DNA from: Verrucomicrobiota bacterium | GTDB lineage: Bacteria; Verrucomicrobiota; Verrucomicrobiia; Verrucomicrobiales; DEV007 | NCBI GenBank assembly: GCA_963205275.1 | Contig: CAUJIH010000020.1 | Span: 1 to 64,000 of the forward strand | Length of the DNA stretch: 64,000 nucleotides | Direction: 5' to 3' | Program-made: the position numbers and the translations under genes | Notes under the pieces: model-generated | Databases searched by the model: none | What the model saw: the letters and a program-made list of their open reading frames with translations, nothing else | Told to the model about the DNA's origin: nothing | Part shown: positions 1 to 64,000 of the stretch, in pieces | How the letters are laid out: every line of letters begins with the position of its first letter | How positions within the stretch are numbered: the stretch's first letter is position 1

Positions 1-117
1 CGACGCTTCACCCAGCACAGCGTGAAATTTATCCGCTGGTTGAACAACCATTTGGATCGTGCGTGCGACTGGCATCAAGCTGGTCGGGCTTTAAAGGCAC
101 GCTACGCCTATCAATAG
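1..117 (+). CDS. 3' end of an unidentified protein (partial)
   Basis: An open frame enters from the left edge and stops at TAG 115-117, giving 38 residues ending ALKARYAYQ. The segment is basic and aromatic (RRFTQHSVKFIRWLNNHL). I do not recognise the family. The first copy of a 17-bp direct repeat lies just downstream at 152, so a transposase-like or other mobile-element protein is conceivable, but nothing in the residues shows it. The reading frame is uninterrupted, so a real C-terminus is plausible. Confidence 0.4.
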   Translation, partial: RRFTQHSVKFIRWLNNHLDRACDWHQAGRALKARYAYQ

Positions 118-151
118 TCGGTGAATTTTGGACACCGTTGGAACTGGCAAG

Positions 152-168
152 AAGGGACAGGCTATTTT
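152..168 (+). repeat. 17-bp direct repeat, copy 1
   Basis: The sequence AAGGGACAGGCTATTTT occurs here and again at 1354-1370 in the same orientation, exactly conserved. The two copies bracket the secreted orphan gene at 317-1276. Short exact repeats of this kind can be ends of small mobile elements or REP-like units; that interpretation is inference. Confidence 0.75.
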
Positions 169-316
169 TCGAGTTGAACGATGGCGGCATCTCTGGCGGG
201 AGTCGGCTTCTTCTGTGACACAATTCCGACGGTTCGCGCAACCGGCTAAGGTCCGTAACGCCTCCGGCGTAGATGCCGCACGACGACGTGTCTGCATCCG
301 AATCAAAAATCACCTG

Positions 317-1276
317 TCACTGCACAAACTCGCGCCACTTGCGAAACTCCTTGAGGACTTCCTCCGGTGCACAGCGAGGGCGCAGCAAGGTGCGCACGCG
401 AAAGCCGTATTCTCGATTGACCTCGGGTTGCTCGACCACGAACTGGAAATCCCATGCGGGATTCATCGTTCGCCGCTCGTCGTTCATCCCTCCCCCACTA
501 GGCGATTGGGTGAAGCGGATCCCTTCGCTGCGGTCGAACATCACCACCCAAGTCAGTTCGTCGATATTCCCGTAGAAAAAGGGTTCGTCGAAGCGGATGC
601 GGGAGAAGCTCTTGAACAAGGTGTCGCGCCCGTCGTCCGCGAAGGTCATCTTGAAACGGTCGTCGCGGTGGCGCACGGTGCTTTGGTCGTTGTGCCACTG
701 CGGGCAGAATTGGGTCCAGAGACCACCCTTCTGGTCCTCCAGGCCGCCGAGGAAATGGAGGCTCTTGTCCTCAGGCGCGTTCATGTAGCTAGCCCAGAAC
801 AAGGCGAGGTAACCCTGCTCGGCCACGGGACGGCGTGCGATGCAGCGGAAGTCCATTTCCAAGTAGTACGGTGCGACAAGGCGGAAGCGCGTCCAACTTT
901 CCAGATGAGAAATCGGCGTCGGAGGTTGATGTAGCTCTGCTTCGCTGTCATTGATCCGCCGCAAGGCCATCGGAGCGTGGCGAGGTTCGAAAAAGATTTC
1001 GTTGTCGGCAAGCGGGCCGCCGGTGACGATGTGCTCGAAGTTCAGTCCTGCGACTGTCGGCACGAACACGCTACGGGAGTCCTCCGAATACCTCAAACTC
1101 CACACGCCGTTGTAGCCGGTACGATGCCCACCCTCCGCCGAGTTGTCGCCGACCACCGCTGTCAACTCGCCAGCACGCAAAGTCGTCCAGCCCGGCCCCT
1201 CCTCGGCTGCATCTAGGGAGCAGGCTAGCCCTATTGCGGTGTATGCGGCGAATCTCGTGATCGTTTTCGTCCTCAT
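317..1276 (-). CDS. Secreted protein of unknown function
   Basis: A 319-residue protein whose best start is the ATG at 1274-1276 (MRTKTITRF). That start gives a short basic N-terminus, a hydrophobic stretch (AAYTAIGLACSLDA) and a likely signal-peptidase site near DAAEE. An upstream in-frame ATG at 1321 would put 15 extra polar residues before the signal peptide and is less likely. The mature part is rich in Trp, Phe and Tyr and reads as a beta-rich fold (for example GLWTQFCPQWHND and EIFFEPRHAPMALRRI). I see no catalytic motif I can name. It is probably exported, perhaps a carbohydrate-related or surface protein. It stands alone between two copies of a 17-bp direct repeat and is not part of an obvious operon. 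Confidence 0.75.
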   Translation of the reverse strand: MRTKTITRFAAYTAIGLACSLDAAEEGPGWTTLRAGELTAVVGDNSAEGGHRTGYNGVWSLRYSEDSRSVFVPTVAGLNFEHIVTGGPLADNEIFFEPRHAPMALRRINDSEAELHQPPTPISHLESWTRFRLVAPYYLEMDFRCIARRPVAEQGYLALFWASYMNAPEDKSLHFLGGLEDQKGGLWTQFCPQWHNDQSTVRHRDDRFKMTFADDGRDTLFKSFSRIRFDEPFFYGNIDELTWVVMFDRSEGIRFTQSPSGGGMNDERRTMNPAWDFQFVVEQPEVNREYGFRVRTLLRPRCAPEEVLKEFRKWREFVQ

Positions 1277-1329
1277 CTTGATCGATGCTGAGAGGATTCC
1301 AGAATTCGTGTCAAAGGTCAAGCCGCACG

Positions 1330-1370
1330 CGATTTTTAAGAGACACGATTTTTAAGGGACAGGCTATTTT
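1330..1370 (+). repeat. 17-bp direct repeat copy 2 with 16-bp tandem duplication
   Basis: Copy 2 of AAGGGACAGGCTATTTT is at 1354-1370. Its 5' flank CGATTTTTAAG is present twice (1330-1340 and 1346-1356), a 16-bp-period tandem with one mismatch in the following bases (AGAGA against AGGGA). A degenerate echo, TTGGCTATTTTATTTTAG, follows at 1373-1390. The cluster lies upstream of the secreted orphan gene and may include its promoter region. Confidence 0.7.
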
Positions 1371-1474
1371 ACTTGGCTATTTTATTTTAGTGCAGAATGC
1401 AGAAGTGCTGTGCTAATGAAGGAGCTTTCGACTGAAGCCGTCGTATTGAGACGGCCATCGTCGCTTCGCTCGAC

Positions 1475-3943
<2,469 letters not shown>

Positions 3944-4043
3944 GGAAAAGTAACATCACCAGCCTATCGTCGCCGAATGAATCGCAGAATTTTTCCATCG
4001 AAAAGGCAATTGAAATGGAATCTGATCACCACCACCTTCGTCC

Positions 4044-4664
4044 ATGCCCCGCACCCTGCTCGTCGCCACTCATAATGCACACAAGACTAAAGAAATTCGT
4101 GATATCCTCTCTGATCTCTTCGACGAAATCATCGATCTGAGCCGTTTTTCTGACCGCCCTGCTCCTGAAGAGACAGGCAGTAACTTCGCTGAAAATTCAG
4201 CGATCAAAGCGCTCGACGCCAGCCGCCATGCTCCGGATGCACTTGTCCTAGCGGACGATTCTGGATTGGAAGTCGATGCTCTGAACGGCGATCCGGGAGT
4301 TCACTCGGCCCGCTACGCGGGAGAACACGCCAGCGACGCTGACAATCGGAGAAAGCTTCTCATGGCTTTCGGACAGCCCGAGCACGCTGATTCTCCGCGT
4401 ACAGCGAGGTTTTGGTGCGTGATCACTTTAGCGAAAAACGGGAAAGTCATCGCCCGCTTCGATGGCAGCATCGAAGGCACGATCGCCACGACCGAGACAG
4501 GCGACGGAGGTTTCGGATACGATTCTCTCTTCATCCCGCAAGGTTATCATCAAAGCTTCGGAGAATTATCTGCGGTGCAAAAAAACAGCATGAGTCACCG
4601 CGCCCGCGCCCTGGAAAAATTGAGCGCATGGCTGGTAGACGGGATGGATGAACTTTTTCTGTAG
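4044..4664 (+). CDS. rdgB: dITP/XTP pyrophosphatase (RdgB/HAM1 family)
   Basis: A 206-residue Ham1-family protein that hydrolyses non-canonical purine nucleoside triphosphates (dITP, XTP) to monophosphates and pyrophosphate, keeping them out of DNA and RNA. The N-terminal LLVATHNAHKTKEIRDIL matches the family P-loop-like substrate loop. The acidic metal site (ETGSNFAENSAIKA; LADDSGLEVDALNG, then GVHSARYAGEHASD) and the C-terminal GFGYDSLFIP and MSHRARALEKL motifs are all present. Length is normal for the family (about 200). It is transcribed away from the U32 gene and precedes a HAD phosphatase, with a possible 49-codon ORF between them. Confidence 0.95.
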   Translation: MPRTLLVATHNAHKTKEIRDILSDLFDEIIDLSRFSDRPAPEETGSNFAENSAIKALDASRHAPDALVLADDSGLEVDALNGDPGVHSARYAGEHASDADNRRKLLMAFGQPEHADSPRTARFWCVITLAKNGKVIARFDGSIEGTIATTETGDGGFGYDSLFIPQGYHQSFGELSAVQKNSMSHRARALEKLSAWLVDGMDELFL

Positions 4665-4678
4665 GCTCACTTCAGATC

Positions 4679-4828
4679 ATGGAAGTGTTTAAAACGCGAG
4701 ATCAAAAGGATATCGCATCGATCACTCCGATCTCTGATAAATCAGCATTACAATCTCTCCTTCTGCGGGATCCCGGTGGCGCTGGAAGCTCGACTTGTTC
4801 TTCCATGGGGTTCCGCCATAGTGAATGA
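4679..4828 (+). CDS. Possible 49-residue ORF overlapping the HAD start
   Basis: An ATG at 4679 opens a frame of 49 codons (MEVFKTRDQKDIASITPISD at the start) that ends at TGA 4826-4828. The stop overlaps the first ATG of the HAD gene (4825-4827) as ATGA, the usual layout of translational coupling. The peptide ends SSTCSSMGFRHSE. I do not recognise it. It could instead be a decayed gene fragment, or leader sequence translated by chance. Confidence 0.35.
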   Translation: MEVFKTRDQKDIASITPISDKSALQSLLLRDPGGAGSSTCSSMGFRHSE

Positions 4829-5520
4829 GTATGGCTTCTTCTCTTCCTTGTTCTGAAATCGGTGTCGTTTTCGATCTCGACGGAGTGCTGATCGATTCAC
4901 ACGATCAGCACGAGCGAGCCTGGCTTCATCTGGCTGATGAGCGCAACTTAAAACTTGAGAAGGAGCAATTTACCGCATCTTTCGGTGCTCGGAATGAGAC
5001 GATTATTCCGCATGTGTTTCATTGGGCTGATCCGGAGGATCATCGTGCGATTCAGGAACTGGCTGAGCGGAAGGAGAAGCTCTACCGCGAACTGGTCGCT
5101 GCCGACGGCATTAAGCCTCTGCCGGGAGTCCTTTCCTTGTTGGACTCATTGCGAGACGCCGCGATTCCAGTCTCGCTGGGATCGTCAACTCCCCGAAAGA
5201 ATATCGAGGCCTGTTTTGCAGCAACCGGGCTGGACCGTTACTTTGGTGAAAACATCACCGGGGCGGAAGATGTGACAAAGGGAAAGCCTGATCCTCAGGT
5301 ATTTCTGATTGCAGCAGAAAAGATCAAGTGCGATCCGAGCCGCTGCTTGGTCATCGAGGATGCCATCGTCGGTATCGAGGCTGGTTTAGCTGCGGGGATG
5401 CGAGTCGTAGCAGTGACCACGACTCATCTGCGTGAGAAGCTCGAAGATCGGGGGGCCTCTCGCATCGTGGATTCACTGGGAGAACTCAATGTCGAGACGA
5501 TCCGCGTGATCCTGTCATGA
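4825..5520 (+). CDS. HAD-superfamily hydrolase, beta-phosphoglucomutase-like
   Basis: A 231-residue HAD protein with all four motifs: VVFDLDGVLIDSH (nucleophile and acid Asp), SLGSSTPRKN (Thr/Ser motif II), the Lys in GKPDPQVFL (motif III), and CLVIEDAIVGIEAG (motif IV). The helical cap at about residues 25-90 places it in subfamily IA, near beta-phosphoglucomutases and phosphoglycolate-type phosphatases. The substrate cannot be read from sequence. A second in-frame ATG at 4831 is an equally good start; the first overlaps the stop of the preceding short ORF. It converges on the citrate synthase gene, 69 bp away. Confidence 0.88.
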   Translation: MSMASSLPCSEIGVVFDLDGVLIDSHDQHERAWLHLADERNLKLEKEQFTASFGARNETIIPHVFHWADPEDHRAIQELAERKEKLYRELVAADGIKPLPGVLSLLDSLRDAAIPVSLGSSTPRKNIEACFAATGLDRYFGENITGAEDVTKGKPDPQVFLIAAEKIKCDPSRCLVIEDAIVGIEAGLAAGMRVVAVTTTHLREKLEDRGASRIVDSLGELNVETIRVILS

Positions 5521-5589
5521 TCGCGCTATGCGTTCAGACCGCTCGCATCATTCGAATCTTCTACTTTCGAGAAGAGCGGCGGGCGATCC

Positions 5590-6726
5590 TCAAGCGCGTT
5601 CCGCGATCGGAGGAATGGGCTGATCTTCGGTCGGCCCTGAGTAGAGGGTCAGCGGGCGGTAGAGGCGATTGTCATCCAACTGCTCTAGAACCTGTGCCGT
5701 CCAGCCTGCAACGCGAGAAATCGCGAAGATCGGAGTGAACAGATCGGTCGGGATGCCCAGTGAGTAATAGACTGTGGCGGAGTAGAAATCGACGTTGGCG
5801 TTGAGATTCTTCTTTTCCTTCATCAACGCGGCGATGCGTTCGGACATATCGATCCATTTTGTTTCACCAAGTTCTTTGGTGAGTTGGATGGCCATTTTCC
5901 GCAGGAAGGGAGCACGGGGATCTAAGGTGCGATAGACGCGGTGGCCGATTCCCATGATTTTTTTCTTTTCGGCTAGGCAGTTTTCGATATAGGCATCGAC
6001 CTTGTCGAGACTGCCGATTTCCTGCAACATGCGAATGACTCCCTCATTCGCTCCGCCGTGTAGCGGCCCCTTCAGAGTCCCGATCGCAGAAGTAATCGCA
6101 GAGTATAGATCCGAGAGTGTGGCGATGGTAACTCGGGCGCTGAAGGTGGAGGCGTTCATGCCGTGATCAGCGTGGAGAATGTATGCGGCGTCGAGAGTTC
6201 TGACCGCTTCTGCACCCGCAGTTTTTCCATTGATGAGATAAAGGAAATGGGCAGCCTCAGAGAGGTCTTCGCGCACGGGTGGCAGCTCTTTGCCTTCCCG
6301 AGCACAGTGAAAATAGGCAACCATCAGCGGAATCGTGGCGCAGATCGCCATCGCCCGATCCTCATTGAGAGTGCGATCTTGGTCGCCGCCACGATTGTCG
6401 TAGAGTCCGAGCATGCTGACTCCCGTGCGTAACACGTTCATCGGAGAGGCATCCTTCGGAGCGGTCCGAAGGAAGTCGATTACGCCCAGAGGAAGATTCC
6501 GGTGTGAGCGCAGATTCCGGGTGAACAGATCCAGTTCGCTCTGTGTGGGCAGCTTTCGGCGATGGAGGAGGAACATGACTTCCTCAAAGGTGCACTTTTC
6601 GACAAGGTCCTGGATGTTATAACCCAAGTAGCGCAACACTCCTGCTTGACCCTGAACGTCGCTCAGGCAGGATTCGTTCGCGATCACTCCCTCGAGCCCT
6701 CTGGCATATTCCGGCTTTTCCGACAT
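5590..6726 (-). CDS. gltA: Citrate synthase
   Basis: A 378-residue citrate synthase condensing acetyl-CoA and oxaloacetate, the entry step of the TCA cycle. Catalytic regions are visible: the substrate-binding His in HADHGMNAS, the catalytic His in GPLHGGANEG, the His in MGIGHRVYRT and the catalytic Asp in NVDFYSATVYY. The length matches the short dimeric type found in Bacillus and many other bacteria rather than the longer E. coli enzyme. It is the last gene of a minus-strand block sucC-sucD-gltA, 64 bp after sucD, so the three TCA genes are probably co-transcribed. A methylcitrate synthase role cannot be excluded from sequence, but the sucCD neighbours favour citrate synthase. Confidence 0.93.
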   Translation of the reverse strand: MSEKPEYARGLEGVIANESCLSDVQGQAGVLRYLGYNIQDLVEKCTFEEVMFLLHRRKLPTQSELDLFTRNLRSHRNLPLGVIDFLRTAPKDASPMNVLRTGVSMLGLYDNRGGDQDRTLNEDRAMAICATIPLMVAYFHCAREGKELPPVREDLSEAAHFLYLINGKTAGAEAVRTLDAAYILHADHGMNASTFSARVTIATLSDLYSAITSAIGTLKGPLHGGANEGVIRMLQEIGSLDKVDAYIENCLAEKKKIMGIGHRVYRTLDPRAPFLRKMAIQLTKELGETKWIDMSERIAALMKEKKNLNANVDFYSATVYYSLGIPTDLFTPIFAISRVAGWTAQVLEQLDDNRLYRPLTLYSGPTEDQPIPPIAERA

Positions 6727-6790
6727 AAGATGTTAGTTTTACAATAGTTTCAGGCCCTGAATCAAGTGTTGATGCAAAAAAATTCTGAAA

Positions 6791-7684
6791 TCACCCCATC
6801 GCACGAACCAGAGCGTTCCCCATGTCAGAGGGTGTCGCTGCTACTTCGATACCGGCGTCGCGCAGAGCTTCGATTTTAGCCGCAGCAGTACCTTTTCCAC
6901 CAGAGATGATCGCTCCGGCATGTCCCATGCGACGTCCGGGAGGAGCTGTCGCACCCGCGATGAAGGCTGCGATGGGCTTCTTGCAGTATTCCTTCGCCCA
7001 CGCCGCAGCGATTTCCTCGTTGGCACCGCCGATCTCACCGATCATGATGATCGCTTCGGTTTCGGGATCGTCGTTGAACATTTTCAGTATATCCAGATGG
7101 GTGGTTCCGTTGATCGGATCCCCGCCAATCCCGACGCTAGTACTCTGCCCAAGTCCGAGATTAGTGAGCTGCCAAACGGCCTCGTAGGTGAGTGTTCCAC
7201 TGCGGGATACGACACCGACTTTCCCGCGCTTGTGGATGTAACCGGGAGCAATCCCGATCCGGCAGCCTCCGGTAGAATCCTGACCACGCCCGGGCGTGAC
7301 GATCCCAGGACAGTTCGGACCGATGAGTCGAGCCTTCTTTCCCTCCATCGCGGCGCGGACACGCATCATATCCATAACGGGAATGCCCTCTGTGATGGCG
7401 ATGATCAGCTCACAACCTGCGTCCGCAGCTTCGAGGATGGCATCGGCAGCGAATGGAGGCGGCACGAAGATCGCCGAAACTGTAGCTCCTGTGGTCTCGA
7501 CAGCTTGGGAGACGGTATCGAAGATCGGAACGCGATCAGCGAAGGTTTGCCCTCCTTTGCCGGGGGTAACTCCGGCGACGAGTTGCGTGCCGTAATCGAG
7601 GCTGAGTTGGGCGTGGCGTCCACCGAAGGAGCCAGTGATCCCCTGAATAAGGATTTTTGTGTTTTCGTCAACGAGAATAGCCAT
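6791..7684 (-). CDS. sucD: Succinyl-CoA synthetase, alpha subunit
   Basis: A 297-residue alpha subunit of succinate-CoA ligase, which forms the heterotetramer with SucC and interconverts succinyl-CoA and succinate with substrate-level phosphorylation. It has the CoA-binding Rossmann fold at the N-terminus ([20 protein letters not shown]), the [18 protein letters not shown] region, and the active-site His in [15 protein letters not shown] that is phosphorylated during catalysis. Its size is typical (about 290). It lies 35 bp downstream of sucC and 64 bp upstream of the citrate synthase gene, all on the minus strand. Confidence 0.96.
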
Positions 7685-7718
7685 GAGATAAATCGGGAAA
7701 TCGGTGAATAGGGACGGT

Positions 7719-8900
7719 TCAGGCCTTGATGGCGGCGACGGCTTTCTCGGCAGCCTCGGCGAGGGTATCGGCGGAAGTCAGAGCGACGTCAGACTCGGCG
7801 AGTGTTCGCTTGCCTGCCGCGACATTGTTCCCTTCCAACCTCACTACGAGAGGGATATTGAGTGATACCTCTTTACTGGCGGCGACGATCCCTCGGGCGA
7901 TCACATCGCAGTCCATAATGCCGCCGAAGATGTTCACGAGGATGGCCTTCACCTTGGGATCGCCGAGGATAATTTTGAAGGCATTGGTTACTTGCTCCTG
8001 CGACGCTCCGCCGCCCACGTCGAGAAAGTTGGCGGGTTCGCCCCCAAAGTGCTTGATGATGTCCATCGTAGCCATCGCGAGACCGGCTCCATTCACTAGA
8101 CAGGCGATATTGCCGTCGAGCCCGATGTAGTTGAGATGATACTTGGCCGCCTCGACTTCGCGTGGGTCCTGCTCGGTCGGATCGTGAAGTGCCTCGATAT
8201 CGGGATGGCGATAAAGGGCGTTATCGTCGAAATCGAACTTTGCATCCAGCGCGAGCACCCGTCCGTCGGGAGTGACGACCAGCGGATTAATTTCGACCAT
8301 GGAGCAATCGCATTCGATGAAGAGCCGGTAGAGGGCAGAGAGCAGTTTTCCAAACTGTTTTGCCTGATCGCCACTGAAACCCAGCTTTGCCGCGACTTTG
8401 CGAATTTCGTATGCCTGCAAGCCTAGCAAAGGGTGGACGGTCTGGTGGAAAATGCGCTCTGGAGTGACAGCAGCGACTTCCTCAATATTTACGCCGCCTT
8501 CAGTACTGGCGACGATCACTGGCGAGCGACTCTCACGATCCATGAGGATGGCGAGGTAATATTCCTTTTTGATATCGACCGCCTCCGCCACCATCACTTT
8601 ACTCACCAGCTTCCCCTCCTCACCCGTCTGGTGTGTGACGAGAACCTGACCGAGCATCTGAGCAGCGAGATCTGAGGCTTCTTTTGCATCGGTGACGACG
8701 TGGACTCCGCCCTTAAAGCCATTTTTGAACGTTCCCTTTCCGCGACCACCCGCATGAACTTGGGCTTTCACCACGATCTGATCTCCCATCTCTGATGCGA
8801 TGGTCAATGCCTGCTCTGCAGTGTCGGCGACGCGCCCTTTTGGCGATGGAACGCCGAATTTTTCAAATAATTCCTTGGCTTGATATTCGTGGATATTCAT
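7719..8900 (-). CDS. sucC: Succinyl-CoA synthetase, beta subunit
   Basis: A 393-residue ATP-grasp beta subunit of succinate-CoA ligase. I place the start at the ATG 8898-8900, giving the family N-terminus [20 protein letters not shown]; an upstream in-frame extension to 8972 has no homologous look. Visible signatures are [19 protein letters not shown] (nucleotide binding), [15 protein letters not shown] and [10 protein letters not shown] (metal site), and the C-terminal CoA-ligase fold with [17 protein letters not shown]. It is the first gene of the sucC-sucD-gltA block, with its promoter presumably in 8901-9030. Confidence 0.96.
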
Positions 8901-9030
8901 AAATGGGTTCGCGACCGACGCCACGATCACGACGACGGGAGGGCAACTTACTAGGGGGGTGGGATGGGTCAAGGATGGATTTCCTTAGAAGTGCATCCCG
9001 TAAAAACGGTGTCAGGTGCTGTATCTTCAC

Positions 9031-10515
9031 TCAGAAGTCTAGATATACTTCCGCTCGGCGATTGGCCGAGCGGCCGCTAGGATTGTCCGAGCCGTCAGGT
9101 TTGAAGTTCGGCATCCGAGGCTTGGCCGATCCGAAGGCTTTTGTGACGACCTGATCACCTTTGACTCCCCGATCAATAAGGGATTGTCGGATTACTTCGG
9201 CCCGCTTTTCGCTGAGTGCATCGTTGTATGGATCGCTGCCGAGAGCATCTGCGTGACCGGTGATGTGGATCAGTCGCTTATTATTCTGCTTCAGGATTCT
9301 TGCGATGATGTCGAGTTGTCGACCTGTGCGCTGTGTGACGTTCGAATTATCGAACTCGAAGTAGAGGACGAGAGAGTCTCCGCCTTCAGGATTCTCAATA
9401 ATCGGCGTGTAGGCAACCCCGCTGCCACCAGCCATCTCAGATAGGGTGGAAAGCATCTTAGAGAAAGTCAGCCCGCCGATTAGCCATTTTCCGTCTTTGT
9501 GGTTGAGTTCCACAGCATACTCGGATGAAGCGGTCTCGGAAGTGACTTGAGCGAGCACCCAGGTCACATCATCACGAGACAGGGTGACGACGAAGGGACG
9601 TTGTTTTTTCAGAGTAAAGTTCCCTTCTTCAATGGCGATCATCAGAGCGGCGACGCGCTCGTCAGTAACGGTCGCTGGATCGGAGAGCGCACGAGCGGCT
9701 GCGTAGTCATGACGCATTACGGCATCGGAAAAGGCCTGTGCTACGGTCAGGGCATCGTCTGTAGAAGCAGGAGTAGAGCCGGGCTTGCCGGGTGTAGTCG
9801 AGAGCGGGAGCGTGACTTTCTCGATGCGGAAAGCTCCCGGCACCTGCTCTTTTAGGTCGATGTAGAGCTGATTCGTTTCGGTGGAGTGAGGTGCATTAGG
9901 GCTAGGATGGGCGGCAACCGCCGGGTCTTTTTCAGCAGGCTTCGTTGCTTCGAGAGCGGATTGGTCTTTCTCGGGTAAATTAGCTTTTCCAGAAGTCGCC
10001 TGATCAGCTTTGCCGGGGTCAGCGACTTTCGTCTCCTTCGCCTTTGTCGGGGGCACCTTCACAAAATTCAAAGACCAGCGAGCGGCCCCGACTGCTTTCG
10101 AGATTTCTGCATGTGGAGTCTCGGGATCGAGCTTCCAGTCAGGGTTCTCGATCAGGGTCTGAATCGGCGTACGCTCCGCTTGTGCGATGGTTTCAGGACC
10201 GACCACTTTCTCGAATGTCTCGAAATTCTTCTTTCCAAGCACGTCGGCCAAGGCATCCATTGCAGCGGCTGGAGTCGGGAAAGTGCCCTCTGGAAGGGCG
10301 GGTGGCGTGGGCTTCTCTTCGGTCTTCGCCTTCTTCGCGACATCCTCTTGGGCGGGCTTTGCCTGGGATGGCATGGCTGGTTCCTTCGATTCAGTGCCCG
10401 TCGGTTCGGTTGTTGGAGCAGTTTGCTTTTTTCCTGGCCCCAGAAGTGTAACGAGCGATATCCCCGCGCCAGCGGCAATAATTCCGAAAAATACAATAGC
10501 GTTGTTTCTGCTCAT
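9031..10515 (-). CDS. Membrane-anchored OmpA-family protein
   Basis: A 494-residue protein with an N-terminal hydrophobic anchor (NAIVFFGIIAAGAGISLVTLLG, about residues 5-26). A long Pro/Ala/Lys/Glu-rich linker follows (about 30-95), then a mixed domain with an internal low-complexity Lys/Ala/Glu segment (about 155-215). A C-terminal OmpA-like peptidoglycan-binding domain sits at about 385-494: LYFEFDNSNVT, then HITGHADALGSDPYNDALSEKRAE and GRSANRRAEVYLDF. By family the C-terminal domain binds the peptidoglycan stem peptide. The N-terminal helix lacks a clear cleavage site, so the protein probably stays in the inner membrane and reaches into the periplasm. It follows hisS on the same strand by 92 bp. 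Confidence 0.88.
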   Translation of the reverse strand: MSRNNAIVFFGIIAAGAGISLVTLLGPGKKQTAPTTEPTGTESKEPAMPSQAKPAQEDVAKKAKTEEKPTPPALPEGTFPTPAAAMDALADVLGKKNFETFEKVVGPETIAQAERTPIQTLIENPDWKLDPETPHAEISKAVGAARWSLNFVKVPPTKAKETKVADPGKADQATSGKANLPEKDQSALEATKPAEKDPAVAAHPSPNAPHSTETNQLYIDLKEQVPGAFRIEKVTLPLSTTPGKPGSTPASTDDALTVAQAFSDAVMRHDYAAARALSDPATVTDERVAALMIAIEEGNFTLKKQRPFVVTLSRDDVTWVLAQVTSETASSEYAVELNHKDGKWLIGGLTFSKMLSTLSEMAGGSGVAYTPIIENPEGGDSLVLYFEFDNSNVTQRTGRQLDIIARILKQNNKRLIHITGHADALGSDPYNDALSEKRAEVIRQSLIDRGVKGDQVVTKAFGSAKPRMPNFKPDGSDNPSGRSANRRAEVYLDF

Positions 10516-10607
10516 AGCCTGTCCGTACTAGTGTCTCTGATGCAATACACGATTACGCCAGTGTAGCAGAATGTGCCACTGAGGAAACAGAAAACCACTT
10601 GTAATTC

Positions 10608-11864
10608 CTAGTTCCTTCGGGTCAGATCCGCGATCAGTTGATCCATCGTGACTTCGCGTTCACTACGCTCTGAGAGCAATCGCAGCGTTAGGATGGGGTA
10701 TTCTGACCCAATCATCAAGGCATAGCGAGCATTTGACTGCTCGGCGGCCTGAAATTGTTTTGCGACTTTCATGGGAGCCAGCGAGGATACGACACGCAGT
10801 CCTGCATCGCGAAGACTTTGACACACTCCTATCGCTTCGAGTCCCCGTTCAGGATCGGCCAGTACTACATATACATCCACGCTGATTTCTTTCAGGCAGG
10901 CCTGATTCATGCGATTTGCCGGGTCGGTAGTCTCTCGAATCAGATCACTGATGACCATGTCGCCCATGGCAAAACCACAGGCAGACATGGAAACCCCACC
11001 GATCAGATCGACGAGCTGATCATAGCGACCACCTCCTGCCACTGCTCGCATTCCTTTGCCAATGTCGAAAATCTCGAATACAAGCCCGGTGTAATAAGCC
11101 AGCCCGCGAACGATTCCGAGATCGATCTCCACGAAATCGCCGAGTCCACGTGCCCTAAGCCCCTCCATCACCTGCTGAATCGCGGGGGATGTCTCGGCTC
11201 CCGATTGAGTAAAGTCATCGATCTGCTGACGCTCCAGCCCCAGTGCTCGCAATTGCTCTGCGACTTTATCGGCGGGAGTGCGCTCCATTTTATCGATGAT
11301 CTGGAGAAAGCTGGGGATCAGCTCCGCCGAGAGTCCTTTTTCCAAAGCAAAGCGCACCCAAGCGTCGCGATCACTGATCCGCAGACGAAAATCACTCGGG
11401 CCAAACCCGAATTCTCGCATGAGATCGATGGACAAGGCCATCAGCTCAGCATCGGCGCAGGTGGAATCTTCGCCCAAGATGTCGCAATTGAACTGATAGA
11501 ATTCTCGCCCGCGCCCTTTTTGATGCTTTTCATAACGAAAAAACTGTCCGATCGAAAACCAGCGCAAAGGCTTGCGAAAATCGCGTTGTCGAGCCGCTGC
11601 CATGCGCGCTAGGCTGGGGGTCAGCTCCGGTCGCATCGCCACCTCGCGCTCACCTTTGTCTGTGAAACAGAATAGCTGATTCACGATTTCGTCCCCGCTC
11701 TTCTTTCGATACAAATCGGTGGGTTCCAGCACGGGAGCATCGTATTCGACGAATCCATATCGCCGCGCCACTTCACGCCAGATGCGGAATACATAATTCC
11801 GAGTCGCACAGTCTTCCGGGTAGAAATCGCGAAATCCGGGGAGTGTTTGAAAGCGTGTGGCCAT
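10608..11864 (-). CDS. hisS: Histidyl-tRNA synthetase
   Basis: A 418-residue class II synthetase that charges tRNA-His. It opens RFQTLPGFRDFYPEDCATRN (family start GxxDxxP-like), has motif 2 FRYEKHQKGRGREFYQFNCD, the HisA-type loop RGLAYYTGLVFEIFDIG, and motif 3 with AVAGGGRYDQLVDLIGG and CGFAMGDM. A C-terminal anticodon-binding domain follows from about 325 (VDVYVVLADPERGLEAIGVC). The motif has Ala in RGLAYYTG where many bacterial enzymes have Asp (RGLDYYT); the remaining residues fit a functional HisRS. HisZ is unlikely because the catalytic arginines and C-terminal domain are kept. It lies downstream of purU by 51-127 bp, depending on the purU start. Confidence 0.93.
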   Translation of the reverse strand: MATRFQTLPGFRDFYPEDCATRNYVFRIWREVARRYGFVEYDAPVLEPTDLYRKKSGDEIVNQLFCFTDKGEREVAMRPELTPSLARMAAARQRDFRKPLRWFSIGQFFRYEKHQKGRGREFYQFNCDILGEDSTCADAELMALSIDLMREFGFGPSDFRLRISDRDAWVRFALEKGLSAELIPSFLQIIDKMERTPADKVAEQLRALGLERQQIDDFTQSGAETSPAIQQVMEGLRARGLGDFVEIDLGIVRGLAYYTGLVFEIFDIGKGMRAVAGGGRYDQLVDLIGGVSMSACGFAMGDMVISDLIRETTDPANRMNQACLKEISVDVYVVLADPERGLEAIGVCQSLRDAGLRVVSSLAPMKVAKQFQAAEQSNARYALMIGSEYPILTLRLLSERSEREVTMDQLIADLTRRN

Positions 11865-11915
11865 AATCGGGGCAGAGTCGACTCAGAAAGGGAGAAAGGG
11901 GCGATTGTCGAGGAA

Positions 11916-12788
11916 TTATCCGAAGATGATCGTCCGGTTTTTATGAACGAGAGTGCGGTGGTTCAATGCGAGCCAGACGGCACGACTTAACACGGTCTGC
12001 TCCAGCGCTCGACCCTGTCGAATGAAATCCTGCACTGTATCGCGATGCGTGACTGGTGTTACCCCTTGGGCGATGATGGGTCCTTCGTCGAGCGTCTCGG
12101 TGACGTAATGACTGGTCGCTCCGATCAGCTTCACGCCGCGCTCATGCGCTGAGTGATACGGCCTGGCGCCGGGGAAGGCAGGTAGAAAGGAGTGATGCAC
12201 ATTGATGATGCGGTGAGGGAACGCCTCTATCATCTGCGTGCTCAGGATTTGCATGTAGCGTGCAAGCACGATCAGATCTACACCTGCCTCGCGCAGAAGG
12301 GAAATTTCGACCTTTTCCTGAGCTTCCTTATTCTCGTGAGTAATCAGAAAAAGATGAAAGGGGATCCCGAAGCGCTCCGCCACGGGCCGGAGATCATCCC
12401 GATTCCCGATCATCAGAGGAATCCGCATACAGAGTTCGCCACTCTCGTGACGGGAGAGCAGATCGTACAGGCAGTGATTCTCCTTGGTGACGAATAGCGC
12501 CACGGTCGGAACCACATCAGAAAAGTGCAGAGTCCAACGCATTCCGAATTTCGTTGCCAGGGGAGAGAAAGCCCTTGCGATCTCGTTTCGGGCGATTGAA
12601 AAGCTCGCTAGCTCCCACTCCACGCGCATGAAGAAGGTTCCTTCGATCGGATCCGCATATTGGATGATATCGACGATATTTCCTTCGTTCTCGTGGAGAA
12701 ATGTCGAAACATTCGCGACGATTCCGGCCCGGTCCGGGCAGGTGACTAAAAGGATCGCTGTAGGGAGGGAATTCGGATACGCACTCAC
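11916..12788 (-). CDS. purU: Formyltetrahydrofolate deformylase
   Basis: A 290-residue PurU that hydrolyses 10-formyl-THF to THF and formate, balancing one-carbon pools. It has an N-terminal ACT domain (ILLVTCPDRAGIVANVSTFL, about residues 9-80) and a C-terminal formyl-transferase fold. The fold carries the catalytic triad region RIINVHHSFLPAFPGARPYH (Asn, His) and the Asp in EGPIIAQGVTPVTHRDT. The longest frame begins at a TTG at 12813-12815. I prefer the GTG at 12786-12788 (MSAYPNSLPTAILLV), since it places the ACT domain close to the start as usual; no clear ribosome-binding site decides this. It is probably transcribed with hisS. Confidence 0.92.
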   Translation of the reverse strand: MSAYPNSLPTAILLVTCPDRAGIVANVSTFLHENEGNIVDIIQYADPIEGTFFMRVEWELASFSIARNEIARAFSPLATKFGMRWTLHFSDVVPTVALFVTKENHCLYDLLSRHESGELCMRIPLMIGNRDDLRPVAERFGIPFHLFLITHENKEAQEKVEISLLREAGVDLIVLARYMQILSTQMIEAFPHRIINVHHSFLPAFPGARPYHSAHERGVKLIGATSHYVTETLDEGPIIAQGVTPVTHRDTVQDFIRQGRALEQTVLSRAVWLALNHRTLVHKNRTIIFG

Positions 12789-12854
12789 AACACGAGAACG
12801 GCTCAACAGGCTCAACAGACGCGACTGAGTCAGGCATCCGTTTCAGAAAAGGCG

Positions 12855-12936
<82 letters not shown>

Positions 12937-13089
12937 GACTGTTTCGAGTCGGAAGCGAATCCGACGGGAAGCGGTATTTATAACGGGAAAATAAGTACGG
13001 CGCAAGCACATTATTCACGATGAGATACGAGAATGCTGAAGGGCTGAGAATAATTCATTCCATCACTTGGGAGGCTGAGCGGGCACAGG

Positions 13090-14643
13090 TTAATTCCATA
13101 GACTGCGATCCAGTGAACGATATTGAATGGCTTCCAGCACGTGAGTTTCACGGATTGACATGTCACCGTCGAGATCGGCCAGGGTGCGCGCAACTTTCAG
13201 GATCCGGTCATGTGCGCGAGCGCTGAGATGCAAAGCGTCCATGGCCTGTTCCAGAGTGCGTTCACTCGTAGCATCGAGCACGCAGTGTTTCGCCAGGAGA
13301 CGACTGCCCATATCAGCATTACACAGGACACCGGGATTGGAGGCAAAGCGTGCCAACTGGATCGCACGAGCTGCGGTCACTCGTTCGCGGATCACCTCTG
13401 AGGTCTCGCCTACGGCTTTCGATCGCAATTCCCGGTAGTCGATGGCGGGGACTTCCACATGCAAGTCGATGCGATCCAGCAGTGGACCGCTGATCCGCTG
13501 TCGATATTTTTCGATCTGCCCCGGCGAGCAGCGACATTCTCTCGCCGGATCGCCCAAGTAGCCACAGGGACAGGGGTTCATGGCTGCGACTAAGCTGAAT
13601 CGGCTGGGAAAGGTGAACTTGCCCGCAGCTCGCGAGATCGTCACCTGTCCATCCTCCAGCGGCTGACGGAGTACCTCTAGGGTCGAGCGACGAAACTCCG
13701 GCAATTCGTCCAGAAAGAGGATGCCGTTATGCGCCAGACTGACCTCCCCCGGACTCGGCATACTGCTGCCCCCGAGCAGTCCCACGTCGGAGATCGTATG
13801 ATGAGGCGACCGAAAGGGGCGTGTGGCGACAAAGCCACCTTTCCCATCGATCAGACCCGCTACGCTGTGGATCTTGGTAGTTTCGATGGCCTCCTCTTCT
13901 GTCATGGGCGGCAGGATGGTTACCAGTCGCTTTGCCAGCATGGACTTTCCTGTGCCTGGGCTTCCCAGCATCAGAATATTATGACCGCCAGCCATGGCCA
14001 CCTCAAGAGCGCGCTTGGTGTGGAGCTGACCTTTTACCTCGCTGAAGTCGATGGAATATTGCTGTTTCGTGCGGAAAAACGCATCACGGTCCAGTTTCTC
14101 TGGTTTGATATGCCCATCCCCAGCCAGCAGACGGTAGGCGTCGAGCAGGGTCTCGACTCCGTACACGTATATCCCCTCGACGATACTCGCTTCCACCGCG
14201 TTTTCCTTCGGTACTATCAGGGCGCGTAAACCCTGTTGTCGGGCTTGAAGTGCTACGGGTAGGGCACCTTTGATCGCACGCAGGCGCCCGTCGAGCGCCA
14301 GCTCCCCGACCATCGCGCATTTCTGAAGAGCCCCATCCGTCAGTGCTCCATTCCGATCTGGAGCCAGCGAAACCATGCCGATCGCGATGGGCAAATCAAA
14401 GCTGGGCCCCTCTTTGCGCAGGTCAGCCGGGGCCAGATTGATCGTGATGGGTGTATTCGGCCAACGCAGGCCACTGTTCCGGATCGCGGTGATCACACGG
14501 TCGATGCTTTCTCGCACGGCGGCGTCGGGCAGACCGACCAGCTTGATATCGAGCTTTCCTGCTTCACCGGAATTGACTTCCACTTCTACAGGAACGGCCT
14601 CGACGCCGTGAACGCTGCCAGAATAGACACATACGAGAGACAT
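13090..14643 (-). CDS. comM: YifB/ComM family Mg-chelatase-like AAA+ ATPase
   Basis: A 517-residue protein with the three ComM parts. The N-terminal Lon-protease-like ChlI domain is at about 1-170 ([22 protein letters not shown] opens it). An AAA+ ATPase core has Walker [17 protein letters not shown] at about 220 and Walker [14 protein letters not shown]-terminal Mg_chelatase_C part with [20 protein letters not shown] completes it. In naturally transformable bacteria ComM is a hexameric helicase promoting branch migration during recombination of incoming DNA. The protein is widespread also in non-competent bacteria, so competence is not implied here. Length is normal (about 500-510). It lies upstream of tRNA-Leu on the same strand. 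Confidence 0.93.
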
Positions 14644-14901
14644 GTTGCGAGTCTGTCGTATCGCTACACTTTATGCAATCCTCGATTGATCTTTCCGCAC
14701 AGGAATTCCGCCGACCGATCTCGGTGGAGTCGGAAATGATCTCAAATCCTAGTTCGCGTCACAGTCAACTCCTGTTTGGAGTGATCGTGAGCATATCATT
14801 CGATTGATCAGGGAGTGCCTGAACCGCGCCGGAATGATGCCACTATTTCAATCAGCTCAGGGAAACAAGCTCAGGGGAACGCAGGCAGAAAACTGCACGA
14901 T

Positions 14902-15525
14902 TCAGACTCGCGAAGCTTCTTCCTCCTCTGGATTCGGGAATTGGAACAGAGACAATGTGGGTTCCCGAGAAGGTTCCTGCGCCGGGAAAAGCTCCTGAAA
15001 GAAAGAGGGTGGAGCGGGGGTGGTGAGGGAATTGGCGGCAGAAGAAGGTGAGTCCGTGTCGATCCCCTCCAGATCGATAATCTCCGCCTGATTCAGACAA
15101 TGATGCGCAGTAAACTGAGGCTGACTCAGTTGCTGCTGGATTTTCTGATAGGAGAGACTCGCTTCGATCTGATGCTTGATCACCGCCAGCAATTCATTGA
15201 GTTGAACGGGCTTGGCTAGCACGACGCTGGTGATTCCTCCCGTGTGCGCCAGTGCTTGAGCCTCCCGAGCGATGGCGGTCAGTAGAACCACTGGAATGTA
15301 TCGTAGAGAGAGATCATTCCGGAGATCTAGCAGCACTCGGCCTCCATCGCGTTCCGGCATCATCACGTCGAGCAGTATCAGATCCGGCATGTAGTGTCTG
15401 ACTGTATTGACGGCCAGTAAGGGATTATTCTCGACGACCGGACGATAGCCAAATTTGGCTAAGGCCTTTGCCAGCAATGTCGTCAGAGCGACATTGTCAT
15501 CGATAATCTGGATACAATACTGCAT
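14902..15525 (-). CDS. Stand-alone response-regulator receiver protein
   Basis: A 207-residue protein starting at the ATG 15523-15525 (MQYCIQIIDDNVALTTLLAK); the longer frame to 15549 only adds MRINLLPL. The receiver domain occupies about 1-125, with the acidic pair IIDDN, phospho-acceptor Asp in LILLDVMMPERDG, the Thr in VVLLTAIAREAQ and the Lys in VVLAKPVQLNEL. After that comes a tail of about 75 residues with no DNA-binding or enzymatic domain, rich in Ser, Pro and Glu. It is therefore a single-domain-type regulator acting by protein contact. No kinase is adjacent; the nearest kinase in the window is at 47211. It follows the GH16 gene on the same strand by 70 bp. Confidence 0.85.
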   Translation of the reverse strand: MQYCIQIIDDNVALTTLLAKALAKFGYRPVVENNPLLAVNTVRHYMPDLILLDVMMPERDGGRVLLDLRNDLSLRYIPVVLLTAIAREAQALAHTGGITSVVLAKPVQLNELLAVIKHQIEASLSYQKIQQQLSQPQFTAHHCLNQAEIIDLEGIDTDSPSSAANSLTTPAPPSFFQELFPAQEPSREPTLSLFQFPNPEEEEASRV

Positions 15526-15595
15526 GAGAGGAAGTAAATTTATTCTCAAATTTCGTCACCGCAATGGAAACTTTTAGTTTTTATTAAAACTATGG

Positions 15596-16606
15596 TTATT
15601 TCACAATTTCCCAACTTGAAGGGGGCGCCCAGACGCGGACATAATCGACCTCCATCGTCGTTGGGAATCCGCGAGGACTCGATTTAGCTGGATTAGGAAT
15701 GCGTTTGTCATCCTTCATGGTGATATAGGGCTGCCGCAATTCCAGAGACAGAACGATCCGCATCGGGAGGTGCCAGTTTCGGTTCGCAGCCTGTGCAATT
15801 CGTCGCCCATCGACGTACCATGTAATCTGCTCATTTGAGACGTAGGCCGCATAGATGTGAAAGTCCTGACGAGGATCGAATGGGGCTTTCCACCGATGCT
15901 TACACAAATCCGGGTGAGTATCTGGTCCGACCTTCACGATCTCTCCAGAGGAGTTCCTCTCTTTCGCGTGCAGGTTGAAATCCATCAGCGATACCCCTTT
16001 TCCGATGCCAGAATGCTGTTGAAGTTCGACAATATCGATCTCCGAGTAGACTTCACGGCCAGTCCCAGTCTTGAGATTGGCGAGCCAGAAGGCCGGAGTG
16101 ACTCCTGGATGATGATGACACCCCTTGATCCGGGCTTCGAAGTAGCCAATCGTAACCGCTGCCTGACTGCGAAGGATTCCAGATTTATAAAAAGCCGTCC
16201 GGTCCTTTTGCTGATGAGGCTCATATACCATCCGAAGAGAAAGTTGCCCGTTTCGCTGAAATGTATTGTGAGGATCCCATGTCAGCCCACCCCATGAGGT
16301 CTGTTGCGTAAACCATTTCTCTGAGTTTACACCCTTCGTCCAGAATTCGTCCGAAAGCTCCGGCGAAAATCTCCACTCCGCAGGGACCGGCACCAATGGA
16401 GATGGGTATTGCCCCGTCTGTGGTATCGGAATCGCGATGGGCATTGACTGGGTGTTCTTTCTCAGTCCAAGCCGAGACCAGAGATCCTTCTTTGCCGCAT
16501 ACATCTCAATCTGTCCGAATGGGAGAGAGGATTGAACTTGTCCGGGACTCGGAACAACGAACCAAAAAAGAAACAGACAGAGAATCAGAACACGAGAAAT
16601 CGACAT
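15596..16606 (-). CDS. Secreted glycoside hydrolase family 16 protein
   Basis: A 336-residue protein with an N-terminal signal peptide (SRVLILCLFLFWFVVPSPGQ) and a GH16 jelly-roll. The catalytic beta-strand SEIDIVELQQ supplies the E-x-D-x-x-E motif (nucleophile and acid/base Glu). Supporting features are SYYEARIKG-type strand GYFEARIKGCHHHPGVTPAF, the ITWYVDGRRIAQ strand and the C-terminal VDYVRVWAPP. The bulged EIDIVE motif is shared by agarases, porphyranases, carrageenases and some laminarinases, so it endo-cleaves a beta-linked polysaccharide of unknown type. The first 70 residues include a Pro-rich linker. The gene is divergent from the helical-repeat protein across an AT-rich gap. Confidence 0.9.
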   Translation of the reverse strand: MSISRVLILCLFLFWFVVPSPGQVQSSLPFGQIEMYAAKKDLWSRLGLRKNTQSMPIAIPIPQTGQYPSPLVPVPAEWRFSPELSDEFWTKGVNSEKWFTQQTSWGGLTWDPHNTFQRNGQLSLRMVYEPHQQKDRTAFYKSGILRSQAAVTIGYFEARIKGCHHHPGVTPAFWLANLKTGTGREVYSEIDIVELQQHSGIGKGVSLMDFNLHAKERNSSGEIVKVGPDTHPDLCKHRWKAPFDPRQDFHIYAAYVSNEQITWYVDGRRIAQAANRNWHLPMRIVLSLELRQPYITMKDDKRIPNPAKSSPRGFPTTMEVDYVRVWAPPSSWEIVK

Positions 16607-16787
16607 AGATAGAGAAAATATCGTCTAGTTTTGATTTTTTACTAGTTCTGATATTTTTGTGATTATAATCAATTGGCTCGATTCTCTTGACTGATCTTCT
16701 CTCAGAATTTCCAAATTATTGGTTCTAACTTGTGGCAAGGCATCTTCGATGATTTCTTCCCGACTCTTACGCATGGAAGTAAAAAAT
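16607..16787. promoter_or_regulatory. AT-rich divergent intergenic region
   Basis: The 181 bp between the GH16 gene (leftward) and the helical-repeat gene (rightward) is markedly AT-rich. It contains the self-complementary GATTATAATC near 16656-16666 and a TTGACT hexamer at 16687-16692. Promoters for both genes must lie here, but I could not find a well-spaced pair of -35 and -10 boxes. Confidence 0.4.
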
Positions 16788-18116
16788 ATGTCTGAAGAGG
16801 CACTCTTAGAAACGCTTGCAAAGATAGAAGTGCTTCTGCGAGAAGGATCTCCTGAGGCGCTGGAAGCTGCGCGAACAATCTCGAAGGTTCTACTAGTGCG
16901 GACTCAGCACGCTGATCCCCGTCAGCGTGTGGCAGCGCTGACGGCTCTCGGGCATGGAGAGCGCTTTTCGGGGATGCTGGCAGAGTCGGATCGAACCTAC
17001 GGGGAAGCCCTAATGTTGCTCCCATCGAAGCCAGCTGATCCTGAAGCACGCTTTCAGTATGCAAATCTCCTGACTTGTCAGGGACTTTCTTTACTTCTAA
17101 TGTCCGACTTGGAATCTCTGAAAAAGGCGAAGGCTTGCTTTGAGCAATCCATCGCCTTAAGGGATCGTCCGGACACGAATGAGGCGGAGACGTGGGGCCT
17201 GTCGGCGGGATGGCTGAATCTGGCCGATACTCTCGCCGCGCTTGGAGGACAGGATGCTCTGGAAGAGGCCGTCCGATGCACGGAGAAAGCTCGCGAAACT
17301 CTGGCGAGACTCTCAGACCCTCAGCCCGCCGCCTGTCAGAATCGTCTCGCGCTCTCTTGGATGAAGACGGCAGAATACTCGGCACGGCTGAGCGCGGAGT
17401 ATGCTCGACCCATGGAAGAGAAAGTGATGATCGGATTTGCCAATGCAGCCGAAATTTTGCAATCCGAGTCACTTGCCGGGGAGGAGGAGTCTCGCCGCAT
17501 GTTGGCTGCCGCCCTCAGTAACCTGAGTCGGAGTCGCCTGTTACTCGAAAAGCGAGGAAGTAGGAAGGGTGAGGAAGAGGCGCGTGAAGCGATCCATTTG
17601 CTCGGAGATGCAGTCTTTTCTGCTCCAGAGACACTCTTCCTCGCTCTCAGCGCTCGGATGAATATCGCCTGCCATCTAGCGGGAATGTCCAATGGCGAAG
17701 ATGGTGATGACGATGTCCTGCTCGAGGTCACAGATGTCATTGAGGAAGCGATGACTATCGCTGCCGAGGGGCGTCGGAAGTGGGGAGCGAATGCCGTGGC
17801 GGATGACTTACTGGGCGAATTGACTCGGCTCGGGGCCGAAGCCTACCGCGTGGCCTCCCCTGATTTTCTGGTCGATTTTCTCATGGATGTACTCGATCCC
17901 GAGCGGGGGGACGATCACTTCGCCGACTCGCCCGCTGTTCATGAAGCCGCCGTCCGAGTTCTCTGGCATGGAATTTCAGATTTACAGAAAGCCGGATTCG
18001 CAGGATTTGGTTCGGATGAATACGACAAGAGACGCGATCACCTAGCAGCCTGGCAATTGTGTCGGGAAGAACTGGCTGCCATTCGAACACGTTATTTTAT
18101 CGTCGAGTCAGCCTGA
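16788..18116 (+). CDS. Helical-repeat (TPR-like) cytoplasmic protein of unknown function
   Basis: A 442-residue protein taken from the ATG at 16788 (MSEEALLETLAKIEVLLREG), which has GGAAG 8-12 bases upstream; longer frames start at 16773 or 16719. No signal peptide or membrane segment is seen. The sequence is almost entirely amphipathic helices with TPR-like spacing, for example AALTALGHGERFSGMLAESDRTYGEAL at about 50-80, AKACFEQSIALRDRP at about 105 and AGWLNLADTLAALGGQDALEEAV at about 130. It is rich in Ala, Leu and Glu. By structure type it is probably a protein-interaction scaffold. No partner is indicated; the upstream divergent gene is a secreted GH16 enzyme and the downstream one a sigma factor. 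Confidence 0.7.
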   Translation: MSEEALLETLAKIEVLLREGSPEALEAARTISKVLLVRTQHADPRQRVAALTALGHGERFSGMLAESDRTYGEALMLLPSKPADPEARFQYANLLTCQGLSLLLMSDLESLKKAKACFEQSIALRDRPDTNEAETWGLSAGWLNLADTLAALGGQDALEEAVRCTEKARETLARLSDPQPAACQNRLALSWMKTAEYSARLSAEYARPMEEKVMIGFANAAEILQSESLAGEEESRRMLAAALSNLSRSRLLLEKRGSRKGEEEAREAIHLLGDAVFSAPETLFLALSARMNIACHLAGMSNGEDGDDDVLLEVTDVIEEAMTIAAEGRRKWGANAVADDLLGELTRLGAEAYRVASPDFLVDFLMDVLDPERGDDHFADSPAVHEAAVRVLWHGISDLQKAGFAGFGSDEYDKRRDHLAAWQLCREELAAIRTRYFIVESA

Positions 18117-18452
18117 TTAAAATCTAAGACATATTAATTATTTTTTTGCGAAAAAGAGGATTTTAATTGATTTTATTTTGAACAGACGGTAAAACCGCGA
18201 CACTCAAATGCGCCACCTGTTGACGGTGATTTTCGGGAAGATATTGATCAGGCCATTATGTTACAACGATCCAAGAGTCCTTCTGCCTCGAGCAGAGCAC
18301 GGACGATCAGCGGCCTATTCTCCCAATTACTGTTTCAACATCTGACCGCTACGAGAAAGAACGCAATCACGTAAGAATTGTGGGTGTCGTGTCGTCGTAA
18401 TAAAGCTACGCGAACTGCGGATACCCCCTGACTCAACTCAACACGATTTGTT
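18117..18452. other. 336-bp gene-free region upstream of the sigma factor
   Basis: It begins with a very AT-rich stretch (18120-18180) and becomes mixed in composition. TTGACG at 18222-18227 could be a -35 box, but no good -10 follows at 16-18 bp. I see no tRNA, convincing hairpin or open frame. It presumably holds the promoter of the sigma factor gene. Confidence 0.4.
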
Positions 18453-19376
18453 ATGGCTAACTTGGAAATGGACGGCGGAATCAAGATCTACCTTCGGGAG
18501 ATCGGGAAGACGCCTTTACTTACTAGAGAGGAAGAAGTGGAACTCGCTGATCGAATCAAGAACGGCGACAAAGCTGCTCGCACTCACATGATTAAGGCGA
18601 ATCTCCGCCTAGTCGTCAAAATTGCACAGGACTATGCGAATTACGGGTTACCGCTGCTCGACCTAATTTCGGAAGGGAATATCGGTCTGATGAAAGCGGT
18701 GGAGCGCTTCGATCCGAATAAGGGTGGAAAGCTCTCTACCTACGCTGCTTGGTGGATCAAGCAGTCCATCAAGCGCGCTCTGGCGAATCAGAGCAAGACG
18801 ATCCGCCTGCCGGTCCACATGGTGGATAAGATCTCGAAAATGCGTCGAGTTGCATTGGTACTGAGTGAGGAACTCGGGCGCGAACCTACCGATGAGGAGT
18901 TGGCGGAGGAAATCGGGATCGACCGGGCAAAACTCTCTCATCTGAAGTCCGCTGCGTTGCGTCCGGCCTCGCTCGACGCGCCAATCAGTGACGACGATAC
19001 GACGGAGTTCGGCGAAATCATTGGTGATGAGCGTGCTCAGAATCCGCTGGAGTTGCTGAGTCATAAAAACATGCACATGCAGCTCGACGATTTGCTCGAG
19101 GTGCTCGACGAGCGTGAGCGCAAGATCATTGATGCCCGCTTTGGCCTGGCGGGGCAAAAGCCGAAAACTCTGGAAGAGGTAGGGCAGGAATTTGGCGTGA
19201 CTCGCGAGCGGATTCGCCAGCTGCAAAATATCGCTTTGAAGAAGCTTCGTCGTGCTCTTCAGAAGAAGGAAGATCCTGGTCCACGTCCGCTCCGCAAGGG
19301 CGGGAAGAGCAAGGATGACTTCTTCTTCGAGGACTCCGATGAAGAAGACGATGACGATGCCGCGATGGCAATGTGA
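18453..19376 (+). CDS. Sigma-70 family RNA polymerase sigma factor, SigA/RpoS-like, with acidic tail
   Basis: A 307-residue sigma factor with regions 1.2 to 4 and no region 1.1. Region 1.2 is [22 protein letters not shown]; region 2 has [29 protein letters not shown] and the -10-reading [19 protein letters not shown]. Region 3 starts [13 protein letters not shown], and region 4 has [19 protein letters not shown] for the -35 box. The length and domain set fit a group 2 or short primary sigma. The last 20-25 residues form an unusual acidic tail ([18 protein letters not shown]) after a basic stretch. The same gene layout is common in PVC genomes by general knowledge; which regulon it drives cannot be seen here. 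Confidence 0.92.
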
Positions 19377-19460
19377 AGGAGTCGGAGCATCTGGGGACGG
19401 GCGCGTTACGGAGTAAGGTTGCCTGGAAAAGAGCAGATTGGTTTTACTTTCCAGTGAGTC

Positions 19461-20453
19461 ATGCACCGTATCGGCGTCCTCGGGCTTCATCACGATCACG
19501 TTTGGAGCAATCTGGAGGAGCTCCTCATCACGGGGCGTGCGGAATTAGTCGGCGCGGCGGATACGGATGGGGAACTCCTTGGGAAATATCAGGAGCACTT
19601 TTCCGGTGAGGTTTTCCCATCCTATGAAGCGCTTCTGGATCGCGACGATCTGGATGCTGTTTACGTTTTCTCTGACAATCGCCTCGGCGAAGAACTCGTC
19701 GTTCGAGCCTGCGAACGCGGGGTGCATTGCCTAGTGGAAAAGCCGATGGCAGCGACTCTGGCGGGAGCGGAGCGAATGCTCAGCGCTGCTCGTGCCAACG
19801 GTGTCCGCCTGATGGTGAATTGGCCCTTTACTTGGGAGCCTCAATTGCGCCACGGGATCTGCATGGCTCAGGCAGGCGAACTGGGAAAAATTTGGCAGGT
19901 ACGTTACCGCGCCGCTCATCAGGGGCCGAAGGAATTAGGATGCTCTCGACAGTTTGTAGACTGGCTCTACGATGCAGAGAGAAATGGAGCTGGGGCGCTG
20001 ATGGACTACTGCTGCTATGGAGCTGTGCTCGCGGATCTCTTGCTTGGTCGTCCTGAATCCGTCACCGGACTGCGCATCAATACGGGCCTGAAGCCTGATC
20101 TATTGTTAGAGGATAATGCCATCCTCGCGCTAAAATATCCCCATGCGCTCGCCGTGACAGAGGCGAGTTGGACTCAGATTGGGCATTTGACGAGTTATTA
20201 CACCACGATCTACGGTAGTGAAGGGACTGTTCACATCGCTCCAGGCAGCGGTGGGATTCTACATGCGACCAACGAGAATCCGGATGGTGTGCCCTTGACC
20301 ACACCACCGCAACCCGAACACATGGCCAACGCCAGCGCCCACTTTCTGACTGCTCTCGAGAGTCCCGATTTCGTCATTCATCCGCTCTGCCAGCCAGAAC
20401 ACGGAGTCGGAGCGCAGTGGATTCTGGAAGAGGGGCTGCGGGCCATGAAGTGA
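19461..20453 (+). CDS. Gfo/Idh/MocA family oxidoreductase
   Basis: A 330-residue NAD(P)-dependent dehydrogenase. It has an N-terminal Rossmann fold (HRIGVLGLHHDHVWSNLEELL; glycine pattern altered to GxxxxH) and the family hallmark EKPMA in HCLVEKPMAATLAGAERML. The C-terminal alpha/beta domain contains GALMDYCCYGAVLADLLLG in the place of the usual G-x-x-x-D-x-x-x-H substrate motif. Members oxidise sugars, inositols or sugar amines; the substrate is unknown here. The dinucleotide loop HHDHVW instead of GxGxxG is unusual but occurs in some members. It follows the sigma factor by 84 bp and converges with a second Gfo/Idh gene. Confidence 0.85.
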   Translation: MHRIGVLGLHHDHVWSNLEELLITGRAELVGAADTDGELLGKYQEHFSGEVFPSYEALLDRDDLDAVYVFSDNRLGEELVVRACERGVHCLVEKPMAATLAGAERMLSAARANGVRLMVNWPFTWEPQLRHGICMAQAGELGKIWQVRYRAAHQGPKELGCSRQFVDWLYDAERNGAGALMDYCCYGAVLADLLLGRPESVTGLRINTGLKPDLLLEDNAILALKYPHALAVTEASWTQIGHLTSYYTTIYGSEGTVHIAPGSGGILHATNENPDGVPLTTPPQPEHMANASAHFLTALESPDFVIHPLCQPEHGVGAQWILEEGLRAMK

Positions 20454-20464
20454 AAGGAGATCTT

Positions 20465-21529
20465 TCACGCTGACGCCGACTTCAGGCAGGCATCGATCAC
20501 GATCTGGGTCTTTAAAGAAATCTCAGGCCAGTGCGGCTCCAAAGATCCGCTGAGCGCGATCTCGCCGAATTTCCGGAACATGCGTGCTTCTTGGGCAGTG
20601 GCATGTGTGTCGGAATAATCTCTAACGGAGACACGACGCGAATGGCGCTCGTAGTGGAACTGGCACATATCGGCGCTGGGTGTGCTCTGCTCGATGCGGA
20701 AGGCCGTTTCTGCACCGTAAAACGGCAGCACGAAATCCTCGATCACGATCTGCCCCTTCGTGCCGCTGATCACGGCCCATTGCTCATTCCAGGCGTCGAA
20801 GGAGCAGTGGAACGAGGCCGTTGCTCCGCTCTCGAATCTCATCTCCGCCGAGAAAGCGACCGGCACTCCTTTGTCCTCGCGAATGATCGTGCTACGCAGC
20901 TCGCTTGGCATTGCGTAATTCATAATCCAGAGAATTAGACGAACATTATACCAGCCTAGGTCACCGAGACAGCCAAGCGGTTCGAGGGCTGCGTCCATGC
21001 GAATGTTTTCGTTAAAAAACTCTTCCGATCCGGGGAAGCTGAACTGTGTGGAGATACGCCTGACCTCGCCAAGCGATCCTCCCGCATCCAGTTCGTGCCG
21101 CAGAGCCTCCAGTCGCTTCCCGTGCATGAACATGGTGCCATCCATGTATTGCACCTTAGCTTCGGCACAGGCGTCGATTATCTCTCGAACATCCGCAGCA
21201 TTAACTCCCGAGGGCTTTTCGCTCAGCAGGTGCTTGCCCGCTCGAGCTGCAGCGATGGCCCATTCTTTTCGCAATCCCGTGGGCAGAGGGATATAGACGG
21301 CATCGATGTCGTCCCTGCTGAGAAGCTCCGCGTAGCTCCCGAGAGGCTCCGGGACGGGATCGTGAGGCACCTGCGCCTGACACCCTCGGATCAACGCTTC
21401 CGCTTTCGCCCGATCGCGACTAGCCACCGCTACGAGACGTCCGTTTCCGCTGTGCAGGATCGCCTGCCAGTTCTTCCGAGCAATGGAGGCGGCACCGAGA
21501 ATGCCCCATCGGCAGTGAGTCTGAATCAT
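20465..21529 (-). CDS. Gfo/Idh/MocA family oxidoreductase
   Basis: A 354-residue member starting at the ATG 21527-21529 (MIQTHCRWGILGAASIARKN), which has GGAAG about 9 bases upstream; the longer frame to 21595 adds an unlikely leader. The Rossmann motif is GILGAASIARKNWQA, the hallmark is HLLSEKPSGVNAADVRE, and the C-terminal half has LGCLGDLGWYNVRLILW (G-D-x-x-x-x-x, substrate side). It resembles trans-1,2-dihydrobenzenediol/glucose-fructose type dehydrogenases, but the substrate is not readable. It lies tail to tail with the other Gfo/Idh gene (11 bp apart) yet is only distantly similar to it, so this is not a tandem duplication. Confidence 0.87.
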   Translation of the reverse strand: MIQTHCRWGILGAASIARKNWQAILHSGNGRLVAVASRDRAKAEALIRGCQAQVPHDPVPEPLGSYAELLSRDDIDAVYIPLPTGLRKEWAIAAARAGKHLLSEKPSGVNAADVREIIDACAEAKVQYMDGTMFMHGKRLEALRHELDAGGSLGEVRRISTQFSFPGSEEFFNENIRMDAALEPLGCLGDLGWYNVRLILWIMNYAMPSELRSTIIREDKGVPVAFSAEMRFESGATASFHCSFDAWNEQWAVISGTKGQIVIEDFVLPFYGAETAFRIEQSTPSADMCQFHYERHSRRVSVRDYSDTHATAQEARMFRKFGEIALSGSLEPHWPEISLKTQIVIDACLKSASA

Positions 21530-21644
21530 GGGAAAAAGCTTCCAAGATGCCTGCCTTTTCCACATGTGCAAGACGCACGCGTTTCCAGGATGCATTCGAT
21601 GAGTTCCGAACTAGCTTCTCTCGGAGAAACAGCCAAGCTCATTG

Positions 21645-23390
21645 ATGACTCGTGAAACCCTCGCCAGCAACCTCGAAGAAATCGCTCTCTTACTGGAATT
21701 AAAAGGCGATAATCCATTCAAAATCCGGGCCTATCGGACTGGGGCGGATACGGTGCGCCAGTTCCCTGGCGACATAGTCGCTCTGGCTCGCGAAGAACAA
21801 TTGGATGGAATTAAGGGAATCGGTGAAGCACTACGGCAGAAGCTTCACGAACTAGCGACGACGGGATCTCTGGAGTTTTTGGAAAAGCTGAAAGGTGAGT
21901 TTCCTGTTGGACTCTTCGAATTATTCGATCTTCAGGGATTGGGACCAAAGAAAATCAAGGCTCTGTATGATTCTCTCGGCGTTGATTCCGTCGCTCGTCT
22001 TCGAGAATTGTGCGAAGCAGGCGAGGTCGAAAAGCTCCCTGGCTTCGGAAAAAAGAGCGTGGAAGGGATTCTCGAAGCGATCGAGTTTCGCGAACGCAAT
22101 GTAGGGCGTTTTCGCCTCGGAGATGCAGTCGCTCATGTTGAAGAGATTCTGTCGGCTCTGCGTGAACATCCATACTGTCTGCGTGCGGAGGTAGCCGGGA
22201 GCTATCGTCGTGCTCGTGAGACTCTGCACGATCTCGATTTTCTCGTAGCTACGAGTCAACCGGAATCGCTGATCGCCCATTTTGTCTCCCAGACTTGGGT
22301 GGATCATATCATCCAACAAGGATCGACGAAGGCCAGTGTCCACCTTGCATCTGGTCTTCAATGTGACTTACGGGCGGTGTCGAATGCAGAATTCGCCTGT
22401 GCTCTCGCCTATTTTACCGGAGGGAAAGAGCATAATGTCGCCATGCGAGGACGAGCACTGGAACGAGGCTACACGCTGAACGAGTATCGCCTCGCGGTGC
22501 GCGAAGGAGCAAATGCTCCGGAGGCACCGGTATTCGAAGATGAAACGCAACTCCATCGATTCCTCGGACTCGATTATATCGCCCCGGAATTACGAGAAAA
22601 CACGGGAGAGATCGAATGCGCTGCCGACGGCCAGCTTCCCCGCCTGATTGAGCTGTCCAATTTGCGCGGCACGTTCCACTGTCATACGACTGCGAGTGAT
22701 GGGGAAAACTCTCTGGAAGAGATGGCTGCTGCCGCGATCGAGCTAGGACTCCAGTATCTCGGTATCTCAGATCACTCAAAAAGCTCCTTTCAGGCGAATG
22801 GCCTCGATGAGAAGCGTCTCCGTGATCAAATCTCTCAAATTCGTGCTTTAAATGAGCAGTTCCGCGATGAAGGGGTTAAATTTCGTATCCTCGCGGGGAG
22901 CGAAGTCGATATTCTGAAGGATGGGACTCTTGACTACGACGACGAGTCGCTGAGCGAGCTAGATTTCGTCGTCGCCAGTGTCCACAATGCGATGAGTCTC
23001 TCCGAGTCAGCGATGACGGCGCGACTCATTCGTGCTATCTCTCATCCCCGTGTCACCATGCTCGGGCACATGACGGGACGACTGCTGCTGACGCGCGAAC
23101 CCTATGCTGTCGATATTCCTGCGGTAATCGAAGCCTGCGTGGAGCACAATACTGTGATCGAATTGAATTGCAGCCCAACGCGTCTGGACATGGACTGGCG
23201 CTGGTGGAAATTCGCGAAGGAGAAGGGAGTCAAATGCTCCATCAACACCGACGCTCACAGTGTCTCAGGCCTCGGCTGGCTCGCGATCGGGGCACGAGTG
23301 GCTCGCAAAGGCTGGCTGACGCGAGAAGATGTGATCAATACCCGCAGCCGAACTGAAATTGAAAGCTGGCTGAGGCTCGATTCTCTGTGA
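21645..23390 (+). CDS. polX: Family X DNA polymerase with PHP exonuclease domain
   Basis: A 581-residue bacterial PolX. The first in-frame codon at 21642 is TTG; the ATG at 21645 is preferred. The N-terminal 8-kDa and fingers region contains helix-hairpin-helix motifs (DGIKGIGEALRQKLHEL; LQGLGPKKIKALYDSLGV; LPGFGKKSVEGILEAI). The palm has GSYRRARETLHDLDFLV with the catalytic Asp pair. The C-terminal PHP domain (about 335-575) has metal ligands in FHCHTTASDGENSLEEM, LGISDHSKS, SVHNAMS, LGHMTGR and INTDAHSVSG. By family it fills short gaps in base-excision repair, with 3'-5' exonuclease from the PHP part. It is divergent from a Gfo/Idh gene. Confidence 0.94.
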   Translation: MTRETLASNLEEIALLLELKGDNPFKIRAYRTGADTVRQFPGDIVALAREEQLDGIKGIGEALRQKLHELATTGSLEFLEKLKGEFPVGLFELFDLQGLGPKKIKALYDSLGVDSVARLRELCEAGEVEKLPGFGKKSVEGILEAIEFRERNVGRFRLGDAVAHVEEILSALREHPYCLRAEVAGSYRRARETLHDLDFLVATSQPESLIAHFVSQTWVDHIIQQGSTKASVHLASGLQCDLRAVSNAEFACALAYFTGGKEHNVAMRGRALERGYTLNEYRLAVREGANAPEAPVFEDETQLHRFLGLDYIAPELRENTGEIECAADGQLPRLIELSNLRGTFHCHTTASDGENSLEEMAAAAIELGLQYLGISDHSKSSFQANGLDEKRLRDQISQIRALNEQFRDEGVKFRILAGSEVDILKDGTLDYDDESLSELDFVVASVHNAMSLSESAMTARLIRAISHPRVTMLGHMTGRLLLTREPYAVDIPAVIEACVEHNTVIELNCSPTRLDMDWRWWKFAKEKGVKCSINTDAHSVSGLGWLAIGARVARKGWLTREDVINTRSRTEIESWLRLDSL

Positions 23391-23410
23391 GATAGGGTGT
23401 TTCTGAAGAA

Positions 23411-25927
23411 TTAATTCCCAGAGGATCCATCAGTCCTGCTGACTGACTCAACAGCGTCATCACCCGAATCTACCTGAAACTCGAGATTCTTCTCACCCTT
23501 TCGATGGGTTACGGGGATCGTGTCTCCTTCTTTCACTAGTCCGCGAATGATGAGTTCCGCCAGCGGATCTTCGATGTGACGCTCCACCGCACGGCGCATC
23601 GGACGCGCTCCGTAGTTGGGGTCGTAGCCTTCCTCGACTAGGAAGGCCTTCGCATCATCATCTAGCTCGATGTGGATCTGCTTCTCCGCGAGGCGCTTCA
23701 TGACAGCTTTGATCTCAAGTTCCACGATTTGAACAAGATTCTCACGAGTCAAAACGCGGAAGACAATCTTCTCGTCCAAACGGTTGAGGAACTCTGGCTT
23801 GAAGACCTCTTTGGCTCGCTCGAGAATCTTTCCACGCATAGAGTCGTGATTCTCCTCTCCGCTCCCCATCGAGCCGAAGCCGACAGTCACCTGACGTTTG
23901 ATCACATCGGCTCCCACGTTACTGGTAAGGATCACGATGGTATTGCGGAAGTCGATACGCCGTCCCAGTGAATCAGTCACTGTTCCTTCTTCCAGAATCT
24001 GGAGGAGTAGATTCATCACATCCGGATGCGCCTTTTCGACTTCATCAAAAAGCACCACGGAATATGGCTTGCGGCGGACTGCTTCGGAAAGCTGACCACC
24101 TTCCTCGTACCCCACATAGCCGGGAGGCGATCCGATCAGTCGGCTGCTGGAGAACTTCTCCATATATTCCGACATGTCGATCTGGATCAGGGAGTCGGGA
24201 TCGCCGAACATGAACTCTGCCAGATTTCTGGCCAGGAACGACTTTCCGACACCGGTCGGCCCCAGAAAAATGAAGGAACCGATCGGTCGACGGGGATCTT
24301 TCAGGTTGGCGCGGCTGCGCCGAAGCGCTTTGGAGATCGCCGTCACTGCTTCGTCCTGTCCGATCACGCGACCACGCAACTCCTCCTCCATCTTGAGCAG
24401 TTTCTCAGTCTCGCGCTGCTCCATACGCTGGAGCGGGATGCCCGTCCACTTCGCGACAACGGACATGATATCATCTTCATCCACATCGACGATCTTCTCC
24501 TCGTTGGCCGCACGCCAGTTCTCCAGAATTTCTTCCATCTCCTTGCGCTTATTCTTCTCGTTGTCACGCAGAGCAGCGGCATTCTCGAAGTCCTGATCCT
24601 TAATTGCTCCTTCTTTTTCGGCGACGATGCGCTCGATCTCAGCCTCGAGATCTTTGATCTCGGGAGGCCGAGTCATCGAAGAAATCCTAGCACGCGCACC
24701 GGCTTCGTCCAAGATGTCAATGGCTTTGTCCGGTAGGAATCGTCCCGTTAGATAGCGAGAGGAGAGCTTGACGCAGGCGGTGATCGCCGCATCAGAAAAG
24801 CGAGCTTTGTGGTGCGACTCGTATTTTGGGCGCAGGCCCTTCAGAATAAGAATCGTATCGTCAATGCTCGGTTCGTCCACCTTTACTTGCTGGAAACGAC
24901 GCTCCAGCGCGGCGTCCTTCTCGATGAATTTCCTATACTCCTTCAGAGTCGTCGCTCCGATGCACTGGAGTTCTCCACGGCTGAGGGAAGGCTTAATGAT
25001 ATTTGAGGCATCCATCGCTCCCTCGGCGGAGCCAGCTCCGACGATGGTGTGGAGCTCGTCGATGAAGAGAATCACGTTCTTCGCACGCTTGATCTCATCC
25101 ATTACGGCTTTGATTCGCTCCTCAAACTGTCCGCGATATTTAGTCCCAGCGACCATCAGAGCCAGATCGAGCGTGATTACCTTTTTGTCACGCAACAATT
25201 CCGGCACATTGCCAGAGGCAATTTCCTGAGCCAAGCCTTCTGCGATCGCAGTCTTTCCTACTCCGGCTTCTCCGATGAGCACGGGGTTATTCTTCGTGCG
25301 ACGGCACAGAATCTGAATTACGCGCTCGATTTCACCACTGCGTCCGATGACAGGATCGAGTTCTCCGCCGACCGCCAGCTCGGTCAAATCGCGTCCGAAG
25401 GCCTTTAGCGCGGGGGTTTTGCCTTCTTTCCGGCCTCCACTGGCGACTTCTTCGAAATCGGGTTCTTCATCAGAGGGAGCAGGTGCTGTAAAATTCGGAT
25501 CAAGTTCACGTAGAATCTCATTCCGAGCCACGTCGATATCGACGTCGAGATTCTTCAAAACTCGCGCAGCAACGCCATCGCCCTCTCTGAGGAGACCGAG
25601 GAGGATGTGCTCTGTTCCTACGTAGCTATGATTCAGGTTCTTCGCCTCCTTCCCGGCTAGGCTAAGAACTTTTTTCACACGCGGGGTATAGGGAATATTA
25701 CCCGAAATCTTCGCTTCGTGCCCGATGCCGACCTGCTTCTCCACCTCTAGGCGAACTGTCTCCAAGTCGAGATGCATTTTCTTTAACACGCTGACAGCGA
25801 CACCCTGACCGAGCTTGATTAGCCCGAGCAGCAAGTGCTCTGTGCCCACGTAATTGTGGTTAAAGCGGTCTGCTTCTTTGCGGGCCAGCGCCAAGACCTG
25901 TTGCGCTCTGGGAGTGAAATTATTCAT
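23411..25927 (-). CDS. clpC: ClpC-type AAA+ unfoldase
   Basis: An 838-residue Hsp100 protein: two Clp_N repeats at about 1-145 (TPRAQQVLALARKEADRF; TPRVKKVLSLAGKEAKNL) and the first AAA+ domain with Walker A GEAGVGKTAIAEGL and Walker B VILFIDELHTIVGAG. The middle domain has a UVR-like coiled coil (EKEGAIKDQDFENAAALRD). The second AAA+ domain has GPTGVGKSFLARNL and the C-terminal D2-small domain. It unfolds substrates for ClpP and, in Firmicutes, recognises proteins bearing phospho-arginine. Its start overlaps the end of mcsB by 8 bp, so the two are translationally linked. The acidic C-terminal extension DDAVESVSRTDGSSGN is not conserved in the family. Confidence 0.96.
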   Translation of the reverse strand: MNNFTPRAQQVLALARKEADRFNHNYVGTEHLLLGLIKLGQGVAVSVLKKMHLDLETVRLEVEKQVGIGHEAKISGNIPYTPRVKKVLSLAGKEAKNLNHSYVGTEHILLGLLREGDGVAARVLKNLDVDIDVARNEILRELDPNFTAPAPSDEEPDFEEVASGGRKEGKTPALKAFGRDLTELAVGGELDPVIGRSGEIERVIQILCRRTKNNPVLIGEAGVGKTAIAEGLAQEIASGNVPELLRDKKVITLDLALMVAGTKYRGQFEERIKAVMDEIKRAKNVILFIDELHTIVGAGSAEGAMDASNIIKPSLSRGELQCIGATTLKEYRKFIEKDAALERRFQQVKVDEPSIDDTILILKGLRPKYESHHKARFSDAAITACVKLSSRYLTGRFLPDKAIDILDEAGARARISSMTRPPEIKDLEAEIERIVAEKEGAIKDQDFENAAALRDNEKNKRKEMEEILENWRAANEEKIVDVDEDDIMSVVAKWTGIPLQRMEQRETEKLLKMEEELRGRVIGQDEAVTAISKALRRSRANLKDPRRPIGSFIFLGPTGVGKSFLARNLAEFMFGDPDSLIQIDMSEYMEKFSSSRLIGSPPGYVGYEEGGQLSEAVRRKPYSVVLFDEVEKAHPDVMNLLLQILEEGTVTDSLGRRIDFRNTIVILTSNVGADVIKRQVTVGFGSMGSGEENHDSMRGKILERAKEVFKPEFLNRLDEKIVFRVLTRENLVQIVELEIKAVMKRLAEKQIHIELDDDAKAFLVEEGYDPNYGARPMRRAVERHIEDPLAELIIRGLVKEGDTIPVTHRKGEKNLEFQVDSGDDAVESVSRTDGSSGN

Positions 25928-27023
25928 TTTCGTTGTCTCGGTGTTGTATTATACCACGAAAATCGGGAGGTGTCAGCGCTTTCAAGTTTTCTTGAATAAT
26001 CTCCGCCCGCAGAACATCGCGTTCTTCCATTGAGAGCTTGGTACTGGCGGTGATCTGGAGGTGTGCGGGTTGAATCGCCGTGAGAAGTCGAGTGACGATT
26101 CCCCGCGCTTCTGTAGGGAAAACGTTCATATCACAACCGAGACGAATCATCGAGAGATGGGTCAGCGCCTCCTTAGAAGAGACAATATGGGCGTATTTGA
26201 GCACAGCATAAGCTCTCCCGATCTGATCTTGGATCATCGCTGCGTGATCTTCGAGCACCTTTAACCGTGCGTTCTTCTCATTTCGCAGCAGTTGCTCGAT
26301 CACTCGCTCCAAATGGGCGATGATGTCCTCCTCTTTCGCTCCTAGGGTATTTTGATTCGAAATTTGGAACAGATTGGCGAGAGCGTCTGTTCCCTCTCCA
26401 TACTGCCCCCTTACGGCGAGACCGATTTTGCTGGCCCCTTGCATCGTCTGCGTCATCTGATCTGAGAGGAAGAGTCCGGGCAGATGCAGCATGACGGAAG
26501 CACGTAATCCAGTGCCGAGATTCGTAGGGCAGCAGGTGAGATAACCGTAATCCGGATCGAAGGCGTACGGCAGACGCGTCTCGAGTTCGGAGTCTACCTG
26601 ATCGAGTGCACGATAGGCGGTCATCAGTTGCTGGCCGGGCAAGATCGCCTGCATTCGGAGGTGATCTTCCTCGTTGACCATAATGCTGAGCGACTGCTGA
26701 TCATTGATGACCACCGCACATCCCGGTCCCTTCGCAGCGTGCTCACGGCTGATGAGGTGGCGTTCTACTAATACTTGCTTCTCCAAGGCACTGAGCTGCG
26801 TCATTTCTTCCGCGAAGGCTCCGCTCATTTCAGGGATATCCTCGAGCGCAGGGCGGATACACGAGACAACTTGAGCACGGAGTTCTTTCTTCGCCCATCC
26901 GGGAAATGGATAGCCTCTCAAATTGCGAGCCAAGCGAATCCGACTCGAAATCACGATATCGCTTTCCGGACCGCCTCCTTGCATCCACTCGGCCGGCTTA
27001 TTTAACAAATTCGTGATTCGCAT
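25920..27023 (-). CDS. mcsB: Protein arginine kinase McsB
   Basis: A 367-residue guanido-kinase-fold protein that phosphorylates arginine side chains. Diagnostic segments are SSRIRLARNLRGYPFPGW (nucleotide arginines), VNEEDHLRMQ at about 117-124 (acidic substrate site), YLTCCPTNLGTGLRASVMLH at about 161-180 (catalytic-loop Cys) and RGQYGEGTDA at about 206-214. RDVLRA at 335-340 matches the allosteric phospho-arginine-binding motif RDxxRA described for McsB. All key positions appear intact, so an active kinase is likely. Creatine and arginine kinases lack the last motif. It sits between mcsA and clpC, the order known from Firmicutes, but no ctsR is present. Confidence 0.96.
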   Translation of the reverse strand: MRITNLLNKPAEWMQGGGPESDIVISSRIRLARNLRGYPFPGWAKKELRAQVVSCIRPALEDIPEMSGAFAEEMTQLSALEKQVLVERHLISREHAAKGPGCAVVINDQQSLSIMVNEEDHLRMQAILPGQQLMTAYRALDQVDSELETRLPYAFDPDYGYLTCCPTNLGTGLRASVMLHLPGLFLSDQMTQTMQGASKIGLAVRGQYGEGTDALANLFQISNQNTLGAKEEDIIAHLERVIEQLLRNEKNARLKVLEDHAAMIQDQIGRAYAVLKYAHIVSSKEALTHLSMIRLGCDMNVFPTEARGIVTRLLTAIQPAHLQITASTKLSMEERDVLRAEIIQENLKALTPPDFRGIIQHRDNENE

Positions 27024-27090
27024 GATCGCTTCAGTTTTGCCAAGGAGTTATTTGATCTGTAGATAGTCTACACTTCTCGGAAAAATTCGC

Positions 27091-27645
27091 TTAACAGTTT
27101 TTATACGAAGCTTCGACTTTCGAGATCTCATCGCGGAGTCGAGCTGCCTCTTCATAATCCTCACCTTCGACAGACTTAGACAGGGCTTGTCGTAATTCGC
27201 TCAATCGTATTTCCGGATTTTCAATCGCGGCAGGATTCTCCAAGGAAAGCGGGGTCAGCGCTAGAGGCAGATCACAGGGGCGTGGGACTTTACCCTCGTG
27301 TCGGGTTTTCTTTTGAATTGCCTCCAATAGTGGATCGAGTCGATCTCGAAAGACTTGGTAGCAGTTGGCGCAACCGTAGCGACCAGTTTTTTTGGTATCA
27401 GTCAGCGAGAATCCACAGTCAGGACAGATCGGTTCGTCGCGAGTCGCTCCACTGCCGATGATCATCTGCTTGCCCATCCCCTCCAGCATTTCGACCAGTG
27501 CGTAGGCAGTCGGATCCTCAATGCCCTTTTCGCTGGCGCACTGTTTACACAGATTTACCTTCTGAAATTTGTCGCCGACCTTCTGGCTGACAAAAATCGT
27601 CGCTATGCTAATCTTGCAATTGTCGCACTTCATACTCTGATCCAT
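27091..27645 (-). CDS. mcsA: McsA-like zinc-finger activator of McsB
   Basis: A 184-residue protein with four CxxC-type pairs: C7/C10 (MKCDNCK), C33/C36 (LCKQCAS), C74/C77 (ICPDCGFS) and C92/C95 (YGCANCYQ). A C-terminal UVR motif covers about 146-181 (LSELRQALSKSVEGEDYEEA, then ARLRDEISK). This is the exact architecture of McsA, the zinc-binding activator of McsB. The pairs probably bind two zinc ions. The start at 27645 or the Met five codons in (27633) are both possible. It is followed by mcsB after 67 bp and preceded on the same strand by the aminotransferase gene, 61 bp away. Confidence 0.94.
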   Translation of the reverse strand: MDQSMKCDNCKISIATIFVSQKVGDKFQKVNLCKQCASEKGIEDPTAYALVEMLEGMGKQMIIGSGATRDEPICPDCGFSLTDTKKTGRYGCANCYQVFRDRLDPLLEAIQKKTRHEGKVPRPCDLPLALTPLSLENPAAIENPEIRLSELRQALSKSVEGEDYEEAARLRDEISKVEASYKNC

Positions 27646-27706
27646 GCGGCTCCAGAGGGTTTGACTCTGGAATCCTCACGCACAGGGTACCTTACGACAG
27701 ATTTGA

Positions 27707-28594
27707 TTATTCGTAAATCGAAGTGCCGGTAGTTTGCACAAGATTGCGGAAATCCGCGATCAGGCGTCGCGTGATCGGTCCGGGCTGTCCACTGCCGATA
27801 ATGCGCTTATCATACTCTGCCACAGGCACGACTTCAGCTGCAGTGCCTGTCAGGAAGAGTTCGTCAGCAGTGTAAAGGTCGTAGCGGCTCATCTCCACCT
27901 CGCGTAGCTCTAGTCCGGCAGCGGCGATCAGTTCCATCACCACTCCGCGTGTGATACCGTAGAGCGATCCGGAGGATACGGTCGGGGTGTAGAGAATTCC
28001 TTTCTTTACTGTGAATAGATTATCTCCTGTGCATTCGGCCACGTATCCTGTGGCGTTCAGCATGACGCCTTCCTCAGCTCCCGAGGCGATCGCCTCGACC
28101 TTGGCCATGATGTTGCTCAGGTAGTTGAGTGACTTCACAGCCGGTGACAGAGCATCGTGGTTCGGGCGACGAGTAGCGCAGGTGGCGAGAATGAGGCCTT
28201 TTTCGTATTTCTCGGCAGGGTAGAGTGAAATCGCAGATGCGATCACGACGATGGATGCCTTCTCGCATTGATACGGACTCAGCCCCAGCTTGCCCACACC
28301 TCGAGTGACGAGCAGTCGCACATAGCCGTCGCGAAGATTGTTTTTTCGGATGGTAGCGAGTGTCATCTCGATAATCTCTTCGCGAGTTGCCGGGATGCTC
28401 AGATGGATCGCTTTAGCGGAATCAAACAGGCGGTCGATGTGCTCCTCAAGACGAAAGACTCGGCCATTATAAAAACGAATTCCTTCGAAAACACCATCTC
28501 CGTATAACAGGCCGTGGTCGAAGACGGAAATCTTCGCATCGGACTCGGGATAAAACTGACCGTCGATATAAATCTGGAGAGGCGTGGCGCTCAT
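27707..28594 (-). CDS. ilvE: Branched-chain amino acid aminotransferase
   Basis: A 295-residue fold-type IV PLP enzyme that transfers amino groups between glutamate and the 2-oxo acids of Val, Leu and Ile. The N-terminal part has VFDHGLLYGDGVFEGIRFYNG and the PLP lysine is in SPAVKSLNYLSNIMAKVEA. The phosphate-cup region is EGVMLNATGYVAECTGDNLF, and YTADELFLTGTAAEVVPV closes the fold. The family size (about 290-310) matches. D-amino acid aminotransferase and 4-amino-4-deoxychorismate lyase are related alternatives; the LFLTGTAAEVVPV segment favours IlvE. It lies upstream of mcsA on the same strand. Confidence 0.92.
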   Translation of the reverse strand: MSATPLQIYIDGQFYPESDAKISVFDHGLLYGDGVFEGIRFYNGRVFRLEEHIDRLFDSAKAIHLSIPATREEIIEMTLATIRKNNLRDGYVRLLVTRGVGKLGLSPYQCEKASIVVIASAISLYPAEKYEKGLILATCATRRPNHDALSPAVKSLNYLSNIMAKVEAIASGAEEGVMLNATGYVAECTGDNLFTVKKGILYTPTVSSGSLYGITRGVVMELIAAAGLELREVEMSRYDLYTADELFLTGTAAEVVPVAEYDKRIIGSGQPGPITRRLIADFRNLVQTTGTSIYE

Positions 28595-28731
28595 AAAAAG
28601 GAAGTGGAGGGAATTTGCACTTTTGGCAGTCGGTTAGTTTGCCCGAGCCTGAAGGGAAAGCAAGAACTTCGCTCACGGAGAGTGGGACAGGATTTATTTC
28701 CTCGCTTTCTGCCGAGGCCTTCTGCGTTCAT

Positions 28732-29319
28732 TCATGGAGAGGAAGGATCGATCAGAACTTTCTGGAGCACGAATCGCCTATCAAATTTTCCTCCAGAATA
28801 TGCCTGGCAGCAGTAGTAGCAGGCGGAAGTGCGAGCCAGTGGGCGTGCCCGTCGGATCACTTTCCCGCAGTGTGTGCAAGCGTAGGCATAACGGCGTGGG
28901 ACTCTCCTGACTGGGGCGAGAGGCAGGTTGTGGCATACAGATTCTCCCGAAATCCCGAGTTCGCGACAGGCTTGCTGCCACTCGACGCCGTGAGGGGTGA
29001 TCCTCTGCTTTCCTGCTCGCGATTTCGCGACCAAGTGGGCTAGCTCATGGAGAAAAGTTTCGCGAATCGATGATTCTCGAATGTCATCCGGCAGGTCTTG
29101 AAGTCGAGGATTGAGTTCGATCAGATCGAGTCGATAATTCGCCCGGCCGGCCGCTGTTCTCATGCGAGCATTCCAGACGACTTTTACTGTCTGTCCTAGC
29201 GAAGCTAATCCCAAGTCGGAGCAGAGCTTCGCCGCCACACATCGAAGCATATCGTCCGGTCCCCATCGCGGATAGGGCATCTTTCGTGGATCTTCTCCAG
29301 ACTCTTCAGCAGGGAGCAT
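28732..29319 (-). CDS. SprT-like zinc metalloprotease-fold protein
   Basis: A 195-residue protein with a zincin core: FLHELAHLVAKSRAG supplies HExxH at about residue 89. VEWQQACRELG follows, and a C-terminal zinc ribbon (YACTHCGKVIRR with SACYYCCQAY, about 145-175) is present. This matches the SprT family, whose eukaryotic relatives (SPRTN/Spartan) degrade DNA-protein crosslinks. In bacteria the role is not settled. Its end is followed, 4 bp after its start on the same strand side, by the end of the serine acetyltransferase gene, so the two are very likely co-transcribed. The exact start is uncertain (Met 1, 14 or 24). Confidence 0.85.
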   Translation of the reverse strand: MLPAEESGEDPRKMPYPRWGPDDMLRCVAAKLCSDLGLASLGQTVKVVWNARMRTAAGRANYRLDLIELNPRLQDLPDDIRESSIRETFLHELAHLVAKSRAGKQRITPHGVEWQQACRELGISGESVCHNLPLAPVRRVPRRYAYACTHCGKVIRRARPLARTSACYYCCQAYSGGKFDRRFVLQKVLIDPSSP

Positions 29320-29323
29320 TTCT

Positions 29324-30340
29324 TCAGTCAGATCCAGCTTTGTGCATGGGCTCCCTCGGCAGTCCCGTGGTTTTGTCTAGGAGATAAAGTTCCTCCTCCT
29401 GATTGGTGACGAACGAATTCGGGGGAACGCTCTCGCGGAGCCAGACATTCGCCCCTATCGTTGATTCCGCTCCTATCGTCGTCTTTCCACCCAGAACGGT
29501 GGCATTGGGATAAATGACGACGCCATCCTCCACGTTCGGGTGTCGTTTGTTTCCTTTCACTACGCGGCCGTTTTCGTCTTTGGGAAAATTCCGCGCTCCC
29601 AGCGTAACCCCGTGATAGAGCTTCACATGATTTCCGATCACGCACGTTTCACCAATCACGACTCCCGTTCCGTGATCGATGAAAAAGTGAGTTCCGATCT
29701 GTGCCCCAGGATGGATATCGATCCCCGTCAGACTGTGGGCGTACTCAGTCATGATGCGCGGAATCAGTGGGATATCCAGCGTGTACAGACAATGGGCGCA
29801 ACGCTGGATCGCGATGGCTTCGATGCACGGATAGGCCAAGATGATCTCGTCGAAGCTCTTGGCGGCAGGGTCGCCCTCGTAGGCTGCCTCTACGTCGCTC
29901 TGCAGCAGTGAACGGATCTCGGGAAGGTGCTTGAGAAACTGGCAGATCAGTTCACTCGCTTGCCGCCGATAGCCCTGTCCTGGAGCGCTCCCTTTGACGT
30001 CGTGGCGCAGACGCAAGGTCTTGGCGATCTCTGCCTCCAGAATTTCTGCCAGATGAGCGATCCTCTCGCCCGTGATCATTTCCAATTCGTCCGCAGGGAT
30101 GGGCTCCTCGTCGTGATAGCCGGGAAAAAGGAGCTGAAGCAACTTCACGCAAACGGACGTGACAGTGTGCTTGGAGGGTAGATTGGCACTGTCGATACGG
30201 TTAATGCCACCGACATCCCGATAGGAGTCGAGCAGCGCATCAATGAGATCTTGCTGAAAGCAGTCCATGGAATCGTTATCGAAAGTAACCGTTGAGTCGC
30301 TCTTTCCAAGGAAAAGCTTTCGAGCATCCGTCCTGCCCAT
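29324..30340 (-). CDS. cysE: Serine O-acetyltransferase
   Basis: A 338-residue left-handed beta-helix acyltransferase that makes O-acetylserine, the precursor of cysteine. The helical N-terminal part covers about 1-170. Then comes the hexapeptide region: IDIHPGAQIGTHFFIDHGTG, VVIGETCVIGNHVKLYHGVT, NVEDGVVIYPNATVLGG and TTIGAESTIGANVWLRESV. The catalytic His/Asp pair HFFIDHGTGVV and the long N-terminal helices point to the EpsC/long SAT type. The preceding SprT-like gene starts 4 bp before its stop, suggesting an operon in which cysE is upstream. It is divergent from the giant cytochrome-like protein gene. Confidence 0.93.
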   Translation of the reverse strand: MGRTDARKLFLGKSDSTVTFDNDSMDCFQQDLIDALLDSYRDVGGINRIDSANLPSKHTVTSVCVKLLQLLFPGYHDEEPIPADELEMITGERIAHLAEILEAEIAKTLRLRHDVKGSAPGQGYRRQASELICQFLKHLPEIRSLLQSDVEAAYEGDPAAKSFDEIILAYPCIEAIAIQRCAHCLYTLDIPLIPRIMTEYAHSLTGIDIHPGAQIGTHFFIDHGTGVVIGETCVIGNHVKLYHGVTLGARNFPKDENGRVVKGNKRHPNVEDGVVIYPNATVLGGKTTIGAESTIGANVWLRESVPPNSFVTNQEEELYLLDKTTGLPREPMHKAGSD

Positions 30341-30406
30341 GATAAAAAAATGATGAGGACGTTGTCCCGTCGCTGACGAAAGAAATGTTTCGTGCCACTG
30401 TTTTCC

Positions 30407-33400
30407 ATGCAGAAATTCTGTTTCCCTCTTTTTCTTTTCGCTTCTCTGATTCTGCCCACTCTGCGGTCAGCGGATTTGCCACTCATTTTTCGCGATGACT
30501 TTACTGCCGGAGCCAAAGAATGGGAGTCCACCGATCCGAAGGCTTGGAAAATCACGGAAATCGACGGCAATCCCGCCTATGAAATTCTCGGGGGTTCACA
30601 GTACGAGCCTCCTTTTCGCAGTCCTTTGAACATCGCCATCCGACGCGATGGGATCGTCGGAGATTTCATTTTCACGGCACGAGTGCGGACAACGCGGGAA
30701 TCCTACGATCACAGGGATATGTGCGTGGTTTTCGGCTATCAGAATCCATCGAATTTCTACTACATCCATCTCGGCCAGCGCACGGACCCTCATGCAAATC
30801 AGATTTTTCTCGTCAATGAAGCTCCTCGAGTGGCGATCTCTGAAAAAACGACTGAAGGAACTCCTTGGGTGACTGGGAAATGGCACGATGTGAAAATCGT
30901 CCGTACCGTCGCCTCCGGTCGAATCGAGGTTTATTTCGACGACATGACGACGCCGACTCACCTTGCCCACGACAAGACGTTTACTTGGGGGCGAGTGGGC
31001 ATCGGCACTTTCGACGACAAGGGAATCTGGGATGATGTGGAGCTGCATGGTGTCGCCGTCGAGCCACCTGCATCGGCCTCTCGGGAAGGCCATCCCTCTT
31101 CCTTGATCTATACCAAGTGGACACCTAACTTTCAGGTGCCTGATCCGGTGGCGATCAGCTTCGATCCCCAAAGTCGCGCCTATGTGACACAGACCCAACG
31201 CCGAAAAGCGAACGATCTCGACATACGCGACAATACCGACTGGATTCCCAATGACCTCAGCTTCGAATCGCCGGATGACAAGCTCGCCTTTTACCGGTCC
31301 AAGTTCACTCCAGAGAATAGTGCCGCCAACGCGCATCGTGTCGAGGACTACAATGGCGACGGCCGGCACGACATACACGATCTGACCGTCTTGAGCGAGC
31401 GTATCTACCGCATTGAGGACACCAACGGCGACGGCACTGCCGATTCGATGAAAATCTATGCCGAACAGCTGAATCATCCGATCGGAGGAGTCGCCGGAGG
31501 CGTGCTCTGGTATGATGGCTCGGTGTACGCCTGTCCAGTGCCAGAGCTGGTCTCCTTCCGCGACAAAGATGGGGATGGAGTAGCAGATGAGAAGAAAGAA
31601 CTAGTCTATGGCTTCGGTGCCCACCTCGCATACGCCGGCCATGACATGCACGGCCTCTTTCTCGGTCCCGATGGGCGAATCTATTGGTCCGTCGGTGACA
31701 AGGGAATACGAGTCAAAACACCCGATGGTCTCGACTACCGATTTCCCCATCAGGGAGGGCTGATGCGCTGCGAACCCGACGGCTCTCAATTCGAGGTCTT
31801 TGCTCACGGCCAGCGAAACATTCAGGAGATTTCCTTTGATCAATACGGAAATTTCTTCGGAGTCGATAACGATGCCGACTTCGCCGGAGAGAAGGAGAGG
31901 CTCGTTTTCATCGAACAATACGGCGATCTCGGCTGGCGTTCGCACTGGCAATACCTGCGCGACGACTACAATCCCTGGGACAGTGAGAAAATGCACGTTC
32001 CGTGGCACGCCGATCAGTCACGTTGGTTCACGCCTACCATTGGCAATTACGAAAACGGCCCGGCAGGTTTTAAGTTCAATCCCGGTACGGCGCTCAGTCC
32101 CGCCTACGAGAATTATTTCTTCCTGACCAGTGCTCCGAATGGGCAACAGTGGGCCTTCCGAATCGAACCTCATGGTGACTCCTGGGCGATGCACAACGAT
32201 CACCAAATCGGTGATGGCATTCCTCTCGTGGGTCTCTGCTTTGCCCCCGATGGAGGGCTTTACTCCGTGGACTGGGGCGGCGGCTATCCCATGAACGAAA
32301 AAGGTGCCGTCTGGCGGATCGATGTCGCGAAGGATCAGGCCCATCCTCTCCGCGCCGAAACCCAGATGCTAATCGAGGCGGATTTTGCTAAAAAGGCTCT
32401 TTCTGAGCTGAGCGTGCTCCTCGGTTACGCCGATCAGCGCGTGCGTCTGAAAGCTCAGCTCGAGCTCGCAAAGCGCTCGGCTATCGATCAACTCCGCTCT
32501 GTCGCCACCTCAGTTGATGCACCTCAAATCGCTCGGATCCACGCCATTTGGGGAATCGGACAGCTTCAGCGCTGGAAGAAAGCCGACGATGCAGAACTGA
32601 CCGCACTCCTAGGCGATCCCGATCCAGAAATCCGCGCTCAAGCGATTCGCACTCTCACCGACAAATATGGGCGGCTGCTGGGTCTGGACAGAATTCCATC
32701 TCCCGATCCCCAGGCACCGGGGCTGACGAAAGCTCTGATCCCACATCTGGAAGACCCATCCCAGCGCGTTCGCATTCAGGCATTGATGGGGCTTGGGCGA
32801 TTGCGCGACCCTCTCGCAACCGAGGCTATTATCGGATTGCTTGCCCGGAAGGAGCATCATCCAGGGATGACCGCCCTTCGCCATGCAGGCACCATGGCTC
32901 TGGCGGGTGCGGCACCTGTCGAAGCGCTCGCCGCCCTCAGCAAAGATAAATCCGTCTTTGTTCGCACCTGCGCGGCCTTAGCTCTGGGACGCCGCGGCGA
33001 CCCTGCCGTGACCGCCTTTCTGGAAGACTCCGACAGTCTGATTTCCGCCGATGCTGCAATCGCCATCCATGATGATTGGATGATCCCCGAAGCGATGCCC
33101 GCTCTGGCGGCACATTTGGGAAAACACCTGGATCGGGGGTCTTTCGTACGACGCGCGATCAATGCGAATTTCCGTATCGGCACGACTGAGGCTGCCGAGC
33201 GCATCGTCAGTTTCGTTGCAGAGGGCAAGGCCGATGAATCCCTGCTGGAAGCCGGTCTGGAGGCTCTGCAAAACTGGGTGAATCCACCGAAACTCGATCT
33301 TGTCACCGGGCAGTTTCGTCCGCTCGAATCGCGTGATCCCGATGTGCTGACGAATGCACTGAAAGCTCACATCGATACTCTGCTCACATCGAAGTCAGCG

Positions 33401-34378
33401 AAAATCGTCTCTGGAGTGATGGAACTGGCGACAAAGGCGGAGCTTCCCATAGCCAATGGGACTCTACTGGCCGTCTTTTCCAATGCAGAGGCAGACGGGG
33501 CGCTGCGGGCCACCGCACTCCACTCCCTCGCCGCGCAAAAGGCATCAGGACTCACTGAGTTAATCTCCGCTGCTGCTGCTGATCCTGCCATTCCTGTGCA
33601 AATCGCCGTTTTGGATCTGCTCTCTGAAACCCAGCCAGACGAGGCCAAACTGGAAATCCAAAAACGGCTCGACGGAAAAGCAGCGACAGCGGTCAAGCAA
33701 CACGCCATCCGCTCACTCGCCCGTGTGAAAGAGGTCGAGCCTATGCGCGAGCTGCTGGCGAAACTTCAGGCAGGAAAGCTCTCTTCCGCCTTGCGACTGG
33801 ACGTGTATGAAGCAGCGCAAGACCCCGCGTTTTCTTCCGATTCGATCATCGTCACAGCCCTCACCGCCATTGAGAAAGAATGGACAAAAGCCGCCGTCAC
33901 GGATCCCGTCGCCCCCTTTCGCTACGCACTGGAGGGAGGAAACTCCGAGCGAGGAAAATCGATCATTCTGAACCATCCTGCCGCACAGTGTGCCGGCTGT
34001 CACAGGATCGACAAAGGGCCGGGAAGCAATGTTGGCCCAATACTGCAGGACATCGGAAAAAAGCGCGACCGCGCCTACATTCTTCAGAGCTTGATCGATC
34101 CGCAGGTTGTTGTTGCGAAGGGTTACGGGAATCTTTCGCTCAGTCTGAACGATGGGACGACCGTCGCTGGTCAGTTCTTGGAAGAGAAAGACGGGAAGGT
34201 GATCCTGAAGGATATTAGCAATAAGCAGACCGAAATCCCTGTCGCAAATATTCGCGACCGTTCTGCGATCATCTCAACCATGCCCCCGATGGGACTGATT
34301 TTAAATAAAGCCGAACTCCGCGACGTGGTCGCATATCTCGCGAGGAAGCCTGCCGACGATCCAAAGAAACAAAAATAG
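30407..34378 (+). CDS. Giant PVC-type secreted protein: LamG-like, sugar-dehydrogenase-like, HEAT and CxxCH domains
   Basis: A 1323-residue protein taken from the ATG at 30407 (a GTG at 30392 adds five residues). A signal peptide is visible (KFCFPLFLFASLILPTLRSA). Residues about 25-215 look like a concanavalin-type DUF1080/LamG domain. About 225-640 is an NHL/soluble-glucose-dehydrogenase-like propeller with EF-hand-like Asp repeats (DYNGDGRHDIHD; DTNGDGTADSM; DKDGDGVADEK). About 660-1080 holds HEAT-type repeats (IRAQAIRTL; VRIQALMGLGRL). At about 1195 CAGCH covalently binds haem c, followed by a cytochrome fold with a possible axial Met in STMPPMGL. This chain of domains is typical of periplasmic PVC proteins. 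A role in oxidation or electron transfer from carbohydrates is inference. Confidence 0.88.
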   Translation: MQKFCFPLFLFASLILPTLRSADLPLIFRDDFTAGAKEWESTDPKAWKITEIDGNPAYEILGGSQYEPPFRSPLNIAIRRDGIVGDFIFTARVRTTRESYDHRDMCVVFGYQNPSNFYYIHLGQRTDPHANQIFLVNEAPRVAISEKTTEGTPWVTGKWHDVKIVRTVASGRIEVYFDDMTTPTHLAHDKTFTWGRVGIGTFDDKGIWDDVELHGVAVEPPASASREGHPSSLIYTKWTPNFQVPDPVAISFDPQSRAYVTQTQRRKANDLDIRDNTDWIPNDLSFESPDDKLAFYRSKFTPENSAANAHRVEDYNGDGRHDIHDLTVLSERIYRIEDTNGDGTADSMKIYAEQLNHPIGGVAGGVLWYDGSVYACPVPELVSFRDKDGDGVADEKKELVYGFGAHLAYAGHDMHGLFLGPDGRIYWSVGDKGIRVKTPDGLDYRFPHQGGLMRCEPDGSQFEVFAHGQRNIQEISFDQYGNFFGVDNDADFAGEKERLVFIEQYGDLGWRSHWQYLRDDYNPWDSEKMHVPWHADQSRWFTPTIGNYENGPAGFKFNPGTALSPAYENYFFLTSAPNGQQWAFRIEPHGDSWAMHNDHQIGDGIPLVGLCFAPDGGLYSVDWGGGYPMNEKGAVWRIDVAKDQAHPLRAETQMLIEADFAKKALSELSVLLGYADQRVRLKAQLELAKRSAIDQLRSVATSVDAPQIARIHAIWGIGQLQRWKKADDAELTALLGDPDPEIRAQAIRTLTDKYGRLLGLDRIPSPDPQAPGLTKALIPHLEDPSQRVRIQALMGLGRLRDPLATEAIIGLLARKEHHPGMTALRHAGTMALAGAAPVEALAALSKDKSVFVRTCAALALGRRGDPAVTAFLEDSDSLISADAAIAIHDDWMIPEAMPALAAHLGKHLDRGSFVRRAINANFRIGTTEAAERIVSFVAEGKADESLLEAGLEALQNWVNPPKLDLVTGQFRPLESRDPDVLTNALKAHIDTLLTSKSAKIVSGVMELATKAELPIANGTLLAVFSNAEADGALRATALHSLAAQKASGLTELISAAAADPAIPVQIAVLDLLSETQPDEAKLEIQKRLDGKAATAVKQHAIRSLARVKEVEPMRELLAKLQAGKLSSALRLDVYEAAQDPAFSSDSIIVTALTAIEKEWTKAAVTDPVAPFRYALEGGNSERGKSIILNHPAAQCAGCHRIDKGPGSNVGPILQDIGKKRDRAYILQSLIDPQVVVAKGYGNLSLSLNDGTTVAGQFLEEKDGKVILKDISNKQTEIPVANIRDRSAIISTMPPMGLILNKAELRDVVAYLARKPADDPKKQK

Positions 34379-34429
34379 CGCGCAGAATCAGAAGGCTTTT
34401 GTAGATCATCTACTCTCTGTGTAGCCCTC

Positions 34430-35053
34430 ATGTCCCTCCTGAATCGCCCTTGGTTTGTCCTCACTCTCCTAGGAATCGTTTTTATTACGTGGAAGAGCTG
34501 TCAGGATGGAGCGGTCGTGGTCCGCACCCCGGAGATGCTGGCTCCTGAACAGCCGCGACAGACGAGCCTCTCTGCGGGAGAGGCTCCGGTCTTTCAAGTG
34601 AAGGATTATCGGATCGAGGCGCAAGCTCGCTATTCCCTGCAGGCTCGCCTCTTAGGGAAAAAGCGCTATCGATTTGATCAAGGAGCAGCCCTTTCTCCTA
34701 TCGATCTTGCTCTGGGTTGGGGACCGATGTCGGCGAATGCGCTGGTGGAGAAACTCGACCTCTCTCAAAGCGGTAGATTTTACTGGGTGCATTGGCCCGA
34801 TTCATCTGTGTCTCGATCAGAGGTGATGGAGAATTCTGCCAATACTCACATTATCCCTGCGACTCCGCACCTTGCCGAAGTAATCGACAAGATGCGTCCA
34901 GGTCAACTGATCGAACTGAAGGGGTATCTAGTGAACGTCAGCCATCCGAACGGCTGGCAGTGGAACTCTTCACTGACGCGTAAGGATACCGGCTCAGGAG
35001 CCTGTGAACTCATTTGGGTCGAATCCGCTCGGATCGTTCTGGCGAATCCGTAG
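34430..35053 (+). CDS. Membrane-anchored protein of unknown function
   Basis: A 207-residue protein with a single hydrophobic segment near the N-terminus (WFVLTLLGIVFITWKSC, about residues 7-23), which makes an uncleaved inner-membrane anchor likely, with the rest outside. A Pro/Gln linker leads to a folded region from about 60 with FQVKDYRIEAQARYSLQARL, LALGWGPMSANALVEKL and VWVESARIVL-like strands. Two elements, the aromatic WVHWPDSS and the PGQLIELKGYLVN, suggest a beta-rich fold. I do not recognise an enzyme. It starts 51 bp after the giant cytochrome-like gene and precedes the epimerase, so it may belong to that transcription unit. Confidence 0.72.
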   Translation: MSLLNRPWFVLTLLGIVFITWKSCQDGAVVVRTPEMLAPEQPRQTSLSAGEAPVFQVKDYRIEAQARYSLQARLLGKKRYRFDQGAALSPIDLALGWGPMSANALVEKLDLSQSGRFYWVHWPDSSVSRSEVMENSANTHIIPATPHLAEVIDKMRPGQLIELKGYLVNVSHPNGWQWNSSLTRKDTGSGACELIWVESARIVLANP

Positions 35054-35141
35054 ACGATGAAGACAGCCTTGATTTCCGCTGGTAAAAGTGGCTTCCAACC
35101 TGCATGATGAAATCATCATTCCATCCCGACTTCCGATTTTT

Positions 35142-36185
35142 ATGAACACTCACATCCCAGCCCCGCAATCCATCGATGAACTGGATCTTCTGGCGACCAC
35201 TCCCTCGCCGGGTGTGATTGAGACATTGAGACGGACGGAAGGCGACCTGCTGGTGGCCGGGGCAGGAGGAAAAATGGGCTTTCACGTCGCGAAGATGCTG
35301 CGACGAGCGCTGAATGAACTGAATTCAGATCGTGTCGTTGTGGCCGTTTCACGCTTCGGCAATCCGCAGACTCGGGAGATTTTTGAGTCGGAAGGGATCC
35401 ACACCATCTCTGCCGATCTGACGGAGGAACGAGGATTGATGTCCCTGCCGGATGCCGAGAGTGTATTCTTCCTAGCGGGAAAGAAATTCGGAACCTCGGG
35501 TCAGTCGGAGGAACTGCATCTTTACAACGAAATCATGCCCCGTCTTGTGGCAAAACGGTTTCGGGACTCGCGTATTGTGGCGCTGTCCACGGGCTGTGTT
35601 TATCCCTTTGTCACGCAAGCGTCGGGAGGCTGCACAGAGGAGGTTCCGGCAGATCCTGTCGGTGACTACGCGATTTCATGTCTAGGGCGAGAGCGTGCCT
35701 TTCTGGAGGAAAGCGAGCGCTACGGCACGCCGCTGGCTCTAATCCGACTCAATTATTCGGTTGATTTGCGCTACGGTGTTCTGGTCGATCTGGCCTTGCG
35801 GATTCAGTCGGGTGAACCTGTGGATGTGGGCATGGGCTATTTCAATTGTATCTGGCAGGGAGATGCGGTGAGTCACATCGTGCAGGCGCTGGGATTGGCG
35901 TCACCAGCTCCGGATGCGTGTATTCTGAATGTGACTGGCGAGCGTACGCTCTCGGTGCGGGAAACGGCCGAGGCTTTGGCGGAGCGGATGGGACGAAGTG
36001 TGACTTTTAGCGGACATGAGGCGGAAACTGCTTGGTTGAATAGCGCTGTGAAAGCGCATCAGGCTTTCGGAGTCCCTGTGGTTTCGGAAGATCAGTTGAT
36101 CGACTGGGTCGCCGACTGGGTAGGCCACGGTCGCGATCTTCTCGGATTGCCCACCCACTTCGAAGTGCGAGACGGAAAGTATTAA
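35142..36185 (+). CDS. NAD-dependent epimerase/dehydratase family protein
   Basis: A 347-residue extended short-chain dehydrogenase. The ATG at 35142 gives MNTHIPAPQSIDELDLLATT; the longer frame begins at 35088. The Rossmann motif LLVAGAGGKMGFHVAKML (GxxGxxG) is at about 37-50, the catalytic Ser/Thr comes in VALSTGCVYPF, and the Tyr-x-x-x-Lys position reads DYAISCLGRERAF, with Gly-Arg where Lys is expected. The loss of that Lys may mean altered or reductase-free activity. The C-terminal part SVRETAEALAERMGRSVTF belongs to the substrate-binding lobe. The substrate is unknown. The gene is the last of three co-oriented genes before the repeat-rich patch. Confidence 0.82.
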   Translation: MNTHIPAPQSIDELDLLATTPSPGVIETLRRTEGDLLVAGAGGKMGFHVAKMLRRALNELNSDRVVVAVSRFGNPQTREIFESEGIHTISADLTEERGLMSLPDAESVFFLAGKKFGTSGQSEELHLYNEIMPRLVAKRFRDSRIVALSTGCVYPFVTQASGGCTEEVPADPVGDYAISCLGRERAFLEESERYGTPLALIRLNYSVDLRYGVLVDLALRIQSGEPVDVGMGYFNCIWQGDAVSHIVQALGLASPAPDACILNVTGERTLSVRETAEALAERMGRSVTFSGHEAETAWLNSAVKAHQAFGVPVVSEDQLIDWVADWVGHGRDLLGLPTHFEVRDGKY

Positions 36186-36194
36186 GTCATCGCT

Positions 36195-36267
36195 GGTAGC
36201 GGGAGCTTCCAACTCCCGTGCCATTCGCTCGGCAGAGAGTAGCACAGACAATCCTGTCTGTGGACGC
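36195..36267 (+). repeat. 73-bp interspersed repeat, copy A
   Basis: Copy A differs from copy B (37471-37543) at only two positions of 73. It carries two potential hairpins: CGGGAG/CTCCCG near 36200-36218 and the perfect CACAGACA-ATCC-TGTCTGTG at 36243-36262. In copy A the first hairpin is perfect (ACTCCCG), whereas in copy B the base changes alter the stem (GCTCGCG). Confidence 0.92.
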
Positions 36268-36297
36268 ACGCTATACTCGGCGCGTAGCGCTATGGAG

Positions 36298-36316
36298 TGC
36301 GGTATCTCGATACCGC
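36298..36316. repeat. Short palindromic unit GCGGTATC/GATACCGC
   Basis: GCGGTATCTCGATACCGC is a near-perfect palindrome (stem of 7-8 bp) embedded in the sequence GGAGTGCGG...CCGCTTTCCG, 30 bp after repeat copy A. It has the look of a REP-like element. No second copy exists in this window, so its repeat status is inference. Confidence 0.55.
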
Positions 36317-36573
36317 TTTCCGAACTAGTAAGCGTCCACTCATCAGCCAATAACGCACACATTTCCCTACTACCTAGCCATCCGAAAAAGCGGCGCTTCA
36401 CGCGCAGCGTTCAGTCGGTTTCCATGGATCGTAAGTCATGCCGACTGGGAACCACAAAAGACACAGAAACGGAAGGTTTTTTCGAAATTTTGCCGCAGAT
36501 CGAATCCCTTATAGGCTTGTCACCCTCACTTCCGGCTGGCAGGATTGACTGACTCTTAATCTGATCTGTAAAA

Positions 36574-37272
36574 ATGACCTTTTCCGCCTGTTGCCGTCGC
36601 ATAGAAAACGCTTATGCGGCGATAGGGCATTCATTGGGATGGCGCTTTCTGTATTCTCCACGACGCACCTACAGAAAGGATGTCGATTTGTTGCTTCTTG
36701 GAACCAACCCTGGAGGCCGTGCTTTTCAAGACTCAATTCCGAGTATTGAGACCGGAAATGCTTATAGAACTGAACCTTGGGACTGCGGGAGATTGAACAG
36801 ATTCCAGAGACAGGTGTGTTACTTGTTCGAACAAATGAGTCCTATATGTTCACTACCTGCGGAGCATCTGATGGATAGCACATTGACGACAAATTTTTGC
36901 CCCTTTCGGTCATCTTCATGGTCTTCGTTGCACGCACGGGAAGAATCATTGGCTTTTTCTCGCGACCTTTGGGGAGACATTCTGACATTTACTCGTCCCA
37001 AGGTCATTATTTCTATTGGCCATTTACCATACCATGAAGCGTATTCGCTTTTTCGCGGGATGTCGTTCGATGAAAGTTCGAATGAGCGAATACCTACTGG
37101 ATGGGGATCAATAATGATACATTCTGCTGTAATGACTCGTGAAGAATCGTCGGTATTATTGTTAGGCCTTCCACATTTGTCGCGTTTTTCGATATTCGGA
37201 CGTGATGGCTCCTCTACATTCTCGAAACCTTTGGGACAAATGATAAAAAAACAGCTCGCAGCAAAACCGTAG
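36574..37272 (+). CDS. Uracil-DNA-glycosylase-superfamily-like protein in an accessory patch
   Basis: A 232-residue protein. Visible UDG-like elements are DVDLLLLGTNPGGRAFQDS (motif 1 shape G-x-x-P-G, about 37-55), TTNFCPFRSSSW (about 105), PKVIISIGHLPYHE (about 142) and a C-terminal LLLGLPHLSRF (about 196-206), which sits where the family has HPS. This supports a fold assignment but not an activity; no catalytic residue is certain. Codon use is more AT-rich than neighbouring genes (for example TTATTGTTAGGCCTTCC), which suggests recent acquisition. The gene stands alone between two near-identical 73-bp repeats. Confidence 0.65.
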   Translation: MTFSACCRRIENAYAAIGHSLGWRFLYSPRRTYRKDVDLLLLGTNPGGRAFQDSIPSIETGNAYRTEPWDCGRLNRFQRQVCYLFEQMSPICSLPAEHLMDSTLTTNFCPFRSSSWSSLHAREESLAFSRDLWGDILTFTRPKVIISIGHLPYHEAYSLFRGMSFDESSNERIPTGWGSIMIHSAVMTREESSVLLLGLPHLSRFSIFGRDGSSTFSKPLGQMIKKQLAAKP

Positions 37273-37470
37273 CAAAGCAGAGGCTTTGACTGCGCCCTTT
37301 GTCGAGCAAGTTCGAGCGGGCGAGGCTGGATGCTGTTTCCAAAGCGTGATCAAGAGGTGGGGCGGTCTCTTGACGAAGAGTTACTACCTGCATCAACCTG
37401 CTGTCGTGTTTATGCGCAAGAAGGCTGCAGGACTAGTAAATGGGACCTACAAAAGGCACAGAAAACACAA

Positions 37471-37543
37471 GGTAGCGGGAGCTTCCAGCTCGCGTGCCAT
37501 TCGCTCGGCAGAGAGTAGCACAGACAATCCTGTCTGTGGACGC
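37471..37543 (+). repeat. 73-bp interspersed repeat, copy B
   Basis: Direct repeat of copy A with 71 of 73 identical bases, 1.28 kb downstream and in the same orientation. It is preceded by a segment related to the one 180 bp after copy A (CACAAAAGGCACAGAAAA against CACAAAAGACACAGAAA). The perfect hairpin CACAGACA-ATCC-TGTCTGTG is kept. Confidence 0.92.
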
Positions 37544-37838
37544 TACTCCTGGGACCGCCAACGTCCTCGTCGGCAGCCTCAGCTACTACTGGCGTCAGCC
37601 AGGAATGTATTTCGAAAGGCCACGAGTTTCTCGAATTTGAACGGACGAGCTTTAGTAGCTCTGTGTTTTTACTCGGGAAACGAGCTAGCTGCTCTACTTC
37701 TTTCCTTTGCCCATTTTCCTCATTCTGTGCTGCCTCTCTACCGAGATTCCACATCCATACCCTCTATATCGATTACTACCGCTTTTGCGGAGCCTCGGCG
37801 TTAGGGCGAAAAGTGGACGTCAATGTTTCGAGGCATGG

Positions 37839-37905
37839 CTTCCACAGGCAGGAATGTCTATGCTCCTTTCTCCAGTCGAATCGCACGCGAGCTGGAAGCT
37901 CCCGC
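37839..37905 (-). repeat. Diverged inverted copy C of the 73-bp repeat
   Basis: The reverse complement of copy B aligns to 37841-37905 with one single-base deletion and roughly ten mismatches over about 65 bp. The last 24 bases (GCACGCGAGCTGGAAGCTCCCGC region, 37883-37905) are identical to B. The TGTCTGTG half of the hairpin has degraded. Confidence 0.8.
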
Positions 37906-37979
37906 GAATTTCTTGAGCAGCATGAATCACAATGGTCCTTCTTAAAATCCTTCTGACAAAAGCAGTCTCGCTGTGTCCC

Positions 37980-40709
37980 CTATTTTTCGAAAACGATCAT
38001 GGAGTGAATGTCTAGACGTGGAACGACCGTCTTTGTCACTCCGTCGTGGCATTCAATGCCCAGCTCCTTACCTTCTGGCAATAAGGTGACTCGGGCGAAG
38101 TCACCTCGGAGACTGACGGCTATTTCGTGAACAGGTAGAACCTCATCGCGAAACCATCCGAAGCTTTCAGGATTCGGGGCCGCCGATCGGCCAAAGGATG
38201 AGATGTCATTGACCAGATGGATGATCGCCGAATCTCCTTTTTCGAAGCACACCGTCTGCACGGTTAGGGGAGCATTCGTCTCGATTTGCGGGGGAGTTCC
38301 TGCGGCCCACCGAACGGAGCGATCAAGAATGAGGCGCGTGATCGGATGGTTAAAGCTGAAATATGCTCGCCCCATATCACCGGGGAAATACGCGACTCGA
38401 CCTTTCCCCACGCGATGAGTATGCAAGAGGCTGAATTTGTCTCCCAACCCGAGCAGGCTCACAGTCTCAAGCGCTGAATCTGGTAAGGGAACCGTTCGTA
38501 CGATGCCGGCAGGCCGAGTCACATGCGAACGAAACAGCATCAGGTGCGGTTTTCGCTCACGCGCTCCTTGGGTCGTATCGCCGCCCTCTCGAATCGCCGA
38601 TGTGTTCAAAATTTCGTGTTTTTGATTCACTCGAATCTGCCAATCGACGCCATTCGTGGACTGTTTCTGCTCGACTCCGAGCAGAGTCCGGACTGCGGAT
38701 TCCGCACGAGGGAAGCCATTTTCATCCCGACTGCCTGTCTCGTAAGTAATCACCAATCCCCCGCCCATCTCCGCATAGCGAGCGAGAGCCTTTGCTTGCC
38801 TGTCGCCGAGACAGGTGGAATTGGGCAAAATGACGCAGGGATATCGGTCGAGTGTCTCGTTCTTTTCCAGATCATCATCCGTGAGGATGGCGACGGGCAC
38901 ATGCGTCTCCAGCAGGCTCTGGAACATTCCAAATACATTCTCCAAATACGCACGCCTCCCTTGATCACCCAATAAGCCTCCCAGCCTAGCCAAGCTTCGC
39001 TCACTAAAATGAATCGCGGCATAAGGCGTCAAGCTTGCCCCTTTCATCGGCTGCTCACAGGCGGCCACATGGCTCCATATCCGCTTCATCGAATCCCAGT
39101 TCCCTCCGGTGACGACCCCAGGAGCTACTCCGTTCGCGAACATGGAATACGCGAGAGCTTCGTGATTCACATCGGTGTAAATCCCATTGACATGCCACAT
39201 CAGACCGTATCCGGGACTGGTTCGGCAATGGAGAAAAAGATTCTGCCAAGCACTCTGTATCGGCCAGGCGAAGGGGCGCTCAGGAGTTACGCGCCGAGAA
39301 ATTTCCCAGCCCATCTCCTCCAGCAGTCCATTGCCACACTGAGCGGCGCGACTACTGAGATACTCTGTGCCGTCAAACACCCAACCCACTGTCTGATTCC
39401 AGATGCAGGCAATCTCTGGATTCACCGCATTGAGCGCCTCCGTGACATCCAATATGAGCTCCTCTCTCGTCCAAATCTGGAAATCTATCCATCGCTGCCA
39501 AGTTAGATCGCGGGGATCTTCCTTTCGTGGTGGCTCGACTCCGAATTTCTTTTTGAAGGCTGCCACCGTCCAATCAGAATAGTCTCCACCTTTGGGGGCC
39601 GTGAACAGCATATCCACCATGATTCCATCCAATCCTGACTGTTTCGCCACCTGCACCCATCGATCAATATAGGCGGCTCGATACGGGGAATGCCAAGACC
39701 CAAAACCATGCTTGTACACCTTCCCCGAGGCATCCCTCTGACGCCATTCCGGATGATCCAACAACAAAGGATCCAGTGTGCGATGTGACCCATCGTAGAT
39801 CACGACCTTCAACCCCTCTGCATGGCCCGCATCGACGAACTCTTTGACCCAGGAATAATCGTCTCGACGGTACTTATCTGGATACTGAAAGTCTGCCTCG
39901 TCGATTTTGGCAAAGGGGTAAGCCTTCAGTTTTCCATCGAGCGTCCCGGCTGGCATCTCTCCTACCGCAAAGAGACAATTGCCACCTGCCTCGCGCACTT
40001 GCTTGGCCCAAGATTGAGGAGTATTCGCCGGATCCCATTCGAAGTGGCCATAGGCGGCACGCAATCCTTCTTCGATCAGCCAGCGAGGATGATTGCTTAT
40101 CCGTCTGTCGTGCCGAAGTTCGGGCAAGGGCTTGCCCTTTGGTGCCTCCTGCGCTCGACGCACCTGCATCGGAAGATGATCAGCAGGCTCGTAATCCGCC
40201 TTCCTCGTGAGGAAAAAGCAATCGGCCCGCAGTGCGCCTTGCCCGAGGATAAAGGTGTTTTCCCCCTTTTGAAGAGAAATCATTCCGAGCTTTTGCCATC
40301 GGTATGCCTTCTCCCCAGACAGACTTCCTAGCTCGGTCGTCTTTGCCAGCGATGCGCTTTGCAGCTGGGACTCATCCGTGCAATTGGCTCCGAAATGTGC
40401 CTTGGCCGTCCCTGGCACAGCACATCGCAACCATACTTGGTAGTCCCCTGCCTCCACGGTCAGGCGATAGGAGAGCGCCCCTTTTTGAAACAAACCGATC
40501 ACCACGGTGCCACCACTCGCATTGGAATCAGAGATCTTTTCTCCAAAAGACTCGTCGCTGTAAAAAGGGCGTCCCATGTAATCCTCCGCCTCAAAAAAAA
40601 GTCCTCCATCAAACTCGACAGTCGCACTGACGGAGGCCGCCGTTAAGAAACAGGGAAAAAAGAGAAAGAGAGACAATATAAAAAAGAAAGATCGAAGGGA
40701 CAAGTTCAT
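37980..40709 (-). CDS. Secreted glycoside-hydrolase-like protein with CBM-like and beta-galactosidase-type domains
   Basis: A 909-residue protein from the ATG at 40707-40709 (MNLSLRSFFFILSLFLFFPC), with a clear signal peptide ending near TAASVSA. Residues about 30-170 resemble a carbohydrate-binding jelly-roll (FDGGLFFEAEDYMG and DYQVWLRCAVPGTAKAHFG). From about 215 a TIM-barrel region has GGNCLFAVGEMPAG, GLKVVIYDGSHRTLDPLLL and DGIMVDMLFTAPKG. About 590-800 resembles the beta-galactosidase trimerisation-type Rossmann domain (LPNSTCLGDRQAKALARYAE; MGGGLVITYETG). The C-terminal part is beta-rich. Family membership (GH42/GHL-like) is inference and the catalytic acids cannot be assigned with certainty. 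It faces away from the ECF sigma gene. Confidence 0.78.
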   Translation of the reverse strand: MNLSLRSFFFILSLFLFFPCFLTAASVSATVEFDGGLFFEAEDYMGRPFYSDESFGEKISDSNASGGTVVIGLFQKGALSYRLTVEAGDYQVWLRCAVPGTAKAHFGANCTDESQLQSASLAKTTELGSLSGEKAYRWQKLGMISLQKGENTFILGQGALRADCFFLTRKADYEPADHLPMQVRRAQEAPKGKPLPELRHDRRISNHPRWLIEEGLRAAYGHFEWDPANTPQSWAKQVREAGGNCLFAVGEMPAGTLDGKLKAYPFAKIDEADFQYPDKYRRDDYSWVKEFVDAGHAEGLKVVIYDGSHRTLDPLLLDHPEWRQRDASGKVYKHGFGSWHSPYRAAYIDRWVQVAKQSGLDGIMVDMLFTAPKGGDYSDWTVAAFKKKFGVEPPRKEDPRDLTWQRWIDFQIWTREELILDVTEALNAVNPEIACIWNQTVGWVFDGTEYLSSRAAQCGNGLLEEMGWEISRRVTPERPFAWPIQSAWQNLFLHCRTSPGYGLMWHVNGIYTDVNHEALAYSMFANGVAPGVVTGGNWDSMKRIWSHVAACEQPMKGASLTPYAAIHFSERSLARLGGLLGDQGRRAYLENVFGMFQSLLETHVPVAILTDDDLEKNETLDRYPCVILPNSTCLGDRQAKALARYAEMGGGLVITYETGSRDENGFPRAESAVRTLLGVEQKQSTNGVDWQIRVNQKHEILNTSAIREGGDTTQGARERKPHLMLFRSHVTRPAGIVRTVPLPDSALETVSLLGLGDKFSLLHTHRVGKGRVAYFPGDMGRAYFSFNHPITRLILDRSVRWAAGTPPQIETNAPLTVQTVCFEKGDSAIIHLVNDISSFGRSAAPNPESFGWFRDEVLPVHEIAVSLRGDFARVTLLPEGKELGIECHDGVTKTVVPRLDIHSMIVFEK

Positions 40710-41178
40710 CACGAGACACACCTATCCGGCGTTCAGAGAGTCCAGTCTACAACGCAATCGAGGCTTTCAACGACTTACAGGACCCACAGGGGCAGGTGAT
40801 GACTCGCTCGGACAGGTGATTGCCTAACTGTCGAACTCCAGCACCATCACGGCACTAGCGAGCAGCTTCCCAGAGAACTGAAAAGCGGTCTCAAGCGGGA
40901 GCGCTTTCCCTCGTCTGATGACAAGAGCGAGCAACTGTGGCTGCCATTGAAAACGTTGGAATCACTGGAAACACTCGCCTACAAACTTCTCCGCAGTTTT
41001 GTGCTGCGAGACTTATGCAGGGAGGGAGGAAGCGCCTCAAACTTCTGCGATCCTGGGCGAGATGCGCAGTCACGCTGCCGAAAGCCATCCCTCGAAACAT
41101 GCGGATCGCAAACACAGGAATTATCTCGCGTGATCAGGTATTCGTCACAAAATCCACCAGAGCAGATATTGTATCAGT
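40710..41178. other. 469-bp gene-free region between GH-like gene and ECF sigma gene
   Basis: Divergent intergenic region with no supported gene. A short frame at 40937-41182 on the + strand ends in the sigma start and has no recognisable features. It should contain promoters for both flanking genes; I could not place -35/-10 pairs. Confidence 0.4.
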
Positions 41179-41772
41179 GTGAGTGATGATTTTCCGATAG
41201 CGGACGAGACGAAGCTCGTCATTCGGGTGCAGGGCGGAGATTTGATGGCGTTCGAGGGGCTTCTGAACGCCCATAGTTCCCGTCTGCGTGCCTTCGTGGC
41301 GATGAAATTACCGATTCCGCACCTAATCGATGAAATTGCACATGAGACCTTCCTTTTCGCTTGGAAACATATCCAGGAATTCGAGGCGGGCACTGATTTT
41401 GGGAAATGGCTGCGAGCAATCGCTTTTAACCTGATTCGCAAGGAAACTCTGCGCTATCAGCGCTCAGCACGGAATCAGGAAAAGCTACTTGAACACTGCA
41501 TCGCCGAAGAGGCGTGCCAAGGAGGATTCTCTCCCGATTTTCCGGAGCTTCCCGCATTGGAGGAATGCCTCGCACGCCTTCCGGAGAATCAGCGAAAACT
41601 GCTGGAGCGTCGCTACCGCTTCTCGGAATCTGCTCACGAGATCGCTGCGGCTCTCGGGCAGAGTGAAGCATGGGTTAGGACGACCCTGTATCGCATCCGA
41701 TCTGCTCTGAGGACTTGCATTGAACGACACCTTCAGGCACAACACGAACCTTTCCATCCACATGAATCCTGA
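41179..41772 (+). CDS. ECF-type RNA polymerase sigma factor
   Basis: A 197-residue sigma-70 family protein with regions 2 and 4 only. It starts at a GTG (41179) giving MSDDFPIADETKLVIRVQGG. Region 2 is DLMAFEGLLNAHSSRLRAFV with DEIAHETFLFAWKHIQEFEAGTDFGKWLRAIAFNLI; region 4 is LARLPENQRKLLERRYRFSE with EIAAALGQSEAWVRTTLYRI. This matches the ECF sigmas of PVC bacteria that are paired with FecR-LamG proteins. The FecR gene starts inside its last codons (11-bp overlap), so translation is probably coupled. It would be released or activated when its partner senses an external cue. Confidence 0.92.
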   Translation: MSDDFPIADETKLVIRVQGGDLMAFEGLLNAHSSRLRAFVAMKLPIPHLIDEIAHETFLFAWKHIQEFEAGTDFGKWLRAIAFNLIRKETLRYQRSARNQEKLLEHCIAEEACQGGFSPDFPELPALEECLARLPENQRKLLERRYRFSESAHEIAAALGQSEAWVRTTLYRIRSALRTCIERHLQAQHEPFHPHES

Positions 41773-43324
41773 AGAATTGGAATCCTATCTGTCCGGGAGT
41801 CTTCTTGGGGAAGAGCGTGATCATCTGGAGCACCTTCTCGCCCATGACTCCGAACTTCGGGCACGATTCATCGAACAGATCCAAGTTGATGCTGCTTTAC
41901 GTGCACTTTTAGGAGGAGACGGGAATCATGGTTTGGTGAAAGGGGTTATGGCGCGTCTGCACAGTGAAGTCATGAGTGACAGAGATTTCGCCAAGTCTGT
42001 GCTGCTGGAGATCGTAGAAGAAAGAGAGAAGCGACGCTCGATTCCGTGGCGAGATATCATCACAGCCTGTATTGTTTCCGCAGCGGCTAGCATCGGCCTC
42101 TTATTACTTTTCCAATCGATTGCATTTCGAGGCGGGCAATCACATCCCCATTCTCCTACATCGTTTGTCGCCCATCTCGAGCGATCAGAAAATCTAGTCT
42201 GGAATGAATCATGTCGATCACTCGTCCGAGCGGATGGCTGGCTGACTCCCGGCTTTCTCAAACTCGATTCCGGGAGTATCGCCGTCACCTTCAACTCGGG
42301 AGCGACCGTCCTGATCGAAGGGCCCTCTGAGTTCGGCATTGAGTCCGGCAATCGGATGTTCCTGAAGTCAGGGCGACTCGTGGCGGAAGTTCCTGATAAA
42401 GCACATGGATTTACTGTCAATACCCCGCGAATCAACGCTGTGGACCTCGGAACCCGATTTGGATTAGATGTGACTGCGGACGGGACGTCGGATCTCCATG
42501 TGATGCAAGGGATCGTGGCCGCGAGTCGGACGAGCGGAAACACGGCTACCACTATCGTTCATGAGGGACTTGCGGTGCGAGCTGACGGACGAAGCAGAAG
42601 TCCGCTCCAGTCACTCGACTATGGAGGAGATACCTTTCGCCTGCGTTTGGGAGCGCAGTCCTCGAAATCTCCGGCTCTGCGATTTCGATTTGATGAATCG
42701 AGCGGATCTCTTCTCCAAGATACGGGAACGGACCGACGCTTTGACATTGCTCTCGTCGCACCCGGTGGTCTGGATCGGTCGCCACGGCGAAGCCTTGGGC
42801 ATTCGGGCGGAGGGTTGAGCTTCCAGCCTTGGGAGAGTCTAGAGATTCCGCTTTCTCCGCAGTTTCGCGTAGAGCAGCCGCATACCATCGCCCTTTGGCT
42901 CCGTCTCGACGTGTCTGATTCAGGAGAAAAGACTCCTGAGCGCATTCTGCGTTTCGGAGACTCCAGTTCACAAAGCTGGAATCTCTCGGTGAATCACGAG
43001 TCGAATTATGGAGTGCTTGGTGCCCTGCGCATCGATTGGGGAAGGGGAATTCTCGTGGGCAGCACTGACTGCGCGGATGGAAACTGGCATCATGTCGCGT
43101 ATCGATTTCTGGGTGGCACTGATCCGTCCTCGCGAATTCATCTGTTCGTGGACGGGCGACCGGAAATCATTAGTTATTCTCATGCAGAAGATCTACCGAT
43201 CAGTGAGGCAAAAAGACTCTCTCTTGGGCGAAGTCAGGAGGAGGGATTTCGCGGCAGCATCGATGATTTAGTCGTTTTCCGAATTGCTTTACCGACTCCA
43301 ACCCTCCAGAAATATAGCAATTGA
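41762..43324 (+). CDS. FecR-like transmembrane protein with LamG domain (probable sigma regulator)
   Basis: A 520-residue protein from the ATG at 41762 (MNPEELESYLSGSLLGEERD), 11 bp inside the ECF gene; longer frames begin in the middle of the sigma gene. The cytoplasmic N-terminal ~95 residues resemble anti-sigma anchor helices. One transmembrane segment follows (TACIVSAAASIGLLLLFQSI, about 101-120). A FecR domain covers about 150-265 (LIEGPSEFGIESGNRMFLKS; VNTPRINAVDLGTRFGLDV). A LamG/concanavalin domain follows at about 300-515 (IALWLRLDVSDSGEK; WHHVAYRFLGG; RIHLFVDGRP). FecR acts as sigma regulator in Gram-negative bacteria; the LamG domain suggests binding of a glycan. That this pair governs the adjoining DUF1549/DUF1501 genes is inference. 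Confidence 0.88.
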   Translation: MNPEELESYLSGSLLGEERDHLEHLLAHDSELRARFIEQIQVDAALRALLGGDGNHGLVKGVMARLHSEVMSDRDFAKSVLLEIVEEREKRRSIPWRDIITACIVSAAASIGLLLLFQSIAFRGGQSHPHSPTSFVAHLERSENLVWNESCRSLVRADGWLTPGFLKLDSGSIAVTFNSGATVLIEGPSEFGIESGNRMFLKSGRLVAEVPDKAHGFTVNTPRINAVDLGTRFGLDVTADGTSDLHVMQGIVAASRTSGNTATTIVHEGLAVRADGRSRSPLQSLDYGGDTFRLRLGAQSSKSPALRFRFDESSGSLLQDTGTDRRFDIALVAPGGLDRSPRRSLGHSGGGLSFQPWESLEIPLSPQFRVEQPHTIALWLRLDVSDSGEKTPERILRFGDSSSQSWNLSVNHESNYGVLGALRIDWGRGILVGSTDCADGNWHHVAYRFLGGTDPSSRIHLFVDGRPEIISYSHAEDLPISEAKRLSLGRSQEEGFRGSIDDLVVFRIALPTPTLQKYSN

Positions 43325-43365
43325 ATTGTTTTATAATTGTCATAAAATATCGATAAATCGATTCA

Positions 43366-43390
43366 AAGAAATAATTCGATCTTATTTCTT
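43366..43390. promoter_or_regulatory. 25-bp inverted repeat upstream of the DUF1549 gene
   Basis: AAGAAATAA-TTCGATC-TTATTTCTT is a perfect 9-bp stem with a 7-base centre, 73 bp before the ATG of the DUF1549/1553 gene and 42 bp after the FecR stop. It could be an operator or an AT-rich terminator-like structure. A second palindrome, ATCGATAAATCGAT, lies at 43349-43362. Confidence 0.5.
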
Positions 43391-43462
43391 GTAACACCTT
43401 TTCTTCTTTCGGTTATTCTCCATTGGCGACTATCCTGTGAGAAGTCTTGCGTCGATCCTATC

Positions 43463-45655
43463 ATGAAAATTCGTTTTACTCGTCTGTTTCTCGCTCTGCT
43501 ATCTACCGGAGCGCTCATATTGACCGCAGGTTCCGCTTGGGCGGAAGTTCGAACTTGGACCTCTTCTGACGGTCGCACTGTCCAAGCAGAATTCATCGGC
43601 ACATCGGGAGCGGGAACGAATGCGACGGTGAAACTCAAGCTCTCCGATGGCAAAATCGCCGAGTATCCGATCAGCAAACTCAGTGAGCAAGATCGTATCT
43701 TCGTCAAGGGCAATCTCCCAACCGATCCGGCCGCGCTCGCTGAGGAAATCGATACACTGGTGATGAACAAGCTCAAAGAGAGCTATTACGGATTGCAGGC
43801 GGAACTGGCAGCACTACCGACCAAGGAAGGGCTCACACCAGATGAGAAAGCGAATCGAAAAATGGAAATTGATCGCGAGATGCAAATGTGCGTACCGAAC
43901 CCTACAACGAGCGACAATCAGTTTCTTCGTCGAATTTATCTCGATGTTGTAGGCCGAATCCCGACTTATGATGAGGCCGACGCATTCTTGAATGATCGCA
44001 GCCCGAACAAGCGTGCCGTTCTGATCGATAAGCTCCTGAATTCCGAGGGCTTTGTCATGCGAATGTACAACTACTATTCCGATCTTCTCCGCATCCGCGA
44101 CGGCTTGGTTATGATGGGTAATGACTCACTAAAAGTCGATTCCTATATGGAGTGGGTGAAGGACTGCGTTCGCACAGATAAGCCACTCAACACGATGGTA
44201 AAGGAGATGCTGACAGCGACTGGCAAGCTCTGGGACTCACCAGCGACCGGGTTTATGGTGACAGATGATGGAATGCCTCTGTGCAATCTCTCCAACACCT
44301 TCACCGTTTTCATGGGGACAGAAATCACCTGCGCTCAGTGTCACGACCACCCGTTCGAAGAAGTCTATCAGATGGATTTCTACAAAATGGCCGCATTTAT
44401 GGGGGAAACGGTGACAAGAGCACGCGGTGGTGACAATTACAGAAATGAAGTAGACCGGATGAGTCAGATTCTGAAAGCAGCAGGAAAACTGCCTCCAAAG
44501 GTAAATCAGGATAATGCTCTGTCCCGCTGGTTCGGGTCGAATCGGACAGACGTGCTCGACACAAATGAAAATACTGTCCGGCTACCTCACGACTACAAGT
44601 ATGATGACGGCGAGCCGAATATGAAGATCGAGCCAGCAACGTACTTTGGCGACAAAATGGATGTGACCAAATACAAGACTCCTCGTGAGGCCTTTGCTGA
44701 CTGGGTAATCTCACCGAATAACCCGCGCTTCACAGTGAACGTCGTGAATCGCTTCTGGAAACTCGCGTTTGGACTCGCCCAAATCGAGCCAGTGGACAAT
44801 CTGCCCGGACACCTCGACGGGCAGGCGGAGAACTACCAACTGCTCACCTTTCTAGAGGAAATGATGAAGGATCTGAACTACTCCGTGAAGGGCTTTTTCC
44901 GCGTTATTTACAATACCAACACCTACCAGCGCGAAGCTGAGACCATGACGCCCAGTCTAACTCAGGTGGATACTGGCACCTATCACTTCCCTGGACCAGT
45001 GCTACGCCGAATGAGCGCCGAGCAGATCTGGGATTCCCTCGTTGCTCTGACAACCGCCGATCCGGAGTCAGTAACCCGGAAGGGCGCTGATCGCTATAAA
45101 GAGGTCATGGATGTCGCCCCTGCCTCACTAACCACTGCGGATCAGATCGAGAAGTGGAAAAAAGAGTGGACCAGCGTCAGCCGCTTGGTAAGAAATGGAG
45201 GAGAAGAGGTCTCCAAGGATGAACGCGTTGGTGGTCAACAGATGTTTCGAGCGTCCGAATTGCGTCAGCCGATGCCGCCAGATCACTTCCTTCGAATGTT
45301 CGGCCAGTCAGACAAGCAACTGATCGAGAACCAGTTCACCACAGGTTCCTCTCCGCAGGTTATGGCCCTCCTCAACGGCGAGATTACAAATAAGGTCCTC
45401 ACCAGCCCTGATGCCTATCTGATCAAGGAGATCGCCTACGGGAAGGGAAGCAAGAGAGATAATATCGACAAAATCTTCCTCAGCGTGCTCACTCGCTATC
45501 CCACCTCGGAAGAGAAGACGATCGCTCAGTCAGGGATGCGGGCGAAGACAAACCGTGACATGAACGAACAGCAAAAGATGGAGGTCGAGGCACAAGCGAT
45601 CGGGAATGTCATCTGGGCGCTCGTGAATGCCCGTGAATTCATGTTCGTTCAGTGA
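43463..45655 (+). CDS. Secreted DUF1549/DUF1553 protein with N-terminal SHD1-like domain
   Basis: A 730-residue protein with a signal peptide (TRLFLALLSTGALILTAGSAWA). Residues 29-85 form an SHD1-like small domain (VRTWTSSDGRTVQAEFIGTS; YPISKLSEQDRIF). DUF1549 follows (FLRRIYLDVVGRIPTYDEAD; CAQCHDHPFEEVYQMDFYKM, with a CxxCH), and DUF1553 covers about 400-730 (NPRFTVNVVNRFWKLAFG; YQREAETMTPSL; FLSVLTRYPTSEEKTIAQSG). In Planctomycetes and Verrucomicrobia this family is always next to a DUF1501 gene, as here. No reaction is known; a role in outer-surface polymer metabolism is suspected from genomic context only. Confidence 0.92.
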   Translation: MKIRFTRLFLALLSTGALILTAGSAWAEVRTWTSSDGRTVQAEFIGTSGAGTNATVKLKLSDGKIAEYPISKLSEQDRIFVKGNLPTDPAALAEEIDTLVMNKLKESYYGLQAELAALPTKEGLTPDEKANRKMEIDREMQMCVPNPTTSDNQFLRRIYLDVVGRIPTYDEADAFLNDRSPNKRAVLIDKLLNSEGFVMRMYNYYSDLLRIRDGLVMMGNDSLKVDSYMEWVKDCVRTDKPLNTMVKEMLTATGKLWDSPATGFMVTDDGMPLCNLSNTFTVFMGTEITCAQCHDHPFEEVYQMDFYKMAAFMGETVTRARGGDNYRNEVDRMSQILKAAGKLPPKVNQDNALSRWFGSNRTDVLDTNENTVRLPHDYKYDDGEPNMKIEPATYFGDKMDVTKYKTPREAFADWVISPNNPRFTVNVVNRFWKLAFGLAQIEPVDNLPGHLDGQAENYQLLTFLEEMMKDLNYSVKGFFRVIYNTNTYQREAETMTPSLTQVDTGTYHFPGPVLRRMSAEQIWDSLVALTTADPESVTRKGADRYKEVMDVAPASLTTADQIEKWKKEWTSVSRLVRNGGEEVSKDERVGGQQMFRASELRQPMPPDHFLRMFGQSDKQLIENQFTTGSSPQVMALLNGEITNKVLTSPDAYLIKEIAYGKGSKRDNIDKIFLSVLTRYPTSEEKTIAQSGMRAKTNRDMNEQQKMEVEAQAIGNVIWALVNAREFMFVQ

Positions 45656-45718
45656 GCCGAAAATCAGAAATATTAATTTCTCTGTTAACGAAGTCTAAGC
45701 ATTACAATACAGCACAAA

Positions 45719-47044
45719 ATGAAAGAACTGTTTAATCAACTCGATCCGTTCAGTCGTCGTCAATTCGTTCTGCGTGCCGCCCAAACGGCACTTGGAGTCA
45801 GCATCCTGCCCATAGGAGCGGCGTCCATCGTTCGGGCAGCGGGAGGTGCTGGTGGAAAGGCCAAGCGTGGAATTCTGCTCTATATGTCTGGGGGGATGTC
45901 TCACATGGACACATTCGACCCGAAACCAGGGGCAGAAACTGCAGGGAAAACTCAGGGTATCGATACGGGTGTCGCCGGTGTTCAGTTGGCGGAATTTCTA
46001 CCCGAACTGGCCAAGAGGTTTAAGGATATCGCCGTGATCCGGTCGATGAATCAAAAAACTGGAGATCACCGTGGTGGCTCCTACTGGGTGCGAACGAGCT
46101 ATGAAAAGCGTGCCACGATCGTGCACCCCACGATGGGTCCTTGGGCTCAGACCTTACTCGGCAAAGCACACGATACGCTGCCTGATTCCGTGGTGATCGG
46201 TGGAGGTGGAGAGCACCCTGGATCGGGCTTCTTTGGCCCAGCCCTTTCCCCGCTGCCAATCGGCGATCCGGATCGCGGAGTGCAGAACTCCCATCCTTAT
46301 CAGGGAGTCGGTACGGATCTCTTCGAAAAGCGCATGGATCTGATGAATACCTTTGATCAGTCCTTCCGCCGTAAGTTCCAGACCGATGAGGTGAAGGCGT
46401 ACACCCAGTTTTATGATGAGACGCTCAAGCTCATGAAGAGCAAGGATCTAGATACCTTTGATCTCTCGAAGGAGAAAGATTACCAGCAAAAGGTAGAGCG
46501 CTATGGAAATACCCGGATCGGAAAGGGAGCAATCTTGGCCAAGCGTCTTGTCAGCGCTGGGGTTCGCTTCGTCGAAGTCGTCTCCGGTGGATGGGATATG
46601 CACAATGACTTGTGGGGTGAAATTCCTTCCACAGCCGGTGAAATGGACAAGGCGATCTCTGCTTTAATTGATGATCTCAAAGCTGAGGGTCTTTTCGAGG
46701 AAACGATCATCGCTGTGGCCACGGAGTTTGGCCGAACTCCGATCATTAACGCCAATGCAGGTCGAGACCACCATCCACGTGTGTTCTCCACGATGTTGGC
46801 AGGTGGCGGTATTGTCGGTGGGCAGGTGTACGGAGCGTCCGATGAGAAGGGAATCGCAGTGAAGGAGGATATCTGTAATCCACAGGACTTCAATGCTACC
46901 ATCGCCTATGCCCTCGGCTTGGATCTGAACAAGGTAATCTATTCACCGTCCGGTCGTCCCTTCTTGGTAGCGGGACACACCCGGGATCCGAAGACGGATC
47001 AAATCGTATCTGCAGGTAAGCCGATCATGCAACTCTTCTCCTGA
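45719..47044 (+). CDS. DUF1501 protein (sulfatase-like fold, Tat-exported)
   Basis: A 441-residue protein starting FNQLDPFSRRQFVLRAAQTA, where the twin arginine and following hydrophobic stretch form a Tat signal peptide. The core is typical DUF1501: GILLYMSGGMSHMDTFDPKP, GSYWVRTSYEKRATIVHP, the YQQKVERYGNTRIGKGAILA block, WDMHNDLW and FGRTPIINANAGRDHHPRVF. The fold is related to alkaline phosphatase/sulfatase, but the family has no proven activity. It starts 63 bp after the DUF1549/1553 gene, and a strong terminator follows 25 bp after its stop. The two genes therefore form the end of the operon that may begin at the ECF sigma gene. Confidence 0.93.
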   Translation: MKELFNQLDPFSRRQFVLRAAQTALGVSILPIGAASIVRAAGGAGGKAKRGILLYMSGGMSHMDTFDPKPGAETAGKTQGIDTGVAGVQLAEFLPELAKRFKDIAVIRSMNQKTGDHRGGSYWVRTSYEKRATIVHPTMGPWAQTLLGKAHDTLPDSVVIGGGGEHPGSGFFGPALSPLPIGDPDRGVQNSHPYQGVGTDLFEKRMDLMNTFDQSFRRKFQTDEVKAYTQFYDETLKLMKSKDLDTFDLSKEKDYQQKVERYGNTRIGKGAILAKRLVSAGVRFVEVVSGGWDMHNDLWGEIPSTAGEMDKAISALIDDLKAEGLFEETIIAVATEFGRTPIINANAGRDHHPRVFSTMLAGGGIVGGQVYGASDEKGIAVKEDICNPQDFNATIAYALGLDLNKVIYSPSGRPFLVAGHTRDPKTDQIVSAGKPIMQLFS

Positions 47045-47067
47045 TCAGTATCAGATCAATTCTGCAC

Positions 47068-47106
47068 GAAAGAGACCCGAGGGAACCCTTGGGTCTCTTT
47101 TTTTTG
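47068..47106 (+). terminator. Rho-independent terminator after DUF1501
   Basis: AAAGAGACCCGAGGGAACCC (stem half) with GGGTCTCTTTTTTTT: AGAGACCC pairs perfectly with GGGTCTCT, extended by GGG/CCC around an AA loop, and is followed by an 8-T tract. It lies 25 bp after the DUF1501 stop. Confidence 0.92.
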
Positions 47107-47210
47107 ATATTCTATAAAATTAAACTTTCCCTAATCAAATTTTGTTGTTTAGATAAGCTACTTGTAATCCGCCTCAACATTCCCTCTACCGTTCGAACGA
47201 CTCATCGCAG

Positions 47211-48956
47211 ATGAACAGATCCGATCCATCCGATCATTCAAATCCTCGAAAACCAAGGGGTGAAGAGGAGGTAATGGAGAGAGCAGGTATCCTCATTACA
47301 GAAAGGGATTCGATTACACCTCTCGGACCGACAATTGTATTCGCTGACGAAGCGATGGCGAATCTAACTGGATACAGAACGAAGGATCTGATCGGCTCGC
47401 CTCTAGGGATGGTTTATGACCGATCTGAGATCACTTCCCTCATCGAACGATTGCCGATAATCGCCACAGCGCCGGGAAGGCGGCACTATTTCAAAATCGG
47501 CTCCCTAGTACGGAGTGACAGGAGACGACTTGCATGTCGGTGGACGATACGCCTCGAAGCTCTCCAAGCCTCGCAGGGCGAATTTTTTGTAATCACGGTA
47601 AAGCTCATTCCACAGGAATCGGAGGAGTTGCATACAGAGACTAGGTCTGGGCATCACTCAAATCCCCAGTCATCTCTCCGAAAAATCACATTGGAAAATC
47701 GGCTCAATACCCAGCCAACAGTCAATGAGTCTCAAACCGAATTACGGATTTCGCCGAACCAGGCACACGTTCTTAGTGAGCCGCAATCACCTGCAACTCC
47801 AGAAACTCCAGAAACTCCAGCGCCTTCCGCACCCGGCAGCGAGTCTCTGCGCATCACGGCGGCTGGTGTAGTCCACGATTTCAAGAATGCGCTACAGGTC
47901 ATTCGGATGAACCTAGAATGTGCGGAGAACGACTGTGTCACTGTACCGGGCGTAATGGAATGGCTTCGGGATGCCCAGGCAGCGCTCACGGATGCGGAGG
48001 CGCTAGCTGGTCAGATGCTCGCATTCACGCGTGAGGAGAGCAGCCAAAAATCTGCAATTAAAATTGACGGTTTGATTCAGCGGGCGCAGCAGTTGGGGAT
48101 GGCAGGATCACACATCCGCTGTCGTACGTTCCTTAAGCATTCGCCCACTATTTTCGCTAACTCGCCCCAGATCTATCAGGTTCTCCACAATCTCGTCTTT
48201 AACGCACGTCAAGCGATGCCAACCGGTGGCACCATCGATATCATCCTAGATCGTGCAGAGTTCGGTGTTCCGAATCGCTTCGGATTGAAGCCCGGAGTCT
48301 ACCTAGTTCTTTCGGTCACTGACAAGGGCGTAGGAATCTCTAAAGAGGACCTTCCTCATATTTTCGACGCAGGCTTTTCTACAAAAGTGGGTGGGAACGG
48401 GATCGGGCTCGCCTCGTGTCGTGCGATTGTACAGGAACACGGAGGGCACATTGATGCGGCTTCAAAGGTGGGAGTTGGAACGGAATTCCTTGTTTTCCTC
48501 CCGACAATCGATCCTGTTGAAGAGTGTCCGCAATCGAACTCAAGCGCCGCCATCCTGGAATTAAAATCAGCGCAAAGCTCTGTCCGTGCGGGGAGAGGGC
48601 GCATCTTAGTCGTGGAAGATGACCCCAGAGTTGCACGCTCTACCGTGGGCGGACTACGGCAATTAGGATACGATTCGGTTCATGCCTCGACTGGCCCCGA
48701 AGCCTTGGCACTCTATCGCAAGCATCTGGAGGCCTTTGATCCCATTGATCAGATACTGCTGGATATGACCCTAATGGGCGGAATGTCTGGATCCGAAGTA
48801 GCGAACGAGCTACTGCGCCTCAATCCGAATGCCCGTATCATCGCGACGAGTGGGAACCTCCAAGGCGAGTATACGCCTGAGAACAGTCCTTACGCGGCGG
48901 TTCTCCCGAAGCCTTTCGGAAAAGCAGACCTAGCTCGAGTACTGGAGCGTGAGTGA
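47211..48956 (+). CDS. Hybrid histidine kinase (PAS-HisKA-HATPase-REC)
   Basis: A 581-residue soluble kinase with no membrane segment. A PAS-like sensor occupies about 30-140 (PTIVFADEAMANLTGYRTKD; LIGSPLGMVYDRSE). A linker holds a Pro/Glu/Thr tandem repeat (PATPETPETPAPS). The HisKA H-box is AAGVVHDFKNALQVIRMNLE at about 220, with phospho-His in VHDF. The ATPase part has N-box LHNLVFNARQAMP, DKGVGISKEDLPHIFDAG and GNGIGLASCRAI. The C-terminal receiver (about 460-580) has RILVVEDDPRVAR and phospho-Asp in QILLDMTLMGG. By family it transfers phosphate to its own receiver; a downstream partner is not adjacent. Its terminator-separated position makes it independent of the DUF1501 operon. Confidence 0.9.
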   Translation: MNRSDPSDHSNPRKPRGEEEVMERAGILITERDSITPLGPTIVFADEAMANLTGYRTKDLIGSPLGMVYDRSEITSLIERLPIIATAPGRRHYFKIGSLVRSDRRRLACRWTIRLEALQASQGEFFVITVKLIPQESEELHTETRSGHHSNPQSSLRKITLENRLNTQPTVNESQTELRISPNQAHVLSEPQSPATPETPETPAPSAPGSESLRITAAGVVHDFKNALQVIRMNLECAENDCVTVPGVMEWLRDAQAALTDAEALAGQMLAFTREESSQKSAIKIDGLIQRAQQLGMAGSHIRCRTFLKHSPTIFANSPQIYQVLHNLVFNARQAMPTGGTIDIILDRAEFGVPNRFGLKPGVYLVLSVTDKGVGISKEDLPHIFDAGFSTKVGGNGIGLASCRAIVQEHGGHIDAASKVGVGTEFLVFLPTIDPVEECPQSNSSAAILELKSAQSSVRAGRGRILVVEDDPRVARSTVGGLRQLGYDSVHASTGPEALALYRKHLEAFDPIDQILLDMTLMGGMSGSEVANELLRLNPNARIIATSGNLQGEYTPENSPYAAVLPKPFGKADLARVLERE

Positions 48957-49043
48957 GCCGATGCGTGACAGCGTAGAGCGGCTATCCCATGGTGAAAGAA
49001 CTCTTGGTCGATCACCCCATCCACTTGATTTCGATTCGATCAG

Positions 49044-49838
49044 CTAGCGATTCGGGAAATACCAACGAGCAAAATTGTCACGTATCTGGGCTTTCAGAGC
49101 TTCCAGATCGCATTCACGTCGCTGAGAAACCGCTTCATAAATCGTCTCCAAGTTTCCCGGAAGATTCACGGAGGTCGCCTCCGACTGAAAACGAATGAGT
49201 TCTGACGGAGGAAGCATGTCAGGCGCATCGGTTTCGATCAGGATTCGAGAATCAGGAATTTGATCGAAGACCGCAAGCCGCTCGCATTTCTCTGGGCGAA
49301 AAAATGCGCCAGAAAGGGAGAAGAAAGCTCCCAGTCGAAGGAAGTCATCGATCATCTCTGCAGGACCGCTATACGAGTGCAGGAGCGGGCGACGCACGAG
49401 TCGAACGGTCTGAAGAAATTCGAGTAGCGTCCCCCATGCGGCGACGCAGTGAATGGAAACGGGGCGATCCAGTTGATTCGCTAGATCGAGCTGAGCGCTG
49501 AACACGGTCCTCTGCTTCCCCCAATCCACTCGCCGACCTCGACTCCCCCGATCCAGTCCGATTTCACCAACCCCAGCACGAGGATTCGATCCCAGGAGAC
49601 GAGCCAGATCAGAAAGCCAGGATTCGTCTGGCACAGAGTCAGCCCACCAAGGATGCAGGCCATAACAGGGAATGATCTCCGGGTACTGCTGAGCCAAATT
49701 TTCTACGACAATCCAGTCTTCTGGACGGGTTCCATTTACGACCAGATACTGCACGCCGATTTGACGACTAATCCCCAGAATTTCCGGTATCCTCGATCTT
49801 AACCTCGGATCCTGCAGATGCAGATGCGCATCGATCAT
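49044..49838 (-). CDS. TatD-family metal-dependent DNase
   Basis: A 264-residue protein starting at the ATG 49836-49838 (MIDAHLHLQDPRLRSRIPEI); the open frame to 50135 lies inside the sufE-like gene on the same strand but another frame. Metal ligands are in DAHLHL, IIPCYGLHPWW, GEIGLDRG, SIHCVAAW, LLHSYSG and ILIETDAPDML. The fold is a TIM-barrel amidohydrolase. Bacterial TatD proteins degrade DNA or RNA ends, or proofread tRNA; the specific role is unknown here. Its ATG overlaps the TGA of the upstream SufE-like gene by four bases (ATGA), which implies coupled translation. Confidence 0.88.
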   Translation of the reverse strand: MIDAHLHLQDPRLRSRIPEILGISRQIGVQYLVVNGTRPEDWIVVENLAQQYPEIIPCYGLHPWWADSVPDESWLSDLARLLGSNPRAGVGEIGLDRGSRGRRVDWGKQRTVFSAQLDLANQLDRPVSIHCVAAWGTLLEFLQTVRLVRRPLLHSYSGPAEMIDDFLRLGAFFSLSGAFFRPEKCERLAVFDQIPDSRILIETDAPDMLPPSELIRFQSEATSVNLPGNLETIYEAVSQRRECDLEALKAQIRDNFARWYFPNR

Positions 49839-50263
49839 AGCCCTAATTCGGAAAGTGACCGCACACGCTCGACCAGCATCTGTCGCAAGTTCGAAAGGCC
49901 ACGTCGCCGGGTCGGAGTAAGCTGGCGATCCACACCCAGCCTTTGCAGGAAGATGGGTTCTGTATCGATGATCTCCTGATCGGGCGCATCGTGATACAGA
50001 CGACAAAACAGAGCAGCGATCGCGTCCAGAGCAGGTGAGTACGATTCGATTTGCACCGAGCAGTTTCCGCTCTCGAGACGGCTCACCACTAGATAAACGC
50101 GGGAAACGCAGCCTGGCACCAAATTCGCCTCGCAACGATTCGCCTCTGAGATTGCGGCACGATCAGTAGTCACCGTCTCCACGATCACCTGAAAGCGCTC
50201 GTATGGATCTTCAATCGGAGCGTAGTCTCCGATGATTTGTTCCTGTCGTTCTACCACCGTCAT
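49835..50263 (-). CDS. sufE: SufE-family sulfur-acceptor protein
   Basis: A 142-residue SufE-like protein. The sulfur-accepting Cys is C52 in NLVPGCVSRVYLVV. The N-terminus TVVERQEQIIGDYAPIEDPY and the segment IESYSPALDAIAALFCRLYH with FLQRLGVDRQLTPTRRRGLS also match the family. SufE receives sulfur from the cysteine desulfurase SufS and enhances iron-sulfur cluster assembly; no sufS, sufB or sufC gene is nearby. It is followed by TatD with a four-base overlap. Some SufE-like proteins instead serve NAD or tRNA sulfuration, so the exact partner is open. Confidence 0.9.
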   Translation of the reverse strand: MTVVERQEQIIGDYAPIEDPYERFQVIVETVTTDRAAISEANRCEANLVPGCVSRVYLVVSRLESGNCSVQIESYSPALDAIAALFCRLYHDAPDQEIIDTEPIFLQRLGVDRQLTPTRRRGLSNLRQMLVERVRSLSELGL

Positions 50264-50301
50264 AAAGAGCTTTCGTCAGTGATCTTTCAGATCGACGAAA
50301 A

Positions 50302-50341
50302 TTCAAAAAGAAACAGGGCCAAATACACGATCTGACCCTGT
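50302..50341 (-). terminator. Candidate terminator after alkaline phosphatase
   Basis: On the minus strand AACAGGGTCAGATCGTGTAT ... TGGCCCTGTTTCTTTTTG forms a 7-bp stem (AACAGGG/CCCTGTT) with a 16-base loop and then a T-rich run. It lies about 65 bp after the alkaline phosphatase stop. The long loop makes it weaker than the one at 47068. Confidence 0.5.
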
Positions 50342-50405
50342 TGAATCTGGCTTCGTTCTCATCCTAAAAAGAGACCGAGAAACGAATCGGGAACTGTCAC
50401 TCGGC

Positions 50406-51800
50406 TCACGCGACCTCAAGTAGACGCAGGATGATGTCATGCTCTTCCTCGTTCTTCATGAATGCTGGAAAAGCGCTGCTGCCTGCACCGAAGGCACAGA
50501 ATTCGACGAGCTCGCCTGTATGATTACCGCTGGTGAAGCCGATGCCGATGTGTTCTTGAATCACATCCTTGTAATTCGGAGCCTTGAGTCCCTGGGCGGC
50601 AACGAGCTGTTCGTCCGTCAGGGTAAGTCCAGTATATTGCTTGATTGCATCGCGCAGTGCCTTTCCGCTCAATCCATTTACGTTATTTTGCTTCATCCAT
50701 TCGATGGAGCGATTGAAGCCCTTGAGACGATCAAAATAGCCATTGCTGGCGTTGTAGGAGCCGGGTCCGAAGATTTCTACCTCTGACTTCTTCGCACTGA
50801 CTCCATTCATTTGGATCCCGCCACAGCCGTGATCGGTACTGATGATTACCAATGTATCAGGGTGTTTCTCCGCGAAATCTGCGGCAACACCGATGGCTCG
50901 GTCGAAGGCGTATTGCTCGTGAACGGACGCGGCAGCGTCATTGGCATGGCCCGTGTGATCGATGCGGGCACCTTCCACCATCAGGAAGAAGCCATCGGAG
51001 GCTAGGGACAGACGTGCGAGTGCAGCCTTCGTCATTTCTGCGAGAGTCGGCTGGACAGCAGCGATTTCAGGAATGTTTTCCCGGTCGATCGAGAAGGACA
51101 TGTGGCTGTCGTTAAAGATCCCCAGCACTGGCTTGTTTGCTTCCACCGGCAGCTTCTCCAGATCCTTTCGCTCTTCCAAGATTGCATAGCCTGCCGCTGC
51201 GTAACGCTTCTTCAGATCTTCGCTAAAAAACTTCTTTCCGCCACCGAGAAGGACGTCGACACGACGATCCAGATACTGCTCCGCGATTTTGCTCTCGTCA
51301 CCGCGCTTGTCCATATTGACGGCGAACCCTGCTGGAGTTGCATGAGTGATCGTGGCGGTCGAGACCAATCCGACTTTCATCTTTGCCGCTTGGACCTTCT
51401 GCTGAATGGTCTTCACATGCTTTCCGTCCGGGAGGACATTGAGGACCCCGTTATTGACACGCTTTCCACCTCCCCAAGCACTGGCTGCGGCAGCGGAGTC
51501 GGTGACGACGCTACTGGCGGAGAATGTCTCGACCAGTGCCCGCACCACAGGTTTTTCCCGATACAGACGAGTCCAGTTGGTTTCCGCCATCCCAGAACGT
51601 AGATGAAACTGTCGAGAAAGGGCCAAGGCACCGTGATTCATACCATCGCTCACCATGAAGATAATGTTTTTCGGCTTACCACCGTTGGCCGAAGCGGCGC
51701 GGGTAGTCGTGGTGGTGAGGGCAGCTTCCGCTCCGAAAACTGCTGAGGTGACAAGGCTGGCTTTCAGAAAGTCGCGTCGGTTGGTACTGGATTTGCTCAT
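50406..51800 (-). CDS. Tat-exported alkaline phosphatase
   Basis: A 464-residue PhoA-family enzyme. The twin-arginine signal NRRDFLKASLVTSAVFGAEA starts at residue 8. The fold opens with IIFMVSDGMNHGALALS (metal Asp). The nucleophile Ser is in VVTDSAAAASAWGGGKRVNN. FLMVEGARIDHTGHANDA, IISTDHGCGGIQM and a late His (GFTSGNHTGELVE) complete the zinc and magnesium sites. This is the class that hydrolyses phosphate monoesters in the periplasm. The GMNHGA variant instead of the usual GMGxxx fits the PhoA/PhoD-adjacent lineage. It is divergent from no close partner. No Pho box is recognised. Confidence 0.92.
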   Translation of the reverse strand: MSKSSTNRRDFLKASLVTSAVFGAEAALTTTTTRAASANGGKPKNIIFMVSDGMNHGALALSRQFHLRSGMAETNWTRLYREKPVVRALVETFSASSVVTDSAAAASAWGGGKRVNNGVLNVLPDGKHVKTIQQKVQAAKMKVGLVSTATITHATPAGFAVNMDKRGDESKIAEQYLDRRVDVLLGGGKKFFSEDLKKRYAAAGYAILEERKDLEKLPVEANKPVLGIFNDSHMSFSIDRENIPEIAAVQPTLAEMTKAALARLSLASDGFFLMVEGARIDHTGHANDAAASVHEQYAFDRAIGVAADFAEKHPDTLVIISTDHGCGGIQMNGVSAKKSEVEIFGPGSYNASNGYFDRLKGFNRSIEWMKQNNVNGLSGKALRDAIKQYTGLTLTDEQLVAAQGLKAPNYKDVIQEHIGIGFTSGNHTGELVEFCAFGAGSSAFPAFMKNEEEHDIILRLLEVA

Positions 51801-51915
51801 AATGATCAGATTTGAATGGAGAGTTTACCATTGGGAAAAGTCATAGGAAAGGCGGCAAGCTCCGCTTTATCGCGCCATGGCGAAGAGTCGAGCCGTCTTC
51901 CGCTGACACCTCTCA

Positions 51916-52767
51916 CTATTTCTCTTTCTTTTCAGATGGAGTGGTCGGCTTCTCCTTTGCCGACTCTTCTGGACTCACGGGCTTTTGAGGGAGAGCCGAT
52001 GAAGCTTCGTTTTGATCGGAAATCGCCTGATAGCGGCTGATCGGCCAGTGTTCCGGATCGAGATGAATCCGGGAGGGGGCTGTCACCTGAATCGAACCAG
52101 CCTCGCCGAATTCGTAAGTTCGCTCGACCAGAGGGACGACGGTAAAAGTCATGGTGCCGTCGCCGAGGCGATCCACATTGAGTAGCACCGCACAGGTATT
52201 CGCTTCGTCGATCCTGAATGTGCTGCCAGGTGTCAGATGGATATTCGCAGGGGCTTCCGAAGGGAGGGCATAATCCACGATGGCGTCAGGGAAGGAAGTC
52301 GAACGTCCGAGAATAACGTAACCGGAAGAAAACACGTCATTCTTCGTCATCGGGCGGGCGGAAAGGACGGTGAACTCGTCCGTCAGAAAGGGTGTATCCG
52401 CCCTATCCTCAAAATTCCGAATATATCGGCGCTTCAGAATACCATTATAGGCTTGTAGATCAGACGCTGAAAAAGGGAAAACTGCGGCGTAAATGTCTCT
52501 GGGTGATTGAAACGTCCCACGCGGTGCGGAGACCGGCGTGAATCCGTGAATCGGTGCCAAGCGATTCAGCTTGGTGAGAATGCGATAGTTGAACGGATGC
52601 TCTGGCTGACCGAACACCCACATACAGAAAGACCAAGAAGCAAAATTCAGTCCGATCAGCACTGCGATCACCGCAATCCAGAGCACGAGATTCCCGCCTC
52701 TGTATCGATCATCGTCCTCATCCCTCCAATCATGGGAAATCGAGGGCTGTTCCGGGTTACTTTCCAT
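51916..52767 (-). CDS. Membrane-anchored protein of unknown function
   Basis: A 283-residue protein with one transmembrane segment (LVLWIAVIAVLIGLNFASWS, about residues 28-47) after an acidic N-terminus, so most of the chain is probably periplasmic. The outer part (about 50-240) contains FNYRILTKLNRLAPIHGFTP, DIYAAVFPFSASDLQAYN and ILGRSTSFPDAIVDYAL. A charged Lys/Glu/Pro tail (about 255-283) ends the protein. No named domain is visible. I believe it has close relatives only among Verrucomicrobia, but this cannot be checked here. It follows the alkaline phosphatase on the same strand but separated by 115 bp. Confidence 0.7.
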   Translation of the reverse strand: MESNPEQPSISHDWRDEDDDRYRGGNLVLWIAVIAVLIGLNFASWSFCMWVFGQPEHPFNYRILTKLNRLAPIHGFTPVSAPRGTFQSPRDIYAAVFPFSASDLQAYNGILKRRYIRNFEDRADTPFLTDEFTVLSARPMTKNDVFSSGYVILGRSTSFPDAIVDYALPSEAPANIHLTPGSTFRIDEANTCAVLLNVDRLGDGTMTFTVVPLVERTYEFGEAGSIQVTAPSRIHLDPEHWPISRYQAISDQNEASSALPQKPVSPEESAKEKPTTPSEKKEK

Positions 52768-52939
52768 CGTTTCGTGCGTTCTTCATCCCGAGACTGTTTG
52801 GCGAATCTACTTCAGACAAAACAGGCAAGCGTCAGACAAAATCATTGGAAAACTACAGGATTCTTAAGCAAAAGTAAAAAGAGAAAGTGTCCTTGCGTCT
52901 GCGGAAGGAAGACTTTCAGTGACTGGGTTCTTAATTCTC

Positions 52940-54868
52940 ATGGGTAAAATCCATCTACTCCCAGAAGCTCTCGCCAGTCAGGTCGCCGCTGGCGAGGTGG
53001 TCGAGCGCCCTGCTTCCGTGGTGAAAGAGTTGGTAGAGAACAGCCTCGACAGTGGAGCCGGAAATATCGAGGTCCGTATTCAGCGTGGAGGAATCGCCCT
53101 GATCCGAGTGACGGATGATGGCTGTGGAATGAGTCGAGACGATGCTTTGATGTGTCTCGAACGTAATGCCACCTCGAAAATCCGGACGAAGGAAGATCTG
53201 GCCGCTATCTGCACGCTAGGTTTTCGCGGCGAGGCTGTGCCGAGCATCGCCAGCGTGTCAAAGTTCCGCCTCACATCTCGTGAGAGCGGCGCAGAGACTG
53301 GCACCGAGATTCTCGTTTCGGGAGGGAAGCTGGAGCGCGTATCCGACAGCGGGGAAGCTCCCGGCACGCAAATCGAGGTAAGATCTCTGTTTTTTAATCT
53401 GCCAGCTCGGAGAAAATTTCTGCGTACTGAAGCCACAGAATACGCTCATCTCGAGCAGATTTTAAAGACTCAGGCCATCGCACACGAGCAGGTGCGCTTC
53501 TCCTTGGTGCGAGACGAACGACTTGCCTTCCAACTACCCGTAGCGAGCAGTCTGATCGAGCGAATCGCTTCCCTCTCCGGACGCGATCTCGCTGGACGAC
53601 TGCTCGAGATCGAACCGTTGGAGAGTCGTGGCGTTCGCGTGTGGGGCTATATCGGCCCACCCGGCATGGGCCGAAGCGACAGGCGGCAGCAGCTCGTCTT
53701 TCTGAACGGTCGTCCCGTAGAAGCGGCGGTCGTCTCTCGTGCGTTGCGGGAAGGCTACCACACCGCCTTAATGAAAGGCCAATATCCGGTTGCCTATCTC
53801 TTCCTTGGCACCGATCCGGCTGCCGTAGATGTAAATGTCCACCCGGCAAAACGCGAAGTGCGTTTTCACGACGGGTACGCAGTTCAGGACGCTATCCAGA
53901 CTGCGATTGCCCAAACATTACGCCAGCGGATGGGGCGCCCCGTGACAGGTGTGGACTTCCCACCCCGCTCAACGACTCTCGATACCGGAGTCGATGTAGG
54001 AACCAGATTTCCTCCTCATCAGGCATCTCTGGTGTTCGAGTCATTCCCCTCGCCCACTGCTGCAGCAGAACCACCTCTGTTCACCAATCGGGAGCGTCAG
54101 CGAGTGGAAGCCTTGTCGAGCTCAGACGACGTGTCGAAAAACGATTCGCCGGAGTCACAGTGGCCTGCATCCCCCTCCCCGACAAGCTCAACTGCCGCTG
54201 TTGATCATTTTTCACAGAGCCTTCCTCCCATACATTCAGTCGAACAGGAAGTTCCAGTAGCGCGAGCGCATGTCTCACCTCCTGTGGCTTCGAATTACCG
54301 GATTATCGGAGTGCTAAACAAGCTCTTCGTGCTCATGGAATCGGAAGATGGCTTAGTGTTGATGGATCAACACGCCGCTCACGAGCGTATCCTGTTCGAA
54401 GAACTACGCCGCCGCTTGGAGAGTGGTGGCGTTCCGTCTCAGCGCCTGCTCACGCCCCTGACTGCCGAGTTAACTCCGCGTGACTTTGCCCTGCTCGTCG
54501 ATCATCTAGATACGCTGTCGCGCTTCGGATTCTCCGCCGAACCTTTTGGTGGGAATGCGCTAAAAATTGACTCCGTTCCAGTATTCCTGAAGAACGACGA
54601 CCCGGAAACCTTTATTCACGACATCATCACTGATCTCCGTGTAGCGACGGAGCGAATGTCAAGCCATCGACTCGGCGAGGACAAGATCGCCACCACCGTA
54701 TGTCGGGCGGCTGTGAAAGCGAACGATTCCCTGCGCGAGCCCGAACTCCATCGCCTGCTCGAGGACCTACTGCGCTGTGATATGCCTTATTGCTGCCCTC
54801 ACGGACGCCCCACTCTGATCGAGATTAGCTATGTCGAACTGGAGAGGAAATTCGGTCGCCGTCAGTGA
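52940..54868 (+). CDS. mutL: DNA mismatch repair protein MutL
   Basis: A 642-residue MutL from the ATG at 52940 (MGKIHLLPEALASQVAAGEV); the ATG at 52919 adds seven residues. GHKL ATPase motifs are VVKELVENSLDSGAGNIEVR (motif I), RVTDDGCGMSRDDAL (II), ATSKIRTKEDLAAICTLGFR (III) and GAPGTQIEVRSLFFNLPARR. The transducer domain follows to about 330. The variable linker (about 340-450) is Ser/Pro-rich. The C-terminal dimerisation domain has DQHAAHERILFEELRRRLES, a DQHAxHE motif associated with the metal-dependent endonuclease of MutL, and a C-terminal CPHGRPTLIEISYVELERKF. Both motifs suggest a nicking MutL as in most bacteria lacking MutH. Confidence 0.95.
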   Translation: MGKIHLLPEALASQVAAGEVVERPASVVKELVENSLDSGAGNIEVRIQRGGIALIRVTDDGCGMSRDDALMCLERNATSKIRTKEDLAAICTLGFRGEAVPSIASVSKFRLTSRESGAETGTEILVSGGKLERVSDSGEAPGTQIEVRSLFFNLPARRKFLRTEATEYAHLEQILKTQAIAHEQVRFSLVRDERLAFQLPVASSLIERIASLSGRDLAGRLLEIEPLESRGVRVWGYIGPPGMGRSDRRQQLVFLNGRPVEAAVVSRALREGYHTALMKGQYPVAYLFLGTDPAAVDVNVHPAKREVRFHDGYAVQDAIQTAIAQTLRQRMGRPVTGVDFPPRSTTLDTGVDVGTRFPPHQASLVFESFPSPTAAAEPPLFTNRERQRVEALSSSDDVSKNDSPESQWPASPSPTSSTAAVDHFSQSLPPIHSVEQEVPVARAHVSPPVASNYRIIGVLNKLFVLMESEDGLVLMDQHAAHERILFEELRRRLESGGVPSQRLLTPLTAELTPRDFALLVDHLDTLSRFGFSAEPFGGNALKIDSVPVFLKNDDPETFIHDIITDLRVATERMSSHRLGEDKIATTVCRAAVKANDSLREPELHRLLEDLLRCDMPYCCPHGRPTLIEISYVELERKFGRRQ

Positions 54869-54985
54869 CAGAATCGATTCCCGAATCTCCCGTGAATCCC
54901 GATAAACCAAAAAAGCGCCGCTTTCGCGACGCATTTTGGTTGAATCGTTTCGACTCTCACGAGTCGATCAGCATCGGCCCTCTGA

Positions 54986-55720
54986 TCAAGCTGTCTTCTC
55001 ACCTTTGCTCAGCGCGAGAGCATCCGGGAAAAGCACTGAATTCTCTAAATGGATGTGACGATGCAGGTCTTCCTCCATCTCCACCAGTCCGGCAAAGAGC
55101 GCCCGATAGGTGTTACACGCCTCCGGTGGAGCAATGTAGTCGTTGGTTAGTTCACGCATTTTCAGCAGCCTTTCGCCATGGTCATCGTGCTCCTGCATCA
55201 TCGCGGTGACAGGGCCATCAATCGGACCTGCTTTCTCTCCACTCGCAAGAGCACGAATCGCCGGGAAGAGAACGTGCTCTTCCGAGACCATGTGGTCTTC
55301 CAACTCCTCGGCCACATCACAGAAGATGTTATAGAGTTCGATCAGCTTGGGATTATGTCCACCGTGGACGTTCGCCACACGGTGCGCCATCATGTGGATG
55401 CGGGGCAGCTCATCCTTCAGATACTGGTGATGCTTGTTCACGATGTAATCGACGAGTTCTCCCGTGGGGAGTAGCGCTGGATTGTCTCCGCTCTCCTCGG
55501 GTTCGCGCATTCCGGCTTCGAGCTGCTCGACGATAGAAGTGAGAGGTATGTTTTTTCGCTCGCAGGCTTCGCGAAGCGTCCGATTCCCCTGACAGCAGAA
55601 GTCGAGATTAAAGGATTGAAAAATCCGTGCAGAGCTAGGCCGCTCAGCGACGATTTCTCCGACAGTGCGATCCGGCAGAGGCGTCCCTGGCGGTGAGAAG
55701 ACAGTAGGTGTATGACTCAT
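54986..55720 (-). CDS. ric: Iron-sulfur cluster repair di-iron protein (Ric/ScdA/YtfE)
   Basis: A 244-residue hemerythrin-fold protein. The N-terminal ScdA-type domain (about 15-75) is LPDRTVGEIVAERPSSARIF with FNLDFCCQGNRTLREAC. The di-iron site is formed by His and Glu in VDYIVNKHHQYLKDELPRIH, HMMAHRVANVHG, LEDHMVSEEHVLFPAI, MQEHDDHGERLL and LHRHIHLENSVLFP. By family it repairs iron-sulfur clusters damaged by nitric oxide or oxidative stress. Length is typical (about 220-240). It faces MutL tail to tail, with about 117 bp between. Confidence 0.94.
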   Translation of the reverse strand: MSHTPTVFSPPGTPLPDRTVGEIVAERPSSARIFQSFNLDFCCQGNRTLREACERKNIPLTSIVEQLEAGMREPEESGDNPALLPTGELVDYIVNKHHQYLKDELPRIHMMAHRVANVHGGHNPKLIELYNIFCDVAEELEDHMVSEEHVLFPAIRALASGEKAGPIDGPVTAMMQEHDDHGERLLKMRELTNDYIAPPEACNTYRALFAGLVEMEEDLHRHIHLENSVLFPDALALSKGEKTA

Positions 55721-55845
55721 AAGCAGCGACTAACTTCTCCCATTCTCTGATGGGAGCAAGCGGATATACAGCGCAAAGAAGCGCGTATCTTTTGCCTGTA
55801 TCTGGTGTTTAAACTTTTGAAGCATTCACCATAACGGTACGATAG

Positions 55846-56514
55846 ATGAAAACCACGATTCCCCTTGGCACTCTGACAGCTCTGATCGCGAGCTGTCCCC
55901 TCGCTTTTTCTTTGGCTGTGGAGCCTGGAGAAGCGCAGAACTCGGTCGAACCACCAATGATTGGGCTGGACGATTATGCGTCGCTCAAGGGGCAGTCGCC
56001 ATTTTTGCGATCGCTCAATTTGAGCGATTCCCTGATTCTCACCGGATTCGCGAACACGGGCGCGGGTCAGATTGCTACGATCATCAATAAGGAGACGAAG
56101 GAAACCTACGTGATTTCCGATCAGCCGAACTCGCAGGGATGGAAAATGGTAGAACTGAGGGCCGATCCCGACATTGAAAAGGCCTCAGTCAAAGTCGCTA
56201 TCGACAATGGTGAAGTTGTCACAATTCGTCATACAGACCTCAAACTCAAACCAGGAGAGGCAAAGCCTGCCGCCGGGCCCTCGACTGAGGTCAACGGGAG
56301 TCCCACCGCGATCATGGAATCCCAACGTCGCCGAAATGGCTGGCGCGGTGGCCCTTCTCCTGAAACCCGTGAAAAATTACACAAACTGACGGAGGCGCAG
56401 AGATCGGAACTATTCCAGAAAATGCGCGCTCTCCGCCAGGAGCGTCCCGAAATGTCATGGGAAGAGCGAGGGAAGATATTCAACGCGACGCTCGAGGGAA
56501 TGACGAACAAGTGA
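55846..56514 (+). CDS. Secreted protein of unknown function
   Basis: A 222-residue protein with a signal peptide (TIPLGTLTALIASCPLAFSL) and likely cleavage near AFSLA-VE. The mature part has a compact domain at about 38-135 (YASLKGQSPFLRSLNLSDSL; GAGQIATIINKETKETYVIS; GWKMVELRADPD). It reads like a small beta-rich periplasmic domain with an acidic strand. A C-terminal helical region at about 160-222 follows (TREKLHKLTEAQRSELFQKM). I do not recognise the family. It lies 86 bp before the first sulfatase and on the same strand, so it may share a transcript. Confidence 0.7.
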   Translation: MKTTIPLGTLTALIASCPLAFSLAVEPGEAQNSVEPPMIGLDDYASLKGQSPFLRSLNLSDSLILTGFANTGAGQIATIINKETKETYVISDQPNSQGWKMVELRADPDIEKASVKVAIDNGEVVTIRHTDLKLKPGEAKPAAGPSTEVNGSPTAIMESQRRRNGWRGGPSPETREKLHKLTEAQRSELFQKMRALRQERPEMSWEERGKIFNATLEGMTNK

Positions 56515-56599
56515 GAACGAGATTACTCGGAGCATTTCCGTAGGGATCGCGTCCTAGAAAGCCAGTTGCTATCAAAACATTTGTCTGTTTACATTTTCA

Positions 56600-58084
56600 A
56601 TGATCAAAACGATCCTGCCCACCCTGCTCCTGAGTTCATTCTCGCTCGTCAGTTTCTCTGCCGATAAGCCAAACATCGTTTTCTTTCTCGCCGATGATCT
56701 CGGATACGGAGAACTCGGGTGTTACGGTCAGGAAAAAATCCGGACTCCGCGCATCGACTCGATCGCCAATGATGGGATGCGCTTTACACAGGCTTATTCT
56801 GGTAATGCGGTCTGTGCGCCGTCTCGCTGCGTTCTGATGACTTCCAAACATCCGGGTCATGCGACCGTGAGAAGTAACCTAGAGGCAAACCCGGAAGGTC
56901 AGTACCCGATCCGTGCAGACGAAGTCACGCTCGCCGAGCGATTGAAAGCCGAAGGCTATACCTGCGGGGCCTTCGGAAAATGGGGCCTAGGCAACCCTTG
57001 GTCCGATGGCAATCCTATGAAGCAGGGCTTCGACCGATTTTTCGGGTATAACTGTCAGGGCAAAGCCCACACGTACTATCCAGAATCTCTTTGGAGTAAC
57101 AGTGAACTCTTTCCCCTGAATAACAATCCTGCGATTTCAGGACATGTGGGCCTAGCTCCGGGCGCCGATCCTAACGATCCGGCCAGCTATGATCGTTTTA
57201 TCGGTCCAGACTACTCTCCTGATCGTATCCAGGAACAGGCGATCAAATTCCTGCGAGAGAACCGCGAGAAGCCTTTCTTCTTCTTCTTTCCGACCACCCT
57301 GCCTCATGTCGCTCTTCAGATCCCGAAGGCTGAACTTGCCCCCTATCTGGCGCTGAAATGGAATGACCCGCCTTTCACGCGAGAAAAAGGTGGTTATGTC
57401 CCGCACTTCACTCCCCGCGCTGCCTACGCGGCGATGATCACTCGGCTAGATAAATATGTCGGCGAAGTTCTCGATCTGCTCCAAGAACTCGGTCTGGCAA
57501 AAAACACCATCGTCATTTTCGCCTCGGACAACGGGCCGACGCATCTCCACGCAGAGATCGACGTGGATTTCTTCAAGAGTGCCGCTGGCTTTCGTGGACT
57601 GAAAGGAGATCTCTATGAAGGCGGGATTCGCATCCCCCAAATCGTGCGCTGGTCCGGCAAAATCCCTGCCGGATCGACAACCGACCACGTCACCGGATTT
57701 GAGGACTGGGCACCAACACTCCTAGAACTCATCGGTGGAAAAGCTCCGACCGGCATTGATGGCGTCAGCTTTGCCTCGACCTTGCTTGGCAAGCAACAAG
57801 CTCCCCGGCCTGCTCTCTATCGAGAATTTCCTGGATATGGAGGACAACAGGCCGTCTGGCTGGATGGGCGTTGGAAAGGAATTCGCACCGGTCTGAATCG
57901 AAAAAAATCCACAGATGCCAATCTGGCCATTCAGTTGTACGATCTGAGAGACGATCCCGGCGAGAAAAACGATCTCTCATCAGAACATGCTGATCTGGTA
58001 AAGAAGATCGAGGAAATCATGCAGCGCGAGCATACCCCATCCGCAGATTTTCCCATTCCTCTGATCGATCTGAAAAAGCACTAA
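56600..58084 (+). CDS. Secreted sulfatase, copy 1 of a tandem pair
   Basis: A 494-residue sulfatase of the type I (formylglycine) class. The signal peptide is IKTILPTLLLSSFSLVSFSA. The metal Asp pair is in NIVFFLADDLGYGELGCYG. The maturation motif CxPxR reads AVCAPSRCVLMTSKHPGHAT (Cys becomes formylglycine). FGKWGLGNPWSDGNPMKQGF and FASDNGPT complete the site. Substrates are sulfate esters of polysaccharides. The gene is 86 bp after the secreted orphan and 26 bp before the second sulfatase. The last part (57701-57861) is nearly identical in DNA to the same part of the second copy. Confidence 0.93.
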   Translation: MIKTILPTLLLSSFSLVSFSADKPNIVFFLADDLGYGELGCYGQEKIRTPRIDSIANDGMRFTQAYSGNAVCAPSRCVLMTSKHPGHATVRSNLEANPEGQYPIRADEVTLAERLKAEGYTCGAFGKWGLGNPWSDGNPMKQGFDRFFGYNCQGKAHTYYPESLWSNSELFPLNNNPAISGHVGLAPGADPNDPASYDRFIGPDYSPDRIQEQAIKFLRENREKPFFFFFPTTLPHVALQIPKAELAPYLALKWNDPPFTREKGGYVPHFTPRAAYAAMITRLDKYVGEVLDLLQELGLAKNTIVIFASDNGPTHLHAEIDVDFFKSAAGFRGLKGDLYEGGIRIPQIVRWSGKIPAGSTTDHVTGFEDWAPTLLELIGGKAPTGIDGVSFASTLLGKQQAPRPALYREFPGYGGQQAVWLDGRWKGIRTGLNRKKSTDANLAIQLYDLRDDPGEKNDLSSEHADLVKKIEEIMQREHTPSADFPIPLIDLKKH

Positions 58085-58110
58085 GCCTCTTCCGAATTTC
58101 TCGTCTTTCC

Positions 58111-59589
58111 ATGAAAGTAGCCCTGCTTGCCCTGTTACTTACGGCTTTCTCATCTTACGGCGCTGCGGCTGACAAGCCGAACATCGTTTTCTTTCTCGCG
58201 GACGATCTGGGATACGGCGAACTGGGATGCTACGGACAGGAGAAGATCAAAACTCCCCGGATCGATTCCATCGCCGCAGAAGGAATGCGATTCACACGCG
58301 CCTATTCCGGCAATGCAGTATGCGCTCCCTCTCGGTGCGTGCTAATGACCTCGAAGCATCCTGGCAAGGCCACCATCCGGAACAACAAGCGCGTGGAACC
58401 AGAGGGGCAATATCCCATCGGAGCCGATGAGATTACCCTCGCCGAGCGACTGAAAGCAGAGGGCTACGTTTGTGGAGCCTTCGGGAAATGGGGTCTCGGA
58501 AACGTTTGGTCCGAGGGGAATCCGACGAAGCAAGGTTTTGATCGCTTCTTTGGATACAACTGCCAGACTCTTGCGCACAGCTATTATCCTGAATCTCTCT
58601 GGAGTAATAATGATCCCTTCCCTCTGAAGAACAATCCACCGATTCCCGGTCATGCGAATCTAGCGCCCGGTGCCGATCCGAGCGACCCGGCCAGCTACAA
58701 GCAGTTCGTAGGACAGGACTATTCCCCTGATCGTATCCAGAAAGCGGCGATGGCCTTCCTCCGTGAAAATGCAAAGAAGCCTTTCTTTTTCTTTTTTCCC
58801 ACGACGCTCCCTCATGTGGCCTTGCAGATTCCCGAGGAGGAAATGGGATCCTATCGTGCACTACAGTGGAGCGATCCGCCCTTCGACGGCAGGCAGAAGG
58901 GTTACACCCCACAGTTTACTCCCCGCGCAGCCTACGCTGCGATGATCACGAAGCTGGACAAATATGTAGGTGAAGTACTTGATTTTCTTCGGGAACAGGA
59001 TCTTGCCGAAAATACCATCGTAATCTTCACTTCTGATAACGGACCGACGCATATCCCCGAAGTGGATCACGATTTTTTCCAGAGTTCCTCGATTTTTAAA
59101 GGCCTGAAGGGGGACCTCTTCGAGGGCGGGATCCGCATTCCCCAAATTATCCGCTGGCCTAGGAAAATTGCCCCTGACACAACGACTGATCACGTTACGG
59201 GATTCGAGGACTGGGCACCAACACTCCTAGAACTCATCGGTGGAAAAGCTCCGACGGGCATTGATGGCGTCAGCTTTGCCCGGACCTTGCTTGGAAAGCA
59301 ACAAGCTCCCCGCCCCGCTCTCTATCGAGAATTTCCTGGATATGGAGGACAACAGGCCGTCTGGCTAGATGGACGATGGAAGGGGATTCGCACCGATCTG
59401 AATCGAGCCCAATCGACCTCCAAAAAACTGACGACACAACTCTACGACATCGAAAAGGATCCAGGAGAGAGCACCGACGTCGCTGCGGAACATCCCGAAA
59501 TCGTGAAGGAAATCGAAGCCATCATGAAACGCGAGCATGTCCCGTCTGAAATATTTCCCATCTCCGCTCTCGACGGTGGAGAAAAGTGA
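58111..59589 (+). CDS. Secreted sulfatase, copy 2 of a tandem pair
   Basis: A 492-residue type I sulfatase with a signal peptide (KVALLALLLTAFSSYGAAA) and the same signature set: NIVFFLADDLGYGELGCYG, VCAPSRCVLMTSKHPGKATI, FGKWGLGNVWSEGNPTKQGF and FTSDNGPT. Protein identity with copy 1 is high over the whole length, but DNA identity is clearly lower outside the tract near 59206-59366. The pair arose by duplication with later partial conversion. It is followed by an MDR dehydrogenase ATG only 10 bp after its stop, so the three genes form one unit. Both enzymes keep the Cys needed for activity. Confidence 0.93.
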   Translation: MKVALLALLLTAFSSYGAAADKPNIVFFLADDLGYGELGCYGQEKIKTPRIDSIAAEGMRFTRAYSGNAVCAPSRCVLMTSKHPGKATIRNNKRVEPEGQYPIGADEITLAERLKAEGYVCGAFGKWGLGNVWSEGNPTKQGFDRFFGYNCQTLAHSYYPESLWSNNDPFPLKNNPPIPGHANLAPGADPSDPASYKQFVGQDYSPDRIQKAAMAFLRENAKKPFFFFFPTTLPHVALQIPEEEMGSYRALQWSDPPFDGRQKGYTPQFTPRAAYAAMITKLDKYVGEVLDFLREQDLAENTIVIFTSDNGPTHIPEVDHDFFQSSSIFKGLKGDLFEGGIRIPQIIRWPRKIAPDTTTDHVTGFEDWAPTLLELIGGKAPTGIDGVSFARTLLGKQQAPRPALYREFPGYGGQQAVWLDGRWKGIRTDLNRAQSTSKKLTTQLYDIEKDPGESTDVAAEHPEIVKEIEAIMKREHVPSEIFPISALDGGEK

Positions 59590-59599
59590 TCGGTTCACC

Positions 59600-60631
59600 A
59601 TGAAAGAATATCGTATCGAAGCTCCGTCTGGCAAACGTGCGCCTTCTCTTCTCGTTCAGCGCGACGCTCCGATGCCGATTCCCGCACGGAATGAGGTGCG
59701 CATTCGAGTCCGTGCCGCCTCGCTCAATTACCGGGACTTAATCATGCTGTCCGGAGGCTCGGCGAGCGGTGGACTCGAGAACGTGATTCCACTTTCAGAC
59801 GGAGCCGGGGAGATCGATGCTGTGGGCGAGGGTGTGACAGGCTGGACTGTAGGAGACAGAGTCGCGGGAACCTTCTTTCGAGACTGGGTCGATGGCCCCT
59901 TCGAGATGCAGTATCACAGCGCGGCTCGCGGTGGGTCCTGTCATGGAATGCTCGCGGAAGCGGTGATCGCCCCTGCCCACAGTCTAGTCAGTATCCCCAT
60001 GGGTATGAGCTATATCGAGGCAGCCACACTGCCCTGCGCCGCTCTCACCGCTTGGCACGCGCTCATGGAGCGAACGGAACCGACGGGGCCGGGTAGGACC
60101 GTGCTCTGCCTCGGTACAGGAGGCGTCTCGATCTTCGCTCTGCAGATTGCGAAAGCAGCGGGAGCACACGTCATCATTACGAGCAGTTCTGATGAAAAGC
60201 TGGAGCGTGCACGAGCACTCGGAGCTGATGCTCTGATCAACTATCGCACCTATCCCGAGTGGGACCGTGAAGTCTGGCGCATCACAGAAAAGCGTGGAGC
60301 AGACATCGTCATCGAAGTCGGTGGCCCAGGCACACTACCCCGTTCGCTCGCCAGCGTCGCGGCTGGCGGGAGCATCGCACTGATCGGAGTGCTCACCGGC
60401 TTCGGTCAACCGGAAGGGAGTCTTTTTCCCCTCGTTTCCAAAAACGCCGAAATGCACGGTATTTATGTTGGAAGCCGAGTCATGTTCGAGAGAATGAACT
60501 CCTTTCTAACCGAACACTCCATTCGACCCGTAATTGACAGTCGATACAGCTTTTCCGATGTCTCCGTCGCTTACGAACGCATCAAGAGCGGGCAGCATCT
60601 GGGAAAAGTAGTGGTGGAGTCGCTGGAGTAA
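59600..60631 (+). CDS. Zinc-independent MDR-type NAD(P)H:quinone oxidoreductase/alcohol dehydrogenase family protein
   Basis: A 343-residue medium-chain dehydrogenase from the ATG at 59600 (MKEYRIEAPSGKRAPSLLVQ); the longer frame to 59537 is inside the sulfatase. The N-terminal GroES-like part has RVRAASLNYRDLIMLSGG and PLSDGAGEIDAVGEGVTGW. The Rossmann part has CLGTGGVSIFALQIAKAAGA, SSDEKLERARALGADALINY and GADIVIEVGGPGTL. I do not see the zinc-binding cysteine cluster or an HE-type catalytic site of true alcohol dehydrogenases, which points to a zeta-crystallin-like reductase. The substrate is unknown. It closely follows the sulfatase pair. Confidence 0.88.
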   Translation: MKEYRIEAPSGKRAPSLLVQRDAPMPIPARNEVRIRVRAASLNYRDLIMLSGGSASGGLENVIPLSDGAGEIDAVGEGVTGWTVGDRVAGTFFRDWVDGPFEMQYHSAARGGSCHGMLAEAVIAPAHSLVSIPMGMSYIEAATLPCAALTAWHALMERTEPTGPGRTVLCLGTGGVSIFALQIAKAAGAHVIITSSSDEKLERARALGADALINYRTYPEWDREVWRITEKRGADIVIEVGGPGTLPRSLASVAAGGSIALIGVLTGFGQPEGSLFPLVSKNAEMHGIYVGSRVMFERMNSFLTEHSIRPVIDSRYSFSDVSVAYERIKSGQHLGKVVVESLE

Positions 60632-60732
60632 ACGGAGATGCTCGCTTTGCCTTGACGTGCTAGACTTTGATCATCAGGTAAGATGCTTGAAGAGATATAC
60701 ACAACACACCGTTTCCCGCTCTCTCCCAAACT

Positions 60733-62688
60733 TTACTTTTCGGGGAGAAGCAGAGAATGGGCGTCTGGGGCGAGGATGGGAGGAAGACCGTCGAGCATCA
60801 GGTAGATGTCTTCGATCACTCCTTCGCTTGGTCGAGCCAGTTCTATCGTCCAAGCGACTGCTTTCGAAACATCATCGTTCTTCAGCAGAAATTGATGGCC
60901 GGGTGTCTCAATATTGTCTACATCACCTACGATGCGGCCGTTTGGATCTCTGACGATGGCGTGAACGCGCTCGCTCCCACCAGCCCCAGATACACGGATC
61001 GAGAAGGCCTTCGTCCCGGCAGGCACGGGAATCGTTATCGCTCCTGAGGCTCCGATCAGGTGAAAGCCTCGCGTCAGAGAGATTGCATTCACAGGATTCG
61101 TCCCACTGCTGCAAGCGATCGCGTGCGAGCCACCGTTGATCCGGATGTGGTGCGTACCCGACTCTGTGCTCGTGTAACGATAGTCGGCAGGCTTGCCAAC
61201 GATGGCTGGATCGAGGGTCTCACTCTTTCCGGACGGGGACACGATCTCCACCACTATGGGTGGAATCTCAGTCGGCTTTCCGATCAGGCGAGAGGTGATC
61301 TGGAACTGGATCGTATCGCCCGCTGTCGCGACAGATGTCGCGAAGACTGAGTGCCCGCGCAACCATCCAGGAAATGCCGCAAACGGAGGCGACGCATTCT
61401 TTTCCATCGTGACCAGCGATACTCCCTCCAAGGAAATGCGCGGATAATCTCGCAGATCGGCACTCCACGGGAACCACTGATCAAGCAATTCCTGAGTGAG
61501 GTGCAGTGTCTCGGTCGTCTCACCGTGTTTCACATGGAGAGTCCCGGTCACGTCTGTGAGGCGCATGCCGTTCAAATCATCGTAGGAGAGCGGACGGCGC
61601 TTGAGTGGATCCTCGATCGTGCAGTTGTGGAAGTCGACCCCACCGACTGGATCGCCCTGAACCGAGCGCCCCAAGATACCGAGGGGTGCGTCATCCTTCT
61701 GATCTGTCGCTAAATTGGAAAAGCGGCAGTCGTCAAAGATGACTCGCGCCGCTGCGAGGGACTTTCTCTCGATCGTGATACCTGCCTTCGGAGAATCAGC
61801 GAACACGCAACGCCGGAACTCTATGATCCCGCGAACCCCGTTGGGATTGCGCGGAACGACTCGCATCGCCGCCCCATTGCCGCGGATTACGCAATCCTCT
61901 AGGGTCACAGACATCGGCTCGCTGGTAGCATCGAGACGCCCCAGCGCGAAGAGCACTCCTGCATGAAAGTTCTTCTCGAAAACGCAGTGTCTTACCACGC
62001 AGTTCACGAGTTGTTCGGTCGGATCATTCGGTTCGAAGTCGATTCCAGCCATCGGAGCCGTGCCGTCTGTATCGTTAAAAATGCAATGCTCGATCAGTAG
62101 ATCTTTCGCACTGATGACGCTGATTCCCTGCCGATGATGACGCAGGCTTTGTAAGTTGCGTATCGTCATCCGTTCGCAGCCCTTTTCATTATACGAACCC
62201 ACGTAGATTCCGTCTCCCCCGCTCTCCTCCAGTCGCAACCCGGAGATCTCGACGTCGCTGCATCCACGGAAAGTCAGACTATTTCGCCATTCACTCTTCG
62301 TATAGGGCGGATTCTGGTAGTCGCTCTTCCACATGCGGAGGACATTACCCTCGCCACGTATTACGATGTTCTTAGCACCGAGGGCAGAAAACAGGCTGTC
62401 GCCCGCACGGTGAAACTCACCCCGCTTTGCTTGTACGACAGCACCCTTCTCAAAGACCAGTTCGAGATCACTTCGTAGCTTGATCGGGCGCACGATCCAC
62501 GGCTTGCCAAGATCACCAACGATGACCCTCTTCGCTCCCGAATTAATCGCTGCCTGAAGAGCCTGAGTCGCATCCTGATCGTCAAACCCGAAGGTATCGG
62601 CTCGGACTTCGTCCGGAGGGGTAACTGACGGGACATCTGCTGCAAAACAGGAAGCACCGACGAACAGAGCAATAAGAAAAACACGCAT
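60733..62688 (-). CDS. Secreted right-handed parallel beta-helix protein
   Basis: A 651-residue protein from the ATG at 62686-62688 (MRVFLIALFVGASCFAADVP); the frame can open earlier at a TTG. A signal peptide ends near SCFAADV. A pectate-lyase-like N-terminal lid (ADTFGFDDQDATQALQAAIN, about 30-50) leads into repeated beta-helix coils with parallel strands (IVIRGEGNVLRMW; VEISGLRLEESGGDGIYVGS; MTIRNLQSLRHHRQGISVIS; LLIEHCIFNDTDGTAPMAGI; NCVVRHCVFEKNFHAGVLFA). From about 450 a beta-sandwich part follows (FQITSRLIGKPTEIPPIVVE). By fold it may bind or cut a polysaccharide. No catalytic residue is obvious. It faces the sulfatase-MDR unit tail to tail. Confidence 0.85.
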   Translation of the reverse strand: MRVFLIALFVGASCFAADVPSVTPPDEVRADTFGFDDQDATQALQAAINSGAKRVIVGDLGKPWIVRPIKLRSDLELVFEKGAVVQAKRGEFHRAGDSLFSALGAKNIVIRGEGNVLRMWKSDYQNPPYTKSEWRNSLTFRGCSDVEISGLRLEESGGDGIYVGSYNEKGCERMTIRNLQSLRHHRQGISVISAKDLLIEHCIFNDTDGTAPMAGIDFEPNDPTEQLVNCVVRHCVFEKNFHAGVLFALGRLDATSEPMSVTLEDCVIRGNGAAMRVVPRNPNGVRGIIEFRRCVFADSPKAGITIERKSLAAARVIFDDCRFSNLATDQKDDAPLGILGRSVQGDPVGGVDFHNCTIEDPLKRRPLSYDDLNGMRLTDVTGTLHVKHGETTETLHLTQELLDQWFPWSADLRDYPRISLEGVSLVTMEKNASPPFAAFPGWLRGHSVFATSVATAGDTIQFQITSRLIGKPTEIPPIVVEIVSPSGKSETLDPAIVGKPADYRYTSTESGTHHIRINGGSHAIACSSGTNPVNAISLTRGFHLIGASGAITIPVPAGTKAFSIRVSGAGGSERVHAIVRDPNGRIVGDVDNIETPGHQFLLKNDDVSKAVAWTIELARPSEGVIEDIYLMLDGLPPILAPDAHSLLLPEK

Positions 62689-62925
62689 CGCCAAGAGGTA
62701 TCGTGAATTTCAGGAATTAGCAATCGGTGATTCTTTTCGATCTTCGGACAGAACCAGATGCGAAATGACTAATTCGCATTCCCCGAATCGGCGTTCTCCT
62801 GACTTGACGCCCCCGTTCACCGGAAGGAACCTTTCCGACCCCGGGGGGGACGATCATTCGAGAGTGTCTCCGTGAGAAATACCTCGATCCACCTACCGGA
62901 AACATCGACGCCCGTCCCGTTTCTT

Positions 62926-64000
62926 ATGACGAACACCCCCGATACGATACGTGAATCACCTGCTGATGCCGGAGCGATCAGCAGGCGCACTCGACAGGAG
63001 CGCGGGAGTTCACGCCGTCGCGGAAGTCTGTGGAATCGTCTTCATCGAAGCCTGTTCAAAGGCGAAGCACCGCGCACGGAACAATCAATGCTGCCGATGC
63101 TAATCGAGGTATTTGCTGGATTTATCAAATTGGACGGCCTAGCCACTGAGGCAGAGATCGACTCCATCCTCGGCTTTCTACGCTATGATTTCCCGGAAGC
63201 GGTCTATGCGGAATTGAGGCAGCTCTTCATCCGCTCCCTGCGCCGTCGCCAAGACTTGGAAGAGATCGCCGTCAAGCTATCTAGCTCCCTCCCACAGGAG
63301 GACAAAGTGCTGTTGGGGGTTCAGCTCTACGTTTTAATCAGCCGTGCCGGCCTACCGAAGGAGAATTTGATTACCTTCTACCAGTTCATGACCACGCTCG
63401 GCGTGGCGGCAGAGGCGATCAACATCGTCTATCAACTTAACACGAACGAACTTTCCCAGATCGAAAGTGAAGGATTTAGAGCAGCCGGAGAGATCGATGC
63501 TGCTGATGGCCATCGACTGGAATCTCTGGTTTTTTCCACGAAGAAGACCGCTGATGTCGTCGTCGTGTTGAACGGTGATGAAGAGATCTCCACGGTAGCC
63601 TTTCGCTTCCGAAATCTCCTGTTGATAAAAAATCTCGGACCCACGCCGATTCTGGCGAGCGGGCGGCAGGTGAACCCCGGCGAGTTTTGTCGTCTCTACG
63701 CCGGACAACAGATCATCCTCGCAGAGGAGGTCGTGACCTTCGATGATCTCTTCTTTTACTTCAATGCCAAGAAAAGCCTGTCTTCCGTTCAGCTCTACTT
63801 AGCAATCGACGGTGATGGAAATCATTTCATCGAAAAAACTCGAACGAAATACAGCTACCTACGAATTTCCTTTGGGCTGAAAATCATAGTAGAGGTTCTT
63901 CAGAACTGTGATGCTTCGATTGGAAGTCGTGAACTGAAGAAAGGGGATCGCATTGAGGTGAGCTCTCGTGAGAAAATTGATTTTCGCGACCATAGCGAGA
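62926..64000 (+). CDS. TerB-like N-terminal part of a larger protein (truncated by window edge)
   Basis: An open frame from the ATG at 62926 runs through the right edge: at least 358 residues. A basic N-terminus (RRTRQERGSSRRRGSLWNRL) is followed by a helical region at about 50-155 resembling TerB/DjlA-type domains (MLIEVFAGFIKLDGLATEAE; YDFPEAVYAELRQLFIRSL; LLGVQLYVLISRAGLPKENL). From about 180 the chain becomes beta-rich (DGHRLESLVFSTKKTADVVV; LLIKNLGPTPILASGRQVNP; VQLYLAIDGDGNHFIEKT). This two-part layout is known from proteins that continue into FHA and ABC-transporter modules, but nothing seen here proves that continuation. No ribosome-binding site is clear. Confidence 0.6.
   Translation, partial: MTNTPDTIRESPADAGAISRRTRQERGSSRRRGSLWNRLHRSLFKGEAPRTEQSMLPMLIEVFAGFIKLDGLATEAEIDSILGFLRYDFPEAVYAELRQLFIRSLRRRQDLEEIAVKLSSSLPQEDKVLLGVQLYVLISRAGLPKENLITFYQFMTTLGVAAEAINIVYQLNTNELSQIESEGFRAAGEIDAADGHRLESLVFSTKKTADVVVVLNGDEEISTVAFRFRNLLLIKNLGPTPILASGRQVNPGEFCRLYAGQQIILAEEVVTFDDLFFYFNAKKSLSSVQLYLAIDGDGNHFIEKTRTKYSYLRISFGLKIIVEVLQNCDASIGSRELKKGDRIEVSSREKIDFRDHSE

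Follow-up and report, generated by a model that had tools for sequence, protein, structure and literature searches.

The window analysed here is a stretch of 64,000 nucleotides from a Verrucomicrobiota bacterium, and it contains one complete gene for a large, multidomain and probably secreted protein (Table 1). Its frame of 1323 amino acids plus stop is open precisely from 30407 to 34378 and starts with a Met codon, the earliest possible start being a GTG 15 bases 5' of it; at the given base composition, an open frame of this length has a chance of about 2e-22. A preliminary description had seen in it a single chain of four unlike domains, with an EF-hand-like Asp series and a lone CxxCH motif. 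All of this is borne out: the frame is unbroken, the domains have matches in Pfam and NCBIfam, the Asp series is one of three such loops in the propeller, and the only CxxCH begins at residue 1195, a motif that arises in 7 of 5000 shuffles of the protein. Specifically, the Pfam matches exceed their cut-offs for DUF7133 (PF23500; 93.5 bits, cut-off 27), HEAT_2 (64, cut-off 27.7), HEAT (36.8, cut-off 23.5) and Cytochrom_C (22.5, cut-off 21.3), as does the NCBIfam match to TIGR02603 (80.3, cut-off 68.15), while TIGR02604 (Piru_Ver_Nterm) stays slightly short of its cut-off of 122.2 with 115.1; two relatives score 122.8 (P0006) and 118.4 (P0005).

The protein is thereby a variant of a known core type, DUF7133 plus TIGR02603, annotated as "PVC-type heme-binding CxxCH protein". 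It has in common with these proteins the propeller, the HEAT repeats and the C-terminal CxxCH domain, and differs from them in its TIGR02604 score, in belonging to a subgroup whose motifs resemble GHDxHG and GxRNxQE, and in an extra concanavalin-like module at the N-terminus.

Table 1. Features of the window gene and its protein, with positions in the window
Feature	Residues	Coordinates	Strand	Basis
Complete gene: signal peptide, concanavalin-like module, DUF7133/sugar-dehydrogenase-like propeller, HEAT repeats, TIGR02603 cytochrome c	1-1323	30407..34378	+	ORF, Pfam, NCBIfam
Signal peptide (predicted)	about 1-22	30407..30472	+	By eye: one Lys, hydrophobic core, ...RSA
N-terminal concanavalin/CBM66-like module	24-220	30476..31066	+	Profile and fold comparison
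Beta-propeller, PQQ-sugar-dehydrogenase fold, DUF7133	230-645	31094..32341	+	Pfam, profile and fold comparison
First Asp-rich loop, DYNGDGRHDIHD	314-325	31346..31381	+	Alignment; kept in about 32/48 relatives
Second Asp-rich loop, DTNGDGTADSM	338-348	31418..31450	+	Alignment; Asp338 48/48
Third Asp-rich loop, DKDGDGVADEK	386-396	31562..31594	+	Alignment; Asp386 47/48
His412, aligns with His144 of soluble glucose dehydrogenase	412	31640..31642	+	Alignment; 48/48
Arg470-Asn471, align with Arg228-Asn229 of soluble glucose dehydrogenase	470-471	31814..31819	+	Alignment; 48/48
HEAT-repeat helical linker	646-1170	32342..33916	+	Pfam; helical in structure model
Cytochrome c domain (predicted), TIGR02603	1178-1313	33938..34345	+	NCBIfam; alignment to solved cytochrome
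CAGCH haem-attachment motif	1195-1199	33989..34003	+	Cys1195, Cys1198 and His1199 each 48/48
Beta-strand insert in cytochrome	about 1241-1285	34127..34261	+	Model secondary structure and alignment: position of Kustd1711 Hfq-like "nose"
Met1292, aligns with distal haem ligand Met292 of 7ZS0	1292	34280..34282	+	Alignment; 48/48

Conservation is given for alignment A1, which comprises 48 sequences (the window protein and 47 loci) selected from the 83 frames that contain a propeller as well as a cytochrome. Excluded were truncated ORFs, near-copies, the bacterium's own distant paralogues (L130-L147) and a few others (L012, L099, L158). A wider alignment, A6, has 54 rows and includes most of these paralogues. 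Fold rankings are re-comparisons of Foldseek matches and apply to the fold families in those lists.

The N-terminal module

The fold of the N-terminal module is that of CBM66 from Bacillus subtilis levanase (4b1m; TM-score 0.75 by target length) and other concanavalin-like modules, and its profile match to 4azz is weak (E 0.04). With 14-15% identity to 4b1m, the module stands apart from CBM66 as a separate family, whose members are 44-78% identical to the window copy and which merits a family model of its own. It occurs free-standing and also attached to sulfatases, esterases, phosphatases and 3-keto-disaccharide hydrolases of Planctomycetota and Verrucomicrobiota, with six kinds of partner in all; a search of plasmids for homologues of the module returned none. 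The lectin-like fold and the occurrence on several unlike enzymes are consistent with the earlier proposal that this domain binds substrate.

The same domain had been called LamG/DUF1080-like, which holds as a remote likeness of the family. All 49 members were scanned, and at E<=1 PF06439 (DUF1080) matches 5 and Laminin_G_2 matches 17 of them; the window copy itself exceeds no Pfam cut-off and matches neither PF06439 nor LamG at E<=1. Among the ten most PF06439-like members (own profile), for which scores were compared with the cut-off, the best is L075, which covers almost the full profile at E 1.7e-5 and scores 25.4 bits, below the cut-off of 26.8, and hhalign of the module against 15 PF06439 sequences gives a probability of 8%. 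PF06439 was therefore rejected as the identity of the domain. The module may be a distant cousin of the PF06439 3-keto-disaccharide hydrolases, with which it is fused in tandem in L051, L062 and L070. A link to sulfatases, which make up 11 of 72 adjacent co-directional ORFs at module loci, was likewise set aside: the comparison of 11/34 with 14/80 other nearby ORFs (at least 400 aa, assuming that all 11 sulfatases fall among the 34) is not significant (Fisher p 0.089).

A dehydrogenase-like propeller without the PQQ clamp

The structure model contains the dehydrogenase-like propeller that the preliminary description had anticipated, and its best matches are sugar dehydrogenases of the PQQ type. 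Among the re-compared Foldseek matches, the model of residues 225-1323 superimposes on 3a9g with Z 31.3 (rmsd 2.6, 298 aligned), followed by 2ism (29.9), 3das (28.9), Asd (28.5) and AA12 (27.4), with DFPase at about 22.6; in the same fold list, soluble glucose dehydrogenase (sGDH; 24.2-25.9) scores much like HHIP (24.4), which is not an enzyme. The top PDB profile match of the propeller is sGDH (E 1.2e-8). Pfam GSDH (PF07995) has no match in the window protein at E<=1, and its cut-off of 25 is exceeded by two full-length relatives (L215, 34.9 bits; L024, 26.3).

The propeller has in common with the PQQ-dependent soluble sugar dehydrogenases (sGDH, Asd, AA12) the fold, the catalytic His and the Arg-Asn pair, and Glu474 is equally invariant across A1 (48/48). 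This invariance is limited to the clade and does not extend to the whole family, since A6 keeps the His in 41, the Arg in 39 and the Asn in 49 of its 54 rows. In the second and third Asp-rich loops, the Asp/Asn positions hold one of these two residues in at least 42 of 48 sequences.

In contrast to those enzymes, the window protein carries added HEAT repeats and a cytochrome and has lost the Lys/Arg/Arg clamp. Specifically, Lys377, Arg406 and Arg408 of sGDH, the residues that bind PQQ there, align with Pro577, Pro606 and Val608; across the clade, the Lys377 position holds Lys in 4/48 and Arg in 7/48, and at the Arg406 position Arg is outside the six commonest letters. A search of 56 genomes of the host lineage, which had no positive control, revealed no PqqC; in a wider search, PqqC exceeded the cut-off in 6 of 288 genomes of the phylum. 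PqqE had no match over cut-off in the own genome, nor did the controls. Because the clamp residues are lost and the 56 related genomes gave no PqqC match, the propeller is predicted to be dehydrogenase-like and not a canonical quinoprotein.

The putative electron carrier

The C-terminal domain is homologous to Kustd1711, a diheme cytochrome c of Kuenenia (7ZS0; E 7e-13), with which it shares a haem domain with inserted beta strands, the CxxCH motif and the distal Met, and it is predicted from these residues to be a one-haem-type cytochrome c. Kustd1711 is described as having two haem domains with potentials of about +350 mV and an Hfq-like "nose", without an enzyme-like domain as in the window protein (PMC11791136). 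In the near-identical distant homologues L054/L055, an azurin-like copper domain (PHN ... CTFPGHWQLM) takes the place of the cytochrome. The own genome also has a partial match over cut-off to ResB, a protein of cytochrome maturation.

Genomic company

The own genome holds 20 DUF7133 matches, 19 TIGR02603 domains and 23 PF06439 domains. A Pfam scan of 8 of the 18 own-genome paralogues L130-L147 found PF06439 in three of the ORFs (L139, L144, L145) and ThuA in one (L142). Upstream regions were compared for 32 loci, and 6 of the 16 classed as nearest-paralogue type have a PF06439 gene upstream in the same orientation; two loci elsewhere (L190, L205) have one on the opposite strand. Among the 23 loci of the target clade (L009-L031), some of which are short, a single one has PF06439 on the stretch that was retrieved. 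Homologues are thus fused to or adjoin 3-keto-disaccharide hydrolases, and the window's own clade hardly does so.

In Catenovulum, a full-length relative (28% identity over 99%) shares its stretch with genes for DUF1080, GH16, GH43, GH2 and xylanase. The gene of a CxxCH protein that is more remotely related belongs, also in Catenovulum, to a series of TIM barrel, CxxCH, PF06439, GMC oxidoreductase, gluconate-2-dehydrogenase subunit 3, sulfatase and GH43 genes, and there the separate GMC dehydrogenase might do the oxidation, which would speak against the reading preferred below. No conserved operon was found around the window gene. The one neighbour that recurs is cysE, which lies upstream in L009, L014, L016, L018 and L090 and is present as a fragment in L015, and a phage search for homologues of the protein core found none.

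Discussion

The available data are compatible with a model in which the window protein is a secreted, glycan-directed oxidoreductase or electron-transfer protein that feeds a cytochrome c, a prediction to which we give a probability of roughly 45%. As such, it probably helps the bacteria to attack complex sugars oxidatively. The concanavalin-like module would dock the protein on carbohydrate, and the propeller, which has the architecture of a PQQ sugar dehydrogenase and, by alignment, its catalytic His and Arg-Asn pair, would oxidize a sugar unit by means of some cofactor that is not PQQ clamped in the canonical way. The HEAT repeats would hold the cytochrome c, whose putative haem has its ligands assigned by alignment and which may pass the electrons on to the respiratory chain. 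The product would most likely be a 3-keto sugar, subsequently cleaved by PF06439 hydrolases; this is suggested by analogy with the gene company of homologues and not by the neighbours of this gene. The preliminary description had already proposed an extracellular oxidase passing electrons to a c-type haem, which is supported in part: the propeller fold and the predicted haem-iron ligands, invariant in 48/48 sequences, favour it, whereas the missing clamp residues and the failure to find PqqC count against the oxidase part.

Three other explanations have to be weighed. A canonical PQQ-dependent sugar dehydrogenase could work with scavenged PQQ, as E. coli Asd does, and the fold and the catalytic His, Arg and Asn would suit it; we consider it improbable, as all three PQQ ligands are replaced in the window protein and, across the clade, Lys or Arg is scarce at the Lys377 position and Arg at the Arg406 position. 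The loss of the clamp would also fit an electron-acceptor subunit, in which a non-catalytic propeller docks or binds and the cytochrome is fed by a separate dehydrogenase of the GMC or LacAB type, comparable to the cytochrome LacC, which serves LacAB in Caulobacter. HHIP, a non-enzyme, has the same fold, and the pCadTS8_1 CxxCH protein is accompanied by a GMC oxidoreductase and a gluconate-2-dehydrogenase subunit 3, and the 18 features of an incomplete gene table include no further cytochrome. However, a LacB-like subunit (PF13618) has no match in the own genome, although 26 of the 56 genomes searched have one; none of 30 PF13618 loci, on stretches of at most about 3.4 kb, has a propeller or TIGR02603; and the invariance of His412, Arg470 and Asn471 argues for a working pocket, which leaves this explanation possible and rather doubtful.

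Alternatively, the propeller might be a cofactor-free, perhaps Ca2+-dependent, glycoside hydrolase or lyase, while the cytochrome would serve independently of it as a sensor or an anchor. The conserved Asp-rich loops and the hydrolases among other six-bladed propellers (DFPase and a lactonase in the fold matches) are in line with it, yet the fold is closer to the sugar dehydrogenases than to DFPase, and a C-terminal haem or copper electron carrier would make little sense in such an enzyme. Part of the case for it comes from a protein produced in the E. coli strain BL21(DE3)pLysS, which carries lacZ. This protein, Lac161_ORF7, is a reported beta-galactosidase that shares the TIGR02604, HEAT_2 and TIGR02603 core, as likened by domain description, has no reported N-terminal module, and reportedly frees glucose from lactose with a Km of 1.8 mM (PMC5342196). 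Its activity is doubtful, and contamination in the IPTG-induced host is possible, because the Km values of three unlike proteins (1.8-3.2 mM) all lie close to the 2.0 quoted alongside for LacZ (PMC5342196). On balance, a hydrolase or lyase seems unlikely.

The oxidoreductase reading can be extended to the family. CxxCH propeller proteins may be respiratory-chain-linked periplasmic glycoside dehydrogenases that produce 3-keto sugars without canonical PQQ for 3-keto hydrolases, either fused or encoded nearby, to take over. Haem c and an azurin-like copper domain would be interchangeable as electron carriers, and the window protein would be a version whose concanavalin-like module directs it to one glycan; this we put forward tentatively, with the odds against it. 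In the boldest form of this idea, the N-terminal module would itself be a 3-keto hydrolase, though a diverged one, and oxidation and cleavage of the glycan would fall to a single chain, which is very improbable given that PF06439 is below cut-off, the hhalign match is weak and PF06439 is nearby in only 1/23 target-clade loci.

Our literature search found TIGR02603 in no paper, TIGR02604 in one and DUF7133 in none of the 13 papers listed for it, and it brought up nothing on the function of this family. What is new here is the clamp-less propeller with invariant catalytic residues, the exchange of haem and azurin domains, the partners of the N-terminal module and the association of homologues with 3-keto hydrolases. 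With the invariant His412 and Arg470-Asn471 in a propeller that has no PQQ clamp, the swap between haem and azurin, and the links of homologues to 3-keto hydrolases, what was a vague annotation becomes a claim that can be tested. Because a single genome holds DUF7133, TIGR02603 and PF06439 in such numbers, the family may be a main route of complex-glycan breakdown in these bacteria.

An intact gene occupies 30407-34378 (+), and the preliminary description had both its coordinates and its multi-domain character right: one 1323-residue frame encodes four domains after a signal peptide. Specifically, the NCBIfam model TIGR02603 recognizes the cytochrome (80.3 bits, cut-off 68.15) and Pfam DUF7133 the propeller (93.5 bits, cut-off 27), with TIGR02604 falling narrowly short on the latter (115.1 bits, cut-off 122.2). 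The genome itself holds 19 TIGR02603 domains over cut-off and 20 DUF7133 matches (E<=1e-20), the 58 other genomes of the same phylum sample lack DUF7133 matches at this threshold, and whole-protein matches at E<=1e-100 occur in 42 of 56 lineage genomes, its own included. Outside the group, plasmid-borne relatives of the whole core match at 36.7% (Spirosoma oryzicola) and 28.2% (Catenovulum adriaticum), in each case over 99% of the query, and retain His412, Arg470-Asn471, CxxCH and Met1292. The 207-aa protein encoded just downstream matched only itself among the loci fetched up to that comparison.

Features of the window protein, neighboring genes and a copper-domain homologue
Feature	Location	Remarks
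Signal peptide	N-terminus of window protein	by eye
Concanavalin-like module	residues 24-220
Propeller	residues 230-645
HEAT stretch	residues 646-1170	helical
Cytochrome c domain	residues 1178-1313	one CxxCH
207-aa protein	34430-35053 (+)	51 bases downstream of window gene
913-aa secreted-looking protein	37980-40721 (-)	resembles large glycoside-hydrolase-like proteins; by eye
clpC, mcsB (arginine kinase), mcsA	23411-27645 (-)	Firmicutes-like company in a Verrucomicrobiota genome; by eye
ThuA, F5/8 type C, DUF7133 and azurin-like copper domain, single chain	L055:4501-8211; L054:1-3576	HEAT_2 listed in L054 only

AlphaFold2 models of residues 22-645 (pLDDT 83, pTM 0.67) and 225-1323 (pLDDT 92, pTM 0.85) contain the dehydrogenase-like propeller that had been anticipated, and PQQ-type sugar dehydrogenases are the best fold matches of both. 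For the longer model, the fold scores are 31.3 for 3a9g, 29.9 for 2ism, 28.9 for 3das, 27.4 for AA12 and 24.2-25.9 for soluble glucose dehydrogenase, with the non-enzyme HHIP at 24.4 and DFPase at about 22.6 in the same comparison; the shorter model gives the top of the ranking in the same order. By sequence profile, soluble glucose dehydrogenase ranks first (E 1.2e-8), and the family's conserved His and Arg-Asn fall on its His144 and Arg228-Asn229, the catalytic residues of that enzyme. His412, Arg470 and Asn471 are invariant across 48 relatives (the window sequence and 47 loci carrying both propeller and cytochrome). Against a plain PQQ enzyme, the positions of Lys377, Arg406 and Arg408, which hold PQQ in soluble glucose dehydrogenase, are occupied by Pro577, Pro606 and Val608, and PqqC was found in 0 of 56 lineage genomes (completeness of 90% or more in 42), with 6 of 288 genomes of the phylum over cut-off as a positive control. 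PqqE was under cut-off in the own genome and likewise in all control genomes. Because the His and Arg-Asn are invariant, the PQQ-holding residues are replaced and PqqC was not found, the sequence indicates a propeller that has kept the pocket and lost the known cofactor grip.

We did not rely on the reported activity of Lac161_ORF7, which has its core architecture in common with the window protein, because its host, BL21(DE3)pLysS, is lacZ-positive and three unlike proteins displayed a LacZ-like Km. Lac161_ORF7, made in IPTG-induced cells of that strain, is reported to be a beta-galactosidase, and the Km values of the three proteins lie close to that of LacZ (PMC5342196).

A homologue of the cytochrome domain is the C-terminal domain of Kustd1711 (7ZS0; E 7e-13), whose distal ligand Met292 aligns with Met1292; the Cys of an M292C mutant chain falls in the same column. 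Neither CxxCH nor Met1292 varies in any of the 48 relatives. The haem potentials of Kustd1711 are reported to lie at ~+350 mV, and a beta-strand 'nose' with an Hfq-like fold is inserted in its C-terminal haem domain (PMC11791136). The model of the window protein likewise predicts beta strands where this nose sits. In L054 and L055, homologues 96% identical to each other, the cytochrome is replaced by a C-terminal copper domain with PHN and CTFPGHWQLM, presumably an azurin-type site. Such an exchange between haem c and type-1 copper is as expected of an electron acceptor, and was seen in one distant homologue only. Next to the copper-domain chain is a BD-FAE esterase that carries the N-terminal module as a fusion. 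Additionally, the own-genome paralogues L137 and L146 combine DUF7133 with a GDSL-lipase-like domain (57.8 bits in L137; 29.8 in L146, just below the cut-off of 32.9) and a Cytochrom_C domain unmatched by TIGR02603, a second haem-domain type within the same family.

No Pfam model exceeds its cut-off on the window's copy of the N-terminal module. Cut-offs were examined for the ten most PF06439-like of 49 module members, among which the best scores were 25.4 bits for PF06439 (cut-off 26.8), 22.3 for TSP_C (25.6) and 18.6 for Laminin_G_2 (22.9); NCBIfam gave a best E of only 0.0077 over all 49. The nearest solved fold is CBM66, and 23 columns are invariant across the 49 members, including two Arg and several His, Asp and Glu. 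The module is probably distantly related to PF06439 (3-keto-disaccharide hydrolase), a likeness raised a little by the scores of the ten members.

The module also stands alone in short frames of ~220-320 codons, mainly in Planctomycetota records, and is fused to a PhoD phosphatase (L035), PF06439 (L051, L062, L070), a sulfatase (L052), BD-FAE esterases (L054, L073, L084 and, by eye, L056) and a weakly DUF4350-like protein (L088). At E<=1e-10 it occurs in 8 of 194 Verrucomicrobiota genomes, the own genome included. The module gene on contig L078, labelled Akkermansia muciniphila, clusters with copies from Planctomycetota and other Verrucomicrobiota, and this label or bin may be wrong. In the core tree, the module is limited to one 25-row clade (21 rows with it) that includes Blastopirellula marina, and one possible reading of the four changes required is a single gain with three losses. 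Three module-less rows (L104, L105, L109) have a signal-peptide-like stretch immediately N-terminal to the propeller; in L110, the remaining row, that region holds masked letters, leaving its status unsure. Since the module tree does not keep fused copies in one group, with L022 and L024 clustering with free-standing copies, modules may have been exchanged or fused a second time. The module comes and goes and is borne by unlike enzymes, and is therefore accessory, with targeting as its likeliest role.

Several homologues keep company with 3-keto-disaccharide hydrolases (PF06439). Price et al. propose that a PF06439 protein acts as a 3'-ketolactose hydrolase in the Caulobacter periplasm, working with the LacABC dehydrogenase (PMC9007349). 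In the own genome, PF06439 is joined to DUF7133 in paralogues L139 and L144 and to Cytochrom_C in L145, whose propeller was detected only by a profile built in this analysis; L142 carries ThuA. Among 16 loci assigned to the nearest-paralogue type, by judgement from the whole-protein matches, 6 have a PF06439 gene upstream on the same strand. The Spirosoma relative is preceded by carboxylesterase and alpha/beta hydrolase genes. Around the full-length Catenovulum relative are genes for DUF1080, GH16, GH43, GH2, GDSL and xylanase proteins, and ~5-8 kb away lie those for a c-type cytochrome and a PQQ-dependent sugar dehydrogenase. On Catenovulum adriaticum pCadTS8_1 (L216:13689-20913), a more distant CxxCH protein follows a sugar-isomerase-like TIM barrel and precedes PF06439, a GMC oxidoreductase, a gluconate-2-dehydrogenase-subunit-3 protein, a sulfatase and GH43, which looks like a complete 3-keto-glycan unit. 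No PF06439 neighbor was found for the window gene itself, and the fetched stretches of its clade contain PF06439 at 1 of 23 loci. The further reading, that a single chain both oxidizes and cleaves the glycan, we consider improbable.

Taken together, the window protein belongs in outline to a named family and is in detail a new variant, whose function we infer: its dehydrogenase-like pocket lacks the PQQ clamp and is joined both to an electron carrier and to a targeting-like module that no family model covers.

Follow-up and report, generated by a model that had tools for sequence, protein, structure and literature searches.

A predicted ECF sigma factor module with exported DUF1549/DUF1553 and DUF1501 proteins in a genus of Verrucomicrobiota

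Organisation of the locus

The window analysed here is the whole stretch of 64,000 nucleotides from a Verrucomicrobiota bacterium (contig CAUJIH010000020.1). It contains four genes in the order ECF sigma factor, FecR-LamG protein, SHD1-DUF1549-DUF1553 protein and DUF1501 protein (Table 1). An earlier note on this DNA had described a layout of five open reading frames, with a gene overlap, directions, domains and a strong terminator; all of these were found, and the coordinates were confirmed. The sigma and FecR-LamG genes overlap by 11 nt. In the relatives, FecR-LamG starts at the homologous codon, mostly 3-15 nt past the sigma stop codon. The four-gene order was kept in all same-genus genomes with contigs long enough (about 33 species), and since it recurs in every one of them it is far beyond chance. 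A search of the window for RNA families found a single tRNA and nothing else, and a scan for housekeeping sigma-70 promoters, with 13 sites against 8.2 expected, was uninformative.

Table 1. Features of the locus and their positions in the window
Feature	Position	Strand	Basis and remarks
ECF sigma factor of the Rhodopirellula/Verrucomicrobium type with regions 2 and 4 (197 aa)	41179..41772	+	GTG start; Pfam
FecR-LamG membrane anti-sigma factor (predicted)	41762..43324	+	ATG start; Pfam FecR and Laminin_G_3, hydropathy, synteny
Exported SHD1-DUF1549(PSCyt2)-DUF1553(PSD1) protein, 730 aa	43463..45655	+	Pfam; CAQCH; SHD1 fold
Exported DUF1501 protein, 441 aa	45719..47044	+	Pfam 343.9 bits; fold model
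Intrinsic terminator at operon end	47068..47101	+	15-bp stem, 4-nt loop, T-run
Secreted GH42/GHL6-like protein, divergent	37980..40721	-	Start 40718/40721; judged a neighbour only, outside the module
Predicted promoter for autoregulation of the sigma gene, ECF type	41143..41171	+	CGTCACA-N15-GATATTG; footprint
Predicted ECF promoter of the DUF1549-DUF1501 operon	43390..43418	+	TGTAACACCTTTTCTTCTTTCGGTTATTC; 0 mismatches to the strict motif

The encoded proteins

The sigma factor matched Sigma70_r2 (28.4 bits) and Sigma70_r4_2 (39.6 bits), both above the Pfam cut-offs, and the Pfam search gave no match to region 3. The presence of regions 2 and 4 only fits an ECF (group IV) factor. TIGR02989 (Sig-70_gvs1) was the top-scoring NCBIfam model, despite a score of 123.2 bits that is 1.3 short of its cut-off of 124.55. 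Other sigma genes of the same type are located elsewhere in the genome with different neighbours, some of them with an anti-sigma-like gene downstream.

The FecR-LamG protein consists of a cytoplasmic N-terminus (about residues 1-98), a transmembrane segment (about 99-118, with the hydropathy maximum at residue 99), a FecR domain (173-252) and a LamG domain (366-511). The FecR domain scored 27.0 bits against a Pfam cut-off of 24, as in the FecI/FecR type. In FecI/FecR signalling, an ECF sigma gene is likewise followed by that of an anti-sigma factor with one transmembrane segment and a periplasmic FecR domain. Here, however, LamG stands in for the receptor-coupled C-terminus, the targets would be haem-type and DUF1501 proteins instead, and a scan of window proteins to both sides of the locus found no FecA-like TonB-dependent transducer.

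Genomes of PVC bacteria carry numerous copies of DUF1549, DUF1553, PSCyt1 and DUF1501, and that of the window holds about 20. We know of no function for any of them. The DUF1549 and DUF1553 domains of the present protein scored 138.9 and 116.2 bits, both above the Pfam cut-offs, and the CxxCH of the family is present as a single, invariant haem motif, CAQCH, at residues 290-294. By inspection the protein has a Sec-type signal peptide, and we infer from its sequence that haem would be attached to it. Its SHD1 domain resembles 2hbp in fold (Z 8.7). The AF2 model is poor (pLDDT 62.8) and beyond SHD1 unfit for fold claims; a search of solved structures found no relative of DUF1549/1553.

The DUF1501 protein has a twin-arginine-type N-terminus. 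Its model superposes on ENPP, PafA and sulfatases with VIA-align Z scores of 16.7-19.2 over 244-279 residues, the best having a Z of 19.2 and an rmsd of 3.0 over 245 residues; profile matches to sulfatases were weak. The modelled fold is that of the alkaline-phosphatase/sulfatase superfamily, although sequence identity to these members is only 10-14%. The residues considered for a catalytic nucleophile and metal ligands, H62, D67, D293, H295, E336 and H351, are invariant.

Promoter motif, cytochrome genes and a gene fusion

Footprinting gave a single ECF-type promoter, TGT(C/A)AC(A/G)-N15-GnTATnC, the sequence of which is conserved in about 30 related species. The motif was counted by script before the sigma gene in 31 of the 33 regions, at the same position, where shuffled sequences give an expectation of 0.025 regions; the sigma promoter of one locus (L096) was added to this set by a strict search. 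It also precedes DUF1549 in 27 of 34 orthologous intergenic regions (29 of 37 with paralogues included, against 0.1 expected from shuffles). In 1.14 Mb of locus sequence there were 61 matches in total, compared with 60 counted at the sigma and DUF1549 promoters. The window's own sigma promoter has 2 mismatches to the strict consensus and lies at -36 from the GTG codon, and the sigma transcript would be near-leaderless. Since the sigma and FecR-LamG genes overlap, the latter encodes a transmembrane segment and a FecR domain, and the motif recurs before the sigma gene, the locus is predicted to have the co-transcribed membrane anti-sigma factor and the autoregulated promoter of an ECF system.

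Seven orthologous loci have no DUF1549 promoter. In two of them (L128 and L129) the intergenic gap is only about 30 nt and readthrough is therefore likely; for the other five, readthrough is assumed.

In the genome of the window, the strict motif gave 3 matches, against 0 for a reversed-pattern control; two are before DUF1549-DUF1501 operons and one is within a gene. A second DUF1549/1553-DUF1501 operon, on contig C32, has the strict motif 24 nt upstream. When one mismatch was allowed, 35 matches were found against 25 in the control, and the genome scan is therefore usable with the strict motif only. In 15 genomes of the genus there were 38 matches against 10 in the control; of these 38, 20 lie at the locus and 4 upstream of PSCyt1 cytochrome genes. 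In 23 genomes outside the genus there was no excess (10 against 12). The motif is almost absent away from these promoters, other genera included. Several paralogous DUF1549-DUF1501 pairs that lack a sigma gene bear the same motif.

The earlier note had counted the divergent GH-like gene as a sigma-controlled member of the module and suggested a search for a shared promoter motif. The motif was found before the DUF1549/1553 gene (43463) as well as before the sigma gene, but the upstream region of the GH-like gene contains none within 2 mismatches. The protein matches Pfam Glyco_hydro_42M above the cut-off and GHL6 below it, and no homologue was found in the genomes of 26 other species of the genus. 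Lacking both motif and congeneric homologue, the gene was rejected as a member. The shared promoter does support the proposal that the sigma/anti-sigma pair would control the DUF1549/1553 and DUF1501 genes. As for the DUF pair occurring without the sigma pair, which the same note had regarded as adverse, this is true of paralogues only. Most other DUF1549 genes in this genome have no sigma gene of this type nearby, but the genus orthologues of this pair are always beside one.

In many relatives the motif is also present upstream of a small PSCyt1-SHD1 cytochrome gene (18 of 23 genus loci at no more than 2 mismatches, against 0.27 expected); none was found upstream of the PSCyt1-SHD1 genes in the window's own genome. 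Some cytochrome promoters have the variants CGTAAC or GGTAAC, and these may belong to a paralogous ECF factor. The SHD1 domains of PSCyt1-SHD1 and of SHD1-DUF1549-DUF1553 match each other (E 1.1e-13). Furthermore, at 12 of 12 loci in one genus of Verrucomicrobiaceae, the gene immediately after the sigma gene encodes a fusion of an anti-sigma segment with PSCyt1-DUF1549-DUF1553. The N-terminus of the fusion resembles FecR-LamG to a modest degree (hhalign probability 64, E 6.6e-5).

Interpretation of the module

Because of the synteny, the occurrence of the promoter, the cytochrome promoters and the fusion, the sigma factor very probably controls, as far as sequence can tell, both itself and the exported haem-type and DUF1501 proteins. 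The cytoplasmic N-terminus of FecR-LamG would act as the anti-sigma factor and hold the sigma factor, and a signal at the extracytoplasmic FecR/LamG part would free it. Free sigma factor would recognize and bind the TGT(C/A)AC(A/G)-N15-GnTATnC promoters, so that its own gene would be transcribed in positive feedback together with the DUF1549/1553-DUF1501 operon. It would also act in trans on the operon on contig C32 and, in many relatives, drive a stand-alone PSCyt1-SHD1 c-type cytochrome. The exported products probably cooperate in the periplasm. As to their putative biochemical roles, the PSCyt1-SHD1 cytochrome and the SHD1-DUF1549-DUF1553 protein would form a split redox unit, and DUF1501 may be a metal-dependent partner of phosphatase/sulfatase fold with an anionic envelope or extracellular substrate. 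We consider it likely that the locus is a self-contained ECF module, in which release of the sigma factor turns on its own gene, the DUF1549/1553-DUF1501 operons and the cytochrome.

The sigma pair could instead regulate other genes and be adjacent to DUF1549-DUF1501 in one lineage by chance. That most other DUF1549 genes of the genome are not near such a sigma gene, and that same-type sigma genes elsewhere have other neighbours, would agree with this. It is already disfavoured, and indeed very improbable, in view of the promoter common to sigma and DUF1549, the motif before unlinked DUF1549-DUF1501 operons and the anti-sigma/DUF1549 fusion. A carbohydrate-inducible locus for polymer use, in which glycan binding by LamG would lead the sigma factor to induce the GH-like, DUF1549 and DUF1501 genes for degradation or uptake, appears unlikely as well. 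LamG has a concanavalin-like lectin fold, and PSCyt genes are found near sulfatases and sometimes with carbohydrate-binding modules (He et al. 2017, PMC5615132). However, besides the missing motif and congeneric homologues of the GH-like gene, none of the window's CAZymes has a conserved place next to the module, a scan of neighbouring proteins showed neither a TonB receptor nor an uptake gene, and the fusion lineage has the cytochrome-DUF protein as its sensor part in place of LamG.

A response to envelope or redox stress would have the same wiring as the ECF module, with damage or redox state rather than a nutrient as the signal. The ECF gene RB10049 of Rhodopirellula baltica, the proposed regulator of RB10051, is induced by heat, cold and salt stress (PMC2754498); PSCyt1 and DUF1549 have haem motifs, and the fusion puts a cytochrome on the anti-sigma factor. 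On the other hand, Rhodopirellula belongs to another phylum and its sigma factor is a different one, stress induction in microarrays is broad, and the role of LamG is left unexplained. We regard this signal as possible but doubtful. It is still more tentatively that we suggest a cytochrome-gated ECF sigma system, with the DUF1549/DUF1553 haem-type system itself a part of the signalling circuit. In the fusion genus the anti-sigma factor would be one membrane protein, anti-sigma-TM-PSCyt1-DUF1549-DUF1553, and because a single protein joins the two, the state of the periplasmic c-type cytochrome (redox or substrate occupancy) would directly govern the release of the sigma factor. The window's lineage would have the circuit in split form, with FecR-LamG as the sensor and the cytochrome, DUF1549 and DUF1501 as the output.

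In the pair RB10049/RB10051 of R. baltica, too, genes for an ECF sigma factor and a DUF1549/1553 protein lie close to each other, and RB10049 has been proposed as the regulator of RB10051 (Studholme et al., cited in PMC2754498). That bacterium is of another phylum than ours, and the excerpted text of PMC2754498 reports no promoter, regulon, FecR-LamG anti-sigma factor, DUF1501 partner or cytochrome for the pair. The PSCyt1-PSCyt2-PSD1 proteins that He et al. (2017, PMC5615132) described in PVC bacteria likewise have an adjacent conserved family of unknown function, here DUF1501. Here, by contrast, PSCyt1 is split off onto an SHD1-tagged protein, which shares the promoter motif in the relatives, and a dedicated sigma factor would be in control. 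No description of the promoter or the fusion was found in the non-subscription literature searched. Within that literature, what appears to be new is the promoter, the regulon, the split cytochrome and the fusion; the link between an ECF factor and DUF1549 was proposed earlier for Rhodopirellula.

A single small regulon with a sharp promoter would tie DUF1549, DUF1553, PSCyt1 and DUF1501 to one sigma factor. The role of the common DUF1549/DUF1553 and DUF1501 families thereby becomes directly testable: one inducer screen, or overexpression of the sigma factor, would activate the whole regulon set, and the fusion together with the split SHD1-tagged cytochrome predicts which proteins contact each other.

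Conservation of the four-gene unit

The genes named in the earlier note were all found, with their coordinates unchanged, as were the 11-nt overlap of the ECF sigma and FecR-LamG genes and a good terminator at the operon end. In a tblastn search with the window proteins as queries against 36 stretches from same-genus genomes, the order sigma, FecR-LamG, DUF1549/1553, DUF1501 was kept wherever the contig reaches. The mean identities were 65%, 47%, 69% and 75%, respectively, the lowest value being that of FecR-LamG, so that the putative sensor evolves fastest of the four. The sigma GTG start is kept in most relatives. The FecR-LamG start is also backed by relatives, in which the homologous codon is mostly GTG, TTG or ATG, usually 3-15 nt past the sigma stop. 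The named relatives are Verrucomicrobiales MAGs, e.g. 'Akkermansiaceae bacterium UBA2367', which places the host in this order. Among the named records, a Verrucomicrobiales MAG (stretch L071, 40-70% identity) has all four genes and both promoters, and a more distant locus (L074) has sigma, FecR-LamG and PSCyt1-DUF1549-DUF1553.

The divergent GH-like gene, proposed earlier as a member of the module, was never found beside it in the same-genus stretches, and 26 other genomes of the genus contained no homologue. It is therefore judged not to belong to the module. No carbohydrate-active gene in the window turned out to be a conserved part of the module, and the LamG fold by itself is no proof of sugar sensing.

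Features of the module and of related loci
Feature	Location	Remarks
DUF7133 protein, 1328 aa	30392-34375 (+)	Upstream of module; HEAT repeats, weak cytochrome c match; kind typical of PVC secreted haem-type proteins
GH-like gene	37980-40721 (-)	Divergent
Sigma promoter	41143	Two bases off consensus, position unchanged (-36)
ECF sigma	41179-41772
FecR-LamG	41762-43324
DUF1549 promoter	43390	Strict match 1
SHD1-DUF1549-DUF1553	43463-45655
DUF1501	45719-47044
Terminator	47068-47101
Hybrid histidine kinase, convergent TatD gene	47211-50135	Beyond terminator; kept downstream in most same-genus genomes
One-mismatch motif copy TGTCATGGGAAGAGCGAGGGAAGATATTC	56453-56481 (+)	~120 nt before sulfatase gene (56600), within preceding ORF's end; may be chance
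Second DUF1549/1553-DUF1501 operon, window's genome	contig C32, L134:5269-9343	Strict match 2, perfect, 24 nt before ATG; DUF1549 protein has long Pro-Ala repeat (APAPAPVAQAPKP) after signal peptide
Strict match 3, window's genome		Within a coding region, antisense strand
PSCyt1-SHD1 gene, window's genome	L184:2542-3138	Directly 3' of RND-type-transporter-like gene
DUF1501 genes without DUF1549 neighbour	L072:8534-9841; L073:2929-4236	~61% identical to window's; after large gene resembling RND-type transporter
Fusion genes	L081:7064-9979; L082:7065-9974; L228-L240	Directly behind ECF sigma gene

The promoter motif and its distribution

When the FecR-DUF1549 intergenic regions were aligned, a single conserved block stood out, TGT(C/A)ACA-N15-G(A/T)TAT(A/T)C. 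The sigma gene is preceded by this same block, in many cases 35-39 nt ahead of its start codon. Of the two places at which the earlier note had suggested looking for a shared motif, upstream of 40709 and of 43463, only the second has it. Counted with one regular expression for both sets of regions, the motif occurs in 29/37 DUF1549 upstream regions (27/34 among orthologues, the remainder being paralogous pairs) and in 31 of the 33 sigma upstream regions, against shuffled-sequence expectations of 0.1 and 0.025. Over 1.14 Mb, both strands of these loci, there were 61 matches, compared with 60 at the two promoters. Of the seven orthologous loci that lack the DUF1549 promoter, two have a FecR-DUF1549 gap of only ~30 nt, and readthrough into DUF1549 is therefore likely in these two.

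The strict pattern gave three matches in the window's genome, with none in the reversed-pattern control. Fifteen genomes of the genus gave 38 against 10 in the control. Of the 38, 20 lay at the module, and another 4 stood directly in front of the gene for a PSCyt1 protein of ~200 aa. In 23 genomes of other genera the count was at chance level (10 against 12). When up to two mismatches were allowed, the motif was found upstream of 18 of 23 PSCyt1 genes of the genus (orthologues and close paralogues), against 0.27 for shuffled sequences; its usual position is -35 to -37. The window genome's own PSCyt1 copies have no motif in their upstream regions. Some PSCyt1 copies have a variant, CGTAAC/GGTAAC, and sites of this type could be those of another ECF factor. 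The motif is also present at paralogous DUF1549-DUF1501 pairs without sigma in two genomes (L125, L127). The promoter-to-start spacing of ~36 nt at the sigma gene (window 41171-41179) and at the PSCyt1-SHD1 genes of stretches L191 and L192 suggests that these mRNAs are leaderless or nearly so.

Domain architecture of the encoded proteins

Many other DUF1549 proteins of the window's genome have PSCyt1 and DUF1549 on one polypeptide (both domains within a few hundred bases in the same long open frame). The module's protein has SHD1 where the others have PSCyt1; its Pfam score is just below the cut-off, and its structure matches Sla1 SHD1 (Z 8.7, 28% identity). The separate PSCyt1 protein has a C-terminal SHD1-like domain matching that of the DUF1549 protein (hhalign probability 98, E 1.1e-13). 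In one Verrucomicrobiaceae genus, the gene directly after sigma encodes a ~970-1000-aa fusion of an anti-sigma-like N-terminal segment, a hydrophobic segment (TM), PSCyt1, DUF1549 and DUF1553. Its N-terminus matches that of FecR-LamG with probability 64 (E 6.6e-5), modest support for kinship. Sigma is immediately upstream in 12/12 loci with complete flanks, DUF1501 follows the fusion gene in the loci from named records, and these loci have a conserved sigma promoter of their own, with a diverged consensus (GCCACAC ... CGTCCATA). The fusion is independent evidence, from gene architecture, tying the DUF1549/1553 proteins to the sigma circuit. The common promoter, the common SHD1 and the fused form elsewhere suggest that PSCyt1-SHD1 and SHD1-DUF1549-DUF1553 form a single redox unit.

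The AlphaFold model of DUF1501 (pLDDT 77) matches the alkaline-phosphatase superfamily, including ENPP6 (Z 19.2), PafA (Z 18.8) and several sulfatases (Z ~17), and the sequence profile also gave weak matches to sulfatases. The invariant residues include H62, D67, D293, H295, E336 and H351. On the basis of the superfamily fold, DUF1501 is a putative metallo-hydrolase.

Proposed mechanism and role

The computational observations comprise the four-gene unit with its promoter, the genes that carry the motif, and the protein folds. Since autoregulation is the standard ECF signature, the sigma of the module would be the factor that recognizes the motif. FecR-LamG would be its anti-sigma, and an extracytoplasmic signal would release the sigma. 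The module would be a case of ECF/anti-sigma signalling, a known kind of system. For Rhodopirellula baltica, Studholme et al. (cited in PMC2754498) proposed the ECF factor RB10049 as regulator of RB10051, a DUF1549/1553 protein; the 2009 microarray study found RB10049 induced under several stresses (PMC2754498). He et al. 2017 reported PSCyt/PSD proteins in freshwater Verrucomicrobia and called their function unknown (PMC5615132). The portions of PMC2754498 and PMC5615132 drawn on here give no promoter or regulon. As a tentative proposal, the most likely of the roles, the module may provide a periplasmic pair of haem-redox protein and metallo-hydrolase, acting on an anionic substrate in the envelope or outside the cell.
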